A stretch of 64,000 nt of DNA from Micromonospora sp. NBC_01813 (GTDB lineage Bacteria; Actinomycetota; Actinomycetes; Mycobacteriales; Micromonosporaceae): positions 3,533,001 through 3,597,000 of the forward strand of contig NZ_CP109067.1 in the NCBI RefSeq assembly GCF_035917335.1, read 5' to 3'. Both the position numbers and the translations under genes were made by a program. Shown here one piece after another: positions 1 to 64,000 of this stretch (position 1 is its first letter; each line of letters opens with the position of its first letter). Under the pieces are notes generated by a model. The model searched no databases and was not told the DNA's origin. It was given only the letters and a program-made list of their open reading frames with translations.

Positions 1-165
1 ATCGCCGGACGTACCGAGGCGCTGATGGGGATCGTCCTCGCCCTCGGGACGATGCTCGTCGGCAGCCTGGCGTTGACCGGCTCGTTGTCCTGGCTGACCA
101 CCGAGATGGACACGGTGAGCCAGGTACGGCAGTGGCTTGATTCACAGTTTGCCGGAATCTTCTGA
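1..165 (+). CDS. C-terminal end of a membrane protein (5' truncated)
   Basis: The reading frame is open from the first base to a TGA at 163-165 and gives 54 residues. The middle part (residues about 9-33) is hydrophobic and reads as one transmembrane segment. A short charged tail follows that ends SQFAGIF. The start lies outside the window, so the family cannot be named. The hydrophobic segment and tail suggest the end of an integral membrane or transporter protein, but that is only inference. A strong hairpin at 274-305 probably ends its transcript. Confidence 0.55.
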   Translation: MAGRTEALMGIVLALGTMLVGSLALTGSLSWLTTEMDTVSQVRQWLDSQFAGIF

Positions 166-187
166 CGGGCAATTGTGACGGCGGGAC

Positions 188-263
188 GGTGGTTCACCGC
201 CCCGAGGCATTCGACGGCGGTGGTTCACCGCACGGGTGCCGGCAGGACGCGGTGGTTCACCGC
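188..263. repeat. Three direct copies of an imperfect palindrome
   Basis: The 13-mer GGTGGTTCACCGC occurs at 188-200, 219-231 and 251-263, so the spacing is 31 and 32 bp, about three helical turns. Each copy sits in the dyad GCGGTG-GTT-CACCGC or a near version of it. The copies lie between the end of the first gene and a terminator hairpin. They could be a cooperative operator array, small hairpins in a 3' UTR, or a local repeat family. Confidence 0.7.
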
Positions 264-273
264 GCAGCGCATC

Positions 274-305
274 TTCGGGGGGCGACAAAGTGGTCGCCCC
301 CCGAA
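274..305 (+). terminator. Strong hairpin, probable terminator
   Basis: A perfect 13-bp stem (274-286 pairs with 293-305, arm TTCGGGGGGCGAC) surrounds a 6-nt loop. There is no T-tract, which is usual for actinobacterial terminators. It lies downstream of the first gene and upstream of ddaH. The remaining stretch 306-497 shows nothing else that I can support. Confidence 0.6.
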
Positions 306-497
306 AGCGTGTCCGGGTGCCCGCTCCAGCGCCGCCGCACGCAACAAACCGATTGTGCGAGTGGCCAGATGCGCAACGATCCGCCGGCAGACGCAAGTCT
401 TACTGATGGATTCAGCAGGTCCAAGCTTCTAGCGTTGAGACAAGCGCCAGCCCACGGTCACCGCCGGGGCGCGCCCTCGACCCCAGGAGCCAGACAC

Positions 498-1313
498 ATG
501 ACGATGCACGCCACCCACCGGCGCTACCTGATGTGCCGGCCGACGTACTTCGCCGTGGAATACGCGATCAACCCGTGGATGGATCCGTCCCGCCCGGTCG
601 ACCGCGAGTTGGCCATCGCCCAGTGGGAACAGCTGCGCCGGACGTACCTGGATCTGGGTCACACGGTCGACGAGATCGAGCCGCTGCCTGGCCTGCCCGA
701 CATGGTCTTCGCCGCCAACGGCGCCACCGTCATCGACGGACAGGCCCTCGAGGTGCAGTTTCGTGAGCCGCAGCGGGCCGACGAGGCCCCCGCCTACCGC
801 AACTGGCTGGAACAGGCCGGCTTCCCGGTGCACGCGGCCAAGCACGTCAACGAAGGCGAAGGCGACTTCCTGGTGGTCGGCGACTACCTGCTCGCCGGCA
901 CCGGATTCCGCACCGCGCACGCCGCCCACGCCCACGCGCAGGAGATCTTCGGCCGGCCGGTGATCACCCTGCAACTGGTCGACCCGTGCTTCTACCACCT
1001 GGACACCGCGCTCGCCGTGATCGACGACCGGACCATCGCGTACCTGCCGGAGGCCTTCTCCACCGGCAGCCAGGCGGTGCTGCGCCGGCTCTTCCCCGAC
1101 GCGATCGAAGCCGCCCTCGCCGACGCCGCCGCGTTCGGACTCAACGCGGTCAGCGACGGCCGTAACGTGGTGCTGCCGGTGCAGGCCGGCGGGCTCGCCG
1201 CCGCGCTGCGTGAGCGCGGCTACCAGCCGGTCACCGTGGACCTGTCCGAGCTGCGCAAGGCCGGTGGCGGCGCGAAGTGCTGCACGCTGGAGCTGAGGGG
1301 GTCGACCCGATGA
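498..1313 (+). CDS. ddaH: Dimethylargininase / amidinotransferase-family hydrolase
   Basis: This 271-aa protein belongs to the DDAH branch of the amidinotransferase fold. These enzymes hydrolyse methylated arginines or related guanidines to citrulline plus an amine. Family marks include PDMVFAANGA (67-76), EGEGDF (119-124), the catalytic-His region FYHLDT (His167) and a C-terminal GGAKCC with the nucleophilic Cys at 261 or 262. The ATG at 498 was chosen because AGGAG (485-489) lies 8 nt upstream and the family N-terminus RRYLMCRPTYF follows. Its stop overlaps the rocD start (ATGA). A similar pairing with rocD occurs in Mycobacterium tuberculosis (Rv2323c next to rocD1/rocD2), which supports a role in arginine catabolism. 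The exact substrate (arginine or methylarginine) cannot be read from the sequence. Confidence 0.87.
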   Translation: MTMHATHRRYLMCRPTYFAVEYAINPWMDPSRPVDRELAIAQWEQLRRTYLDLGHTVDEIEPLPGLPDMVFAANGATVIDGQALEVQFREPQRADEAPAYRNWLEQAGFPVHAAKHVNEGEGDFLVVGDYLLAGTGFRTAHAAHAHAQEIFGRPVITLQLVDPCFYHLDTALAVIDDRTIAYLPEAFSTGSQAVLRRLFPDAIEAALADAAAFGLNAVSDGRNVVLPVQAGGLAAALRERGYQPVTVDLSELRKAGGGAKCCTLELRGSTR

Positions 1314-2527
1314 TCGTGGACGGGATGCTGCGGACACCGGCGGCGCTGCGCGACGCCGAACGCTGGACTGCACACAACTACCACCCGCTGCCGGTGGTGA
1401 TCAGCGAGGCCGCCGGCGCCTGGGTCACCGACGTCGACGGCAACCGCTACCTGGACTGCCTGGCCGGCTACTCGGCGCTCAACTTCGGCCACCGGCACCC
1501 GAAACTGATCGAGGCGGCCCACGCCCAACTCGACCGGCTCACCCTGACCAGCCGGGCGTTCGTGCACGACCAGTTCGCCGACTTCTGCCGGGAGCTCGCG
1601 CAGCTGTGCGGCAAGGACATGGTGCTGCCGATGAACACCGGCGCCGAGGCGGTGGAGACCGCGATCAAGGTCGCCCGCAAGTGGGGCTACCAGGTGAAGG
1701 GCGTACCGGATGGGCAGGCGACCATCGTCGTCGCCGACGGCAACTTCCACGGCCGGACCACGACGATCATCAGCTTCTCAACGGACCAGGAGGCCCGCGC
1801 CGACTTCGGGCCGTACACCCCGGGATTCACAATCGTGCCGTACGGCGACCTCGCCGCGCTCGCCGACGCGATCGACGAGACCTGCGTCGCGGTGCTGCTG
1901 GAGCCGATCCAGGGCGAGCAGGGCGTGGTCGTGCCGCCGGCCGGCTACCTGACCGGGGTACGCGACCTGTGCACCCGCAACGACGTGCTCTTCCTCGCCG
2001 ACGAGATCCAGTCCGGGCTGGGCCGCACCGGGGCCACCTTCGCCTGCGACCACGAAGACGTCGTCCCGGACATGTACCTGCTCGGCAAGGCGCTCGGCGG
2101 TGGCATCGTGCCGGTGTCGGCGGTGGTCGCCGACCGCTCGGTGCTCGGGGTGCTGCGCCCCGGCGAGCACGGGTCGACGTTCGGCGGCAATCCACTGGCC
2201 TGCGCGGTCGCCACCGAAGTGGTGCGGCTGCTGGCCACCGGCGAATACCAGCGCCGGTCGGCGCAGCTGGGTGAGCGGCTGCACGCCGGGCTCGGCGCAC
2301 TGCGGGACGCGGGCCGGCTCGTCGCGGTCCGCGGCCACGGCCTCTGGGCCGGGCTCGACCTGGATCCGCAGCGGTTCACCGGCCGGCAGGCCTGCGAGCG
2401 GCTGGCCGAACGCGGCGTACTGGCCAAGGACACGCACGGCTCGACGATCCGGCTCGCCCCGCCGCTGATCGTCGACGAGTCCGACGTGGACTTCGCTATC
2501 GAACAGCTTTCCTTCGTGCTGCACTGA
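1310..2527 (+). CDS. rocD: Ornithine aminotransferase
   Basis: This 405-aa class-III PLP aminotransferase converts ornithine and 2-oxoglutarate to glutamate semialdehyde and glutamate. The sequence shows the N-terminal DVDGNRYLDCLAGYSALNFGH block, the NTGAEAVETAIK motif, the PLP-aspartate region LFLADEIQSGLGRTG, the Schiff-base lysine in LLGKALGGG and the GSTFGGNPLA loop, all characteristic of OAT. The ATG at 1310 overlaps the ddaH stop as ATGA, so the two are translationally coupled. A GTG further upstream at 1277 would add 11 residues that do not fit the family. The pair probably carries arginine-derived carbon and nitrogen to glutamate or proline. Confidence 0.93.
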   Translation: MIVDGMLRTPAALRDAERWTAHNYHPLPVVISEAAGAWVTDVDGNRYLDCLAGYSALNFGHRHPKLIEAAHAQLDRLTLTSRAFVHDQFADFCRELAQLCGKDMVLPMNTGAEAVETAIKVARKWGYQVKGVPDGQATIVVADGNFHGRTTTIISFSTDQEARADFGPYTPGFTIVPYGDLAALADAIDETCVAVLLEPIQGEQGVVVPPAGYLTGVRDLCTRNDVLFLADEIQSGLGRTGATFACDHEDVVPDMYLLGKALGGGIVPVSAVVADRSVLGVLRPGEHGSTFGGNPLACAVATEVVRLLATGEYQRRSAQLGERLHAGLGALRDAGRLVAVRGHGLWAGLDLDPQRFTGRQACERLAERGVLAKDTHGSTIRLAPPLIVDESDVDFAIEQLSFVLH

Positions 2528-2532
2528 GCACA

Positions 2533-2567
2533 CCGGCCGGCCGGGGGGCGATGCGCCGCCCGGCCGG
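2533..2567. terminator. GC-rich hairpin between convergent genes
   Basis: Two CCGGCCGG-type arms flank a short centre just after the rocD stop and before the convergent gene at 2591. The position and the imperfect dyad fit a bidirectional terminator. There is no T-tract. Confidence 0.45.
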
Positions 2568-2590
2568 AGGCCGACCTTCCAGGTGCGCGG

Positions 2591-3229
2591 TCAGTGGAAC
2601 ACGATGGCCCGGCCGCAGGCGATGCTCGCCCGGCACGCCTCGTGCAGGGTGAGCCACACCTGCGTCTCGACCGCGAAATCGGCGTCGTCGGGTACGGCGA
2701 ACAGCCGGGCTGCCTCGGTGTCCGGCAGTTCGCCCGCTGGGTCGAGCCGGACGCCGATCGCCGGGGCGCAGCGCCGCAACTCGGTCAGCAGGCCCTGGCT
2801 CGACCCGACCATCCCGCCGCCGGCGACCCCGGCCTCGGCCGGCAGGAACAGCGGGTCGCCGAAGTCGGCGGGGACGTAGTAGCCCTCGCGGTCGGAGTGG
2901 CACAGCAGATGCGACTCCAGCAGGGCGGCCTGGTCGTCGATCTGCTCCCGGTCGCTGGCGAGTCCGTCGCCGTCCGCGATCGGCACCACCGGCTCGGACA
3001 GGTCCACCAGGGCCAACACCCGGCGCAGTCGGTGCAGTTGGCTGGCGGGAAAGCCACGCACGTGCGGACGCATCGCCGGCACCACCGCGTCGTAGCGCTC
3101 CTGCCAGACGACTCCCTCGGCGGACAACGCCGCGCTCAACTGGTCGAGGGCGGCGCGGCTGCGCGCCGCCCCCTCGTCGTCGATGCCGGACAGTGCCGTG
3201 GTGATGCCGACCGTTACCGCGAGACTCAT
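2591..3229 (-). CDS. Conserved hypothetical protein, 212 aa
   Basis: I do not recognise a defined family. The protein is soluble, with no signal peptide or membrane segment, and acidic. It contains a central HLLCHSDREGYYVPADF block, and a Cys-bearing C-terminal helix-like segment (LHEACRASIACGRAIVFH). Codon use and GC match its neighbours. It starts at an ATG (3227-3229) with only a weak upstream purine stretch. It is convergent with rocD and followed, 41 bp upstream in the map, by the nuclease gene on the same strand. No function is proposed. Confidence 0.7.
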   Translation of the reverse strand: MSLAVTVGITTALSGIDDEGAARSRAALDQLSAALSAEGVVWQERYDAVVPAMRPHVRGFPASQLHRLRRVLALVDLSEPVVPIADGDGLASDREQIDDQAALLESHLLCHSDREGYYVPADFGDPLFLPAEAGVAGGGMVGSSQGLLTELRRCAPAIGVRLDPAGELPDTEAARLFAVPDDADFAVETQVWLTLHEACRASIACGRAIVFH

Positions 3230-3269
3230 GCGGGCCAGGCTAACCGGACCGCCCGACAGGTCGATCAGG

Positions 3270-3905
3270 TCAGCAGGTGGCGAGCATGCCGGACAGCGCC
3301 GACTTCTCCGAGCTGTCCACGGTCAGGCTGTAGTACCACTTCACCTGGATCCAGGCGCGGGCGTACGTGCAGCGGAACGACGCCAGCGGCGGCTGCCAGT
3401 CGGCCGGGTCCTTGTCGCCCTTGGCCTGGTTGACGTTGTCGGTGACCGCCCACAGCTCCGGCCCGCCAAGGTCGTTTGCGTACGTCTGACGCCGGGCGGT
3501 GGTCCACGCGTGGGCACCGGAGCGCCACGCTTCGGCGAGCGGCACCATGTGATCGATGTCGACGTCGGAGGCCAGGGTCCAGGTCGCCCCGTCGAACGGG
3601 CTGTACCAGGACCCGGAGGTCGCCGCGCAGCTGCTGTTGACCACGACGTTGGTGCCGTCGCGCTTGAGCACCTGCTCCCGGGTGTTGCAACTGCCGGTGA
3701 CGGTGATCCAGTGTGGGAACAGGTCGCGGTCGTAGCTGGACTGGTTGGACTCGGCGGCGACGGTGAGCGAGTTCAGTCGGCTCAGCGCGGTGCTGTAGGA
3801 CGGGATGTTCGGCGGGACCGCCTGGGCGGGGACGGCGGTGAGGGTGAGAGCGACGACGACGGCGATTGTCGCGGCGGCGACGGCTCTGATGGTGCGACTG
3901 GCCAC
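3270..3905 (-). CDS. Secreted HNH-type endonuclease (DUF1524/GmrSD C-terminal-like)
   Basis: This 211-aa protein begins with a clear signal peptide (about residues 1-29, ending AQA). The nuclease core has the DIDHMVPLAEAWRSG metal-site motif followed by NQAKGDKDPADWQPP, the pattern of secreted DUF1524-type HNH nucleases in actinomycetes. Four cysteines (in SCNT, SCAAT, RCTY and the last residue) could form disulphides outside the cell. The GTG start is supported by AGGAG 5 nt upstream. Likely roles are nutrient scavenging of DNA or competition. No immunity gene was seen beside it. Confidence 0.85.
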   Translation of the reverse strand: MASRTIRAVAAATIAVVVALTLTAVPAQAVPPNIPSYSTALSRLNSLTVAAESNQSSYDRDLFPHWITVTGSCNTREQVLKRDGTNVVVNSSCAATSGSWYSPFDGATWTLASDVDIDHMVPLAEAWRSGAHAWTTARRQTYANDLGGPELWAVTDNVNQAKGDKDPADWQPPLASFRCTYARAWIQVKWYYSLTVDSSEKSALSGMLATC

Positions 3906-4078
3906 GGGGGCTCCTGATCTCGCTGCCCGCCGCGGCCGGGTCGGGTGCTCCAGCCTGGGGGTACGGCGAGCAGATCGATGCCACCGAATCTAAGTCGCTC
4001 AATCGCCATGATCAAGACAATCGGATGAACGGGACGTAACGAGGGCCGCTCCAATCGGGTGGCTCTATCGTTGTCGCC

Positions 4079-4957
4079 GTGGAAACCTCCGCTGCGACCC
4101 CACCACCACGGCTACACGTGGGCTGCGCCATGTGGACACACAAGTCGTGGCAGGGCCGGCTGATCGCCCATCCACTGCCGCCGGCGCAACGGCTGCGGCA
4201 CTACGCCGCCTGGTGCAACGCTGTCGAAGGCAACACGACCTTCTACGCCACGCCGACCCGGGAGACCGTCGCCGGCTGGGCCCGGCAGACCGACCCCGAC
4301 TTCCGGTTCGTCCTCAAACTGCCGAAGACGGTCACCCACGAACATCGGCTCACCGACGTCGACGAGCCGCTCGGCGCGTTCCTGTACGCGATCGAGCCGC
4401 TCGGGCCGCGTACCCAGGCGATCTGGGTCCAGCTGCCGGCGTCGTTCGGTCCCGACGACGTCGGCACGCTTGCCCGCTTCCTACGCCGGCTCCCCCGCGA
4501 CCACCGGTACGCCGTCGAGGTCCGGCACCCGGCGTTCTTCACCGAACCGGCCGCCGCCGGGCTGCTCGAGTCCGCGCTCGCGACCGTGGCCGCCGAATGG
4601 GTGCCGTTCGACACCACCGTGTTCTTCGCCAGCCCGCCGACCAGCGACGCCGAACGCGACGCCTGGACGAAGAAGCCGCGCACGCCGCTGCACACCCGCG
4701 CGCTGACCGACCGACCGATCGTGCGCTACCTGGGCCGCGACGACGTCGACCGGACCGTCGCCGGCTGGCAACGCTGGGTGGAGACGACCGTCGGTTGGCT
4801 GCGGGAAGGGCGCTCGCCGACGGTGTTCATCCACACCCCGGACAACGCCGACGCGCCGACGCTGGCCCGCCGCTTCCACGACGAGGTCCGCGCCCGGGTG
4901 CCGCGACTCGCCCCACTGCCCGAGCCGATCCCGGTCGAGCCACTGACCCTGTTCTGA
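4079..4957 (+). CDS. DUF72 (YecE-like) protein
   Basis: This 292-aa protein has the DUF72 TIM-barrel hallmarks: an N-terminal HVGCAMWTHKSWQG, EGNTTFYATP, FVLKLPKTVTHEHRL, WVQLPASF, and RHPAFF. Members are widespread but their biochemical function is not established. The GTG at 4079 lacks a Shine-Dalgarno sequence. A TATCGT -10-like hexamer ends 7-8 nt before it, so a leaderless transcript is possible. The gene stands alone and is convergent with the lysozyme-like gene. The shared hairpin at 4973-5006 separates them. Confidence 0.85.
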   Translation: METSAATPPPRLHVGCAMWTHKSWQGRLIAHPLPPAQRLRHYAAWCNAVEGNTTFYATPTRETVAGWARQTDPDFRFVLKLPKTVTHEHRLTDVDEPLGAFLYAIEPLGPRTQAIWVQLPASFGPDDVGTLARFLRRLPRDHRYAVEVRHPAFFTEPAAAGLLESALATVAAEWVPFDTTVFFASPPTSDAERDAWTKKPRTPLHTRALTDRPIVRYLGRDDVDRTVAGWQRWVETTVGWLREGRSPTVFIHTPDNADAPTLARRFHDEVRARVPRLAPLPEPIPVEPLTLF

Positions 4958-4972
4958 CCGTCGCACGAGTCA

Positions 4973-5006
4973 AGGGCCGGACCCCGGTGGTACGGGGTCC
5001 GGCCCT
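4973..5006. terminator. Bidirectional terminator hairpin, block A
   Basis: A perfect 13-bp stem (4973-4985 with 4994-5006, arm AGGGCCGGACCCC) has loop GGTGGTAC. It lies between two convergent stops. The same stem and loop recur at 9891-9934 after the paralogous gene. Confidence 0.75.
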
Positions 5007-5036
5007 CACGCTGTCGGTTGTCTCGGTCCCTGCGGG

Positions 5037-5651
5037 TCAGCTGTTCCAGTGCTGGGCGACGAGCTCAGCGGCCTGGGTCTCCCACTGGGCGTAGTGGTCC
5101 GGGTACGCGGACACCTGCACGGCCTGGGCGGCGTCGGTCAACGGCATGTCCTGCCAGCCGTCGACACCCTTCAGACCCTCCAGGAACGCGGTGGTCGAGT
5201 ATTCGACGTCGGTGATCTGCTCGACCGAGCCCCAGCCGGACGACGGGCGCTGCTGGAACAGGCCCTGCGAGTCGTGGTCGTTGCGGTCACCGAGGTGGCC
5301 GAGGTTCTCCAGCTTCGACTCCTGCAGGGCGGTGCCGATGGCGACGACGGCGGCCCGCTCGTCCATGCCGGCCTTCTTGGTGGCGGCGATGATGCCCTTG
5401 ACGTTGTCGGTCTGCTCGGCGCTCAGGGAGATGCGGGACTGCTCGCCCTGCACGCCGTGCGGGGTCAGCTTGCTGCTGTCGACGGCGCTGCTCGCGGCGG
5501 CGGCGCTCGCGGCGGCCTGCACGCCGGTGGGGGCGTGGTCGGCGGCCAGGGCGGGGGCGGCGATGGCGCCGCCGGCCAGGGTGAGTCCGGCGATGCCGAG
5601 GGCGGTGTTCCGCAGGCTGGTACGCACGGTACGGCTGATGATCGTGGTCAT
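5037..5651 (-). CDS. Secreted lysozyme-like (transglycosylase-fold) protein, copy A
   Basis: This 204-aa protein has a signal peptide (about residues 1-36, ending ALAAD). A low-complexity Ala/Ser linker follows, then a compact C-terminal domain with LQESKLENL, SQGLFQQRPSSGWG and AYPDHYAQWE. The Glu in ALQES and the QGLFQQ segment resemble the catalytic Glu and GLMQ region of SLT/goose-lysozyme folds, so a cell-wall hydrolase role is likely but unproven. The ATG at 5649-5651 is preceded by GGAAGGTGGA. The paralogue at 9961-10578 differs by about three residues. The transcript probably ends at the 4973-5006 hairpin. Confidence 0.82.
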   Translation of the reverse strand: MTTIISRTVRTSLRNTALGIAGLTLAGGAIAAPALAADHAPTGVQAAASAAAASSAVDSSKLTPHGVQGEQSRISLSAEQTDNVKGIIAATKKAGMDERAAVVAIGTALQESKLENLGHLGDRNDHDSQGLFQQRPSSGWGSVEQITDVEYSTTAFLEGLKGVDGWQDMPLTDAAQAVQVSAYPDHYAQWETQAAELVAQHWNS

Positions 5652-6192
5652 GGGGGGTCCACCTTCCGTTCCGGGGGATACACACCCGCAGTGGCGCGGG
5701 ATGTGCGGTAACGGTTCCGGTGTCACAACATGTCTGTGGGGGTGTCCGCTGCGCGGGGCCCGCCGGCTCGCCCCGAGTGAGTGGGGCGGTGCCCCCGAGT
5801 GGGTGGGGCGGTGGGGCCGCTACTGCGCTGCGGACCATGTACAACCACGCCACCCCGCCGACCATTCCCCGCGCTGGGGGCCGGCCACCGGCCCGACGAC
5901 CGGCCGCTCCACACCTCAAGATCGCGACGATCTTGCAATTATCGACGGACAATCCCGACAAATCTTCTCGATAAGTGCAAGATCGCCGAGGGAGGTCGGG
6001 GTGCGGGGCGGGTGGGTGGCTCGACCGTGTGTAACGACCCCGCACGGCGGATCATTCCAGCGAACGCCGCCACCTCTCCGACCGGGGACTCGGCGGCCTC
6101 GGCGGGTCGTACCACGGGCTATTGCGGGAACTGCGCGTCCACCAGCACACGCACGGTCGTCTCGCGTACGGTCAGTTGGTCGGCGTGGATTC
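5652..6192 (-). promoter_or_regulatory. Long gene-free leader of the lysozyme-like gene, copy A
   Basis: About 540 bp contain no gene. On the minus strand the 190 bp before the ATG are very GC-rich and rich in short dyads, for example CCCGC-CACTG-CGGG near 5688-5700 and repeated CCGCCCCAC/CTCGGGG blocks at 5763-5812. The stretch is conserved in copy B, so it may be a structured 5' UTR. A TTGTAC/TACAT-like element near 5835-5845 could belong to the promoter. I could not match it to the c-di-AMP (ydaO) riboswitch. The palindrome at 5929-5984 lies further upstream, and 6059-6192 shows nothing I can name. Confidence 0.4.
5929..5984. repeat. Palindromic element, copy 1
   Basis: Arms of 17 bp (GATCTTGCAATTATCGA at 5929-5945 and TCGATAAGTGCAAGATC at 5968-5984) pair with one mismatch around a 22-nt centre that contains GGACAATCC. 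The same element occurs at 10848-10903 and, outside the duplication, at 27588-27643. It looks like a dispersed REP-like family. Confidence 0.85.
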
Positions 6193-6648
6193 TCATCGCG
6201 TCGGATCCGCAGCCTGCTCGATCGGATCGGGTTGCCCGGACGGGGGCCGCTGCCAAGTCGCCCGGAAGTGCGGCCAGGCGTCGATGAGGTAGGCGCTGAA
6301 CGGCACCCACCAGATCAGGTCGTTGGTGATGATCATGACAATGGTGCCGATCGGCCAGACGCCCGTGACGATCAGCCAGGCCAGGCCCAGCGGTCCGAGG
6401 ACCTTGCCGGTCAGCCCGACGGCGGCCAACAGCCAGCCGTGTTCCGGCCGGCGCGCCACCTCCAGGTAGAGCAGGCCGTACAGGCCGAGGACCATGCCGA
6501 GGCAGGCGAAGATCTGCGGTGAGTTCGACAACGGCAGGCCGGTGACCCGGAAGAACCACTGCGGATCGAGAACCGCGTAGCAGCCCCAGGCGATGTTGTA
6601 CGCCCCGGCCGCGACAAAGGTGACCCGGTGCAGCCGTCGACGCCGCAT
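6193..6648 (-). CDS. Small polytopic membrane protein
   Basis: This 151-aa protein has about four hydrophobic segments (near residues 9-27, 41-60, 68-88 and 94-115) and a basic N-terminus MRRRRLHR. I do not recognise the family beyond conserved hypothetical membrane protein. The ATG at 6646-6648 is preceded by GGAGGTAGGGG, which settles the start. It lies 40 bp after the NAD(P)-binding gene on the same strand and is probably co-transcribed with it. The tail after the last helix is hydrophilic (residues 126-151). Confidence 0.75.
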   Translation of the reverse strand: MRRRRLHRVTFVAAGAYNIAWGCYAVLDPQWFFRVTGLPLSNSPQIFACLGMVLGLYGLLYLEVARRPEHGWLLAAVGLTGKVLGPLGLAWLIVTGVWPIGTIVMIITNDLIWWVPFSAYLIDAWPHFRATWQRPPSGQPDPIEQAADPTR

Positions 6649-6688
6649 GCCCCTACCTCCACAAAGCTGTGCACCGGACGGATCATGG

Positions 6689-7357
6689 TCAGTAGGCGAT
6701 CCCGATGATCCGATGGATCGTCTCAGGCTGGTCGAGCACATCGAGCATGTGGTGGGCGACATCCGCACGGGAGATGAACGCGCCGCCGCGCACGTTCTGC
6801 TCGTACGCCGTCCGGTACCTGCGGCGCAGCCGACGGTCGAGAAGCCGGGGCGGGCGGGAGACCGTCCAGTCCAGACCACTGTCCCGCAACACGTCCTCCA
6901 TCAGCGCCAGGTCGGCGTAGTGCCGACGGAACGCGGCCTTGGCGAGCGGCGCGGCGATGTGCCGCATCAGGAACCCGTCCCCCGGGTTGTGCCGGGGCGG
7001 GTTCGGCCGCCCCGGCGACGGCACGGTGCCGACCGACGCGGCGCTGACGACGACGATTCGCCGTACGCCTGTTGCCCGCATGGCGTCGACGACCGCCCGG
7101 GTGCCCCGGGAGGCGACGCCCGCCTCGGCCCCCGATCGCGCCCCGAGTCCGGACAGCACCGCATCGGCACCGTCGACCGCCGACCGTAGGGCCACCGGAT
7201 CAGGAGCCGACAGATCGGCCGCGACGACCCGCACCGACGGATCGGAGATCCGGGTCGGGTCGCGTACGACGGCGGTGACCTCGTGGCCGGCGGCGAGTGC
7301 CTGGCCCAGAAGTTGGCTACCGACGCCGCCGGTCGCCGCCACGATCGTCAGCTTCAT
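6689..7357 (-). CDS. NAD(P)H-binding, atypical SDR / NmrA-like protein
   Basis: This 222-aa protein starts with the Rossmann motif VAATGGVGSQLLGQAL (residues 5-20). It continues with AADLS, DAVLSGLG and RRIVVVSAASVG, the pattern of SDR_a5/NmrA-type NAD(P)-binding proteins. The SDR catalytic tetrad is not evident, so it may be a redox sensor or an isomerase-like enzyme. The ATG at 7355-7357 has AGGGACCGG upstream; an earlier in-frame start would add an arginine-rich stretch with no family support. It is the first gene of a two-gene unit with the membrane protein at 6193. Confidence 0.83.
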   Translation of the reverse strand: MKLTIVAATGGVGSQLLGQALAAGHEVTAVVRDPTRISDPSVRVVAADLSAPDPVALRSAVDGADAVLSGLGARSGAEAGVASRGTRAVVDAMRATGVRRIVVVSAASVGTVPSPGRPNPPRHNPGDGFLMRHIAAPLAKAAFRRHYADLALMEDVLRDSGLDWTVSRPPRLLDRRLRRRYRTAYEQNVRGGAFISRADVAHHMLDVLDQPETIHRIIGIAY

Positions 7358-7476
7358 CCGGTCCCTCCCTGTGCACCGCCGCCGGAGGCGTACCCGCATG
7401 CTAGCGACCGACGTCGACCCATCCGCAGCGCTATGTCCCGTATGCGGTTCTGGCTCGGGTGGCGCAAGATGGGCTG

Positions 7477-7965
7477 ATGCCTGTCGTCGAGGCGGTGACC
7501 ACTGTCCCCGTACCCCCTGATCTTGCCTTTGCCGTGTCCCAGACCACGACGCCGGTCCGGCACCGGTGGGACCCGTTCATCCGGGCGCAGCACTTCGTCG
7601 ACGGTGCCACCCGCCCCGGCAAGGGCGTACGCACGTTCACCCGGTCCCGGCACGGCCTGACGATGGTCAGCGAGTACGTCTCCTACGCCCCACCGACCAA
7701 CGTCGGCATGAAGATGGTGCGCGGGCCGTGGTTCTTCGAAATGTTCGCCGGCGGTTGGCGGTTCGCCCCCGCCGCCGAGCCCGGTCACACGGTCGCGACC
7801 TGGCGGTACAGCTTCCGCTGCCGGCCGGCGCCGCTGCGCCCGATCGCCGACCGGGTCGGGGTGTGGCTGCTGCGCCGCGACATCCGGCGCCGCATCGCCG
7901 GCTACGCGGCCGGCTGCACCGACCCGGAGGTGCTCGCCGCCGCCCGCCGGTCACTTGCCGACTGA
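7477..7965 (+). CDS. SRPBCC (polyketide-cyclase-like) family protein
   Basis: This 162-aa protein is predicted to have a START/SRPBCC helix-grip fold. The N-terminus VVEAVTTVPVPPDLAFAVS is the typical first strand and helix, followed by the long beta meander and a C-terminal helix. Such proteins bind hydrophobic ligands; the ligand here is unknown. ATG 7477 is the preferred start; GTG 7459 would add six residues and neither has a good ribosome site. It is divergent from the NAD(P)-binding gene across about 120 bp. The stop codon lies inside the first unit of a 24-bp tandem repeat. Confidence 0.75.
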   Translation: MPVVEAVTTVPVPPDLAFAVSQTTTPVRHRWDPFIRAQHFVDGATRPGKGVRTFTRSRHGLTMVSEYVSYAPPTNVGMKMVRGPWFFEMFAGGWRFAPAAEPGHTVATWRYSFRCRPAPLRPIADRVGVWLLRRDIRRRIAGYAAGCTDPEVLAAARRSLAD

Positions 7966-22667: not shown

Positions 22668-22996
22668 GTGCTGACACGGCGCTACGCGGCGAAGTTTGGG
22701 TATGTGCGATGCCTGGGCCGATCGGACCGCATCCGGCGGTCGTACTCACCGTCAACCGCATCGCACTCCCACTGTCGTCAGTTACCGTCGCTCTGGTCAC
22801 CGGCAGCGCCGGACCGTCCGCTACCCATGTGGCGGTGGGGCACGAGGCCGGCCTCAGGAAATACGACCAGTCATATGTGAACTGCACGGATCTCCACACG
22901 GTCGACAAGCCCCGCCTGCGGAGGCGACTCGGCCGACTGGCGCCCATCGAGCTTCGCCACGTCGAAGAGGCCATCCGACGGATTCTCGGACTTTGA
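22661..22996 (+). CDS. MazF/PemK-like endoribonuclease toxin
   Basis: This 111-aa protein has the PemK/MazF fold marks: RGEVWVCAMPGPIGPHPAVVLTVNR at the N-terminus and ALVTGSAGPSATHVAV in the middle. It ends with the usual C-terminal helix (LAPIELRHVEEAIRRILGL). MazF toxins cut mRNA at short motifs. The GTG at 22661 overlaps the antitoxin stop, which couples the pair. The TVDKPRLRRRLGRL stretch corresponds to the segment that contacts the antitoxin. The cleavage sequence is unknown. Confidence 0.82.
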   Translation: MVGADTALRGEVWVCAMPGPIGPHPAVVLTVNRIALPLSSVTVALVTGSAGPSATHVAVGHEAGLRKYDQSYVNCTDLHTVDKPRLRRRLGRLAPIELRHVEEAIRRILGL

Positions 22997-23028
22997 CGAA
23001 CCGCTCCGCACACTCGAGCCACGAGGCG

Positions 23029-24144
23029 TCAGGGGCGGTCCATCATCCGCATGGCCATGGTGGGGGCGTCGCCCATCACCGACGCCGGGTTCGACACCCC
23101 GCCGGTGGCCCAGATCCGGGACCGACCGATGTGTACGCCCGGGTAGAGCTCGACGATGTCGCTGGCCTGCAGCGGCCGGGCCTGGCGTTTGACGGTGCGG
23201 CGCTCGTCGTCGTCCATCGAGCCGCCCGGTCGTACCCCGGTGCCGTTGGTGCTGACGTCCTGAATCACCAGCTCCTTGCCGTGCAGCTCGAACCGGACGT
23301 GGCTGCGGCTGATCCAGCGCCGCGCCTCCTCGGTGAGCCACTGGCCGAGCATGATGCCGTCGCCGCCCTCCGGCGCCCGGCCGACCATCACCGCATGGTT
23401 GGCGGAGACCACGAACCGCTGACGGACCACGCCGTCGATCCGGATCGACAGCACCTCGGCCGGCGGGCGGGCGCCCGCCTCGGTGAGCCGCTCGCCGTGG
23501 CGCGGGCAGGTCGGGTGCCCGGTGCGCAGCGTCGGCGGCGGCTGGCCGCCGGGGCGGCCGACCCGCATCCGCCCGAACAGCGCACATTCGGGGTCGGGGC
23601 AGCTCCACAGCCGGACCAGCAGCTGGGCGCCGTTCGGCGACGGTTCGGCGGTCGCCGGGGTGCTGCCGCCGCCGACCCGGGCGGTCAGCACCGGCCCGCC
23701 GTGGCCGGGCAGTGGGGCGAGCAGCCGGCCGGGCTGGCCGAGCCACGGGTAACGGCCGCGCAGGCCCTCGAAACGGTTGCGGCTGAGCACCGGCAGGCCG
23801 AGCAGTTCGGCGACTTCCAGCATCCGGTCGGCGGGCTCGGCGAGCACCTCGACGAGGCCGTCGTCGGCCCACCTGCGGGCGACCATCCGCTCATTGGAGG
23901 TGAGGTCGGCGTCGGAGAGCAGGCCACGGTGCACGACGACGTACACCGGGACGTTCTCCTCGGCGACGCTGCGGCCGAGGGCGTCGACGAGCTGCCCGAG
24001 CCGGAGCATGTTGGCCGGCTTGCCGTTGTCGAAGTCGACGTACCGTACGACCTCGACCAGGTCGACGACGGCGCGTGCGGTCGCCGGGTCGGTGCTCAAC
24101 CGGCGCTCGATCGCGTCGAGTACCTTGCTGACCTCGAATCTCAC
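23029..24144 (-). CDS. FHA-domain protein with N-terminal alpha/beta region
   Basis: This 371-aa protein has an N-terminal region of about 130 residues (VSKVLDAIERRLSTDPATARAVVDLVEVVRYVDF) and a Cys-rich middle (CPDPECALFGRM, HPTCPRHGERL) that could bind zinc. A C-terminal FHA domain (about 255-350) has the SRSHVRFE and DVSTNGTGV phosphothreonine-binding motifs and binds pThr peptides. The middle cysteines look like a zinc ribbon. GTG 24144 is preceded by GGGGGG. It may read the activity of a Ser/Thr kinase such as the one at 33725, but that link is a guess. Confidence 0.85.
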   Translation of the reverse strand: MRFEVSKVLDAIERRLSTDPATARAVVDLVEVVRYVDFDNGKPANMLRLGQLVDALGRSVAEENVPVYVVVHRGLLSDADLTSNERMVARRWADDGLVEVLAEPADRMLEVAELLGLPVLSRNRFEGLRGRYPWLGQPGRLLAPLPGHGGPVLTARVGGGSTPATAEPSPNGAQLLVRLWSCPDPECALFGRMRVGRPGGQPPPTLRTGHPTCPRHGERLTEAGARPPAEVLSIRIDGVVRQRFVVSANHAVMVGRAPEGGDGIMLGQWLTEEARRWISRSHVRFELHGKELVIQDVSTNGTGVRPGGSMDDDERRTVKRQARPLQASDIVELYPGVHIGRSRIWATGGVSNPASVMGDAPTMAMRMMDRP

Positions 24145-24160
24145 CGTACGCCCCCCAGAG

Positions 24161-24454
24161 TCAGCCCTGTGCCGCGATGATCGCGTCGATGCGGCTGGCC
24201 AACTCTATGTCGAGCCCGGTTGTCCCTCCAGCGGAGTGGGTGCTGCAGCGGAGCGTCAGGGTCCGCCAGCGGATGTCGATGTCCGGGTGGTGGTCCATCT
24301 CCTCGGCGGTCATCGCGACGCGGGTGACCACGGCGATCGCGTCGGGAAAGGTCGCGAACGTGACGGTACGGGCGATCGCCTCGGCGTCGCCGGTCCAGTC
24401 GGTCAGCCCGGTGAGCGCGGCCTGCACCTGCGTGGTGTCGAGCACCTCTGCCAT
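24161..24454 (-). CDS. phhB: Pterin-4a-carbinolamine dehydratase
   Basis: This 97-aa protein has the conserved EMDHHPDIDIRW and LRCSTHSAGGTTGLD segments that hold the active-site histidines. The enzyme dehydrates 4a-hydroxytetrahydropterin formed by aromatic amino-acid hydroxylases, though many bacteria use it as a Moco or DNA-binding accessory. ATG 24454 has AAGG upstream, and the protein then has the usual family length. The gene ends 17 bp before the FHA gene starts and is on the same strand, so the two are probably co-transcribed. Confidence 0.88.
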   Translation of the reverse strand: MAEVLDTTQVQAALTGLTDWTGDAEAIARTVTFATFPDAIAVVTRVAMTAEEMDHHPDIDIRWRTLTLRCSTHSAGGTTGLDIELASRIDAIIAAQG

Positions 24455-24576
24455 GGCGCTGACCTTACCTTCTGTCCCGCCCGGCTGATCAGTTTGCGGT
24501 GCTGCCGGAGTAAGTTGATCCGACATCCGAGCCATTCACGGCAGGTGTCCATCTCTTTCCCCCAGGGACGGCCGAA

Positions 24577-25350
24577 TTGCTGCAAATCAGGCACGCCATC
24601 TTCGTCGCGGCCGGAGTCTGTCTGTCATTCACTCTTGCCGTAGCCGGATGTGGCCAGGCGGGCCCCGCCACCAGCCCGGAGACCACGGCGACCGCCGGGG
24701 CCGACCCGACCGACGACCGGGGCGACGCGAAAGCGGCGCTGGCCGCCGCGATCGACAAGTCACAGGAGGGCAGCGCCAGGGTGACGTTCACGATGCTCAG
24801 CCCATCCGGCAGCAAGACAGTGACGCACGTCGACTTCGACCCGGGCACCCAGCGCGTCAGCACGGATTCCTGGTCCGAGCACACCGGGGAGACGATGTAC
24901 ATACTGCTGGTCGAACAGGACCTGTACCTGCGGAGCAACAGTGGACCGCTGCCCCACGTCTGGCTGCACACCGATCGGGCGGAACTCCCACCAGGGAGCA
25001 GCATCCACGCAATGGCCGAGGGAGACATGATCGGTGCCGCCGATCTGATGCGCGCCGTCACCGCTGTCGAATGGACCGGGGACACCGAGATCACCGGAAC
25101 CGTCGACCTGACCAGGTGGTCACCCGCGCTCCTACCCGAGCTCGGTGACGCCATGCTCGCTTCTCCGCTCAAAGCCGATCTCGACAAGGAGGGACGGCTC
25201 ACCCATCTCAGCCTTGGCGACAGTGATCTGAACCCGGAGCTACCCGTCTTGGCCTTGCAGTACCGCAGGTTCGGCCAGCCCGTGACCATCCTTCCACCGA
25301 CCGACGCAGTGTCCATGCCGGACACGATGGTGGCCGCGCTCGGCAACTGA
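24577..25350 (+). CDS. Lipoprotein, LprG/LppX-like
   Basis: This 257-aa protein has a signal peptide ending in the lipobox LAVAGC (Cys about residue 25) and is likely membrane-anchored. The mature part begins with a DDRGDAKAALAAAIDKSQEGSARV helix/strand. It continues as a strand-rich domain of the LppX_LprAFG type, whose mycobacterial members carry lipids through the envelope. TTG 24577 is preceded by AGGGACGG. The paralogue at 25541 follows on the same strand. Similarity is weak enough that the family call needs a profile search. Confidence 0.72.
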   Translation: MLQIRHAIFVAAGVCLSFTLAVAGCGQAGPATSPETTATAGADPTDDRGDAKAALAAAIDKSQEGSARVTFTMLSPSGSKTVTHVDFDPGTQRVSTDSWSEHTGETMYILLVEQDLYLRSNSGPLPHVWLHTDRAELPPGSSIHAMAEGDMIGAADLMRAVTAVEWTGDTEITGTVDLTRWSPALLPELGDAMLASPLKADLDKEGRLTHLSLGDSDLNPELPVLALQYRRFGQPVTILPPTDAVSMPDTMVAALGN

Positions 25351-25540
25351 CTCGATCCGGCATGTTCGGTACCGACCGAGCAGTCCTCCGCTCGCGACGG
25401 AGAAACCGAGTTGCGCGATTCGGTAGTCTGGCGCGGCACAGCCGGCGGACGACCTACCGCAGCGGTACGGCATCGGGATCGATGCTGTCACTGCGGCGTT
25501 CTCCAGGCCGGCAGACACTCACGAGGGATGGAACCACTTC

Positions 25541-26332
25541 ATGCACATTCGACGGATGGCGACTGCTGGAATCGGCGTCGTCGCCGCGCTTTCGCTCGCA
25601 GTCTCCGGCTGCGCTGGCACTGCGGAAACAGACTCAGGGTCGCCCGACAGCAGCGCCGAGGCCGGCGTGGCCGACGACCGGGGCGACGCCAAGGAGGCGC
25701 TCGCCGCCGCCGCGGCGAAGAACGCCGAGGAGAGCGCCCGGGTCAACATGAGCCTGGGTACCGAGGCCGACGGCGTACTGATGGAGGTCGTCGGCGATCT
25801 CGACCCGGCCAACGAAACGTCCAACATCGAGATCACCATGGGCGGCGACGGCGAGGTGATCGAGATCGTGCTGCGCCAACTCGGCACTGACGTCTACATG
25901 CAGTTCGGCGGTTCTGACATGGCCGAACTCGCGGACGTGTGGATGAAGGGTGACTCGTCGAAGCTGCCGGAGAACGCCGCCTTCAGCATGATGCCGACCG
26001 GCGACCCCGCCGACATGGTGGGCAGCATCGCCGAGGCGCAGTGGAGCAGCGACACCGAAATCACCGGCACGATCGACATGACCAAGTCGCCGGAGGCCGA
26101 CGCCGAGTTGCTGGCGGAGATGGGCGAGGCCGCCAAGGCGGTGCCGTTCACGGCGACCCTCGACGCGCAGGACCGGCTCGTCGAGATGGTCATCGACGCG
26201 GAGAGCGTGTCGTCGGAGGCTGGTTTGATCACCATCGGCTACTCGAACTTCGGTGAGCCGGTCTCGGTCGAGGTGCCGACCGGTGAAGTCATCGACATGT
26301 CGGACGACATGCTGGACATGTTCAACACCTGA
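25541..26332 (+). CDS. Lipoprotein, LprG/LppX-like (paralogue of the preceding one)
   Basis: This 263-aa protein has a signal peptide with lipobox LAVSGC (Cys at about residue 24). The following segment DDRGDAKEALAAAAAKNAEESARVNMSL matches the first lipoprotein closely, and both contain DTEITGT and a late GEPVSV/GQPVTI strand, so they arose by duplication. The mature domain is acidic and strand-rich, as in the lipid-binding LprG family. ATG 25541 has GAGG upstream. A 16-bp hairpin follows. Confidence 0.78.
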   Translation: MHIRRMATAGIGVVAALSLAVSGCAGTAETDSGSPDSSAEAGVADDRGDAKEALAAAAAKNAEESARVNMSLGTEADGVLMEVVGDLDPANETSNIEITMGGDGEVIEIVLRQLGTDVYMQFGGSDMAELADVWMKGDSSKLPENAAFSMMPTGDPADMVGSIAEAQWSSDTEITGTIDMTKSPEADAELLAEMGEAAKAVPFTATLDAQDRLVEMVIDAESVSSEAGLITIGYSNFGEPVSVEVPTGEVIDMSDDMLDMFNT

Positions 26333-26350
26333 TTCACCGGTGACCCGGAC

Positions 26351-26387
26351 GGGTGCGGCGGTGACCACCACGGTCACCGCCGCACCC
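26351..26387 (+). terminator. Terminator after the lipoproteins
   Basis: A perfect 16-bp stem (GGGTGCGGCGGTGACC, 26351-26366, with 26372-26387) has loop ACCAC, 18 bp after the stop. It also lies before the convergent desaturase gene. Confidence 0.85.
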
Positions 26388-26421
26388 GGTTCAGCGCCGG
26401 TTCAGCGACCGGCGTGGTGGC

Positions 26422-27447
26422 TCACCGCTGCGGCTGGCCGACGGTGTGCAGGTGGCGCAGCGCCTCGGCGTACGAGTCGACCAGCCCGGTCTCGGCGTAG
26501 GGCAGGCCGAGCTCCCGGCAGTAGTCGCGCACGATCGGCTGGGCGTGGCGCAGGTGCGGCCGGGGCATGCTCGGGAACAGGTGGTGCTCGATCTGGTAGT
26601 TGAGCCCGCCGAGCAGGTTGTCGACGAACCAGCCGCCGCGGATGTTGCGCGAGGTCAGCACCTGCTTGCGGAGGAAGTCGAGGTTGTCGTCGGGGCCGAA
26701 CATCGGCATCCCCTTGTGGTTGGGCGCGAAGGCGCAGCCCATGTAGAAACCCCAGATCGCCTGGTGGATGGCGATGAAGGCCAACGCCTTCAGCGGGGAC
26801 AGCGTCGCGAACACCAGCCCGAGGTACGCGGCGGTGTGCACCACCAGCAGTGACGCTTCTGCCGCCCGGTACCGCACCGGGCCGCTGATCACGGCCTGGA
26901 TGCTGGCCACTCGCAGGGCCAGCCCTTCCAGCAGCAACAGCGGAAAGAACAGGTACGCCTGTCGGCGGACCAGCCAGAGCGCGGGGCCACGCTTGTCGGC
27001 GGTCTGCTCCGGGGTCCAGGACAGGGTGCCCACTCCGACGTCCGGGTCGTCGTCGACGTGGTTGGGGTTGGCGTGGTGGCGGGTGTGTTTGTCCATCCAC
27101 CAGCCGTAGCTGAGCCCGATCGCCAGGTTGCCCAGCATCAGCCCGGTGACTTCGCTGATCCGGCGGGTGCGGAACATCTGCCGGTGGCCGGCGTCATGGC
27201 CGAGGAACCCCATGTGGGTGGTGGCGATCGCCAGCCCGACCGCGGTGAGCAGTTGCCACCAGCTGTCGCCGCCGACCAGGAGCACCGCCCACCCGGCGAG
27301 GTACGCCCCGACGGTCAGGGCGAGCCGGACGGCGTACCAGCCGTGGCGCCGCTGCAGCAGCCCGGCTTGGCCGATGCGGCGGGACAGTTCGGAGAAGTCA
27401 CTGCCTCGGCGCTCGGCGGCGGGGCGGGTAGGGGCGGCAGCGGTCAT
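26422..27447 (-). CDS. Fatty acid / acyl-CoA desaturase
   Basis: This 341-aa membrane-bound di-iron desaturase has the three histidine boxes: HDAGH (84-88), HTRHH (121-125) and QIEHH (285-289). About four membrane segments lie between them. The order and QIEHH match DesA3-like or front-end-like acyl desaturases of actinobacteria. The enzyme introduces a cis double bond and needs electrons from a reductase not seen here. ATG 27447 fits the family; a GTG about 11 codons upstream is possible. The intergenic region 27448-27668 holds a third palindrome. Confidence 0.93.
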   Translation of the reverse strand: MTAAAPTRPAAERRGSDFSELSRRIGQAGLLQRRHGWYAVRLALTVGAYLAGWAVLLVGGDSWWQLLTAVGLAIATTHMGFLGHDAGHRQMFRTRRISEVTGLMLGNLAIGLSYGWWMDKHTRHHANPNHVDDDPDVGVGTLSWTPEQTADKRGPALWLVRRQAYLFFPLLLLEGLALRVASIQAVISGPVRYRAAEASLLVVHTAAYLGLVFATLSPLKALAFIAIHQAIWGFYMGCAFAPNHKGMPMFGPDDNLDFLRKQVLTSRNIRGGWFVDNLLGGLNYQIEHHLFPSMPRPHLRHAQPIVRDYCRELGLPYAETGLVDSYAEALRHLHTVGQPQR

Positions 27448-27587
27448 CCGTGTTTCCGTTTCCTCGGGCTGGCTGGCTACGACGTCTTCGAGTATGCGCG
27501 ATTCCGTCGCTGTGCGTGATGGTGCGTACCCCCGGTCCGCGGTGGGGCTAACCCTCCCACGTCCGGCCGACCCCGTCCACCCTCGAC

Positions 27588-27643
27588 GATCTTGCACTTA
27601 TCGATGGACATTCCGGTCAAAAGCTCTCGATAACTGCAAGATC
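27588..27643. repeat. Palindromic element, copy 3
   Basis: Arms GATCTTGCACTTATCGA (27588-27604) and TCGATAACTGCAAGATC (27627-27643) pair with one mismatch; the centre has GGACATTCC. It is outside the 1.09-kb duplication and shows that the element is dispersed. It sits in the 220-bp gap between two minus-strand genes. Confidence 0.88.
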
Positions 27644-27668
27644 GCCGAGAAGGGTGGGACGAGGTGGG

Positions 27669-30600
27669 TCAACTCATCCGGCTGACTGCGCTACGTAGCC
27701 TGCCCAGATCGCGACGGCGACGTTCGTAGGTTACCGCGAGAGTGATCAGCGCCAACCCGCCAACGGCGAGGAAACTCCACCGGGGCAGCAGGTCCCAGAC
27801 GGCGACCAGCTCCCGCAGCGCCACCATCGTCAGGACCACGCCGCCGACCACCACCGGAGCCTGCCGGCGGTACGCCGAACCCGCCAGCACCACCAGCACC
27901 GCCCCAGTGCCCAGCAGCAGTCGCCGCAGCGGTTGCCCGTCCGCGACCAGCACCGAGCCGAGGCTCGGCAGCAGCGCGGCAGCCAGCCCGGGGCCGTACC
28001 CGAGCCAGCTGGACAGGTGCGGTCGGGCCCGCAGGGCCAGCCAGCCGACGCCCAGCGCGGCCAGCGCCGCCGGCAGCGTGTACGCCTCGGTCAGCGACAC
28101 CTCCGTGGTGATCAGCAGCAGCCACCAGGCGACGATCTCGCTGATCAGGGCGGCCATCGCCAGCGGCCACGGCCGGTGCACCAACGGCGCGTGCCCCAGC
28201 GGCCGGTACAGCGCCGACTCGGTCTCGGCCGGTGCCGTCCGCCGGGTGGTCAGCAGCGCCCGGATGCCGAGAACGACGCCCCACAGGGTGCAGATGCCCG
28301 CCGCGTACCGGGCCGAGCCGACCGTCATCAGCACGGCGGCGACCGCGGCGACGTGCCCGGCGACCTCCACCCCGATCGACTCGGCGCGCCACCGCGCGCC
28401 GCTGGCGGACCGGGCAGCCAGCAGTGCGCCGGTCGCCAGCGCCAGCGCGGCGACGGCGAGTACGGCGAACGCACCGACCCGCACCGGCAACTCGGCGACC
28501 CGTGACCCGGTCAGCGCGAGCACCGTACCGGCGGCGACCGCCGCGACCCAGCCGGTCACCCGGACCGGTTGGCGTCGGCCGGTCACGCCGATCCAGGCGG
28601 CGACCGCCACCAGGAGGGTCAGCGCGGTCAGCGTGCTGGCCCGGGTCGGCAGCAGGCCGGCCAGGCCGGCACCGGTCAGCGGCCCGCCCAGCGCCAGCGT
28701 CACCGCGACGACCGCCGTCGACCGGGTCCGGGCGGCCGTCGCCAGCCCGGCGAGCCCGGCGGCGAGGGTGAGCGCCGGCACGACCGGCCACGGGGTGCCG
28801 GCGGCGGCCAGCGCCACCAGCAGGCCCAGCAGCGCGACCGGCGCGGCGCAGAGCGCCACCCGCCGGATCTGCCGGCCGAGGACGGCCGCGGCGGCGGCCA
28901 GCACGGCGAGGGTGACCACGGCGGCGGCGGGCAGCGACGGCGGCTGCGCCGGGGTGAGGCCAGCGCCGGCCGGCACCCCGGTCCAGGTCGCGTCGACCCA
29001 CAGGTACGGGGTCAGCAGGAGCGTCCACAACGCCGGCAACACGGTGACCGTCGCCGGCACGATCAGCAGCCCGGCGACGCCGACCAGCAGGATCCGCAGC
29101 CCGCGCAGCGACACCCGGTCCAGGCACAGTGCCCGGTCCGGGACCCGGATCCGCAGCACACCGGCCGGGACGAGGGTGGCTGTGGCGGCGAGCAGCAGCG
29201 CGGCCCAGGCCGCGTACCCACCGGCGGATTCACCGGGCGCGTACGCAATCGCGCCGGACGCCGGGGCGAGGGTGGCACCGACGGTGGCGGCGGCCAGCGC
29301 CGGGCCGACGTACCAGAGATAGCCGGGCCACCAGCGGCGGACCGCGAGCAGCGCGACCGGCAGCAGCGTCATGGCGGCCAGCGCGGCGCGGGCCGGCCAG
29401 CCGGTCGGCAACCCCAGGCTGTACGCGGCGAGCGCGGCGGTGACCGGCCAGCCGGCGACCGCGACGGCCAGTGCGGTCCCGCCGGCGACCGGGTTCCACC
29501 AGCCGGCGTCGGGTCGGCTGCCGACCCGGCGGCCGATGGCGGCGGCCGCCAGGCCGGTGGCGATCACGACGGCACCGGCGAGCGTGGCGACCGCCGGCCG
29601 GCCGGCGCTGACCAGCAGCGCGTGGCCGGTCAGCACGACGGCGACGGCCGCGCTGGGTGCCGCGACGGCGAGGTCACGGCTCCACGCGGCCCGGACCGTC
29701 GACGCGGCTCCGGCGACCAGGCCGGCGGCCGCGACCGCCCACCACGGCACCGGTGCGGCGGCGGGCACAGTCAGCAGCAGCGTCGCCGCGCCGACGGTGA
29801 ACAGGGCCGGGCGGCCGGCCCGGGGCAGCAGCAGGATCAGCGCGGCGGTGACCGCGACCACCGCGAACGGCAGCTGCCAGTCACCGGGGGTGTCGATCGG
29901 CCCGGGGCCGGCGTGCCACAGCGGGCGGGCGGCCCGTACTCCGGCGGCGCCGACCACCAGGGTGGTGATGAGCAGTCCGCTGCCCAGCACCGTGGCGACC
30001 AGCAACGCGCCCGCACACGGTCCGGTCCGGACGACGTCGGGCAGGTGGCGGCGGGCCAGCAGGCCGAGCCCGGCCAGCGCCACGGTGGTGAGCGCCGCGA
30101 AGAACAGGGTCAGCGACGGGGCCGGTTCGGCGGCAGCCCGGATCACCGCCAGGGCGAGGGTCGGCACCAGCCCGGCCAGGCTGATCGCCAGCAGGGCCCG
30201 CAGGCCGGTCAGGCGGGCGGCGGCGACCGCGACCAGGGCGACGGCGAGCAGCGGTGCGCCGGACAGCGCCGGGGCGTTCTGCGGCTGCTGGAGGACGAGC
30301 GCGGCGAGCGCGGTGATCGCGGCGGCGGTCAGGGTGAACCCGACGAGTACCCAGCCGGTGATCCGTACCGCCAACCGTTCGCGCCCGGTGAGGGCGATCA
30401 TCGCCAGGGTGGTGACGGCGGTGCCGAGCAGCAGCAGGGTCCAGCCGGCGGTGTCGGCGCGGACGTCGACGGCGAGCAGCGGCAGCACCGGTTGGGCGGC
30501 GAGCAGGGCCGCGAACCGGGCGGCGGTCAGCCCGGTGAGCAGGTGGTAGCCGGCGGCGACCAGACCGGTGACGGCGAAGGTCGCGGCGGCGTACCGGGCG

Positions 30601-31286
30601 GCCGACAGGTCGCTGGCGCCGAACAGGTCGACGTAGCGGACGGCGTATCCGTCGAGCAGGACCAGCAGCAGTCCGAGCGCGGCGAACGTCTCGGCGGTGC
30701 CGCGCAGGCCGCGCCAGTTGGCCAGCAGCGGCAGGGCGAGCAGCACGGCGGTGACACCGGCCAGGATCGCGGCCCGGCCGGCGACGCCGACGCTCGCCCA
30801 GGCGACCGCGGTGAAGACGATCGCGGCGGTGGCCAGCAGGAGTCCACCAAGGACAAACAGAAGATTCTGCACGGTACGGGTGGAGGCTTCGGCCCGCACC
30901 GGCTGCGCGACTGGCGCTGGCCGAGGCTGGGACCCGGGCATTGGCTGGGGCCCAAGCGTTGGCGTTGGCCGGGAGCCTGGCGCTGGCGAGAACGCCGGTG
31001 CGACCGGTCGTGGCGCGGGTGCGGTGTTCGCCCGTACCGCCGCCTGCAGTTGGACCGCGAGCTGATGCCGGCGGGTCTGCGCGGCGCGCAACTGCCCGCT
31101 GAACGTCACCCAGGCCATCCGGGCCTGCTCGGCGCGGGCCGCCAGCCCGGCGATCTCGCCGTCGAGTCGGATCACCTCGGCGGCGAGCGGGTCCGGTCCC
31201 CGACCGCAGCCGGGGCAGCCGGTGGCGAGACTGGCCGGCGCGCGACAGGCCGGGCAGGGGTATTGGGCTGCTGCGGTGCTGCTCAT
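27669..31286 (-). CDS. SCO7613-type giant polytopic membrane protein
   Basis: This 1205-aa protein starts with a zinc-ribbon-like CPACRAPASLATGCPGCGRG. A coiled helix and a Pro-rich linker (about residues 90-135) follow. The rest is 30 or more hydrophobic segments (from about residue 145 to the end), matching the SCO7613 C-terminal domain family of uncharacterised actinomycete proteins. The compositional bias (Ala/Leu/Val) is strong but continuous, and codon use is consistent. A role in membrane organisation or lipid transport is speculation. It is last in a four-gene minus-strand run with patatin, acyltransferase and cutA. Confidence 0.83.
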   Translation of the reverse strand: MSSTAAAQYPCPACRAPASLATGCPGCGRGPDPLAAEVIRLDGEIAGLAARAEQARMAWVTFSGQLRAAQTRRHQLAVQLQAAVRANTAPAPRPVAPAFSPAPGSRPTPTLGPQPMPGSQPRPAPVAQPVRAEASTRTVQNLLFVLGGLLLATAAIVFTAVAWASVGVAGRAAILAGVTAVLLALPLLANWRGLRGTAETFAALGLLLVLLDGYAVRYVDLFGASDLSAARYAAATFAVTGLVAAGYHLLTGLTAARFAALLAAQPVLPLLAVDVRADTAGWTLLLLGTAVTTLAMIALTGRERLAVRITGWVLVGFTLTAAAITALAALVLQQPQNAPALSGAPLLAVALVAVAAARLTGLRALLAISLAGLVPTLALAVIRAAAEPAPSLTLFFAALTTVALAGLGLLARRHLPDVVRTGPCAGALLVATVLGSGLLITTLVVGAAGVRAARPLWHAGPGPIDTPGDWQLPFAVVAVTAALILLLPRAGRPALFTVGAATLLLTVPAAAPVPWWAVAAAGLVAGAASTVRAAWSRDLAVAAPSAAVAVVLTGHALLVSAGRPAVATLAGAVVIATGLAAAAIGRRVGSRPDAGWWNPVAGGTALAVAVAGWPVTAALAAYSLGLPTGWPARAALAAMTLLPVALLAVRRWWPGYLWYVGPALAAATVGATLAPASGAIAYAPGESAGGYAAWAALLLAATATLVPAGVLRIRVPDRALCLDRVSLRGLRILLVGVAGLLIVPATVTVLPALWTLLLTPYLWVDATWTGVPAGAGLTPAQPPSLPAAAVVTLAVLAAAAAVLGRQIRRVALCAAPVALLGLLVALAAAGTPWPVVPALTLAAGLAGLATAARTRSTAVVAVTLALGGPLTGAGLAGLLPTRASTLTALTLLVAVAAWIGVTGRRQPVRVTGWVAAVAAGTVLALTGSRVAELPVRVGAFAVLAVAALALATGALLAARSASGARWRAESIGVEVAGHVAAVAAVLMTVGSARYAAGICTLWGVVLGIRALLTTRRTAPAETESALYRPLGHAPLVHRPWPLAMAALISEIVAWWLLLITTEVSLTEAYTLPAALAALGVGWLALRARPHLSSWLGYGPGLAAALLPSLGSVLVADGQPLRRLLLGTGAVLVVLAGSAYRRQAPVVVGGVVLTMVALRELVAVWDLLPRWSFLAVGGLALITLAVTYERRRRDLGRLRSAVSRMS

Positions 31287-31355
31287 ACCGGCATCGTCGC
31301 TGGTCGAGCAGCAGACGCGACAGAGTGCGGATACTCAGTTCACCTGGTGGACGAA

Positions 31356-31676
31356 TCAGGGACGGGTGTGTTCGTACACCCACCGGGCGTAATCGGGGTT
31401 GCCGGCTTCGATGACGGTTACCAGGACCTCGGGAATGTCGTAGGGATGTGCGGTGCGTAAGTATGCGACCAACGGATCGCTACGGTCGATGGCGGTTTTG
31501 AACTCCACCGACCATTCCTTGGTGGTCTCCACTCGACCGTCCCACCAGTAGGTGCTGGCCAGCGGCCCGCCGATCTGGGCACAGGCGGCGAATCGCCCGG
31601 CCACGGCGGAAGCGGCGAGCACCTCGGCGACCGAGCGGGCGTCCACCACCGTCGTCACAACGGAGATCTGATCCAC
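31356..31676 (-). CDS. cutA: Divalent-cation tolerance protein CutA
   Basis: This 106-aa protein has the CutA pattern VVTTVVDARSVAEVLAASAV at the start, CAQIGGPLASTYWWDGRVE in the middle and the C-terminal HPYDIPEVLVTVIEAGNPDY. CutA forms very stable trimers and binds copper; its physiological role is unsettled. GTG 31676 is 9 bp after the acyltransferase stop, so it is probably in the same operon. Confidence 0.93.
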   Translation of the reverse strand: MDQISVVTTVVDARSVAEVLAASAVAGRFAACAQIGGPLASTYWWDGRVETTKEWSVEFKTAIDRSDPLVAYLRTAHPYDIPEVLVTVIEAGNPDYARWVYEHTRP

Positions 31677-31685
31677 GGGGCGACC

Positions 31686-32708
31686 CTACGCCCTGTCGGC
31701 CCCGGAATGGTTCTTCTCGATCCACAAATCGATCCGGGCCCACCAGTCGTAGAGCCATTCGATGCGTTCCTCCCGGCCAACCGGGATCTCCTCGGGTGGC
31801 ACCGACCAGAATCGCATCACGATCCGCTTGTCCATCGGCAACTCCCGCCACACGTCGGCGACGGTCAGCATCCGGTCCAGGCCGGTGTGCGCGGCGAAGA
31901 TGACCCCGGCGTCCGGTGCGGCGTCGAGCGCCGCGAGCAGCCCGCCGGGGCGGGGCGCCAGCACGTGCCGCATCGACTCGGCTCGGGCCGCCATGCCGTG
32001 CAGTCCCAGCGCGTGCAGCCGGTCGATGGCGCGGCTGCGCCGACCGGGGGTGAAGTTGCCGCCCTCCGGGAAGATGACGAACGCGTCGTTGGCGTCCAGC
32101 CCGGTCGCCAGGTGCGCGATCTGCGTCTCGACCGGCTCGGCGCGCTTGTCACCCGGCGCGATGAACCGGTTGGGCAGCCGGTTGAGCAGCACGTCGATCG
32201 CCGGATCCCATTGCAGGGTCTCCTTGAGCACGATGCGCGGCTCCCGGTCGAACCAGTTGACCAGGCCGTGGATCAGGATGAACGAGTCACCCGGGCCGGC
32301 GTGCCGGCAGACCACCAGCTCGGGGCGGCCCGGCAGCGCGGTGTCCGGGTCGGTGCCGACGACGTCGATGCTCAGCCGCAGCGCCCAGCGGGCGTGCCAG
32401 AAGAAGAACGTCAGGAACCAGCCGGTCAGTACGTAGTGGGCACGCTGGAACGCCGGGCTGCGGATCTTCCATCCGCAGCCCGAGGCCAACCACAGTCCGA
32501 ACAGGGCGGTCAACGCCACCGCGTCCCAGACCAGGTAGACGGCGGCGATCCAGAACAGCCGCAGCACCCGCAGCCGACCCGGCACCAGCAGCGACGCGCC
32601 GGCGGCCACGAAGATCCACACCGGCAGGGTGGTCACCATCGCCAGGGCGAGCAGCAGTACCGCCGGGGCGAGCAGGGTACGGCGTACCCATCGGGGTGGC
32701 AGCGGCAT
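31686..32708 (-). CDS. PlsC-like acyltransferase (membrane protein)
   Basis: This 340-aa protein has two or three N-terminal membrane segments (about residues 10-60 and 90-110). A glycerophosphate acyltransferase domain follows with the catalytic HAGPGDSF (HxxxxD motif) and FPEGGNFTPGRR (the FPEG substrate motif). It probably acylates a lysophospholipid. The ATG overlaps the patatin stop by one base (TGATG), so a lipase and an acyltransferase are co-translated. This suggests a deacylation/reacylation remodelling pair. Confidence 0.88.
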   Translation of the reverse strand: MPLPPRWVRRTLLAPAVLLLALAMVTTLPVWIFVAAGASLLVPGRLRVLRLFWIAAVYLVWDAVALTALFGLWLASGCGWKIRSPAFQRAHYVLTGWFLTFFFWHARWALRLSIDVVGTDPDTALPGRPELVVCRHAGPGDSFILIHGLVNWFDREPRIVLKETLQWDPAIDVLLNRLPNRFIAPGDKRAEPVETQIAHLATGLDANDAFVIFPEGGNFTPGRRSRAIDRLHALGLHGMAARAESMRHVLAPRPGGLLAALDAAPDAGVIFAAHTGLDRMLTVADVWRELPMDKRIVMRFWSVPPEEIPVGREERIEWLYDWWARIDLWIEKNHSGADRA

Positions 32709-33544
32709 CAGCAGCCGGCCACGTTCGTCTTCAGGTAGCGCCGCGACGCCGTGTAGGCGCGGCTGATCCGGCGGCCGATGGCGGTCATGTCCCGGTACGC
32801 CCAGGGCGTGTCATCGCGTGGCTCTCCCCCACCGGTCGGCAGCACGTGCACCTCCACATCCTGACCGAGCGACGCCAGCTCCCTGGCGAACCGGTGCCGG
32901 CGGGCGATCTCGAACGCGACCTGAGCCACCTCCCAGGGGCGGCGCGGTGGGCTCAACGGCCGCTCGATCCGGCCGACCTGGAGCACGAAGATGCGGGTGG
33001 CGCCCTGCTCCACGGCCTTGCCGATCGGGATCGAGTTGACGATGCCGCCGTCGATGAAGTGCTCCCCGCCGATCTCGCTCGGTGGCAGCAGGCCGGGCAC
33101 CGCCGCCGACGCGAGCACCGCCGGCACCAGCGGTCCGGTGTCGAACCAGTGCTCGGCGGCGCGCTCGATGCTGGCGGCGCAGCAGTGGAACGGCACCGCC
33201 AGGTCGGCGAACGTGGTGACGTCGCCGAGTTCGCGTTCCAGCAGCCGACGCAGCGGCCGGGGCGAGTGCAGATGGGTACGGGCGGCGAACCGGCGCAGTT
33301 GGCGGGCCATCGAGTCGCCGTACACCTCGCTGGCTTCCGGGGAGGCCCACAGCCGGACCAGCCGCAGGGTGACCGCCTCGGTGGGGTCGGCGGCGACCAG
33401 CACCCCGTTGACGGCGCCGATCGAGGTGCCGACGACGACGTCGGGCTTGATTCCGGAGCGAAACAGGGCGCGGAGCATGCCGACTTCGACCGCGCCGAGC
33501 ACGCCGCCGCCACCGAGTACGAACGCCACCGGGCCGTTGACCAT
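32708..33544 (-). CDS. Patatin-like phospholipase
   Basis: This 278-aa protein has the patatin features: oxyanion-hole GGGGVLGAVEVG near residue 10, nucleophile motif GTSIG (about residue 40) and the catalytic Asp in DGGIVN. It should cleave phospholipid or neutral-lipid acyl chains, in the RssA/ExoU-like group. The ATG at 33542-33544 starts the typical MVNGPVAFVLGGGG. Upstream lies a very A/T-rich stretch (33600-33660). It is the first gene of the operon with the acyltransferase, CutA and the SCO7613-type protein. Confidence 0.9.
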   Translation of the reverse strand: MVNGPVAFVLGGGGVLGAVEVGMLRALFRSGIKPDVVVGTSIGAVNGVLVAADPTEAVTLRLVRLWASPEASEVYGDSMARQLRRFAARTHLHSPRPLRRLLERELGDVTTFADLAVPFHCCAASIERAAEHWFDTGPLVPAVLASAAVPGLLPPSEIGGEHFIDGGIVNSIPIGKAVEQGATRIFVLQVGRIERPLSPPRRPWEVAQVAFEIARRHRFARELASLGQDVEVHVLPTGGGEPRDDTPWAYRDMTAIGRRISRAYTASRRYLKTNVAGC

Positions 33545-33724
33545 GGTTTCATCCTGGCACGGGCACCGGAAGCACCGCGATCAGCCGGGATCGCCGGCCG
33601 TCTGACCATAAGCAAGATATGTCAGATTAAATGATAAATGTTCACCTGTTTAACGTGCCGTTGACAGGACGTGCCAATTCACGGAGCCTGATACGACCTC
33701 CACCCTCAGGTAGGTGCGACAACG

Positions 33725-35317
33725 ATGTCATCACTGCACGCGGGCGAACTGCTCGCCCGCAGGTACCGCCTCATCGACCGGATCGGTGCGGGCGGTATGT
33801 CCGTCATCTGGCGTGCCCGTGACGAGGTCCTCGACCGGGTCGTCGCGGTCAAGGTGCTCGCCGCGTCGCTGGCCGCCGACGCCCGGTTCCGGGGCATGGT
33901 GCGGGAGGAGGCCCGCTCCGCCGCCCAGCTGATCCACCCGCACGTGACCGCCGTACACGACTACGGCGAGGCGGTCGCCCCGGACGGCACCGTCACCGCG
34001 TTCGTCGTGATGGAGCTGCTCTCCGGTGAGGAGCTCGACGCCCGGCTGACCGCCGGGCCGCTGCCCTGGCCGGCGGCGGTGGAGATCTGCGCCCAGGTCG
34101 CCGAGGCGCTCGCCGCCGCACACCGGCTGGGCATCGTGCACCGCGACGTCACCACGGCGAACATCATGATGACCCCGACCGGCGCGAAGGTCCTCGACTT
34201 CGGCATCGCCACCCAGGTCGGCGCGCCGGACGAGGACGAGGAAGGCGAGACGTTCGGCACCCCCGCGTACGTGGCGCCGGAGCGTCTCGACGGACGCCCC
34301 GCGCAGCCCGCCACCGACGTCTACTCCCTCGGGGTGCTGCTCTACGAGACGCTCACCGGCCGGGTGCCCTACCCCGCCGACACCTGGGAGGACCTCAACC
34401 GGGCACTCAGCGAGGAGATCCCGCCGCTGGAGGTTCTCGGACTGCCCTCGCCGGTCGCGCAGATCTGCCTGCGCTGCCTGTCCCGCGATCCGCTGAGCCG
34501 GCCCACCGCCCATCAGGCAGCGGCGGCGCTGCGCGACCAGTTGCTGCCCGCCGACCCGCAGGCCGCGACGATGCTGGCGCCGACGATGACCCTGCCGACG
34601 ATGCCGCGATCCGCCAGCTCCAACGCCAACGCCGGACCGGTCGGCACAGCTGCGCCGACTGGTCCGGTCACCGCGCAGCCGGTCACCGCGACGCCGGTCA
34701 CCGCGACGCCGGCCACCGCGCCCGAACCGGCGGCTGCCGACTCACCCGCCGACCGGCGTCGCGGCACCGGCCGGCTCTCCACGCTGCTCGTCGCGTTGCT
34801 TGTCGCCGGGGTCGTCGGCGTCGTCGCACTCGCCCTGGTGCACGCCGGTGAACTGCTGCGACGCCCGGATGCCGACAGCACGCTCCCGGCCGCGCAACCC
34901 CACCCGCCCACCGGATCACCGGTCCCACCCAGCCCGGCGCGCGAGAGCGCCCCGCCAGCATCGGTCGAACCGTCCACCGACTCGACCAGCCCGGCTCCAC
35001 CCCCCGGCGACGCCGATCCGGCCCCGGCCACCGCACCGCCCGTCGTACCGACCATCAACGAGGCGATCACCCAGCTCGGTCAGGTCATCGACGTCGGGCT
35101 GGCCGAGGGCGCGATCCGCCGCGACGCCGGGCTCGACCTGCAGAATCTGATCCGCAACCTGCGGGTGGCGCTGGCCAGCGGTACGGCCGACATCGATCGG
35201 GAGGTCGAACAGCTGCGGTCGAAGGTGGCGATCCGCGCCACCGAGGGCGCGATCACCTTCGCGTACGCCGACGAGATCGACTCCGCACTCGACCAGTTGG
35301 CCGGAGCGGCCACCTGA
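33725..35317 (+). CDS. Transmembrane Ser/Thr protein kinase
   Basis: This 530-aa kinase has the Gly loop (GAGGMSVIW, about 21-29), the ATP lysine K43 in VAVKVL, the catalytic loop HRDVTTANIM with Asp141 (where the usual Lys of HRDxK is Thr143), DFG (158-160), APE, and a C-lobe to about 275. A Thr/Pro/Ala-rich juxtamembrane linker follows, then one membrane segment (352-372) and an extracytoplasmic Pro-rich region ending in a helical domain (about 455-530). PknB-type kinases in actinomycetes often have Thr in this position, so it is likely active. ATG 33725 fits the family start. Confidence 0.93.
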   Translation: MSSLHAGELLARRYRLIDRIGAGGMSVIWRARDEVLDRVVAVKVLAASLAADARFRGMVREEARSAAQLIHPHVTAVHDYGEAVAPDGTVTAFVVMELLSGEELDARLTAGPLPWPAAVEICAQVAEALAAAHRLGIVHRDVTTANIMMTPTGAKVLDFGIATQVGAPDEDEEGETFGTPAYVAPERLDGRPAQPATDVYSLGVLLYETLTGRVPYPADTWEDLNRALSEEIPPLEVLGLPSPVAQICLRCLSRDPLSRPTAHQAAAALRDQLLPADPQAATMLAPTMTLPTMPRSASSNANAGPVGTAAPTGPVTAQPVTATPVTATPATAPEPAAADSPADRRRGTGRLSTLLVALLVAGVVGVVALALVHAGELLRRPDADSTLPAAQPHPPTGSPVPPSPARESAPPASVEPSTDSTSPAPPPGDADPAPATAPPVVPTINEAITQLGQVIDVGLAEGAIRRDAGLDLQNLIRNLRVALASGTADIDREVEQLRSKVAIRATEGAITFAYADEIDSALDQLAGAAT

Positions 35318-35330
35318 CGGAGCAACCGGG

Positions 35331-36668
35331 TCAGCCCAGCCGAATCCGCGCCCCGGCCCGGTCGAACAGCAGCAGCCGGTCCAGGTCGACCGCGACCGTC
35401 ATCGACTCCCCCGGCACCGGCAACGCCGGGGCCGGCACCCGCACCACCACATCGGCCTCGGTCCCGGGGTCCGGCTCCTGCGGATCAGGCTCGTAAACCG
35501 GGTAGAAGCCGTACGGGGTCCGCGCCGTCGCCGGCGGATCGGGGCGACGCTGCTGCGGGACGATCCGGGCGATCGTGTCCCGCAGGTGGCGCCCGGCCGG
35601 CAGATCCTCGGCGAGCAACTCGGCCAGGTGCACATCCGGGTCGGGCAGATCCAGCTGGGACTCGGCCGGTGCGGCGGGCATCGCACCGGTGTCCAGGCGT
35701 ACCAGCGCTTCGTGGCCGAGGTTCTCGACGGTGCGTACCGTGCCGCGCAGGGTGCCCGCCGCCGGAGCCACTGCCGGACCGTCCGCCACCACCGGCCGTA
35801 AGGCGTCCGCCCGCAACGCCACGATCACCCGCTCGGTGTGGTGGCCGGCGAGCCCGGCCAGCCGCGGATCGTCGACCGGCAGGTCCAACGTCTGTCCACC
35901 CAGGTCGACAACGATCCGGTCCGGCTCGGCGTAGACCGCCCCCTGCAGCAGGCTGGTCCGTGGGTTGCCGAGGAAGGCGGCGACGAAGAGATTCGCCGGG
36001 TCGCCGTACACCTCGGCGGGCGGACCGATCTGCTGCAGGCGGCCCCGCCGTAGCACCGCGAGCCGATCCGCCATGCTCAACGCCTCGGCCTGGTCGTGCG
36101 TCACGTAAACGGTGGTGACGCCGTGCCGGCGGGCCAGCCCGGTGACGTCGGCCCGCAGCTCCGCCCGCAGCCGAGCATCCAGATTGGCCAACGGCTCGTC
36201 GAGCAGGAACGCCTTCGGCTCCCGGACGATCGCCCGGGCCATCGCGACCCGCTGCCGTTGCCCACCGGACAGCACCGTGGGCAGCCGGTGCAGATGCTCG
36301 ACGACGCCCAACTCGGCGGCCACCTGACGAATCCGCGCCTCGACCGCCGCGCCCTGCCCCAGCCGCAACGGGAAGGCGATGTTCTGCGCGACCGTCAGGT
36401 GCGGGTACAACGCGTAGTCCTGGAAGACCATGGCGACCTGGCGACGCTGCGCCGACAGGCTGTCGACGATCTCCCCGTCGATGAGCACATGGCCGGAGGT
36501 CGGTGTCTCCAACCCCGCCACCAGCCGCAGGATCGTCGACTTGCCGCACCCGGTCGGGCCGAGCAGCACCAGAAACTGGCCGGGTTCGACCGCGAAGCTG
36601 ACATCGTCCACGGCCACGGTGCCGTCATCGAAGACCTTCGTCAACCGATCGGTGGAGATGGCGACCAC
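35331..36668 (-). CDS. MalK/UgpC-type ABC transporter ATPase
   Basis: This 445-aa ATPase has Walker A GPTGCGKST (37-45), Q-loop, signature LSGGQ (133-137), Walker B LLDEP (155-159) and the switch His191. The extended C-terminal half holds a TOBE/OB-type regulatory region, as in MalK/MsiK ATPases that serve several sugar importers. GTG 36668 is preceded by GGAGGTGATC. No permease or binding protein is near, so it may be a shared (MsiK-like) ATPase. The last about 120 residues are acidic and Pro-rich and longer than in MalK. It is convergent with the kinase gene. Confidence 0.9.
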   Translation of the reverse strand: MVAISTDRLTKVFDDGTVAVDDVSFAVEPGQFLVLLGPTGCGKSTILRLVAGLETPTSGHVLIDGEIVDSLSAQRRQVAMVFQDYALYPHLTVAQNIAFPLRLGQGAAVEARIRQVAAELGVVEHLHRLPTVLSGGQRQRVAMARAIVREPKAFLLDEPLANLDARLRAELRADVTGLARRHGVTTVYVTHDQAEALSMADRLAVLRRGRLQQIGPPAEVYGDPANLFVAAFLGNPRTSLLQGAVYAEPDRIVVDLGGQTLDLPVDDPRLAGLAGHHTERVIVALRADALRPVVADGPAVAPAAGTLRGTVRTVENLGHEALVRLDTGAMPAAPAESQLDLPDPDVHLAELLAEDLPAGRHLRDTIARIVPQQRRPDPPATARTPYGFYPVYEPDPQEPDPGTEADVVVRVPAPALPVPGESMTVAVDLDRLLLFDRAGARIRLG

Positions 36669-36780
36669 GCGATCACCTCCTGCCCCTATCGTCGGGGCAG
36701 ACCGGCATCGGCGCCAGTCCCTATCTACGGACGGCCGGTCACCGCCGGTGAGCGGTCGACAAGCGCCGCTCCTCGGGATG

Positions 36781-37605
36781 TCACAGGCTGCCGCCGATCG
36801 CTCCGCCCTCGGCCGGCGGTGGGTGGGTGACGCTGCGGTCGAGCCACCCGTCGCCGTCGTCGTCGTGGTGGACCTGCTCGAAGAAGCCGTCACCATCGGT
36901 GTCGTACGCCGCCGACTCCACCAGTCCGTCGGCGTCGTCGTCGCGGCCCACGAAGTCGACTCGGCCGTCGCTGTCGTGGTCCACCAGGATGTCCACGCCG
37001 CCGTCCGCCCGCCCACGCACGACGTGCTGATCCCACTCGCCGTCGCCGTCGACGTCGACCCAGGTCTGGTAACCCTCCGGCACGGCCGGCTCGACCGGCG
37101 GCCCCGCCGGGCCGAAGCCGGCGGCGGGTTCCGACGGTGGTGCCGCCGCGTCACCCGGCTGCAGCAGGTCACCGATCTGCGCACCGTACCCGCCGAGGAC
37201 GCCCCCGCCCGAGCCCGGATCGACCGGTATCGCACCGGCCGGGCCGAACCCACTGGAACCAGGGTCAGCCGGGCCGAACCCGCTCGAACCAGCGTCGGCC
37301 GGGCCGAACCCGCTGACCGCACCCTCGCCGCCACCGAACCCGCTGACCGCACCGAAGTCGCCGAGCCCGTCCAACATGCCGCCGAGCGGGCTGAACAGCC
37401 CGAACCCGCTGGACTGGTTGGCACGCGTCTCCACCGCTGCCGTACCGCCGGCATCCTCGTCGCCGCCCAGCTGGGTGCCCAGCAGCGCCACCTCGTCGGC
37501 GGTCAGCTGATAGCCGGCGAGCGCCGCCCCACGGTCAGCGGCGAGCGCTGACGCGAACGCCGGATCGGTCAGCAGGCGTTCGAGAACCGTGTCGAAGTCA
37601 CTCAA
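36781..37605 (-). CDS. Leader-like N-terminus + SGFG repeats + DxDxDG calcium-type repeats
   Basis: This 274-aa protein has three parts. Residues 1-44 form an amphipathic helical stretch (FDTVLERLLTDPAFASALA, AALAGYQLTADEVALL) that resembles Franean1_4349/NHLP-type leader peptides. Residues about 65-165 are Gly/Pro-rich with repeated SGFGPAD units. Residues about 180-262 hold at least five calcium-type repeats (DVDGDGEWD, DHDSDGRVD, DDDADGLVE, DTDGDGFFE, DDDGDGWLD). There is no signal peptide or cysteine. TTG 37605 is chosen from GGGAGAG upstream and from the leader-like helix. It follows the Cys-rich protein (98-bp gap) and the M50 protein. A substrate of that protease is a plausible role; function is unknown. 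Confidence 0.72.
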   Translation of the reverse strand: MSDFDTVLERLLTDPAFASALAADRGAALAGYQLTADEVALLGTQLGGDEDAGGTAAVETRANQSSGFGLFSPLGGMLDGLGDFGAVSGFGGGEGAVSGFGPADAGSSGFGPADPGSSGFGPAGAIPVDPGSGGGVLGGYGAQIGDLLQPGDAAAPPSEPAAGFGPAGPPVEPAVPEGYQTWVDVDGDGEWDQHVVRGRADGGVDILVDHDSDGRVDFVGRDDDADGLVESAAYDTDGDGFFEQVHHDDDGDGWLDRSVTHPPPAEGGAIGGSL

Positions 37606-37703
37606 CGCCGCTCTCCCTCGTCGATGTCGACCCAGGGTAGCCCGGCCGGCCGACCAGCCCAACCGGCCAGGACGGCGCCGTACCGGCCGCGCGGCCGCCG
37701 CCG

Positions 37704-37919
37704 TCAGTCCAGCTCCGGCATGGGTACGGGCTGCGGCCTCGGTCGGCAGGTGCCGCACTGCAGGGCGTCCTCGACCACCAGGCCCTCGGCCCGCCCGCGC
37801 CGCTCGGAGCGGTGCACCTCCAACAGGTACGGGCCGAACCGGGCATGGTCCTCACACAAGCCCCGGCCACAGAATCGGCAGCCACCCCGCGCCGACTTCG
37901 GGCAGAACCAACAAAGCAC
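37704..37919 (-). CDS. Small Cys-rich (zinc-finger-like) protein, 71 aa
   Basis: The protein has seven cysteines and one His: CWFCPKSARGGCRFCGRGLCEDH at the N-terminus and CGTC further on. The pattern C-x2-C-x7-C-x2-C-x4-C-x2-H resembles a zinc-binding treble-clef or B-box-like fold. GTG 37919 has GGAG 8-11 nt upstream. It begins 13 bp after the M50 protein's stop, so they are co-transcribed. I do not recognise the family. It may be a metal-binding partner or chaperone of the locus. Confidence 0.72.
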   Translation of the reverse strand: MLCWFCPKSARGGCRFCGRGLCEDHARFGPYLLEVHRSERRGRAEGLVVEDALQCGTCRPRPQPVPMPELD

Positions 37920-37932
37920 CTTGAATCTCCAC

Positions 37933-40900
37933 TCAGCTGACGTTCGTCGCGGGGCCAGTGGCCTGGCAGCCGGCTACCTGGACGGTTGATTGCAGCGGGG
38001 CGCTGGTGCGCCCATTGCGGTCGGTGGCCACCGCCCGGACCGTGAGGGACCCGCCCTCGTTCGGTTTGGAGTCGTACCGCACCGGCCCGACCGCGCCGTA
38101 GAAGGTATCCCCGTCCAGACTCATCTGGGTGCTTCCCTCGGCGTAGTCGCTCCACGACAGCAGGATCGAAACTCCCTCGGTGTCGCCCTGCACGGTCACG
38201 GCGGCCGACGCGACGGTCGAGTTCGGGCCGCCGCAGGGATTGCCGTTGACGTCCTGTCCGATCTCGCCGCGCGGCTGCTCCGCCCAGAAGATCACCAGGA
38301 GTGGTGGCGGCGGTGAGGTGGTAGGCGGCGGTTCGCTCGTCGGCGGAGCCGTGGTCGGTGGCGGCTCACTCGTCGGTGGTGGGCTGGTCGGCGGGTCAGG
38401 GCTCACCGGTGGTGCCGTCGGGCCGGGGGTGGGGCTCGGCGCCGGCGGGGTGGGGAGCAGACCGGGCACCGGCAGCTGGCTGACGCTCGGGCTGGGCAGC
38501 GGCGTCGGCACCGGCTGCCGGGTGGCCGACAGGTCCGGCGACGGGCTCTGTACCGTCGGCGACTCCGGCAGGGTCTCCTCCGGCACCGGAGCGCTCGGCG
38601 TGCCGCCGGGCGGCGTCACCGCGTACCCGTCGCCGCAGCCGAGCTGCTCCCCGGTCGCCCGCTGAGTCACCCCGTTGCGGCGTACCTCGCCGGTCGACAC
38701 CCGGACCGACCCGGAGTTGACCGCGAACCAGGCCTCCCCCCGGTTGGCCAGCACCGCGCTGCCGCTGCCGACCGTCAACGCCAGTGGTCGGAACGCGCCG
38801 GAGGTGCTGGCCGTGTCGGCGAGGATCCGACCCCGGTCCAGGACCAGTTCACCGCTGGGTGCGACCGGACGGGTACCGCTGCTCCAGAGCGCTCCGATCT
38901 GGGCCTGCGAACCGGCGCACAGGACGCTCGCCGCCCCGCCCCGGAACACCAGCTCGCCGGTGGAGCGGTCGCGTACCTCGATCCGATCCCCGTCGGCGAC
39001 GTAGGCGGCCGCGCCGTCGCGCAGCAGGACCGTCCGGCCCTCGGCGGTGTGCACCTCGACGGTGCCGCGCTCGGCGCGCAGCAACGCCCGGTCGGCGGGC
39101 ATCTCCGCCCACGCCGGTCCGGGCATCAGATTGCCACCGGTGATCAGCAGGGCGAACAGCAAGAGCAGCAGCACCAGCCACCAGAGTCGACGTTCGAACC
39201 GACTATCGACCTGATCGTCGACGCCCAGCGGCGGCGGGCCGGGCGGGGCGGCCAGCGGCGGGTAGTCGGCCGGCGGATGTGCCCCGCTCGCCGGGGGGCC
39301 GCCCCGGACGGCGGCCGCGTCGTCGGCGACCACCTGCGAAGGGGCCGCACCGAGCAGCATCGGCAGCCCGGCGACCGCCGGCAACTGCCACAGTCGGACC
39401 GGCGTACGGGTGGTGGCGACCACATCCGGTGGCTCGGCGCCGACCGGCCCGATCATCGTGCCGCGCCGCAGCTCGGTGCCGTCCATCAGGGCGATGACCC
39501 CCGATTCGAGCACCACCGCGTCGTACGGGCCGGACAGCCGGACCGGCGACCCCGGCGGTAGCGACACCTGTCTGGCCCGGGACACCAGGCCGAGGCGGTC
39601 CTCCGGGGTGAGCCCGGACAGCGCCGGTGTCTCGGCGAGCAGCGACTCGGCCGCGATGCGGTCGGCCGGCGGCGGGCCGGGCAGCGGCCCGACGACGGTG
39701 GCGACCGCCGCCGGCGGCAACGTGAGCAGGGTGGTGCCGGCGGTGTGCCAGGTGAGAGCGGCCGGGGTCCCGGTCAGCGCGCTGGCCAGCCCGACGAGCC
39801 CGCCGGGGCCGAGTCGCTGCCGTACGGTGCCGACCGGGTCGCCAGGGGCGCGGCCTTCCACCGCCCCGTCGACGACCACGAAGACGGCCGGTTGGGCGGC
39901 ACCGGCGGCGACGAGTTGCTCACCGGTGCGTGGGTGCACCCAGCGGGCCTGCGCGGCGAGCCGGTTGAGTGCGCTGGCCGGCAGGGTCCGCAGCGCGCTG
40001 GCGCGCAACGCGTCCAACCGGCGGGGCGTGTCCGAGGCGTGTCGTCGCTGCGCGAGCCGGGCCCGCAGTCGCCGCCAGCGCCGGGCCAGCCAGCCGAGGA
40101 CCAGGTACACCAGCGGTGCCGCCAGCCCGGCGACCACCGCCGCCAGCAGCAGCCGGGCCGGCCAGCCGGATCGCCACAGGCCCGTGACGAGCCCGGCCAC
40201 CCGGTCGGTCCAGATCCGCCAGAACAGGTTCACCGCGATGACCACCCAGAGCACGGCGAGCATGCCGTAGAGGGCGACCAGCCGACCTTCGCGGTCCAGC
40301 GCCGCCCAGCGCGGCCCGCGTCGCCGCAGCCGACCGGTGACGTACGCCAACCCGCGGGCCCGCAGGTTGGGGATCTCCAGCCAGTCCATCAGCAGGTAGT
40401 AGCCGTCGAGGGCGAGGAACGGGTTGAGGTTGAACAGCGCGTTGAGATACCAGGCGAAGGCGAGCTTGAACGTCCACGGCGCGGCGGCCGGGAAGAGCAG
40501 TCCGACGATGCCGGCGATGCCGGCGAGCACGAGTCCGGCGGCGGGTCCGGCGGCGGTGGTGATCAGCCGGGATCGACGACCGGCCATCCACACGTCGGTG
40601 GTGTCGACGAACACCGACGGGATGCCGAAGTAGACCAGGAAGCCGGCGGCCGGCACCCGGCGGCCGGCGTGCCTGGTGGCCAACGCATGACCGAGTTCGT
40701 GGCAGGCGAGGGCGACGACGTTGAGCCCGAGCAGCACCGCCGCGCCGGCGACGTACGACCCGTTGGTGAGGAAGACCGCCTGCTCGCCGCGCCACCACGT
40801 CCAGCAGAAGGCGGCGAAGCCGGCGAGCCCGACGACCGCCAGCAGGACCGCGGCGACGCGGGTGAACAGGAACCGGCCGCCGCCGCGGTAGAGGGCACCG

Positions 40901-41424
40901 ATCAGCGGATCGACGTTGGCCAGCACGGTACGCCGACCCTGCGCGACGGCCAGCAGGGTGCGGCCGAGGCGGACCGGCCACGGCCGGCGGTGCACCCGGT
41001 CCAGCGGGCGGAACACGTCGACCGGCAGCTCGGCGAGCATCCGGTTGCCGGCCAGGTCGGCGACGACCCGGGTGACCTGGTCGGGGGCGAGCCGGCCGGC
41101 GATCCGGGCGAACTCGGCGACCAGGCGGGCCACCGTACGGCTGCCGTCCATCAGTTGGGCGAGCTGCCACTCCTGCGGGGTGAGTCGCAGGTAGCAGGCA
41201 CCACCACGGTCGTCCGGGGAGCGCAACATCACGTACGGCAGGCCACGGACCGAGACGAGTTCGACGTACTCGATGCCGGGGCGCAGCACCGGTCGGGCGC
41301 GGGCCGGGTTGAGCCGCTCGACGACGGCGCCCCACAGTCCGGCGTCGGCCGGGGCGACCGGCTGGCCCGGCGCCCGACCGGCCAGGGCCTCCCACACGCT
41401 CATCCTGGTCTCGACGACCGTCAC
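37933..41424 (-). CDS. PqqD-like / M50 zinc protease / cNMP-like / FecR-like membrane protein
   Basis: This 1163-aa protein starts at GTG 41424 (GGAGGAG upstream). Parts in order: a PqqD-like domain (about 75-135: YLRLTPQEWQLAQLMDGSRT); a polytopic site-2-type protease with HELGH (242-246) and the third motif NLNPFLALDG (332-341); two cyclic-nucleotide-binding-like domains (about 475-700); a membrane segment (about 748-765, LVLLLLLFALLITG); a FecR-like beta region (about 785-930: TVEVHTAEGRTVLLRDG); a Pro/Ser/Thr-rich linker; and an extracytoplasmic Ig-like end with two cysteines. YydH-like peptide zinc proteases also pair PqqD and M50 parts. The protein could process a peptide and sense or regulate it. 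This is the key gene of the unusual locus. Confidence 0.82.
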   Translation of the reverse strand: MTVVETRMSVWEALAGRAPGQPVAPADAGLWGAVVERLNPARARPVLRPGIEYVELVSVRGLPYVMLRSPDDRGGACYLRLTPQEWQLAQLMDGSRTVARLVAEFARIAGRLAPDQVTRVVADLAGNRMLAELPVDVFRPLDRVHRRPWPVRLGRTLLAVAQGRRTVLANVDPLIGALYRGGGRFLFTRVAAVLLAVVGLAGFAAFCWTWWRGEQAVFLTNGSYVAGAAVLLGLNVVALACHELGHALATRHAGRRVPAAGFLVYFGIPSVFVDTTDVWMAGRRSRLITTAAGPAAGLVLAGIAGIVGLLFPAAAPWTFKLAFAWYLNALFNLNPFLALDGYYLLMDWLEIPNLRARGLAYVTGRLRRRGPRWAALDREGRLVALYGMLAVLWVVIAVNLFWRIWTDRVAGLVTGLWRSGWPARLLLAAVVAGLAAPLVYLVLGWLARRWRRLRARLAQRRHASDTPRRLDALRASALRTLPASALNRLAAQARWVHPRTGEQLVAAGAAQPAVFVVVDGAVEGRAPGDPVGTVRQRLGPGGLVGLASALTGTPAALTWHTAGTTLLTLPPAAVATVVGPLPGPPPADRIAAESLLAETPALSGLTPEDRLGLVSRARQVSLPPGSPVRLSGPYDAVVLESGVIALMDGTELRRGTMIGPVGAEPPDVVATTRTPVRLWQLPAVAGLPMLLGAAPSQVVADDAAAVRGGPPASGAHPPADYPPLAAPPGPPPLGVDDQVDSRFERRLWWLVLLLLLFALLITGGNLMPGPAWAEMPADRALLRAERGTVEVHTAEGRTVLLRDGAAAYVADGDRIEVRDRSTGELVFRGGAASVLCAGSQAQIGALWSSGTRPVAPSGELVLDRGRILADTASTSGAFRPLALTVGSGSAVLANRGEAWFAVNSGSVRVSTGEVRRNGVTQRATGEQLGCGDGYAVTPPGGTPSAPVPEETLPESPTVQSPSPDLSATRQPVPTPLPSPSVSQLPVPGLLPTPPAPSPTPGPTAPPVSPDPPTSPPPTSEPPPTTAPPTSEPPPTTSPPPPLLVIFWAEQPRGEIGQDVNGNPCGGPNSTVASAAVTVQGDTEGVSILLSWSDYAEGSTQMSLDGDTFYGAVGPVRYDSKPNEGGSLTVRAVATDRNGRTSAPLQSTVQVAGCQATGPATNVS

Positions 41425-41549
41425 TGCCTGCTCCTCCGCGCTTGCTCGCGGTTGCAGGTTAGACCGCCTGGTCGACCGCACGCGACTGCTGGACCGCTCC
41501 CGGACAGCATGTCCTGCGGAAATAGTCTCGTCGATCGACTACGCCGGGG

Positions 41550-42026
41550 TCAGCCGCTCATCCTTTCGGCCAGAGTACGGGCCCGGACCAGTTGCACCCA
41601 CTTGGCCGTGCGCACCACATAGGAACGCAGGATCGTCGGCATGGTGAGGGTGATCGTGATGGTGACGGCCGACCCGGTGCCGGTCGCTTCGCTGTCCATC
41701 CCGAATGGCTCCATCTCAATCACGAACCGGACCGAGACCCGGGCCGGGCTGCGGACCTCCACCACCAGTTGGCGGCCCGGCTCGGTGTTGGTCTGCCGAA
41801 CCTGCAGGATGTTGTCGTAGCGCAGTGGGCCGACGATGCGGAACCGTTCCACCGCGACGTAGCGCAGCACCGCGCGGCCGGCGGCGTCGGTTTCCCGTTC
41901 GATGTCGCGGACCGCGACGATCAGCGGCGACAGGCCGATGTGGTTGGTCGGCTCGGCCAGGTGGTCGTAGACCCGCCGCGGTGACGCCCCGACCGGGAAG
42001 CGGTCAGTGAACGTTTCCGTACGCAT
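41550..42026 (-). CDS. SRPBCC family protein
   Basis: This 158-aa protein has the START-type fold with an N-terminal TFTDRFPVGASPRRVYDHLAEPTNHIGLSPLIVAVRDIE, LRYVAVERFRIVGPLRYDN and a C-terminal helix (VQLVRARTLAERMSG). It probably binds or transports a hydrophobic ligand. ATG 42026 fits the family start; an earlier start would add a basic stretch. It is on the same strand as the M50 gene, about 125 bp upstream of it. Confidence 0.82.
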   Translation of the reverse strand: MRTETFTDRFPVGASPRRVYDHLAEPTNHIGLSPLIVAVRDIERETDAAGRAVLRYVAVERFRIVGPLRYDNILQVRQTNTEPGRQLVVEVRSPARVSVRFVIEMEPFGMDSEATGTGSAVTITITLTMPTILRSYVVRTAKWVQLVRARTLAERMSG

Positions 42027-42048
42027 GGTCGCCGAACCTAGCGAACGA

Positions 42049-42098
42049 CGGGCGGCGTGACCAACCCCCTTGGTCACACCACCCGCCGCTCTCTTTTT
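42049..42098. terminator. Hairpin with T-tract after the htrA-like gene
   Basis: GTGACCAA (42057-42064) pairs with TTGGTCAC (42070-42077), extended by GGGCGG/CCGCCC-like flanks. CTCTCTTTTT follows on the plus strand, which would suit rightward transcription. It lies in the gap between the SRPBCC and htrA-like genes, both on the minus strand, so its use is uncertain. Confidence 0.45.
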
Positions 42099-42175
42099 CA
42101 GGGAGGGAAGCTCTGTTCAGTTGTCCGGGAGGAAGCTGTTCGGTTCGCTACGACCGGCCGGTGTCCGGTGGCCGG

Positions 42176-43861
42176 TCACGGGGCCTCGGCCAGGGTGGCG
42201 GTGGCGGTGGCTTCCTCGCCGTCCCGCCGGTAGGTGATCTCGAGCTGGTCGCCGACCTTGCCGGCCTGGACCGCCGCGACGAGGTCGTCCGAGTCGTTGA
42301 CCGGCGTCCCGCCGATCTGGGTGACGACGTCACCCTGCTCGAGTCCGGCCCGGGCCGCCGGGCTGTCCTCCTGGACCGCCGCGATCATCGCGCCGCCGTC
42401 GTCGGCGGCGGTCACGTTGACCCCGAGGTACGGGTGACTGACCTCCTCGCCGGCCATCAGCGCCTCGGCGACGTCCTTGGCCTTGTCGCTGGGGATCGCG
42501 AAGCCCACGCCGATGTTTCCCTCGCCCTGGCCGGACGTGGCGATCGCGGTGTTGATGCCGATCACCTCACCGTTGGTGTTGACCAGGGCACCGCCGGAGT
42601 TTCCCGGGTTGATCGGGGCGTCGGTCTGCAGCAGCCCGGACATCGAACTGACGCCGGCCTGGCCGCCGCCGAACGGATTCTGCTGCTGGCTGCCACCGAC
42701 CTGGATGGTGCGGTCCTGGGCGCTGATGATGCCGGCGGTGACCGAGCCCTGCAGTCCGAGCGGGCTGCCGAGGGCGAGCACCGTGTCGCCGACCCGCATC
42801 GCGCTGCTGTCGCCGAACGTCGCCGGGGAGAGGTCGGCAACCCCGTCGACCTTGACCACGGCCAGGTCGGTACGCGCGTCGGTGCCGACCACGCTGCCCT
42901 GGGCGCTGCTGCCGTCGGCGAAGACGACCTCGACCGCGCCGCCCTGGGCGGACTCCACGACGTGGTTGTTGGTCAGGATGAAGCCTTCGGCGTTGAGCAC
43001 CACACCCGAGCCCTCACCGGAGCCGGTGGAGATCGACACGACGCTGTCCTGGACGGCGTCGGCGATCTCGGCGAGCGAGGATCGGTCGACGATCGGGGCG
43101 GCGGCACCGCCGCTGCTGCTGGTCTGCACCGTCGGCGATGCCGTGCCGTCGAAGGCGGCGACCACCGCGCCGCCGACCGCGCCGGAGCCGAGCATCAGCG
43201 CGAGGACGACGGCCGAGCCGGCGACGATGCGCCCGACCCGGCTGGGTCGCCGCTGGGCTGCCGCTTCGGCCGCCGCACCGGGCGGTGGGGACCAGTTGGT
43301 GGCGGCCTGCGGGTACCCGTGGCCGCTGTACGGCTGCTGGCCGTAGCTCCACTGCTGGCCGTACGGGACCTGGGCGTAGCCGGGGGCGTACGGGCCGGCC
43401 TGTGGCGCGGCGACGGCCGGCGCTCCGACGGTCGGCGTCGACCCGGCGGCGGCCGGCGGCGCGGTGACCGGTGACGCGGCGACCGGTGACGCGGCGATCA
43501 CTTCGCCGGACAGCGGGGCGGCGGCCGGCTCGTCCGGTGGCGAGGCGGCGGACCCGGTCGGCGTGACTGGCCCGGTCGCCGTGGTCGGCGTGACTGGCCC
43601 GGTCGCCGTGGTCGGCGTGACTGGCCCGGTCGCCGTGGTCGGCGTGACTGGCCCGGTCGCCGTGGTCGGCGTGACTGGCCCGGTCGGCGACTGGCCCGGC
43701 TGTTGGCCGGCGTACGGCTGGTTCGTCAGCGTCCAGTCGCTGGACGGACGCTCGGCGGCGGCACCGGAGTTACCCGGCGCGGCCGGCGCCTGCCAGGGGC
43801 TGGCCGACGGTTGAGCCTTGTCCGACGGCTCCGCCGGTGGCGTGGTCTCGTGCTCGCTCAT
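42176..43861 (-). CDS. PepD/HtrA-family serine protease
   Basis: This 561-aa protease has a long cytoplasmic Pro/Gln/Ala-rich N-terminus (1-200, with TGPVTPTTA repeats at about 59-100), a membrane helix (about 211-233), a trypsin-like domain and a C-terminal PDZ domain (about 462-555). The triad is visible as His in LTNNHVVES, Asp in TDLAVVKVD and Ser in PINPGNSGGALV. It lies after the histidine kinase, in the order RR-HK-HtrA of the mycobacterial mprA-mprB-pepD envelope-stress locus. It probably degrades or refolds extracytoplasmic proteins. ATG 43861 begins the conserved MSEHETTPP. Confidence 0.92.
   Translation of the reverse strand: MSEHETTPPAEPSDKAQPSASPWQAPAAPGNSGAAAERPSSDWTLTNQPYAGQQPGQSPTGPVTPTTATGPVTPTTATGPVTPTTATGPVTPTTATGPVTPTGSAASPPDEPAAAPLSGEVIAASPVAASPVTAPPAAAGSTPTVGAPAVAAPQAGPYAPGYAQVPYGQQWSYGQQPYSGHGYPQAATNWSPPPGAAAEAAAQRRPSRVGRIVAGSAVVLALMLGSGAVGGAVVAAFDGTASPTVQTSSSGGAAAPIVDRSSLAEIADAVQDSVVSISTGSGEGSGVVLNAEGFILTNNHVVESAQGGAVEVVFADGSSAQGSVVGTDARTDLAVVKVDGVADLSPATFGDSSAMRVGDTVLALGSPLGLQGSVTAGIISAQDRTIQVGGSQQQNPFGGGQAGVSSMSGLLQTDAPINPGNSGGALVNTNGEVIGINTAIATSGQGEGNIGVGFAIPSDKAKDVAEALMAGEEVSHPYLGVNVTAADDGGAMIAAVQEDSPAARAGLEQGDVVTQIGGTPVNDSDDLVAAVQAGKVGDQLEITYRRDGEEATATATLAEAP
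43560..43688. repeat. 27-bp tandem repeat inside the HtrA gene
   Basis: Units start at 43560, 43587, 43614 and 43641, with a partial fifth at 43668; all complete units are identical. They encode TGPVTPTTA on the minus strand. The perfect identity and the multiple of three suggest recent slippage that keeps the frame, so copy number may vary between strains. Confidence 0.92.
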
Positions 43862-43926
43862 GTTCTCAGCTTGCCCGCCCGCACTTTGACTGACCTGGTT
43901 TCCTGCTGAGGATTAGCTGAAAATAA

Positions 43927-45513
43927 TTATTCGTCATCATCGATTGAATTGCCCTCCGTCACCGGCAACCGGACCCGGAACGTGGCACCCTCGCCCGGGG
44001 TGCTCTCCACCTCGACGGTGCCCTGGTGCGCGGCGACCAGGGCGGCCACGATCGCCAACCCCAGCCCGGTGCCCGCCGGCCGCTCGACACTGCGGGTCCG
44101 GGCGGCATCGGCCCGGTAGAACCGCTCGAAGACCCGCTCGGACTGCTCCGGAGTGAGGCCGGGGCCGTCGTCGGCCACCTCGACGGTCGCGTACCCGGGC
44201 TCGTCGGCGCGCAGCCGCAGGGTGACCGTGGCGTCGGCGGAGGTGTGGTTGATCGCGTTGGTCATCAGGTTGCCGATCACCTGGCGCAGCCGGGCGTCGT
44301 CGCCGAGCACCACCAGCGTGCCGGCACCCGGGCCGATGTCCAGCTCGACGCGCCGTTGCGGGTCCACCGCCCGCGCGGCGTGCACCGCGTCGCTGGCCAG
44401 CACCGGCAACTCGACCGGGGCCAGGTCGAGCGGACGTTCCCGGTCCAGCCGGGCCAGCAGCAGCAGATCTTCGACGAGCAGTCCCATCCGGGCCGCCTCG
44501 TCCTCGATCCGGCGGACCAGCCGGGCCGCGTCCTGCGCTGACGCGGCCGCCGCGCCCTGCCGGTACAGCTCGGCGAAGCCCCGGATGGTGGTCAACGGGG
44601 TACGCAGTTCGTGCGACGCGTCGGCGACGAACTGGCGCATCCGTTCCTCCGAGCGGCGGGCCCGAGCCTCGGAGTACTGGGCGGCGACCGCCGCTTCCCG
44701 GGCGGCACCCTCGGCCATCCGGGCCGCCCACTCCGAGCTTGCCCGGGCCGTGAACGCCGCCTCGATCTGGGTCAGCATCGCGTTGAGGGTCCGGGACAGC
44801 CGGCCCAGCTCGGTCTGCGGGACCCGCGCGCCGGGCTCCGGGTCGGGCACCCGGCGGCTCAGGTCACCGGCGGCGATCGCCGAGGCGGTCTGCTCGATCT
44901 CGACCAGCGGCTTCAGGTTGGTCCGGACGATCGCCGCCCCGGCCAGGGCGAGCAGGGCGACCACGCCGAAGCCGACCAGGATGTCGATCCAGACCAGCCG
45001 GCTGACGGCCAGGTCCACGTCCGCCAGGCTCTGCCCGACCGCGATGACGTGCCCGGTCGGCAGCGGCGCGTAGAGCATCCGCCAGCGGGTCTTGCCGTCG
45101 CGGGAGTACACGTCGAACGGCTTGCCGCTCAGTTGGTCGAACCCGGCCCGGTCGGTCGGCCAGCGCGGAATGTCGCTGGTCGGAATCCGCTCCTCGTCGT
45201 AGTAGGGCCCACTGACCAGCCCGTCCTCGTCGCAGAGGACCACCAGGTACTCGGTGGGCAGGTCAGCCTGCACCGATCTGGGCTGCTGCCACTGCGGCAG
45301 GCTCTGCGCCCGGTTGACCTCTGCCCGCAGGTATTCGACATAGCCGCGCAGATCAGTGTCGATCTGGTCGACCAGGTAGCTGCGAAGGAAGACCGCGGTG
45401 CTGACGCTGATCACCAGCAACGCGGTGATCACCAGGCCGAGCACCGACGCGACCAGCTTCACCCGCAGCGGTACGCCACGCAGCCAGCCCAGCATCGGCG
45501 GCGGCGGGTTCAC
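43927..45513 (-). CDS. Sensor histidine kinase, MprB-like
   Basis: This 528-aa kinase has a first membrane helix (about 20-42), an extracytoplasmic sensor of about 125 residues, a second helix (about 175-197), a HAMP region and an H-box SHELRTPLTTIRGF with the phosphorylated His301. The N-box QVIGNLMTNAINH, the DDGPGL and GLGLAIV motifs of the HATPase follow. GTG 45513 overlaps the regulator's stop (GTGA), so the pair is translationally coupled. With the HtrA-like gene 65 bp downstream it forms an envelope-stress locus. Confidence 0.93.
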   Translation of the reverse strand: MNPPPPMLGWLRGVPLRVKLVASVLGLVITALLVISVSTAVFLRSYLVDQIDTDLRGYVEYLRAEVNRAQSLPQWQQPRSVQADLPTEYLVVLCDEDGLVSGPYYDEERIPTSDIPRWPTDRAGFDQLSGKPFDVYSRDGKTRWRMLYAPLPTGHVIAVGQSLADVDLAVSRLVWIDILVGFGVVALLALAGAAIVRTNLKPLVEIEQTASAIAAGDLSRRVPDPEPGARVPQTELGRLSRTLNAMLTQIEAAFTARASSEWAARMAEGAAREAAVAAQYSEARARRSEERMRQFVADASHELRTPLTTIRGFAELYRQGAAAASAQDAARLVRRIEDEAARMGLLVEDLLLLARLDRERPLDLAPVELPVLASDAVHAARAVDPQRRVELDIGPGAGTLVVLGDDARLRQVIGNLMTNAINHTSADATVTLRLRADEPGYATVEVADDGPGLTPEQSERVFERFYRADAARTRSVERPAGTGLGLAIVAALVAAHQGTVEVESTPGEGATFRVRLPVTEGNSIDDDE

Positions 45514-46211
45514 GCCGCCGGTTTGCGCAGGACGTAGCCGACGCCCCGCAGCGTGTGGATCAGCCGGGGCTGGGTGTTGTCGACCTTGCGCCGCAGGTAG
45601 GAGATGTAGGACTCGACGATGTTGTCGTCGCCCCGGAAGTCGTAGTTCCACACGTGGTCGAGGATCTGCGCCTTGGACAGCACCCGGTTGGCGTTGAGCA
45701 TCAGGTAGCGCAGCAGCTTGAACTCGGTCGGCGACAACTGCACCCGCTTGCCGGCCCGGTAGACCTCGTGCGTCTCCTCGTCGAGCTCCAGGTCGGCGAA
45801 GGTCAGCCGGGCGGTGACCTGGTTGCCGTTGCTGGTGCGCCGCAGCACCGCCCGGATCCGGGCGGTCAGCTCCTCCAACGAGAACGGCTTGGTGACGTAG
45901 TCGTCGCCGCCGAGGGTCAGGCCACGGATCTTGTCGTCGGTCGCGTCCCGGGCGGTGAGGAAAACCACCGGGGTCCGGGTGCCGGCCTCCCGCATCATCC
46001 GGATGACCTCGAAGCCGTCCAGGTCGGGCAACATGACGTCGAGCACCACCAGGTCGGGGCGGCGCTCTCGGGCGGCGTTGAGCGCGGCGCTGCCGCTGGT
46101 CGCGGTGGCGACGTCGAACCCGGCGAAGCGCAGACTGGCGGAGAGCAGTTCGAGGATGTTCGGATCGTCCTCGACTACCAGCAACTTCGCCTCGGTCTGC
46201 GGTGCGGTCAT
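45510..46211 (-). CDS. OmpR-family response regulator, MprA-like
   Basis: This 233-aa regulator has a receiver domain with phospho-acceptor Asp58 (LVVLDVMLPDLDG), acidic pocket EDD, T in FLTARD and K in VTKPFSLEEL. The winged-helix DNA-binding domain has LSPTEFKLLRYLM and RRKVDNTQPRLIHTLRGVGYVL. ATG 46211 was chosen since it opens MTAPQTEAKLLVVEDD; a TTG at 46262 has no ribosome site. It is the first gene of the RR-HK-HtrA run. It should activate the protease gene under surface stress, by analogy with M. tuberculosis MprA. Confidence 0.93.
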   Translation of the reverse strand: MTAPQTEAKLLVVEDDPNILELLSASLRFAGFDVATATSGSAALNAARERRPDLVVLDVMLPDLDGFEVIRMMREAGTRTPVVFLTARDATDDKIRGLTLGGDDYVTKPFSLEELTARIRAVLRRTSNGNQVTARLTFADLELDEETHEVYRAGKRVQLSPTEFKLLRYLMLNANRVLSKAQILDHVWNYDFRGDDNIVESYISYLRRKVDNTQPRLIHTLRGVGYVLRKPAA

Positions 46212-46335
46212 AGCCGTACTATCCCCGATCGGGCTGGAGTCGGCCTGGGCAGCCGCTGACAATCAGCTGAGAGTTGCCTTTGTCGACCGGGTCCGCGCAG
46301 ACAGCACCGGGTCGGCTGACCCGCGCCCGGTGTGC

Positions 46336-47271
46336 TCAGCCGGCGAGGTCGAGCGCCGAACGTACCGGCCCGGGGTCGCGGTCGGCGAGCCGGGCGAGAC
46401 CACGCCGGTACGGCACCTCGGCCGGCCGCAGCGGTCGGCCGGCATCGACCGTGACGACCAGGTCACGCAGCCCGAGCACCCGCCGTACCGATGGCCACAA
46501 CGACTCGTCGCCGATGAACGCCGCGATACTGGTCAGGGCCGGATCGACGGAGGCCTGCGCCGGGCCGGCCGGCGGCCCGACCGCCGGCGCCGGGCTCACG
46601 AACTGGTACGTCAGCGCGACCGGCACGACCGGCACCCCGGCGTCGATCGCGGCCTGGAACAGCGCCGGACGAAACGGCACCGGCCGGGCGGCTCCGGAAC
46701 AGCACCGGCCGGCGACCGAGCGCCGGCCGGTGGTGCCGCAGCTCGTGGTCGCCTGCGGGAAGACCGCGACCTGGTCACCGGCGCGCAGCGCGGCGGCGAC
46801 GTCGGCGACCGTCGCGGGCAGGGTACGCGGCCGGTCACGATCGATGAACAGGGTGCCGCCGACCCGGGCCAGTGCCCCGATCACCGGCCAGCCACCCACT
46901 TCCCGTTTGGCGAGCATCCGGGCCGGCGTGACGGCGAGAATGGCCAGCGTGTCCAGCCAGGAGACATGGTTGGCGGCCAGCAGTGCCGCCTGCCGGGGCA
47001 GCACACCGACCAGTCGCAGCCGTACGCCGAGCGCCCGCAGCAGCCCGCGCGCCCAGCCACGGCCGGCGTACGGCCGCAGCCGCCGGGGCAGTGCCGGCAG
47101 CAGCACCAGCAGGAGTACGCCGACCAGCAGCATGCCGAGCAGACCGGCGAGCCGGACCGCCCGCCGTGCCCGGCCGACGTCGGGCACGGTCTCCGGCGGC
47201 GGCAGGCAGCCGGTTCCGCAGCCGGAGCGGGGGCGCCAGAACGTGCCGTTGCCGCCCGGGTACGTCGTCAT
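46336..47271 (-). CDS. olsA: OlsA-like lyso-ornithine-lipid acyltransferase
   Basis: This 311-aa PlsC-type acyltransferase has an N-terminal membrane helix (LAGLLGMLLVGVLLLVLLP, about 42-60), the HxxxxD motif NHVSWLD and FIDRDRP. The third motif reads FPQATTS where most members have FPEGTTS. With the GNAT enzyme it should make ornithine lipid by O-acylation of lyso-ornithine lipid. The ATG at 47271 overlaps the OlsB-like stop (ATGA). The C-terminus is longer than typical and Pro-rich in places. Assignment rests on the pairing with the OlsB-like gene. Confidence 0.8.
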   Translation of the reverse strand: MTTYPGGNGTFWRPRSGCGTGCLPPPETVPDVGRARRAVRLAGLLGMLLVGVLLLVLLPALPRRLRPYAGRGWARGLLRALGVRLRLVGVLPRQAALLAANHVSWLDTLAILAVTPARMLAKREVGGWPVIGALARVGGTLFIDRDRPRTLPATVADVAAALRAGDQVAVFPQATTSCGTTGRRSVAGRCCSGAARPVPFRPALFQAAIDAGVPVVPVALTYQFVSPAPAVGPPAGPAQASVDPALTSIAAFIGDESLWPSVRRVLGLRDLVVTVDAGRPLRPAEVPYRRGLARLADRDPGPVRSALDLAG

Positions 47272-48116
47272 CGCAACTCCAGGAAGTGCCGCAGGTAGCG
47301 GGGGTCGATCCGGTCCAGCGACAGCAGGACGTACAGGTCGGCGACGGCGAAGTCCGGGTCGTACGCGGGTTCGCCGCACACCCAGGCGCCGAGCCGCAGG
47401 TAGCCGCGCAGCAGTGGGGGCATGGCGGCGCGCCGCCGGCCCGTCGACGCCCACTGGTGTTCGCTGGTCCGGATCGCGGACGGCTCGGCCAGCCAGGGCC
47501 GGCGGGGCCGGACCCGCAGCAGCGGCGGCGACAGGTGGGCGTCGCGGACCTCACGCCACACCTCGTGCGCGGCCACGCCGCCGTCGGACAGCGACACCGA
47601 GGCGCAGCCGCCCAGCCAACGCAGGTTGCGGACCTGCAGGTAGCGGGCGATGCCGGCCCAGATCAGGTTGATCACCGCCCCACCCCGGTGGTCCGGGTGT
47701 ACGCAGGACCGGCCGGCTTCGACCAGGTGGTCGGCGAGCAGGTGCAGCGACCGGGTGTCGAACTCGGTGTCGGCGTAGCGACGGCCGAGCCGGGCGGCTC
47801 GGGCCGGCGGCAGCAGGCGGTAGGTGCCGACCACCGCACCGGTACGGGTGTGTCGCACGATGAGGTGGTCGCAGTGGTCGTCGAACTCGTCGACGTCACG
47901 CTGGGCAGGCTCGCCAAGCGGGCGGGAGCCGGGCAGGTGGGAGCGGGGCGGACGGGAGCCGGGCGGGTTGGCACCAGCTGGGCGGGCACCGAACTCGGCG
48001 GTGAACACCTGGTGCCGCAGCCGTTGCGCGGCGGCGACCTGGTCGGCGTTCTCGGCGACGGAGACGGTGTACTCGCTGGTGCGTACGGGTGTGGCGGCGG
48101 TCAGCAACACGGCCAT
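47268..48116 (-). CDS. olsB: OlsB-like ornithine N-acyltransferase (GNAT)
   Basis: This 282-aa protein has the OlsB pattern: AAQRLRHQVFTAEFGA, DDHCDHLIVRHTRTGAVVGTYRLL, YADTEFD, and the acyl-donor region GRSCVHPDHRGGAVINLIWAGIARYL with LGGCASV. It transfers a 3-hydroxyacyl chain from ACP to ornithine, the first step of ornithine-lipid synthesis. Between the first strand and DDHCDH there is a Pro/Gly/Ser-rich insert (PPGSRPP, LPGSRPL). ATG 48116 opens the protein. It is the first gene of a two-gene operon with olsA. The nearby rocD shares the same substrate, ornithine. Confidence 0.85.
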   Translation of the reverse strand: MAVLLTAATPVRTSEYTVSVAENADQVAAAQRLRHQVFTAEFGARPAGANPPGSRPPRSHLPGSRPLGEPAQRDVDEFDDHCDHLIVRHTRTGAVVGTYRLLPPARAARLGRRYADTEFDTRSLHLLADHLVEAGRSCVHPDHRGGAVINLIWAGIARYLQVRNLRWLGGCASVSLSDGGVAAHEVWREVRDAHLSPPLLRVRPRRPWLAEPSAIRTSEHQWASTGRRRAAMPPLLRGYLRLGAWVCGEPAYDPDFAVADLYVLLSLDRIDPRYLRHFLELR

Positions 48117-48219
48117 GAGATGTGTGTAAGGGTTGCCGGAACCGCAGGTGTGTCGGCTGCGGATGGCAGCGGTGTCGATCCGGTGAACGCCGGTGGCAAC
48201 CGGCTGCGAGGATGGGCCG

Positions 48220-48981
48220 GTGATCATCCCCGCCCGGTTCAACGGGCCGGCCGGCTCCGCCAACGGCGGCTATGCCGCCGGTCTGTTCGCCCAGGCACTG
48301 CTCGACGCCGATCCGCGTACGGTGGTCGCGAACCGGGCGGTCACGGTGACGCTGCGCCGGCCGCCGCCGCTGGACACCGCGCTGCGGGTGGTGCGGACGG
48401 CACCCGGCGAGGTACAGGTCGAGATCGACGGCCCGGCGGACGCGGCGGGCGGCCCGGTCGCCGAGGCTGTCGCGGTGCCCGGACCGGACCTGGCCGACTG
48501 GCCGGTCCCGGCGCCGGTGCACCCGACGGAGGCCGAAGCAGCCGCCGCGGCGTACCCCGGCCTGGTCGAGCATCCGTTCCCGGGCTGTTACGTCTGCGGC
48601 CCGGCGCACCCCGACGGGCTGCGGATCTTCCCCGGGCCGGTCTCGGCCGGGCCGGTGGAAGCCGGTGCCGGCCGCACCGCCGCGCCGTTCGTGCCGCCGG
48701 CCGACAGCACCGTACCGACGGTCTGGGCGGCGTTGGACTGTCCCGGCGGCTGGGCGGTGCTGGCGCCGGGGCGTCCGTACCTGCTCGGCCGGATGACCGC
48801 CGCGGTGCTCGCGCTGCCGACGCCGGGCCAGCGCGGCGTGGTGGTCGGGGAACTGGTCACGACGAGCGGCCGCAAGGCCGAGGTACGCACCGCGCTGTAC
48901 GACCCGTACGGCCGGTTGTTGGCGGCGGCGCGGGCGACCTGGATCGCGATCGCGGACCCGGCGCGGGGCGAGCCGGTTTGA
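48220..48981 (+). CDS. Hotdog/thioesterase-like conserved protein
   Basis: This 253-aa protein has FNGPAGSANGGYAAGLFAQ (about residues 6-24), typical of the first helix of double-hotdog acyl-CoA thioesterase-like proteins. A CYVCGPAHPDGLRIFPG block with two cysteines lies in the middle, and AALDCPGGWAVL follows. A thioesterase function is likely but not shown by clear catalytic residues. GTG 48220 has GAGG upstream. It is divergent from the olsBA operon across about 100 bp. Confidence 0.72.
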   Translation: MIIPARFNGPAGSANGGYAAGLFAQALLDADPRTVVANRAVTVTLRRPPPLDTALRVVRTAPGEVQVEIDGPADAAGGPVAEAVAVPGPDLADWPVPAPVHPTEAEAAAAAYPGLVEHPFPGCYVCGPAHPDGLRIFPGPVSAGPVEAGAGRTAAPFVPPADSTVPTVWAALDCPGGWAVLAPGRPYLLGRMTAAVLALPTPGQRGVVVGELVTTSGRKAEVRTALYDPYGRLLAAARATWIAIADPARGEPV

Positions 48982-49063
48982 CCTTGCCCGGCGCACCCGT
49001 GACGCTGGGCGACGCCGACGCCGGGCCACGGTGCCCGGGCGGCGTCACGATGAAGGGAGCCAC

Positions 49064-49975
49064 ATGTCGGACGGACGCATCGTCGTCTCCGGGCTGACGA
49101 AGCGATACCGCAATGTCACCGCGGTCGACAACCTGTCGTTCACGGTCGAGCCCGGTCGGGTGACCGGATTCCTCGGGCCGAACGGCGCGGGCAAGACCAC
49201 GACACTGCGGATGGTGCTGAACCTGGTCGCGCCGTCCGGTGGGCACGCGACCATCGACGGTCAGCGGTACGCCGACCTGACCGAACCGCTGCGGCACGTC
49301 GGCGCGGTCCTGGAGGCGTCCAGCGCGCACAAGGGCCGGTCCGGCATCAGCCACCTGCGGGTGATCTGCGCGGCGGCCGGCTTTCCCGCCGAACGCGCGC
49401 AGCAGGCGTTGGACCTGGTCGGGCTGACCCCGGCGGCAAAGCGCAAGTTCAAGGGCTACTCGCTGGGCATGCGCCAGCGGCTGGGTATCGCCGCGGCGAT
49501 GCTCGGCGACCCGAAGGTGTTGATCCTCGACGAGCCGGCCAACGGCCTGGACCCGGAGGGGATCCGCTGGATGCGGGATCTGCTCAAGTCGTTCGCCGCG
49601 CAGGGTCGCACCGTGCTGGTCTCCAGCCACCTGCTCGGTGAGATGCAGCTGCTCGCCGACGACGTGGTGATCATCGCCGCCGGGCGGCTGGTCCGCCACG
49701 GCCCGGTCGCCGAGGTGATGGCGTCGATGGCCGGTGCCGGGGCGGTCCGGGTGCGTACGCCGCACGGCGACCGGTTGACGCCCGCGTTGACCAAGGTGGG
49801 CGCCACCGTCACGCCCACCCCGGACGGGGCGCTGCTGGTCACCGGCGTCGAGGCACCGGTGGTCGGACAGACCGCGCTGGCCGAGGCGGTGGAGTTGCAC
49901 GAGCTGTCGAGCGAGCGACCCGACCTGGAACGGGTCTTCCTGGAACTGACCAGCGGGAAGGCGACCATCCGATGA
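49064..49975 (+). CDS. ABC-2 exporter ATP-binding protein
   Basis: This 303-aa ATPase has Walker A GPNGAGKTT (about 39-47), signature YSLGMRQRL, Walker B LILDEPANGLDPEG and switch His in SSHLLGEM. The C-terminal part is an accessory domain as in DrrA/BcrA-type exporters. ATG 49064 is preceded by AGGGAG. The permease start overlaps its stop (ATGA). The substrate (lipid, antibiotic or peptide) is unknown. Confidence 0.93.
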   Translation: MSDGRIVVSGLTKRYRNVTAVDNLSFTVEPGRVTGFLGPNGAGKTTTLRMVLNLVAPSGGHATIDGQRYADLTEPLRHVGAVLEASSAHKGRSGISHLRVICAAAGFPAERAQQALDLVGLTPAAKRKFKGYSLGMRQRLGIAAAMLGDPKVLILDEPANGLDPEGIRWMRDLLKSFAAQGRTVLVSSHLLGEMQLLADDVVIIAAGRLVRHGPVAEVMASMAGAGAVRVRTPHGDRLTPALTKVGATVTPTPDGALLVTGVEAPVVGQTALAEAVELHELSSERPDLERVFLELTSGKATIR

Positions 49976-50799
49976 ACCTGGTACGCAGCGAACTTCTCAA
50001 GATCGGCACCACCAGCACCTGGTGGCTGTTCGCGCTGATCTACCTGCCGTTGTGGGGCCTCACCCTGCTGGTCAACTCGGTGCAGACCGGCTTCCTCGCC
50101 AACCCCGACAATCTCGACAGCATGCCGGCGGACAGCGCCGAGACGATGGCGGCGGTCAGCGGCGACACGGCACTGGCCGCCAACCTGTACACCAACGGGC
50201 AGTTCTTCGGGCTGCTGGTGGTGATGCTGCTCGGCGTGATCGTGGTCACCAACGAGTACTTCCACCAGACCGCGACGACCACCTTCCTGACCACCCCACG
50301 GCGTACCGAGGTGATCATCGCGAAGCTGGCCGCCGCCGTGGTGCTCGGTGCGATCTTCTGGGTGATCACCACCGTGCTGAACCTGATCACCGGCGCGCTG
50401 ATCCTGGCCTGGTACGACGTCGGGACCGAGTTCGGCGCCCGAGGCGTCTGGGAGGCGATCGGGCTCAACGGCCTGGCGTACCTGCTCTGGGCGATCTTCG
50501 GTGTCGGATTCGGAGTGCTGATCCGCAGCCAACTCGGGGCCACCGTCTCGGCGATCCTGCTCTACCTGGGCGGATACATCGGAGCGGCGATCATTCTGAG
50601 TACGTTGGCGGCCAGGTTCGGCGACTGGATCAACGACCTGCAACTGGTGGTGCCGTCGCTGGCCTCGCAGCTGATGGTGACCGGGGTGGATCTGCCGGGC
50701 AGCCCGCCCCGCTGGGCCGGGGCGCTGATCCTGATCGGCTACGCGCTGGTGACCGGGATCATCGGCACGGTGATCACCCGGCGCCGGGACATCTCCTGA
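49972..50799 (+). CDS. ABC-2 exporter permease
   Basis: This 275-aa protein has six membrane segments: about 17-37 (WWLFALIYLPLWGLTLLV), 75-95, 120-145, 160-185, 195-215 and 245-270. NEYFHQTATTTFLTTPRR lies after helix 2, as in ABC-2 permeases. It forms the export channel with the ATPase encoded just before it. The GTG/ATG at 49972 overlaps the ATPase stop. A terminator hairpin follows. Confidence 0.9.
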   Translation: MNLVRSELLKIGTTSTWWLFALIYLPLWGLTLLVNSVQTGFLANPDNLDSMPADSAETMAAVSGDTALAANLYTNGQFFGLLVVMLLGVIVVTNEYFHQTATTTFLTTPRRTEVIIAKLAAAVVLGAIFWVITTVLNLITGALILAWYDVGTEFGARGVWEAIGLNGLAYLLWAIFGVGFGVLIRSQLGATVSAILLYLGGYIGAAIILSTLAARFGDWINDLQLVVPSLASQLMVTGVDLPGSPPRWAGALILIGYALVTGIIGTVITRRRDIS

Positions 50800-50832
50800 C
50801 GGTCGGTCCGAGCCGTCCGCTACCAGCCGGTC

Positions 50833-50864
50833 CGGCCGTCACGCCCAGGTTGGCGTGGCGGCCG
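50833..50864 (+). terminator. Terminator after the ABC exporter
   Basis: The 13-nt arms CGGCCGTCACGCC (50833-50845) and GGCGTGGCGGCCG (50852-50864) pair with one mismatch around loop CAGGTT. Confidence 0.75.
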
Positions 50865-50997
50865 GGGCGGTTGGGCCGGCTGTTGTGAAAAGTGACACGA
50901 GCCGCATGCGACAATGCCGGCCGGCGGCGCACGGCGTAGCCTGGTAGCCGTCATCGACCGGCGCTCCCACCCTGGGCGGCGTCCCCGGATGACCGAG

Positions 50998-51048
50998 CGA
51001 CCCGCGTGACAACCAGCGACCGCGTGACCAACCGACCCGCGTGAAAGA
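50998..51048 (+). repeat. Short direct repeats in the kgd leader
   Basis: CGACCCGCGTGA or a near copy occurs at 50998, 51017 and 51033, with spacings of 19 and 16 bp. The last unit ends about 15 bp before the kgd GTG. They might mark a regulator site or simple slippage. Confidence 0.6.
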
Positions 51049-51062
51049 GGCGATCTCCGGCC

Positions 51063-54000
51063 GTGTCGACCCAGCAGACCTCGCAGGACAACCCGCTGGC
51101 GGGTTTCGGCCCCAACGAGTGGATCGTCGATGAGATGTACCAGAAGTATCTCACCGACCCCGGCAGCGTAGATCCGGCTTGGCACGACTTCTTCGCCGAT
51201 TACAGCCGCGAGCAGCGGGCGTCGCCGACGGAGGCGGCCGCCACGACCGCGACCGAGTCGGCGGCCCGGGCCGGCACCGACGCCCCCGCCGCCGATCGCT
51301 CGGTCGAGCCGCCGGCCGCATCCGCCGCCGGCAGCACGACGCGCCGCAGCCCGGCCACCGCCCGGACCACCGCAGCCCCGGCCGAGCCGGCCACCACCGG
51401 TCAGGCGGCTGGCCGGAGCACCACTGGCGCCGTCAAGAGCAGCCCGACCCGGGCCGGATCCGCGACGAGCAAGACGCCACCGAAGGCGGCGGCGAAGCCT
51501 GCTGCGGCCAAGTCGGCCGGTGGCGGGTCCGGCGCCGGCGCCGGCGGCGCTCGGCAGACTCCGCTGCGTGGGGTCGCCGCCCGGATCGTGCAGAACATGG
51601 ACGCCTCGCTCGCGGTGCCGACCGCGACCAGTGTGCGGGCCGTTCCAGCCAAGCTGCTGGTCGACAACCGCATCGTGATCAACAACCACCTGGCCCGGGG
51701 CCGTGGCGGCAAGGTCAGCTTCACCCACCTGATCGGGTACGCCCTGGTCCGGGCGTTGGCCGAGCGCCCGGAGATGAACAACTCGTTCGCCGAGATCGAC
51801 GGCAAGCCGCACATGGTCGCGCCGGAGCACGTCAACCTCGGCATCGCCATCGACCTGGCCAAGCCGGACGGTTCGCGGACCCTCGTGGTGCCATCGATCA
51901 AGGCCTGCGAGCAGATGGACTTCCGGCAGTTCTGGCAGGCGTACGAAGACGTGGTCCGCCGCGCCCGACGCAACGAACTGACCATGGAGGACTACGGCGG
52001 CACGACGATCTCACTGACCAACCCCGGCGGGATCGGCACCGTGCACTCGCAGCCCCGGCTGATGACCGGCCAGGGCACGATCGTCGGCGTCGGCGCCATG
52101 GAGTACCCGGCGCCGTACGCCGGAATGTCCTCCGAGACCCTCGCAGACCTGGCCGTCAGCAAGATCATCACGCTGACCAGCACCTACGACCACCGGATCA
52201 TCCAGGGTGCGCAGTCCGGCGAGTTCCTCAAGGTGATGCACGAGCTGATCCTCGGCGAGCACGGCTTCTACGACCAGATCTTCACCTCGCTGCGGATCCC
52301 GTACGAGCCGGTGCGCTGGATGCGCGACGTCGCGGTCAGCTCCGAAGGACAGATCAACAAGACCGCCCGGGTCACCGAGCTGATCCACGCCTACCGGGTG
52401 CGCGGGCATCTGATGGCCGACACCGATCCACTCGAGTTCAAGATCCGCAAACACCCGGACCTGGACGTGCTGCAACACGGCCTGACCCTGTGGGACCTGG
52501 ACCGCACCTTCCCGGTGGACGGCTTCGCCGGGCAGCAACGGATGAAGCTGCGGCAGATCCTCGGGGTGCTGCGCGACTCGTACTGCCGGCGGATCGGCAT
52601 CGAGTACATGCACATCCAGGATCCCGAGGAGCGCCGCTGGATCCAGGAACGCATCGAACGCGGCTACGAGAAGCCCGACGCCGGCGAGCAGAAGCACGTC
52701 CTCAACCGGCTCAACGCCGCCGAGGCCTTCGAGACCTTCCTGCAGACCAAGTACGTCGGGCAGAAGCGGTTCTCGCTCGAAGGCGGCGAGTCGCTGATCC
52801 CGCTGCTGGACGAGATCCTGCAGTCGTCGGCCCGCGCCGACCTGGACGAGGTCGTCATCGGCATGGCCCACCGGGGCCGGCTCAACGTGCTGGCCAACAT
52901 CGTCGGCAAGCCGTACGAGAAGATCTTCTCCGAGTTCGAGGGGCACCTCGACCCGAAGTCCACCCAGGGCTCCGGCGACGTCAAGTACCACCTCGGCCAG
53001 GTCGGCAAGTTCACCACCCCGGACGGCGAGCACGGCATCACCGTCTCGGTGACCGCCAACCCGTCGCATCTGGAGGCGGTCGACCCGGTGCTGGAGGGCA
53101 TCGTGCGGGCCAAGCAGGACCGCATCGACCTCAAGCTGGAGGGCTACACCGTCCTTCCGCTGCTGGTGCACGGCGACGCCGCGTTCGCCGGCCAGGGCGT
53201 GGTCGCCGAAACGCTCAACCTGTCCCAGCTGCGTGGCTACCGCACCGGCGGGTCCGTGCACGTCGTCGTCAACAACCAGGTCGGCTTCACCACCGCGCCG
53301 GAGTACAGCCGCTCGTCGCTGTACTGCACCGACGTGGCCCGGATGATCCAGGCGCCGATCTTCCACGTCAACGGCGACGACCCGGAGGCCGTGGTCCGGG
53401 TCGCCCGGCTCGCCTTCGAGTACCGGCAGGCCTTCAACAAGGACGTCGTGATCGACCTGGTCTGCTACCGGCGACGCGGGCACAACGAGGGCGACGACCC
53501 GTCGATGACCAACCCGCTGATGTACGCGATCATCGACACCAAGCGCAGCGTCCGCAAGCTCTACACCGAGGAGCTGATCGGTCGCGGTGACATCACCGTC
53601 ACCGACGCCGAAGAGCTGCTCCGCGACTACCAGTCCCAGCTGGAGCAGGTCTTCAAGGCCACCCGGGACGCCGCCTCGTCGTCCACCAGCCGGATGCCCA
53701 GCCGCCAGCCGGAGCCGGAGCCCGAGGTGGTCACCGCCGTGGACGCCGCCGCCGTCGCGGCGGTCGGGCAGGCGCACGTCGACCTGCCGGACGGTTTCAC
53801 CCCGCACAAGCGCATCCAGCAACTACTGGAGCGGCGGGCCAAGATGGCCGTCTCCGGCGACATCGACTGGGGCTTCGCGGAGATCATCGCGATCGGCACC
53901 CTGCTCGCCGACGGCGTCACCGTCCGCCTCGCCGGGCAGGACTCCCGTCGGGGCACCTTCGTGCAACGGCACGCCTCCGTGGTCGACGCCCAGACCGGCG

Positions 54001-54920
54001 GCGACTACCTGCCGCTGGCCAGCCTGGTCGACGACGAATCCCGGTTCTTCGTGCACGACTCCCTGCTCAGCGAGTACGCGGCGATGGGCTTCGAGTACGG
54101 CTACTCGGTGGAGAACCCGCAGGCACTGGTGCTGTGGGAGGCGCAATTCGGCGACTTCGTCAACGGCGCCCAGTCGATCGTCGACGAGTTCGTCTCCTCC
54201 GGCGAGGTCAAGTGGGGGCAGCGTTCGGCGCTGACCCTGCTGCTGCCACACGGCCACGAGGGCCAGGGCCCGGACCACACCTCCGGGCGGCCGGAGCGCT
54301 ACCTGCAGATGTGCGCCGAGGACAACATGCGCATCGCCATCCCGTCCACCCCGGCGAACTACTTCCACCTGCTGCGTCGCCAGGCCCTGTCACCCAAGCG
54401 CAAGCCGCTGGTGGTCTTCACCCCGAAGTCGCTGCTGCGGCACAAGCTCTGTGTCTCCGCCGTCGCCGACTTCACCTCCGGCACGTTCCAGCCGGTGCTG
54501 TCCGACCCGGTCGTCACCGGCCGACCCGAGGCGGTCAAGCGGGTGCTGCTCTGCTCCGGCAAGGTCTACTACGACCTGGTCCAGGCCCGGGCCGAGCGGC
54601 ACGCCATCACCGGCGGCAACGGGCAGGTGGACACCGACACCGCGATCATCCGGATGGAGCAGCTCTACCCGCTGCCGGTGGAGCAGCTGCGGGCCGCGCT
54701 GGCGGCGTACCCGAACGCGGAGGACTTCGCCTGGGTTCAGGAGGAGCCGGCCAACCAGGGCGCCTGGTCGTTCGTGGCGCTCAACCTGCTGGAGCACCTG
54801 GACGGCGTACGGCTGCGGCGGATCTCCCGCCCGGCGGCGGCGGCGCCGTCGGTCGGGTCGACCAAGCTGCACGACGTCGAGCAGGCCGCGCTGATCGACG
54901 CCGCGCTGCCGCGGCGCTGA
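51063..54920 (+). CDS. kgd: Multifunctional 2-oxoglutarate decarboxylase/dehydrogenase E1o-E2o
   Basis: This 1285-aa enzyme is the actinobacterial fused form. Residues 1-40 match the Kgd N-terminus ([21 protein letters not shown]). An Ala/Pro/Thr-rich linker (about 45-165) follows. Residues about 170-390 form an E2o acyltransferase-like domain ([27 protein letters not shown]); no lipoyl domain is present. Residues about 420-1285 form the thiamine-diphosphate E1 ([41 protein letters not shown]). It converts 2-oxoglutarate to succinyl-CoA or succinic semialdehyde in the TCA cycle. In mycobacteria the FHA protein GarA inhibits this enzyme; no garA is in this window. GTG 51063 fits the family. 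Confidence 0.96.
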
Positions 54921-54934
54921 ATCCGGAGTCCGGG

Positions 54935-55114
54935 ATGTACTTCACCGACCGTGGTATCGAAGAGCTGGCGGCGCGGCGCGGCGAGGAGGAGGTCGCGATC
55001 GCCTGGCTCGCCGAACGGCTGCGTGACTTCGTCGACCTGAACCCGGAGTTCGAGACGCCGATCGAGCGGTTCGCCACCTGGCTGGCCCGACTCGACGACG
55101 AAGACGACGAGTAA
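54935..55114 (+). CDS. DUF6104 family protein
   Basis: This 59-aa acidic protein (MYFTDRGIEELAARRGEEE, then WLAERLRDFVDLNPEFE, WLARLDDEDDE) matches DUF6104, a small actinomycete family of unknown function usually found directly after kgd. GGAG precedes the ATG. It lies 14 bp after the kgd stop and is probably a partner or regulator of the enzyme. A terminator follows. Confidence 0.85.
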   Translation: MYFTDRGIEELAARRGEEEVAIAWLAERLRDFVDLNPEFETPIERFATWLARLDDEDDE

Positions 55115-55138
55115 CAGCGGCCGACGGGTCGGCCGCTG
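55115..55138 (+). terminator. Terminator after kgd-DUF6104
   Basis: A perfect 10-bp stem (CAGCGGCCGA with TCGGCCGCTG) and 4-nt loop CGGG begin right after the stop. Confidence 0.8.
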
Positions 55139-55209
55139 AGGCTGGTCCCACCGGGGACCGGGACCAATGTCACCTGACCTTCGCCGGCTCCGCCTTGTAC
55201 GTTGAGGCG

Positions 55210-57273
55210 GTGGCGCGAAGTGTCTATGTGGCCGGTCTCGGCCCCGGTGGTGGCAAGTCCACCGTCGCGCTCGGCCTGGCCGAGCTGCTGTCCCGTCGGG
55301 TCGAACGAATCGGGGTGTTCCGGCCGCTGGTCGCCGGGGACGGCCCGGACGCGACGCTGACCCTGCTGCGCGAGCGCTACCGCATCGACCTGCCCGACGA
55401 CCAGCTCTACGGCGCCAGCTACGCGCAGGCCGCCGAGCTGGTCGCCGACGGCCGCCGGGAGGAGCTGATCTCCCGGATCGTCGGCCGTTACCGGGAGCTG
55501 GAGCGACGCTGCCCGGCGGTGCTGGTCATCGGCAGCGACTTCGACGACGCCGGCGACAACGGCGGCCTCCCCCGTGAGCTGGCGTTCAACGCCCGGCTCG
55601 CCACCGAGTTCGGCAGCGTCGTGGTCGCCGTCGTCGACGGCGTCCACCGCGACGCTGCCGAGGTCGCCGGGGCGGTCCGCAGCGCGTACCACTCGTTGAC
55701 GGAGCTGGGCACGACGGTGCTGGCGGTGCTGGCGAACCGGGTGACCACCGAGGTCGTCGCGCCGGAGCTGCCGGTGCCGGTCTACCTGATCCCGGAGATC
55801 CCGGCGGTGTCGGCGCCGACCGTCGCCGAGGTCGCCGACGCGCTGGACGCGAGCGTGCTCACCGGTGACGACACCGCGCTCAACCGGGACGTACTCGACT
55901 TCGTGGTCGGCGCGGCGCACGTGCCGGTGCTGCTGGACCACCTCGTCGACGGCGCCCTGGTGATCACCCCCGGCGACCGGGCGGACCTGCTGGTCGCGGT
56001 CAGCGCCGCGCACGCCGCCGGGCTGGTCTCCCTCGCCGGGATCGCGTTGACCCTCGGCGAGCAGCCGGATCCACGGGCGATGCGCCTCGTGCAGCGGCTC
56101 GGCAGCAACCTGGCGGTGCTGTCGGTGCCGGCGGACAGCTTCCACGCGGTCTCCGCCGCCGGGCGGATCGCCGGCCGGCCCAGCCCGGACAACCCGCGCA
56201 AGGTGGAGGCGGCGCTCGGTGCCTTCGAGTCCAGCGTCGACACCGTCGAGCTGGCCCGCCGGCTCGACGTCACCAGGTCCGCCCGGGTCACCCCGATGAT
56301 GTTCGAGTACGCGCTGATCGACCGGGCCCGCGCCGACCGGCGGCGGCTGGTGCTGCCGGAGGGCACCGACGAACGGATCCTGCGAGCCACCGAGATCCTG
56401 CTCCGGCGCGGCGTCGCCGAGCTGACCCTGCTCGGCGACGTCGACGACATCGCCCGGCGGGCCCGGGAACTCGGTGTGCAGATCGACGGCGCCCGGCTCG
56501 TCGACCCGGCTACCAGCCCGTGGCGCGACGACTTCGCCGCGAGGTACGCGACACTGCGCCAGCACAAGGGAGTCACCCTCGACCTGGCGCTCGACGTGAT
56601 CGGCGACGTCAACTACTTCGGCACGATGATGGTGCACGCCGGGCACGTCGACGGCATGGTCTCCGGGGCCACCCACACCACCGCCGCGACGATCCGCCCG
56701 GCGTTCGAGATCGTCAAGACGGTGCCGGGTGTCTCGGTCGCCTCCAGCGTGTTCTTCATGCTGCTCGCCGACCGGGTCCTCGTCTACGGCGACTGCGCCG
56801 TCAACCCGGACCCGGACGCCGAGCAGTTGGCCGACATCGCGGTCAGTTCGGCGCAGACCGCCGCCCAGTTCGGCATCGAGCCCCGGGTGGCGATGCTGTC
56901 CTACTCCACCGGCACCTCCGGCAGCGGCGACGACGTCCGTAAGGTGGCCGCCGCCACCGACCTGGTCCGCCAGCGCCGGCCCGACCTGCTGGTCGAGGGG
57001 CCGATCCAGTACGACGCCGCGATCGACCCGACGGTGGCCGCCACCAAACTGCCCGGCAGCGCGGTCGCCGGCCGGGCCACCGTCTTCGTCTTCCCCGACC
57101 TGAACACCGGCAACAACACCTACAAGGCGGTGCAGCGTTCCGCCGGCGCGGTCGCGGTCGGCCCGGTCATGCAGGGCCTGCGCAGCCCGGTCAACGATCT
57201 GTCCCGGGGCGCGACCGTGCCCGATATCGTCAACACCGTGGCGATCACCGCGATCCAGGCCGCCGCGCAGTGA
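55210..57273 (+). CDS. pta: Phosphate acetyltransferase
   Basis: This 687-aa long-form Pta has an N-terminal BioD-like P-loop domain (GLGPGGGKSTVALGLAELL), a DRTGG middle domain and a C-terminal phosphotransacetylase domain from about residue 365 (LVLPEGTDERIL, GMVSGATHTTAATIRPAF, LSYSTGTSGSG, EGPIQYDAAIDP). It interconverts acetyl-CoA and acetyl phosphate. GTG 55210 opens VARSVYVAGLGPGGG, as in other long Ptas; a TTG 15 nt upstream is less likely. The stop overlaps the ackA start (GTGA). Confidence 0.95.
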   Translation: MARSVYVAGLGPGGGKSTVALGLAELLSRRVERIGVFRPLVAGDGPDATLTLLRERYRIDLPDDQLYGASYAQAAELVADGRREELISRIVGRYRELERRCPAVLVIGSDFDDAGDNGGLPRELAFNARLATEFGSVVVAVVDGVHRDAAEVAGAVRSAYHSLTELGTTVLAVLANRVTTEVVAPELPVPVYLIPEIPAVSAPTVAEVADALDASVLTGDDTALNRDVLDFVVGAAHVPVLLDHLVDGALVITPGDRADLLVAVSAAHAAGLVSLAGIALTLGEQPDPRAMRLVQRLGSNLAVLSVPADSFHAVSAAGRIAGRPSPDNPRKVEAALGAFESSVDTVELARRLDVTRSARVTPMMFEYALIDRARADRRRLVLPEGTDERILRATEILLRRGVAELTLLGDVDDIARRARELGVQIDGARLVDPATSPWRDDFAARYATLRQHKGVTLDLALDVIGDVNYFGTMMVHAGHVDGMVSGATHTTAATIRPAFEIVKTVPGVSVASSVFFMLLADRVLVYGDCAVNPDPDAEQLADIAVSSAQTAAQFGIEPRVAMLSYSTGTSGSGDDVRKVAAATDLVRQRRPDLLVEGPIQYDAAIDPTVAATKLPGSAVAGRATVFVFPDLNTGNNTYKAVQRSAGAVAVGPVMQGLRSPVNDLSRGATVPDIVNTVAITAIQAAAQ

Positions 57274-58406
57274 CCGGCGCGGCGCGGATCCTGGTCCTCA
57301 ACTGCGGCTCGTCGTCGCTGAAGTACCAGCTCTTCGACGGCGACCAGGTGGTCGACAAGGGCGTCGTCGAGCGGATCGGTGAGCCCGACGGCGGGCCGGG
57401 AGACCACGCCGCGGCGCTGCGGTCGATGGCCGAGCGGGTCGACCTGACCGGGCTCGCCGGGGTCGGGCACCGGGTGGTGCACGGCGGCGTCCGCTTCGCC
57501 GAGCCGACCCTGGTCACCGATGAGGTGGTGGCGGAGATCGAACGGCTGGTGCCGCTCGCCCCGCTGCACAATCCGGCCAACCTGACCGGCATCGCCCAGG
57601 CCCGCCGGCTGCTGCCGGACGTGCCGCAGGTGGCGGTCTTCGACACCGCCTTCCACCGGACACTGCCGCCGGAGCAGGCCAGCTACGCGATCGACGCCGA
57701 CACCGCGCAGCGGTACGGCATCCGCCGGTACGGCTTCCACGGCACCTCACACGCGTACGTGTCCCGGCGGACCGCCGCCGCGCTCGGCCGGTCCCCGGTC
57801 GACGTCGACGTGATCACCCTGCACCTGGGCAACGGCGCGAGCGCCTGCGCGGTGGCCGGTGGGCGCAGCGTCGCCACCTCGATGGGCCTGTCCCCGCTGG
57901 AGGGCCTGGTGATGGGGACCCGCAGCGGCGACCTGGACCCGGCGGTGGTGTTCCACCTGGAGCGGGTCGCCGGCTGGTCGATCGCCGACGTCGACCGACT
58001 GCTCAACCAACGCAGCGGGCTGGTCGGGCTGACCGGTGTCGGCGACATGCGCGAGGTGCTGCGCCGCAGGGACGCCGGCGACCCGGCTGCCCGGCTCGCC
58101 TTCGACGTCTACTGCGCCCGGATCAGGTTCTACGTCGGCGGCTACTACGCCCTGCTGGGTCGGGTTGACGCGATCACCTTCACCGCCGGGGTCGGCGAGA
58201 ACGCCGCCCCGGTGCGGGCCGCCGCCCTGGCCGGGCTCGACGGCCTCGGCATCGCCGTCGACCCGGGCCGCAACGACGGCGGCCGCGGCGAACGGCGAAT
58301 CTCCCCGGACGACTCGCCCGTCCAGGTGTGGGTGGTTCCCACCGATGAGGAGTACGAGATCGCCGACCAGACCCGGGCGGTGCTGGGCCGCCGATGCGGT
58401 GGGTAG
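57270..58406 (+). CDS. ackA: Acetate kinase
   Basis: This 378-aa protein has the acetate-kinase signatures VLNCGSSSLKYQLF (about 8-21), GHRVVHGG, FDTAFHRTLP, YGFHGTSHAYVS, and the ATP-binding GLSPLEGLVMGTRSGDLDP and FTAGVGENA. It makes acetate and ATP from acetyl phosphate (or the reverse). It is the second gene of the pta-ackA operon, with GTG 57270 inside the pta stop. The pair balances carbon overflow downstream of acetyl-CoA. Confidence 0.96.
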   Translation: MTGAARILVLNCGSSSLKYQLFDGDQVVDKGVVERIGEPDGGPGDHAAALRSMAERVDLTGLAGVGHRVVHGGVRFAEPTLVTDEVVAEIERLVPLAPLHNPANLTGIAQARRLLPDVPQVAVFDTAFHRTLPPEQASYAIDADTAQRYGIRRYGFHGTSHAYVSRRTAAALGRSPVDVDVITLHLGNGASACAVAGGRSVATSMGLSPLEGLVMGTRSGDLDPAVVFHLERVAGWSIADVDRLLNQRSGLVGLTGVGDMREVLRRRDAGDPAARLAFDVYCARIRFYVGGYYALLGRVDAITFTAGVGENAAPVRAAALAGLDGLGIAVDPGRNDGGRGERRISPDDSPVQVWVVPTDEEYEIADQTRAVLGRRCGG

Positions 58407-58447
58407 CGGGTCAGCCGACGCCGGTGCTGGTGCTGGTGCCGCCGGTG

Positions 58448-58612
58448 CTAGACCAGCAGCCAGACGGCGATCGCGATGACGACCGCGACAGCGACCGCGA
58501 TACCGATGATCAACGGCAGTCGGGACGGCTGCTCGGCGACCGGTGCCGGGGTAGCTTGGAAGGCGCGGAACGCCTCGGTGTTGCCGCTCGGATCGACGTA
58601 CTCGTCAGACAT
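58448..58612 (-). CDS. Small single-span membrane protein, 54 aa
   Basis: The first half is polar (MSDEYVDPSGNTEAFRAFQA), and the C-terminal 22 residues are a membrane helix rich in Ile, Val and Ala that ends WLLV. It could be a small regulatory membrane protein. I do not recognise the family. ATG 58612 was chosen over an upstream start that would add nine residues. It is convergent with ackA. Confidence 0.6.
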   Translation of the reverse strand: MSDEYVDPSGNTEAFRAFQATPAPVAEQPSRLPLIIGIAVAVAVVIAIAVWLLV

Positions 58613-58705
58613 GACGACGACCCTAGCGAAGTCGGTCACGCCCTGCCACGACCGGTCGCCGCGTGCCGTTGGTCGACCGGGTGGTCACCTGGTAACAATC
58701 GTCCA

Positions 58706-59623
58706 ATGCACGCCTTCCGTCCGGCGGTAGCCGGCCTGCTCACCGTCGGTCTGTTCACCGGCCTCGTCGCCGGTTGCGGCACCGCCCCGGGCCGGGCGCC
58801 GGTGTTCAACACGCCCGCTTCGGTCGAACCCACGCCGACGCCGGGACGACCGGCACCGGCCGAGCGCCTCGCCGTCGACACGCGCACCCTCGACCTCGCC
58901 CGCGGTGACCGACCGCTACCGGTCAGCGTCTGGTATCCGGCCGACGGCGACGGGCCGTTCCCGGTGGTGCTGTTCAGCCACGGACTCGGCGGCGAGCCGG
59001 CCGACTACCGGGCGGTGCTGACCGAGTGGGCCGCCGCCGGTTTCGTCGTCGCCGCCCCCACCTACCCGTTCACCAGCGAGGGGTCCGGCGGCAACGCGCT
59101 GGACGTGCTGAACCAACCGGCGGACGCCTCGTACGTGCTGGACGAACTGCTCGCCCTCGACGAACTCGACGGCGACGAGTTGGCCGGACGCCTCGACGTC
59201 GAACGGGTCGCCGCCGCCGGGCACTCGGCCGGCGGCATCACCACCGTGGGAATGTTCACCGTGGCCCGTGACGAGCGCCTGGACGCCGGTGTCGTGCTGG
59301 CCGGCAGCGCGCTCGGTGTGGGTACGGCGTTCAGCGGCGCCGCCGCCCCGCAACTGTTCATCCACGGCGAGCTGGACGAGGTGGTGTCGTACGCGTCCGG
59401 CAAGGCGGCGTACGACCGGGTGCCCTGGCCGAAGGCGATGCTCAGCCTGCCCGACGGCGACCACGGACAGTCGTTGCTGCGGCCCGGCAACGCCGCGTAC
59501 GACATCGTGCTCGACACCAGCACCGAGTTCCTGCGCTGGACGCTGTACGGCGATCCGGCCGCCCGGGACCGGCTGGCCGCCGACGTACCGGCCGGGGTGG
59601 CGGTCTTCGACGACCAGCTCTAA
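58706..59623 (+). CDS. Lipoprotein alpha/beta hydrolase
   Basis: This 305-aa protein has a signal peptide and lipobox LVAGC (Cys about 24). An alpha/beta-hydrolase domain follows with VVLFSHGLGG (oxyanion hole), the nucleophile motif GHSAGG, and a catalytic His in DGDHGQS. It resembles dienelactone-hydrolase/PAF-acetylhydrolase-like secreted esterases. The substrate is unknown. ATG 58706 begins MHAFRPAVAGLL. Its TAA shares bases with the convergent gene's stop. Confidence 0.85.
   Translation: MHAFRPAVAGLLTVGLFTGLVAGCGTAPGRAPVFNTPASVEPTPTPGRPAPAERLAVDTRTLDLARGDRPLPVSVWYPADGDGPFPVVLFSHGLGGEPADYRAVLTEWAAAGFVVAAPTYPFTSEGSGGNALDVLNQPADASYVLDELLALDELDGDELAGRLDVERVAAAGHSAGGITTVGMFTVARDERLDAGVVLAGSALGVGTAFSGAAAPQLFIHGELDEVVSYASGKAAYDRVPWPKAMLSLPDGDHGQSLLRPGNAAYDIVLDTSTEFLRWTLYGDPAARDRLAADVPAGVAVFDDQL

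Positions 59624-64000: not shown

Follow-up and report, generated by a model that had tools for sequence, protein, structure and literature searches.

A stretch of 64,000 nucleotides from the genome of Micromonospora sp. NBC_01813 (7.63 Mb, one contig), hereafter the window, carries three consecutive minus-strand genes at positions 36781-41424. They encode a large membrane protease (P1), a small Cys/His protein (P2) and a protein with a leader-like domain (P3). P1 and P2 form the core of the locus. P2, considered as an accessory in the preliminary description, is the most conserved of the three proteins and is also found as partner of PrsW, a protease of another family. We see an even chance that the locus encodes a leader-guided intramembrane-protease module in which P2 is a dedicated adaptor and P3 the probable client in this organism. 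The P1-P2 gene set, conserved in soil actinobacteria, has the appearance of a processing or signalling module not yet described.

Domain organization of P1, P2 and P3

Each of the three genes has a purine-rich site ahead of its start and a gene-like third-position GC content. Their close order, with P2 starting 13 nt after P1, is confirmed. The features of the locus are given in Table 1.

Table 1 Features of the P1-P2-P3 locus in window coordinates
Feature	Position	Strand	Basis
P1, 1163 aa: RRE/PqqD-like domain, M50 site-2-type protease, two CNB folds, TM helix, beta-rich (weakly FecR-like) ectodomain, Pro-rich linker, C-terminal beta domain	37933..41424	-	profile searches, alignment, structure prediction
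P1 N-terminal tail, residues 1-46; motif copies SVWEAL and GLWGAV; model confidence mostly very low	41287..41424	-	
P1 RRE/PqqD-like domain, residues 40-140	41005..41307	-	profile matches; predicted three strands then three helices
P1 M50 site-2-protease domain, about residues 150-440; HELGH 242-246; NPFLALDG with D340	40105..40977	-	
P1 two CNB folds, residues 461-689, without canonical phosphate-binding cassette	39358..40044	-	
P1 TM helix and beta-rich ectodomain, weakly FecR-like, residues 736-935	38620..39219	-	
P2, 71 aa, Cys/His protein; C3, C6, C14, C17, C22, H25, C55, C58; predicted long beta hairpin; conserved tail PRPQPVPMPELD; probable zinc protein	37704..37919	-	
P3, 274 aa: Os1348/NHLP leader-like domain (residues 3-42), Gly-rich SGFGPA linker, C-terminal domain with five DxDxDG-type loops; candidate substrate	36781..37605	-	

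P1 had been described as a fusion of PqqD-like, M50, cNMP-binding-like and FecR-like parts. The M50 domain is strongly supported by profile search. Its HExxH and LDG motifs are invariant in the 30 aligned P1 sequences. M50/site-2 proteases have HExxH and a distal aspartate in transmembrane helices, and hydrophobic segments of P1 are located near residues 190-208, 223-241, 296-314, 382-400 and 425-443. The best family match of P1 is the daptide protease NF041824 (E 1.7e-36; 126.1 bits for a cut-off of 300). A weaker match to the YydH/LiaK family NF058609 (4.5e-11; 42.9 bits for a cut-off of 225) is confined to the protease core. Five neighbours were scanned in the window: a gene without family match, a trypsin/PDZ protease and a histidine kinase upstream, and an ABC ATPase and an opposite-strand protein kinase downstream. 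No daptide aminotransferase, decarboxylase or methyltransferase was found among them, and a daptide cluster was rejected on score and neighbours.

Profile searches give moderate support to the PqqD-like domain, modeled here as an RRE/PqqD-like domain predicted to bind leaders. Matches of this part, searched with 25 homologues, fall on RiPP leader-binding families, the daptide protease included (ApyI, best, 1.7e-5; daptide 3.9e-4; ScmD 5.7e-4; PaaA chain 0.0042). Those of the window copy lie far under the cut-offs, and Pfam PqqD is reached at just 0.038, in one of the 25 homologues. The predicted succession of strands and helices is the one expected of an RRE.

The two cNMP-binding-like domains also hold, as CNB folds, and it is the CNB part of P1 that fills its structure-search lists. 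We scored these domains with a pattern that we take to describe the phosphate-binding cassette. All eight aligned P1 without ectodomain have cassettes and none of 22 ectodomain-type P1 has, the window copy also being devoid of them. Thus, judging from the alignment, the input of P1 seems to have been exchanged between the two forms, cyclic nucleotide in one case and ectodomain in the other. As for the FecR-like part, it finds weak support, since PF04773 is matched by 3 of 16 homologues (best E 0.0021) and not by the window copy; it is absent from most distant P1.

Three side observations concern P1 and P1-like genes. In Phytohabitans suffuscus (L049), P1 is called as two overlapping frames of 825 and 283 aa, which indicates a frameshift, either of the gene itself or of the sequence data; because of this split, this copy was omitted from the P1 alignments. 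The window's genome contains a second daptide-protease-like M50 gene, far off (L059; G000:C1:5881372-5882421, open frame of 924 aa, E 6.4e-21). Loci L060-L066, of the same family, form a separate M50 group with HESAH or HEAAH motifs and 512-571 aa (one called at 386 aa), at about 9-11 kb. Several copies start, by eye, with an FHA-domain-like region, and the gene that follows resembles a kinase (34-36% to that of the window). These proteins are possibly phospho-signal-linked intramembrane proteases.

P2 has a mean column identity of 91% over 21 rows without gaps. P1 and P3, aligned over other sets of rows (23 and 19), have 60% and 32%, respectively. The eight Cys/His positions of Table 1 are kept in 25 of 25 copies from the phylum, with tails like PRPQPVPMPEL. 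Window P2 reaches 14.3 and 15 bits with the zinc-finger profiles C5HCH and DUF2180-like (cut-offs 26.3 and 22.2), and at E <= 0.1 these profiles are matched by 23 and 22 of the 25 homologues. From the spacing of its Cys and His residues and these weak family matches, P2 probably binds zinc. In the predicted model (pLDDT 85.1, pTM 0.62), two long strands (27-38 and 43-54) are followed by a tail of lower confidence. No Foldseek match reached E <= 0.001 (best 1.8), which is no proof of a new fold.

A precursor-sized protein that is a constant partner of the protease could itself be the substrate: P2 would be a small Cys-rich precursor, with its tail read by the RRE of P1. The conservation of the tail beside both protease types, M50 and PrsW, goes in this direction. 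However, precursor cores usually vary, and P2 is conserved throughout, Cys/His positions included. In addition, P2 matches no leader family, and two PrsW proteins scanned show no RRE/PqqD match, yet their P2 keeps the tail. We regard this possibility as improbable.

P3 was thought to carry a RiPP-leader-like helix, and this is borne out by the Os1348/NHLP-type profile NF038399, matched by 19 of 19 aligned P3 at E <= 0.001. For a cut-off of 40 bits, the window copy reaches 35.8 bits and one distant P3 41.8 bits. Past the leader come a variable Gly-rich linker and a C-terminal domain, which is conserved and contains three to five DxDxDG-type loops. This acidic part is probably calcium-binding. 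No hydrophobic or transmembrane segment is found in window P3 (the top 19-residue mean among 19 copies is 1.61); most known site-2 substrates have a transmembrane segment. Part of the Actinoplanes-group loci have a shorter P3 in which the leader domain is absent, and at other loci no P3 was detected. At L044 (17079-17597), about 3.7 kb past P3, a 172-aa protein rich in DxDxDG-type repeats resembles the C-terminal domain of P3.

An RRE, a daptide-type M50 protease and an NHLP-clan leader sharing one locus could also suggest an ordinary RiPP cluster in which P3 would give rise to a small modified peptide. Three observations make this quite improbable: no modifying or tailoring enzyme is present among the five window neighbours scanned, many loci from different genera share the gene order, and P3 ends in a conserved loop-rich domain, not in a short core.

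Linkage and distribution of P1 and P2

We collected 77 related loci in named genomes, of which 73 fall under Micromonosporaceae, two in Amorphoplanes, one in an 'Actinobacteria bacterium' MAG and one in a Nitriliruptoraceae MAG. L123, L143 and L180, at contig ends, were dropped, leaving 74; L175 was counted as a miss though a contig end cuts its P1. P2 directly follows P1 at 63 of the 74 loci, nearly all from Micromonosporaceae. The gap between the P1 stop and the P2 start is -1 to 58 nt in 61 of these 63 cases and -216 and 310 nt in the other two. The leader domain of P3 was found near P1 in 33 loci, every one with P2, and the C-terminal domain of P3 in 46. Since the leader domain was not found in the other 41 loci, P1 and P2 cannot exist for P3 alone. 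The constant unit is the P1-P2 pair and not, as proposed earlier, the protease together with the leader protein.

Homologues of all three genes do occur together in many genomes, as had been anticipated. Of 23 stretches around long P1 homologues (L035-L057), 20 have P2 after P1 and 18 have a P3 homologue nearby. A histidine kinase homologue is present upstream in 15 and an ABC ATPase downstream in 12. Genes at the loci come from a home-made caller, which placed the P1 start of L047 too late.

Across 61 genomes of the family, P2 is found in 25, all with P1 or a piece of it. One genome (G030) has P1 without P2 and 35 have neither (Fisher p 3e-16, the genomes not being independent). G002 and G005 were scored as P1-positive from pieces; other M50 proteins (e.g. 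in G022, G048 and G053) were not scored as P1. Linkage and co-occurrence rule out a chance row of genes. In G024, P2 and P3 are together on a contig other than that of the P1 found (L225). Pilimelia terevasa (L168/L035) is the one family genome with P1 in which no P2 was found; its P1 tail has one copy of the motif described below instead of two and its protease motif is HECGH. At L226, in a fragmented assembly, P2 adjoins an apparently shortened P1 (M50 and CNB pieces only), with a P3 C-terminal domain nearby. Plasmids gave no P2 match, and for P1 just partial M50 matches in four Azospirillum plasmids.

A P2 profile matched 27 of 396 genomes of the phylum, 22 of them strongly (E <= 3.2e-17; 24 places). 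Two strong genomes, G097 and G177, were left out of the fetched stretches. Among 20 distant P2 stretches from 19 genomes, 17 contain a P1-type M50 protease, and the RRE profile matched 16 of these 17. The CNB profile is weak in L188, L191 and L197, and L185 gives no signal with it. P1 is missing from three stretches: L182, where P2 is at a contig end, L199 and L200. Profiles of the ectodomain and of P3 matched only L181, which is on the same contig as L171 (Nitriliruptoraceae MAG) and has three P3-type leader genes upstream of P1. With a query from L189, a CRP-type HTH gene was found downstream of P2 on the same strand at 17 of 17 loci (L182-L198), within 620 nt in 15. Two CRP-type proteins were checked; their matches are to cNMP and HTH families, with none to a membrane family. 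In 10 of 16 distant loci, a small membrane protein is seen, by eye, ahead of P1. At L186, P2 is present twice, at a distance of about 9.3 kb, and each copy has a CRP-type gene of the same start next to it; P1 lies about 1.8 kb past the first copy, not directly beside P2. This is probably a local duplication.

A clear P2 is found in 7 of 296 genomes of the class of G151; an eighth match (L215) is false. One of these loci, L210, has P2 with an ectodomain-type P1. At L199, L200 and L211-L214 (six of six loci), P2 sits between PrsW and a small protein of 109-120 aa. PF13367 (PrsW) is matched in four distinct loci, L211 and L212 being near copies of L200. In a search of eight genomes, four had a PrsW, each time the copy beside P2. 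For the small protein of L200, matches to winged-helix families are weak (best 9.4e-5); that of L199 has no Pfam match.

PADLOC found nothing for window P1, P2 and P3, and a role in anti-phage defence was rejected. At distant loci, it matched the P1 of L189 to Pycsar proteins on the CNB region and gave a weak CARF match (0.0013) for the small protein of L213.

A tryptophan motif in the tails of protease and partner proteins

A tail motif, [GS][LVI]Wxx[LV], is common to P1, PrsW and the small winged-helix-like protein. In P1 it lies in the tail before the RRE, with the pattern x[VLIAMF][WF]xx[LVIF], mostly [GSD][VLI]Wxx[LVI]. Two copies are present in 20 of 23 family P1 and 13 of 17 distant P1, and one copy in two and three, respectively. 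L047, whose start is called too late, and the distant L197 have none. P1 cannot serve to test the motif, its sites having been selected by pattern. A matrix built from 57 P1-tail sites was scanned over other proteins. It passes 6.1% of 213 background proteins at p 0.05 and 1.4% at p <= 0.01.

The four small winged-helix-like proteins all pass (p <= 0.0015), as do three of four PrsW (p <= 0.0185). The remaining PrsW scores 0.17, its tail containing three look-alikes. The scan is not blind for L199 and L200, from which the idea of the motif came; L213 and L214 were fetched after the motif had been noted, and they give 0.001 and 0.001 for the small proteins and 0.17 and 0.0165 for PrsW. L211 and L212, as near copies of L200, were omitted. 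As a control, 11 of 12 M50 proteins without P2 have no motif site in their first 120 residues (exception L064, p 0.036); their starts come from the home-made caller, so some tails may be missed. A weak tblastn match to the P2 tail beside the short M50 group (L060, L062) was dropped.

No significant site was found at the expected place in 12 P3 proteins or in the window copy (p 0.56); L039 scores 0.009 elsewhere. The same holds for the WSEF site of 15 leaderless P3, two of which have p < 0.04 at other positions, and for four CRP regulators. The motif is thus unsupported in these three groups, and a common motif is claimed on the strength of P1, PrsW and the small proteins. Upstream of distant P1, the membrane proteins have tails that finish in or near S[VI][YW]xx[IVL]; one of six passes the matrix, the other five failing because Tyr mostly replaces Trp.

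The CRP-type and winged-helix-like neighbours speak for signalling, which makes regulated intramembrane proteolysis for gene control the main rival. P1 or PrsW would act on or through the adjacent regulator, P2 would be an adaptor or co-regulator, and P3 a lineage-specific passenger or a calcium-dependent effector. The constancy of both neighbours at the distant loci and the phosphate-binding cassettes of ectodomain-free P1 fit this scheme. So does the argument, in the accessible part of PMC3482391, that peptidases of the PrsW family likely act in signalling when fused to cNMP, FHA or Zn-ribbon domains. However, the two CRP-type proteins checked match no membrane family and the four scanned lack the motif, no CRP-type regulator is present among the direct neighbours of the window locus, and gene control leaves the RRE and the leader domain of P3 unexplained. 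Control of gene expression appears possible but doubtful.

Proposed function and relation to known systems

In the leader-guided module that we favour, the site-2-type zinc protease P1 would pick its clients on the cytosolic side by means of its RRE/PqqD-like domain. Its regulatory domains would gate it: the tandem CNB domains in ectodomain-free forms and, in Micromonosporaceae, where the nucleotide sites are degenerate, the extracytoplasmic beta domain. P2, probably zinc-bound, would most likely be an adaptor that binds [GS][LVI]Wxx[LV] in flexible tails and joins the protease and its partners. Against such a role, P1 retains both motif copies in 10 of the 11 counted loci without adjacent P2.

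The association of an RRE with an NHLP-type P3 makes leader-guided processing of P3 the best guess in Micromonosporaceae. The RRE would read the Os1348/NHLP leader-like domain and the protease would cut the leader off, releasing the acidic, probably calcium-binding C-terminal part. Three facts stand against P3 as client: no significant motif site is found at the expected place in P3, the window copy has no transmembrane segment, and no tailoring enzyme is present among the neighbours scanned.

More tentatively, P2 could found a bacterial adaptor family that serves the unrelated M50 and PrsW intramembrane proteases through one tail code, [GS][LVI]Wxx[LV]. Inputs (cyclic nucleotide or extracytoplasmic domain) and outputs (CRP regulator, winged-helix-like protein or leader-bearing P3) would be swapped between lineages; we lean against this broader idea. 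If P2 is indeed an adaptor, it would provide a handle on client choice by such proteases in actinobacteria and would link two protease families through one partner. Where its nucleotide cassettes are intact, P1 would be an intramembrane protease gated by cyclic nucleotides.

Among the open PMC papers listed by our searches, we found no account of P2, the P1-P2 pair, its PrsW counterpart or the motif. RRE-M50 proteases are already known, as are PrsW fused to cNMP or zinc domains, the latter from the accessible part of PMC3482391. The daptide protease MpaP/DapP (NF041824) has, like P1, an RRE in front of an M50 site-2-type protease, and MpaP removes the leader in an RRE-dependent manner in the daptide pathway (PMC10036551, as far as its available text goes). 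P1 differs from it by its CNB domains, its ectodomain and its P2 partner, and by the lack of daptide enzymes among the neighbours scanned. The YydH/LiaK epipeptide metalloprotease (NF058609) is also of M50 type and is named for RiPP maturation; its likeness to P1 is limited to the protease core.

The Os1348/NHLP clan (NF038399, PF14407 Frankia_peptide) resembles P3 in the N-terminal domain. In contrast with Os1348, of 85 aa according to the available part of PMC7726476, P3 is a long protein that also has a Gly-rich linker and a DxDxDG-repeat domain. The TMcin protease TmcP (S2P clan, DUF3267) strips a leader at the membrane, as proposed for P1. It belongs to another family, no RRE or CNB domain is mentioned for it in the accessible sections of PMC13252029, and its precursor has a transmembrane helix, unlike window P3. 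The fused PrsW of PMC3482391 combine an intramembrane protease with nucleotide or zinc domains, and PrsW is also the alternative partner of P2. P1 is nevertheless of another family, and a separate P2-like protein, an RRE or a tail motif is not described in the portion of that article available. Small peptide pathways already provide examples of leader-guided intramembrane proteases; here, a probable one is found in a conserved, often syntenic locus, beside a 71-residue partner that is more conserved than the protease itself.
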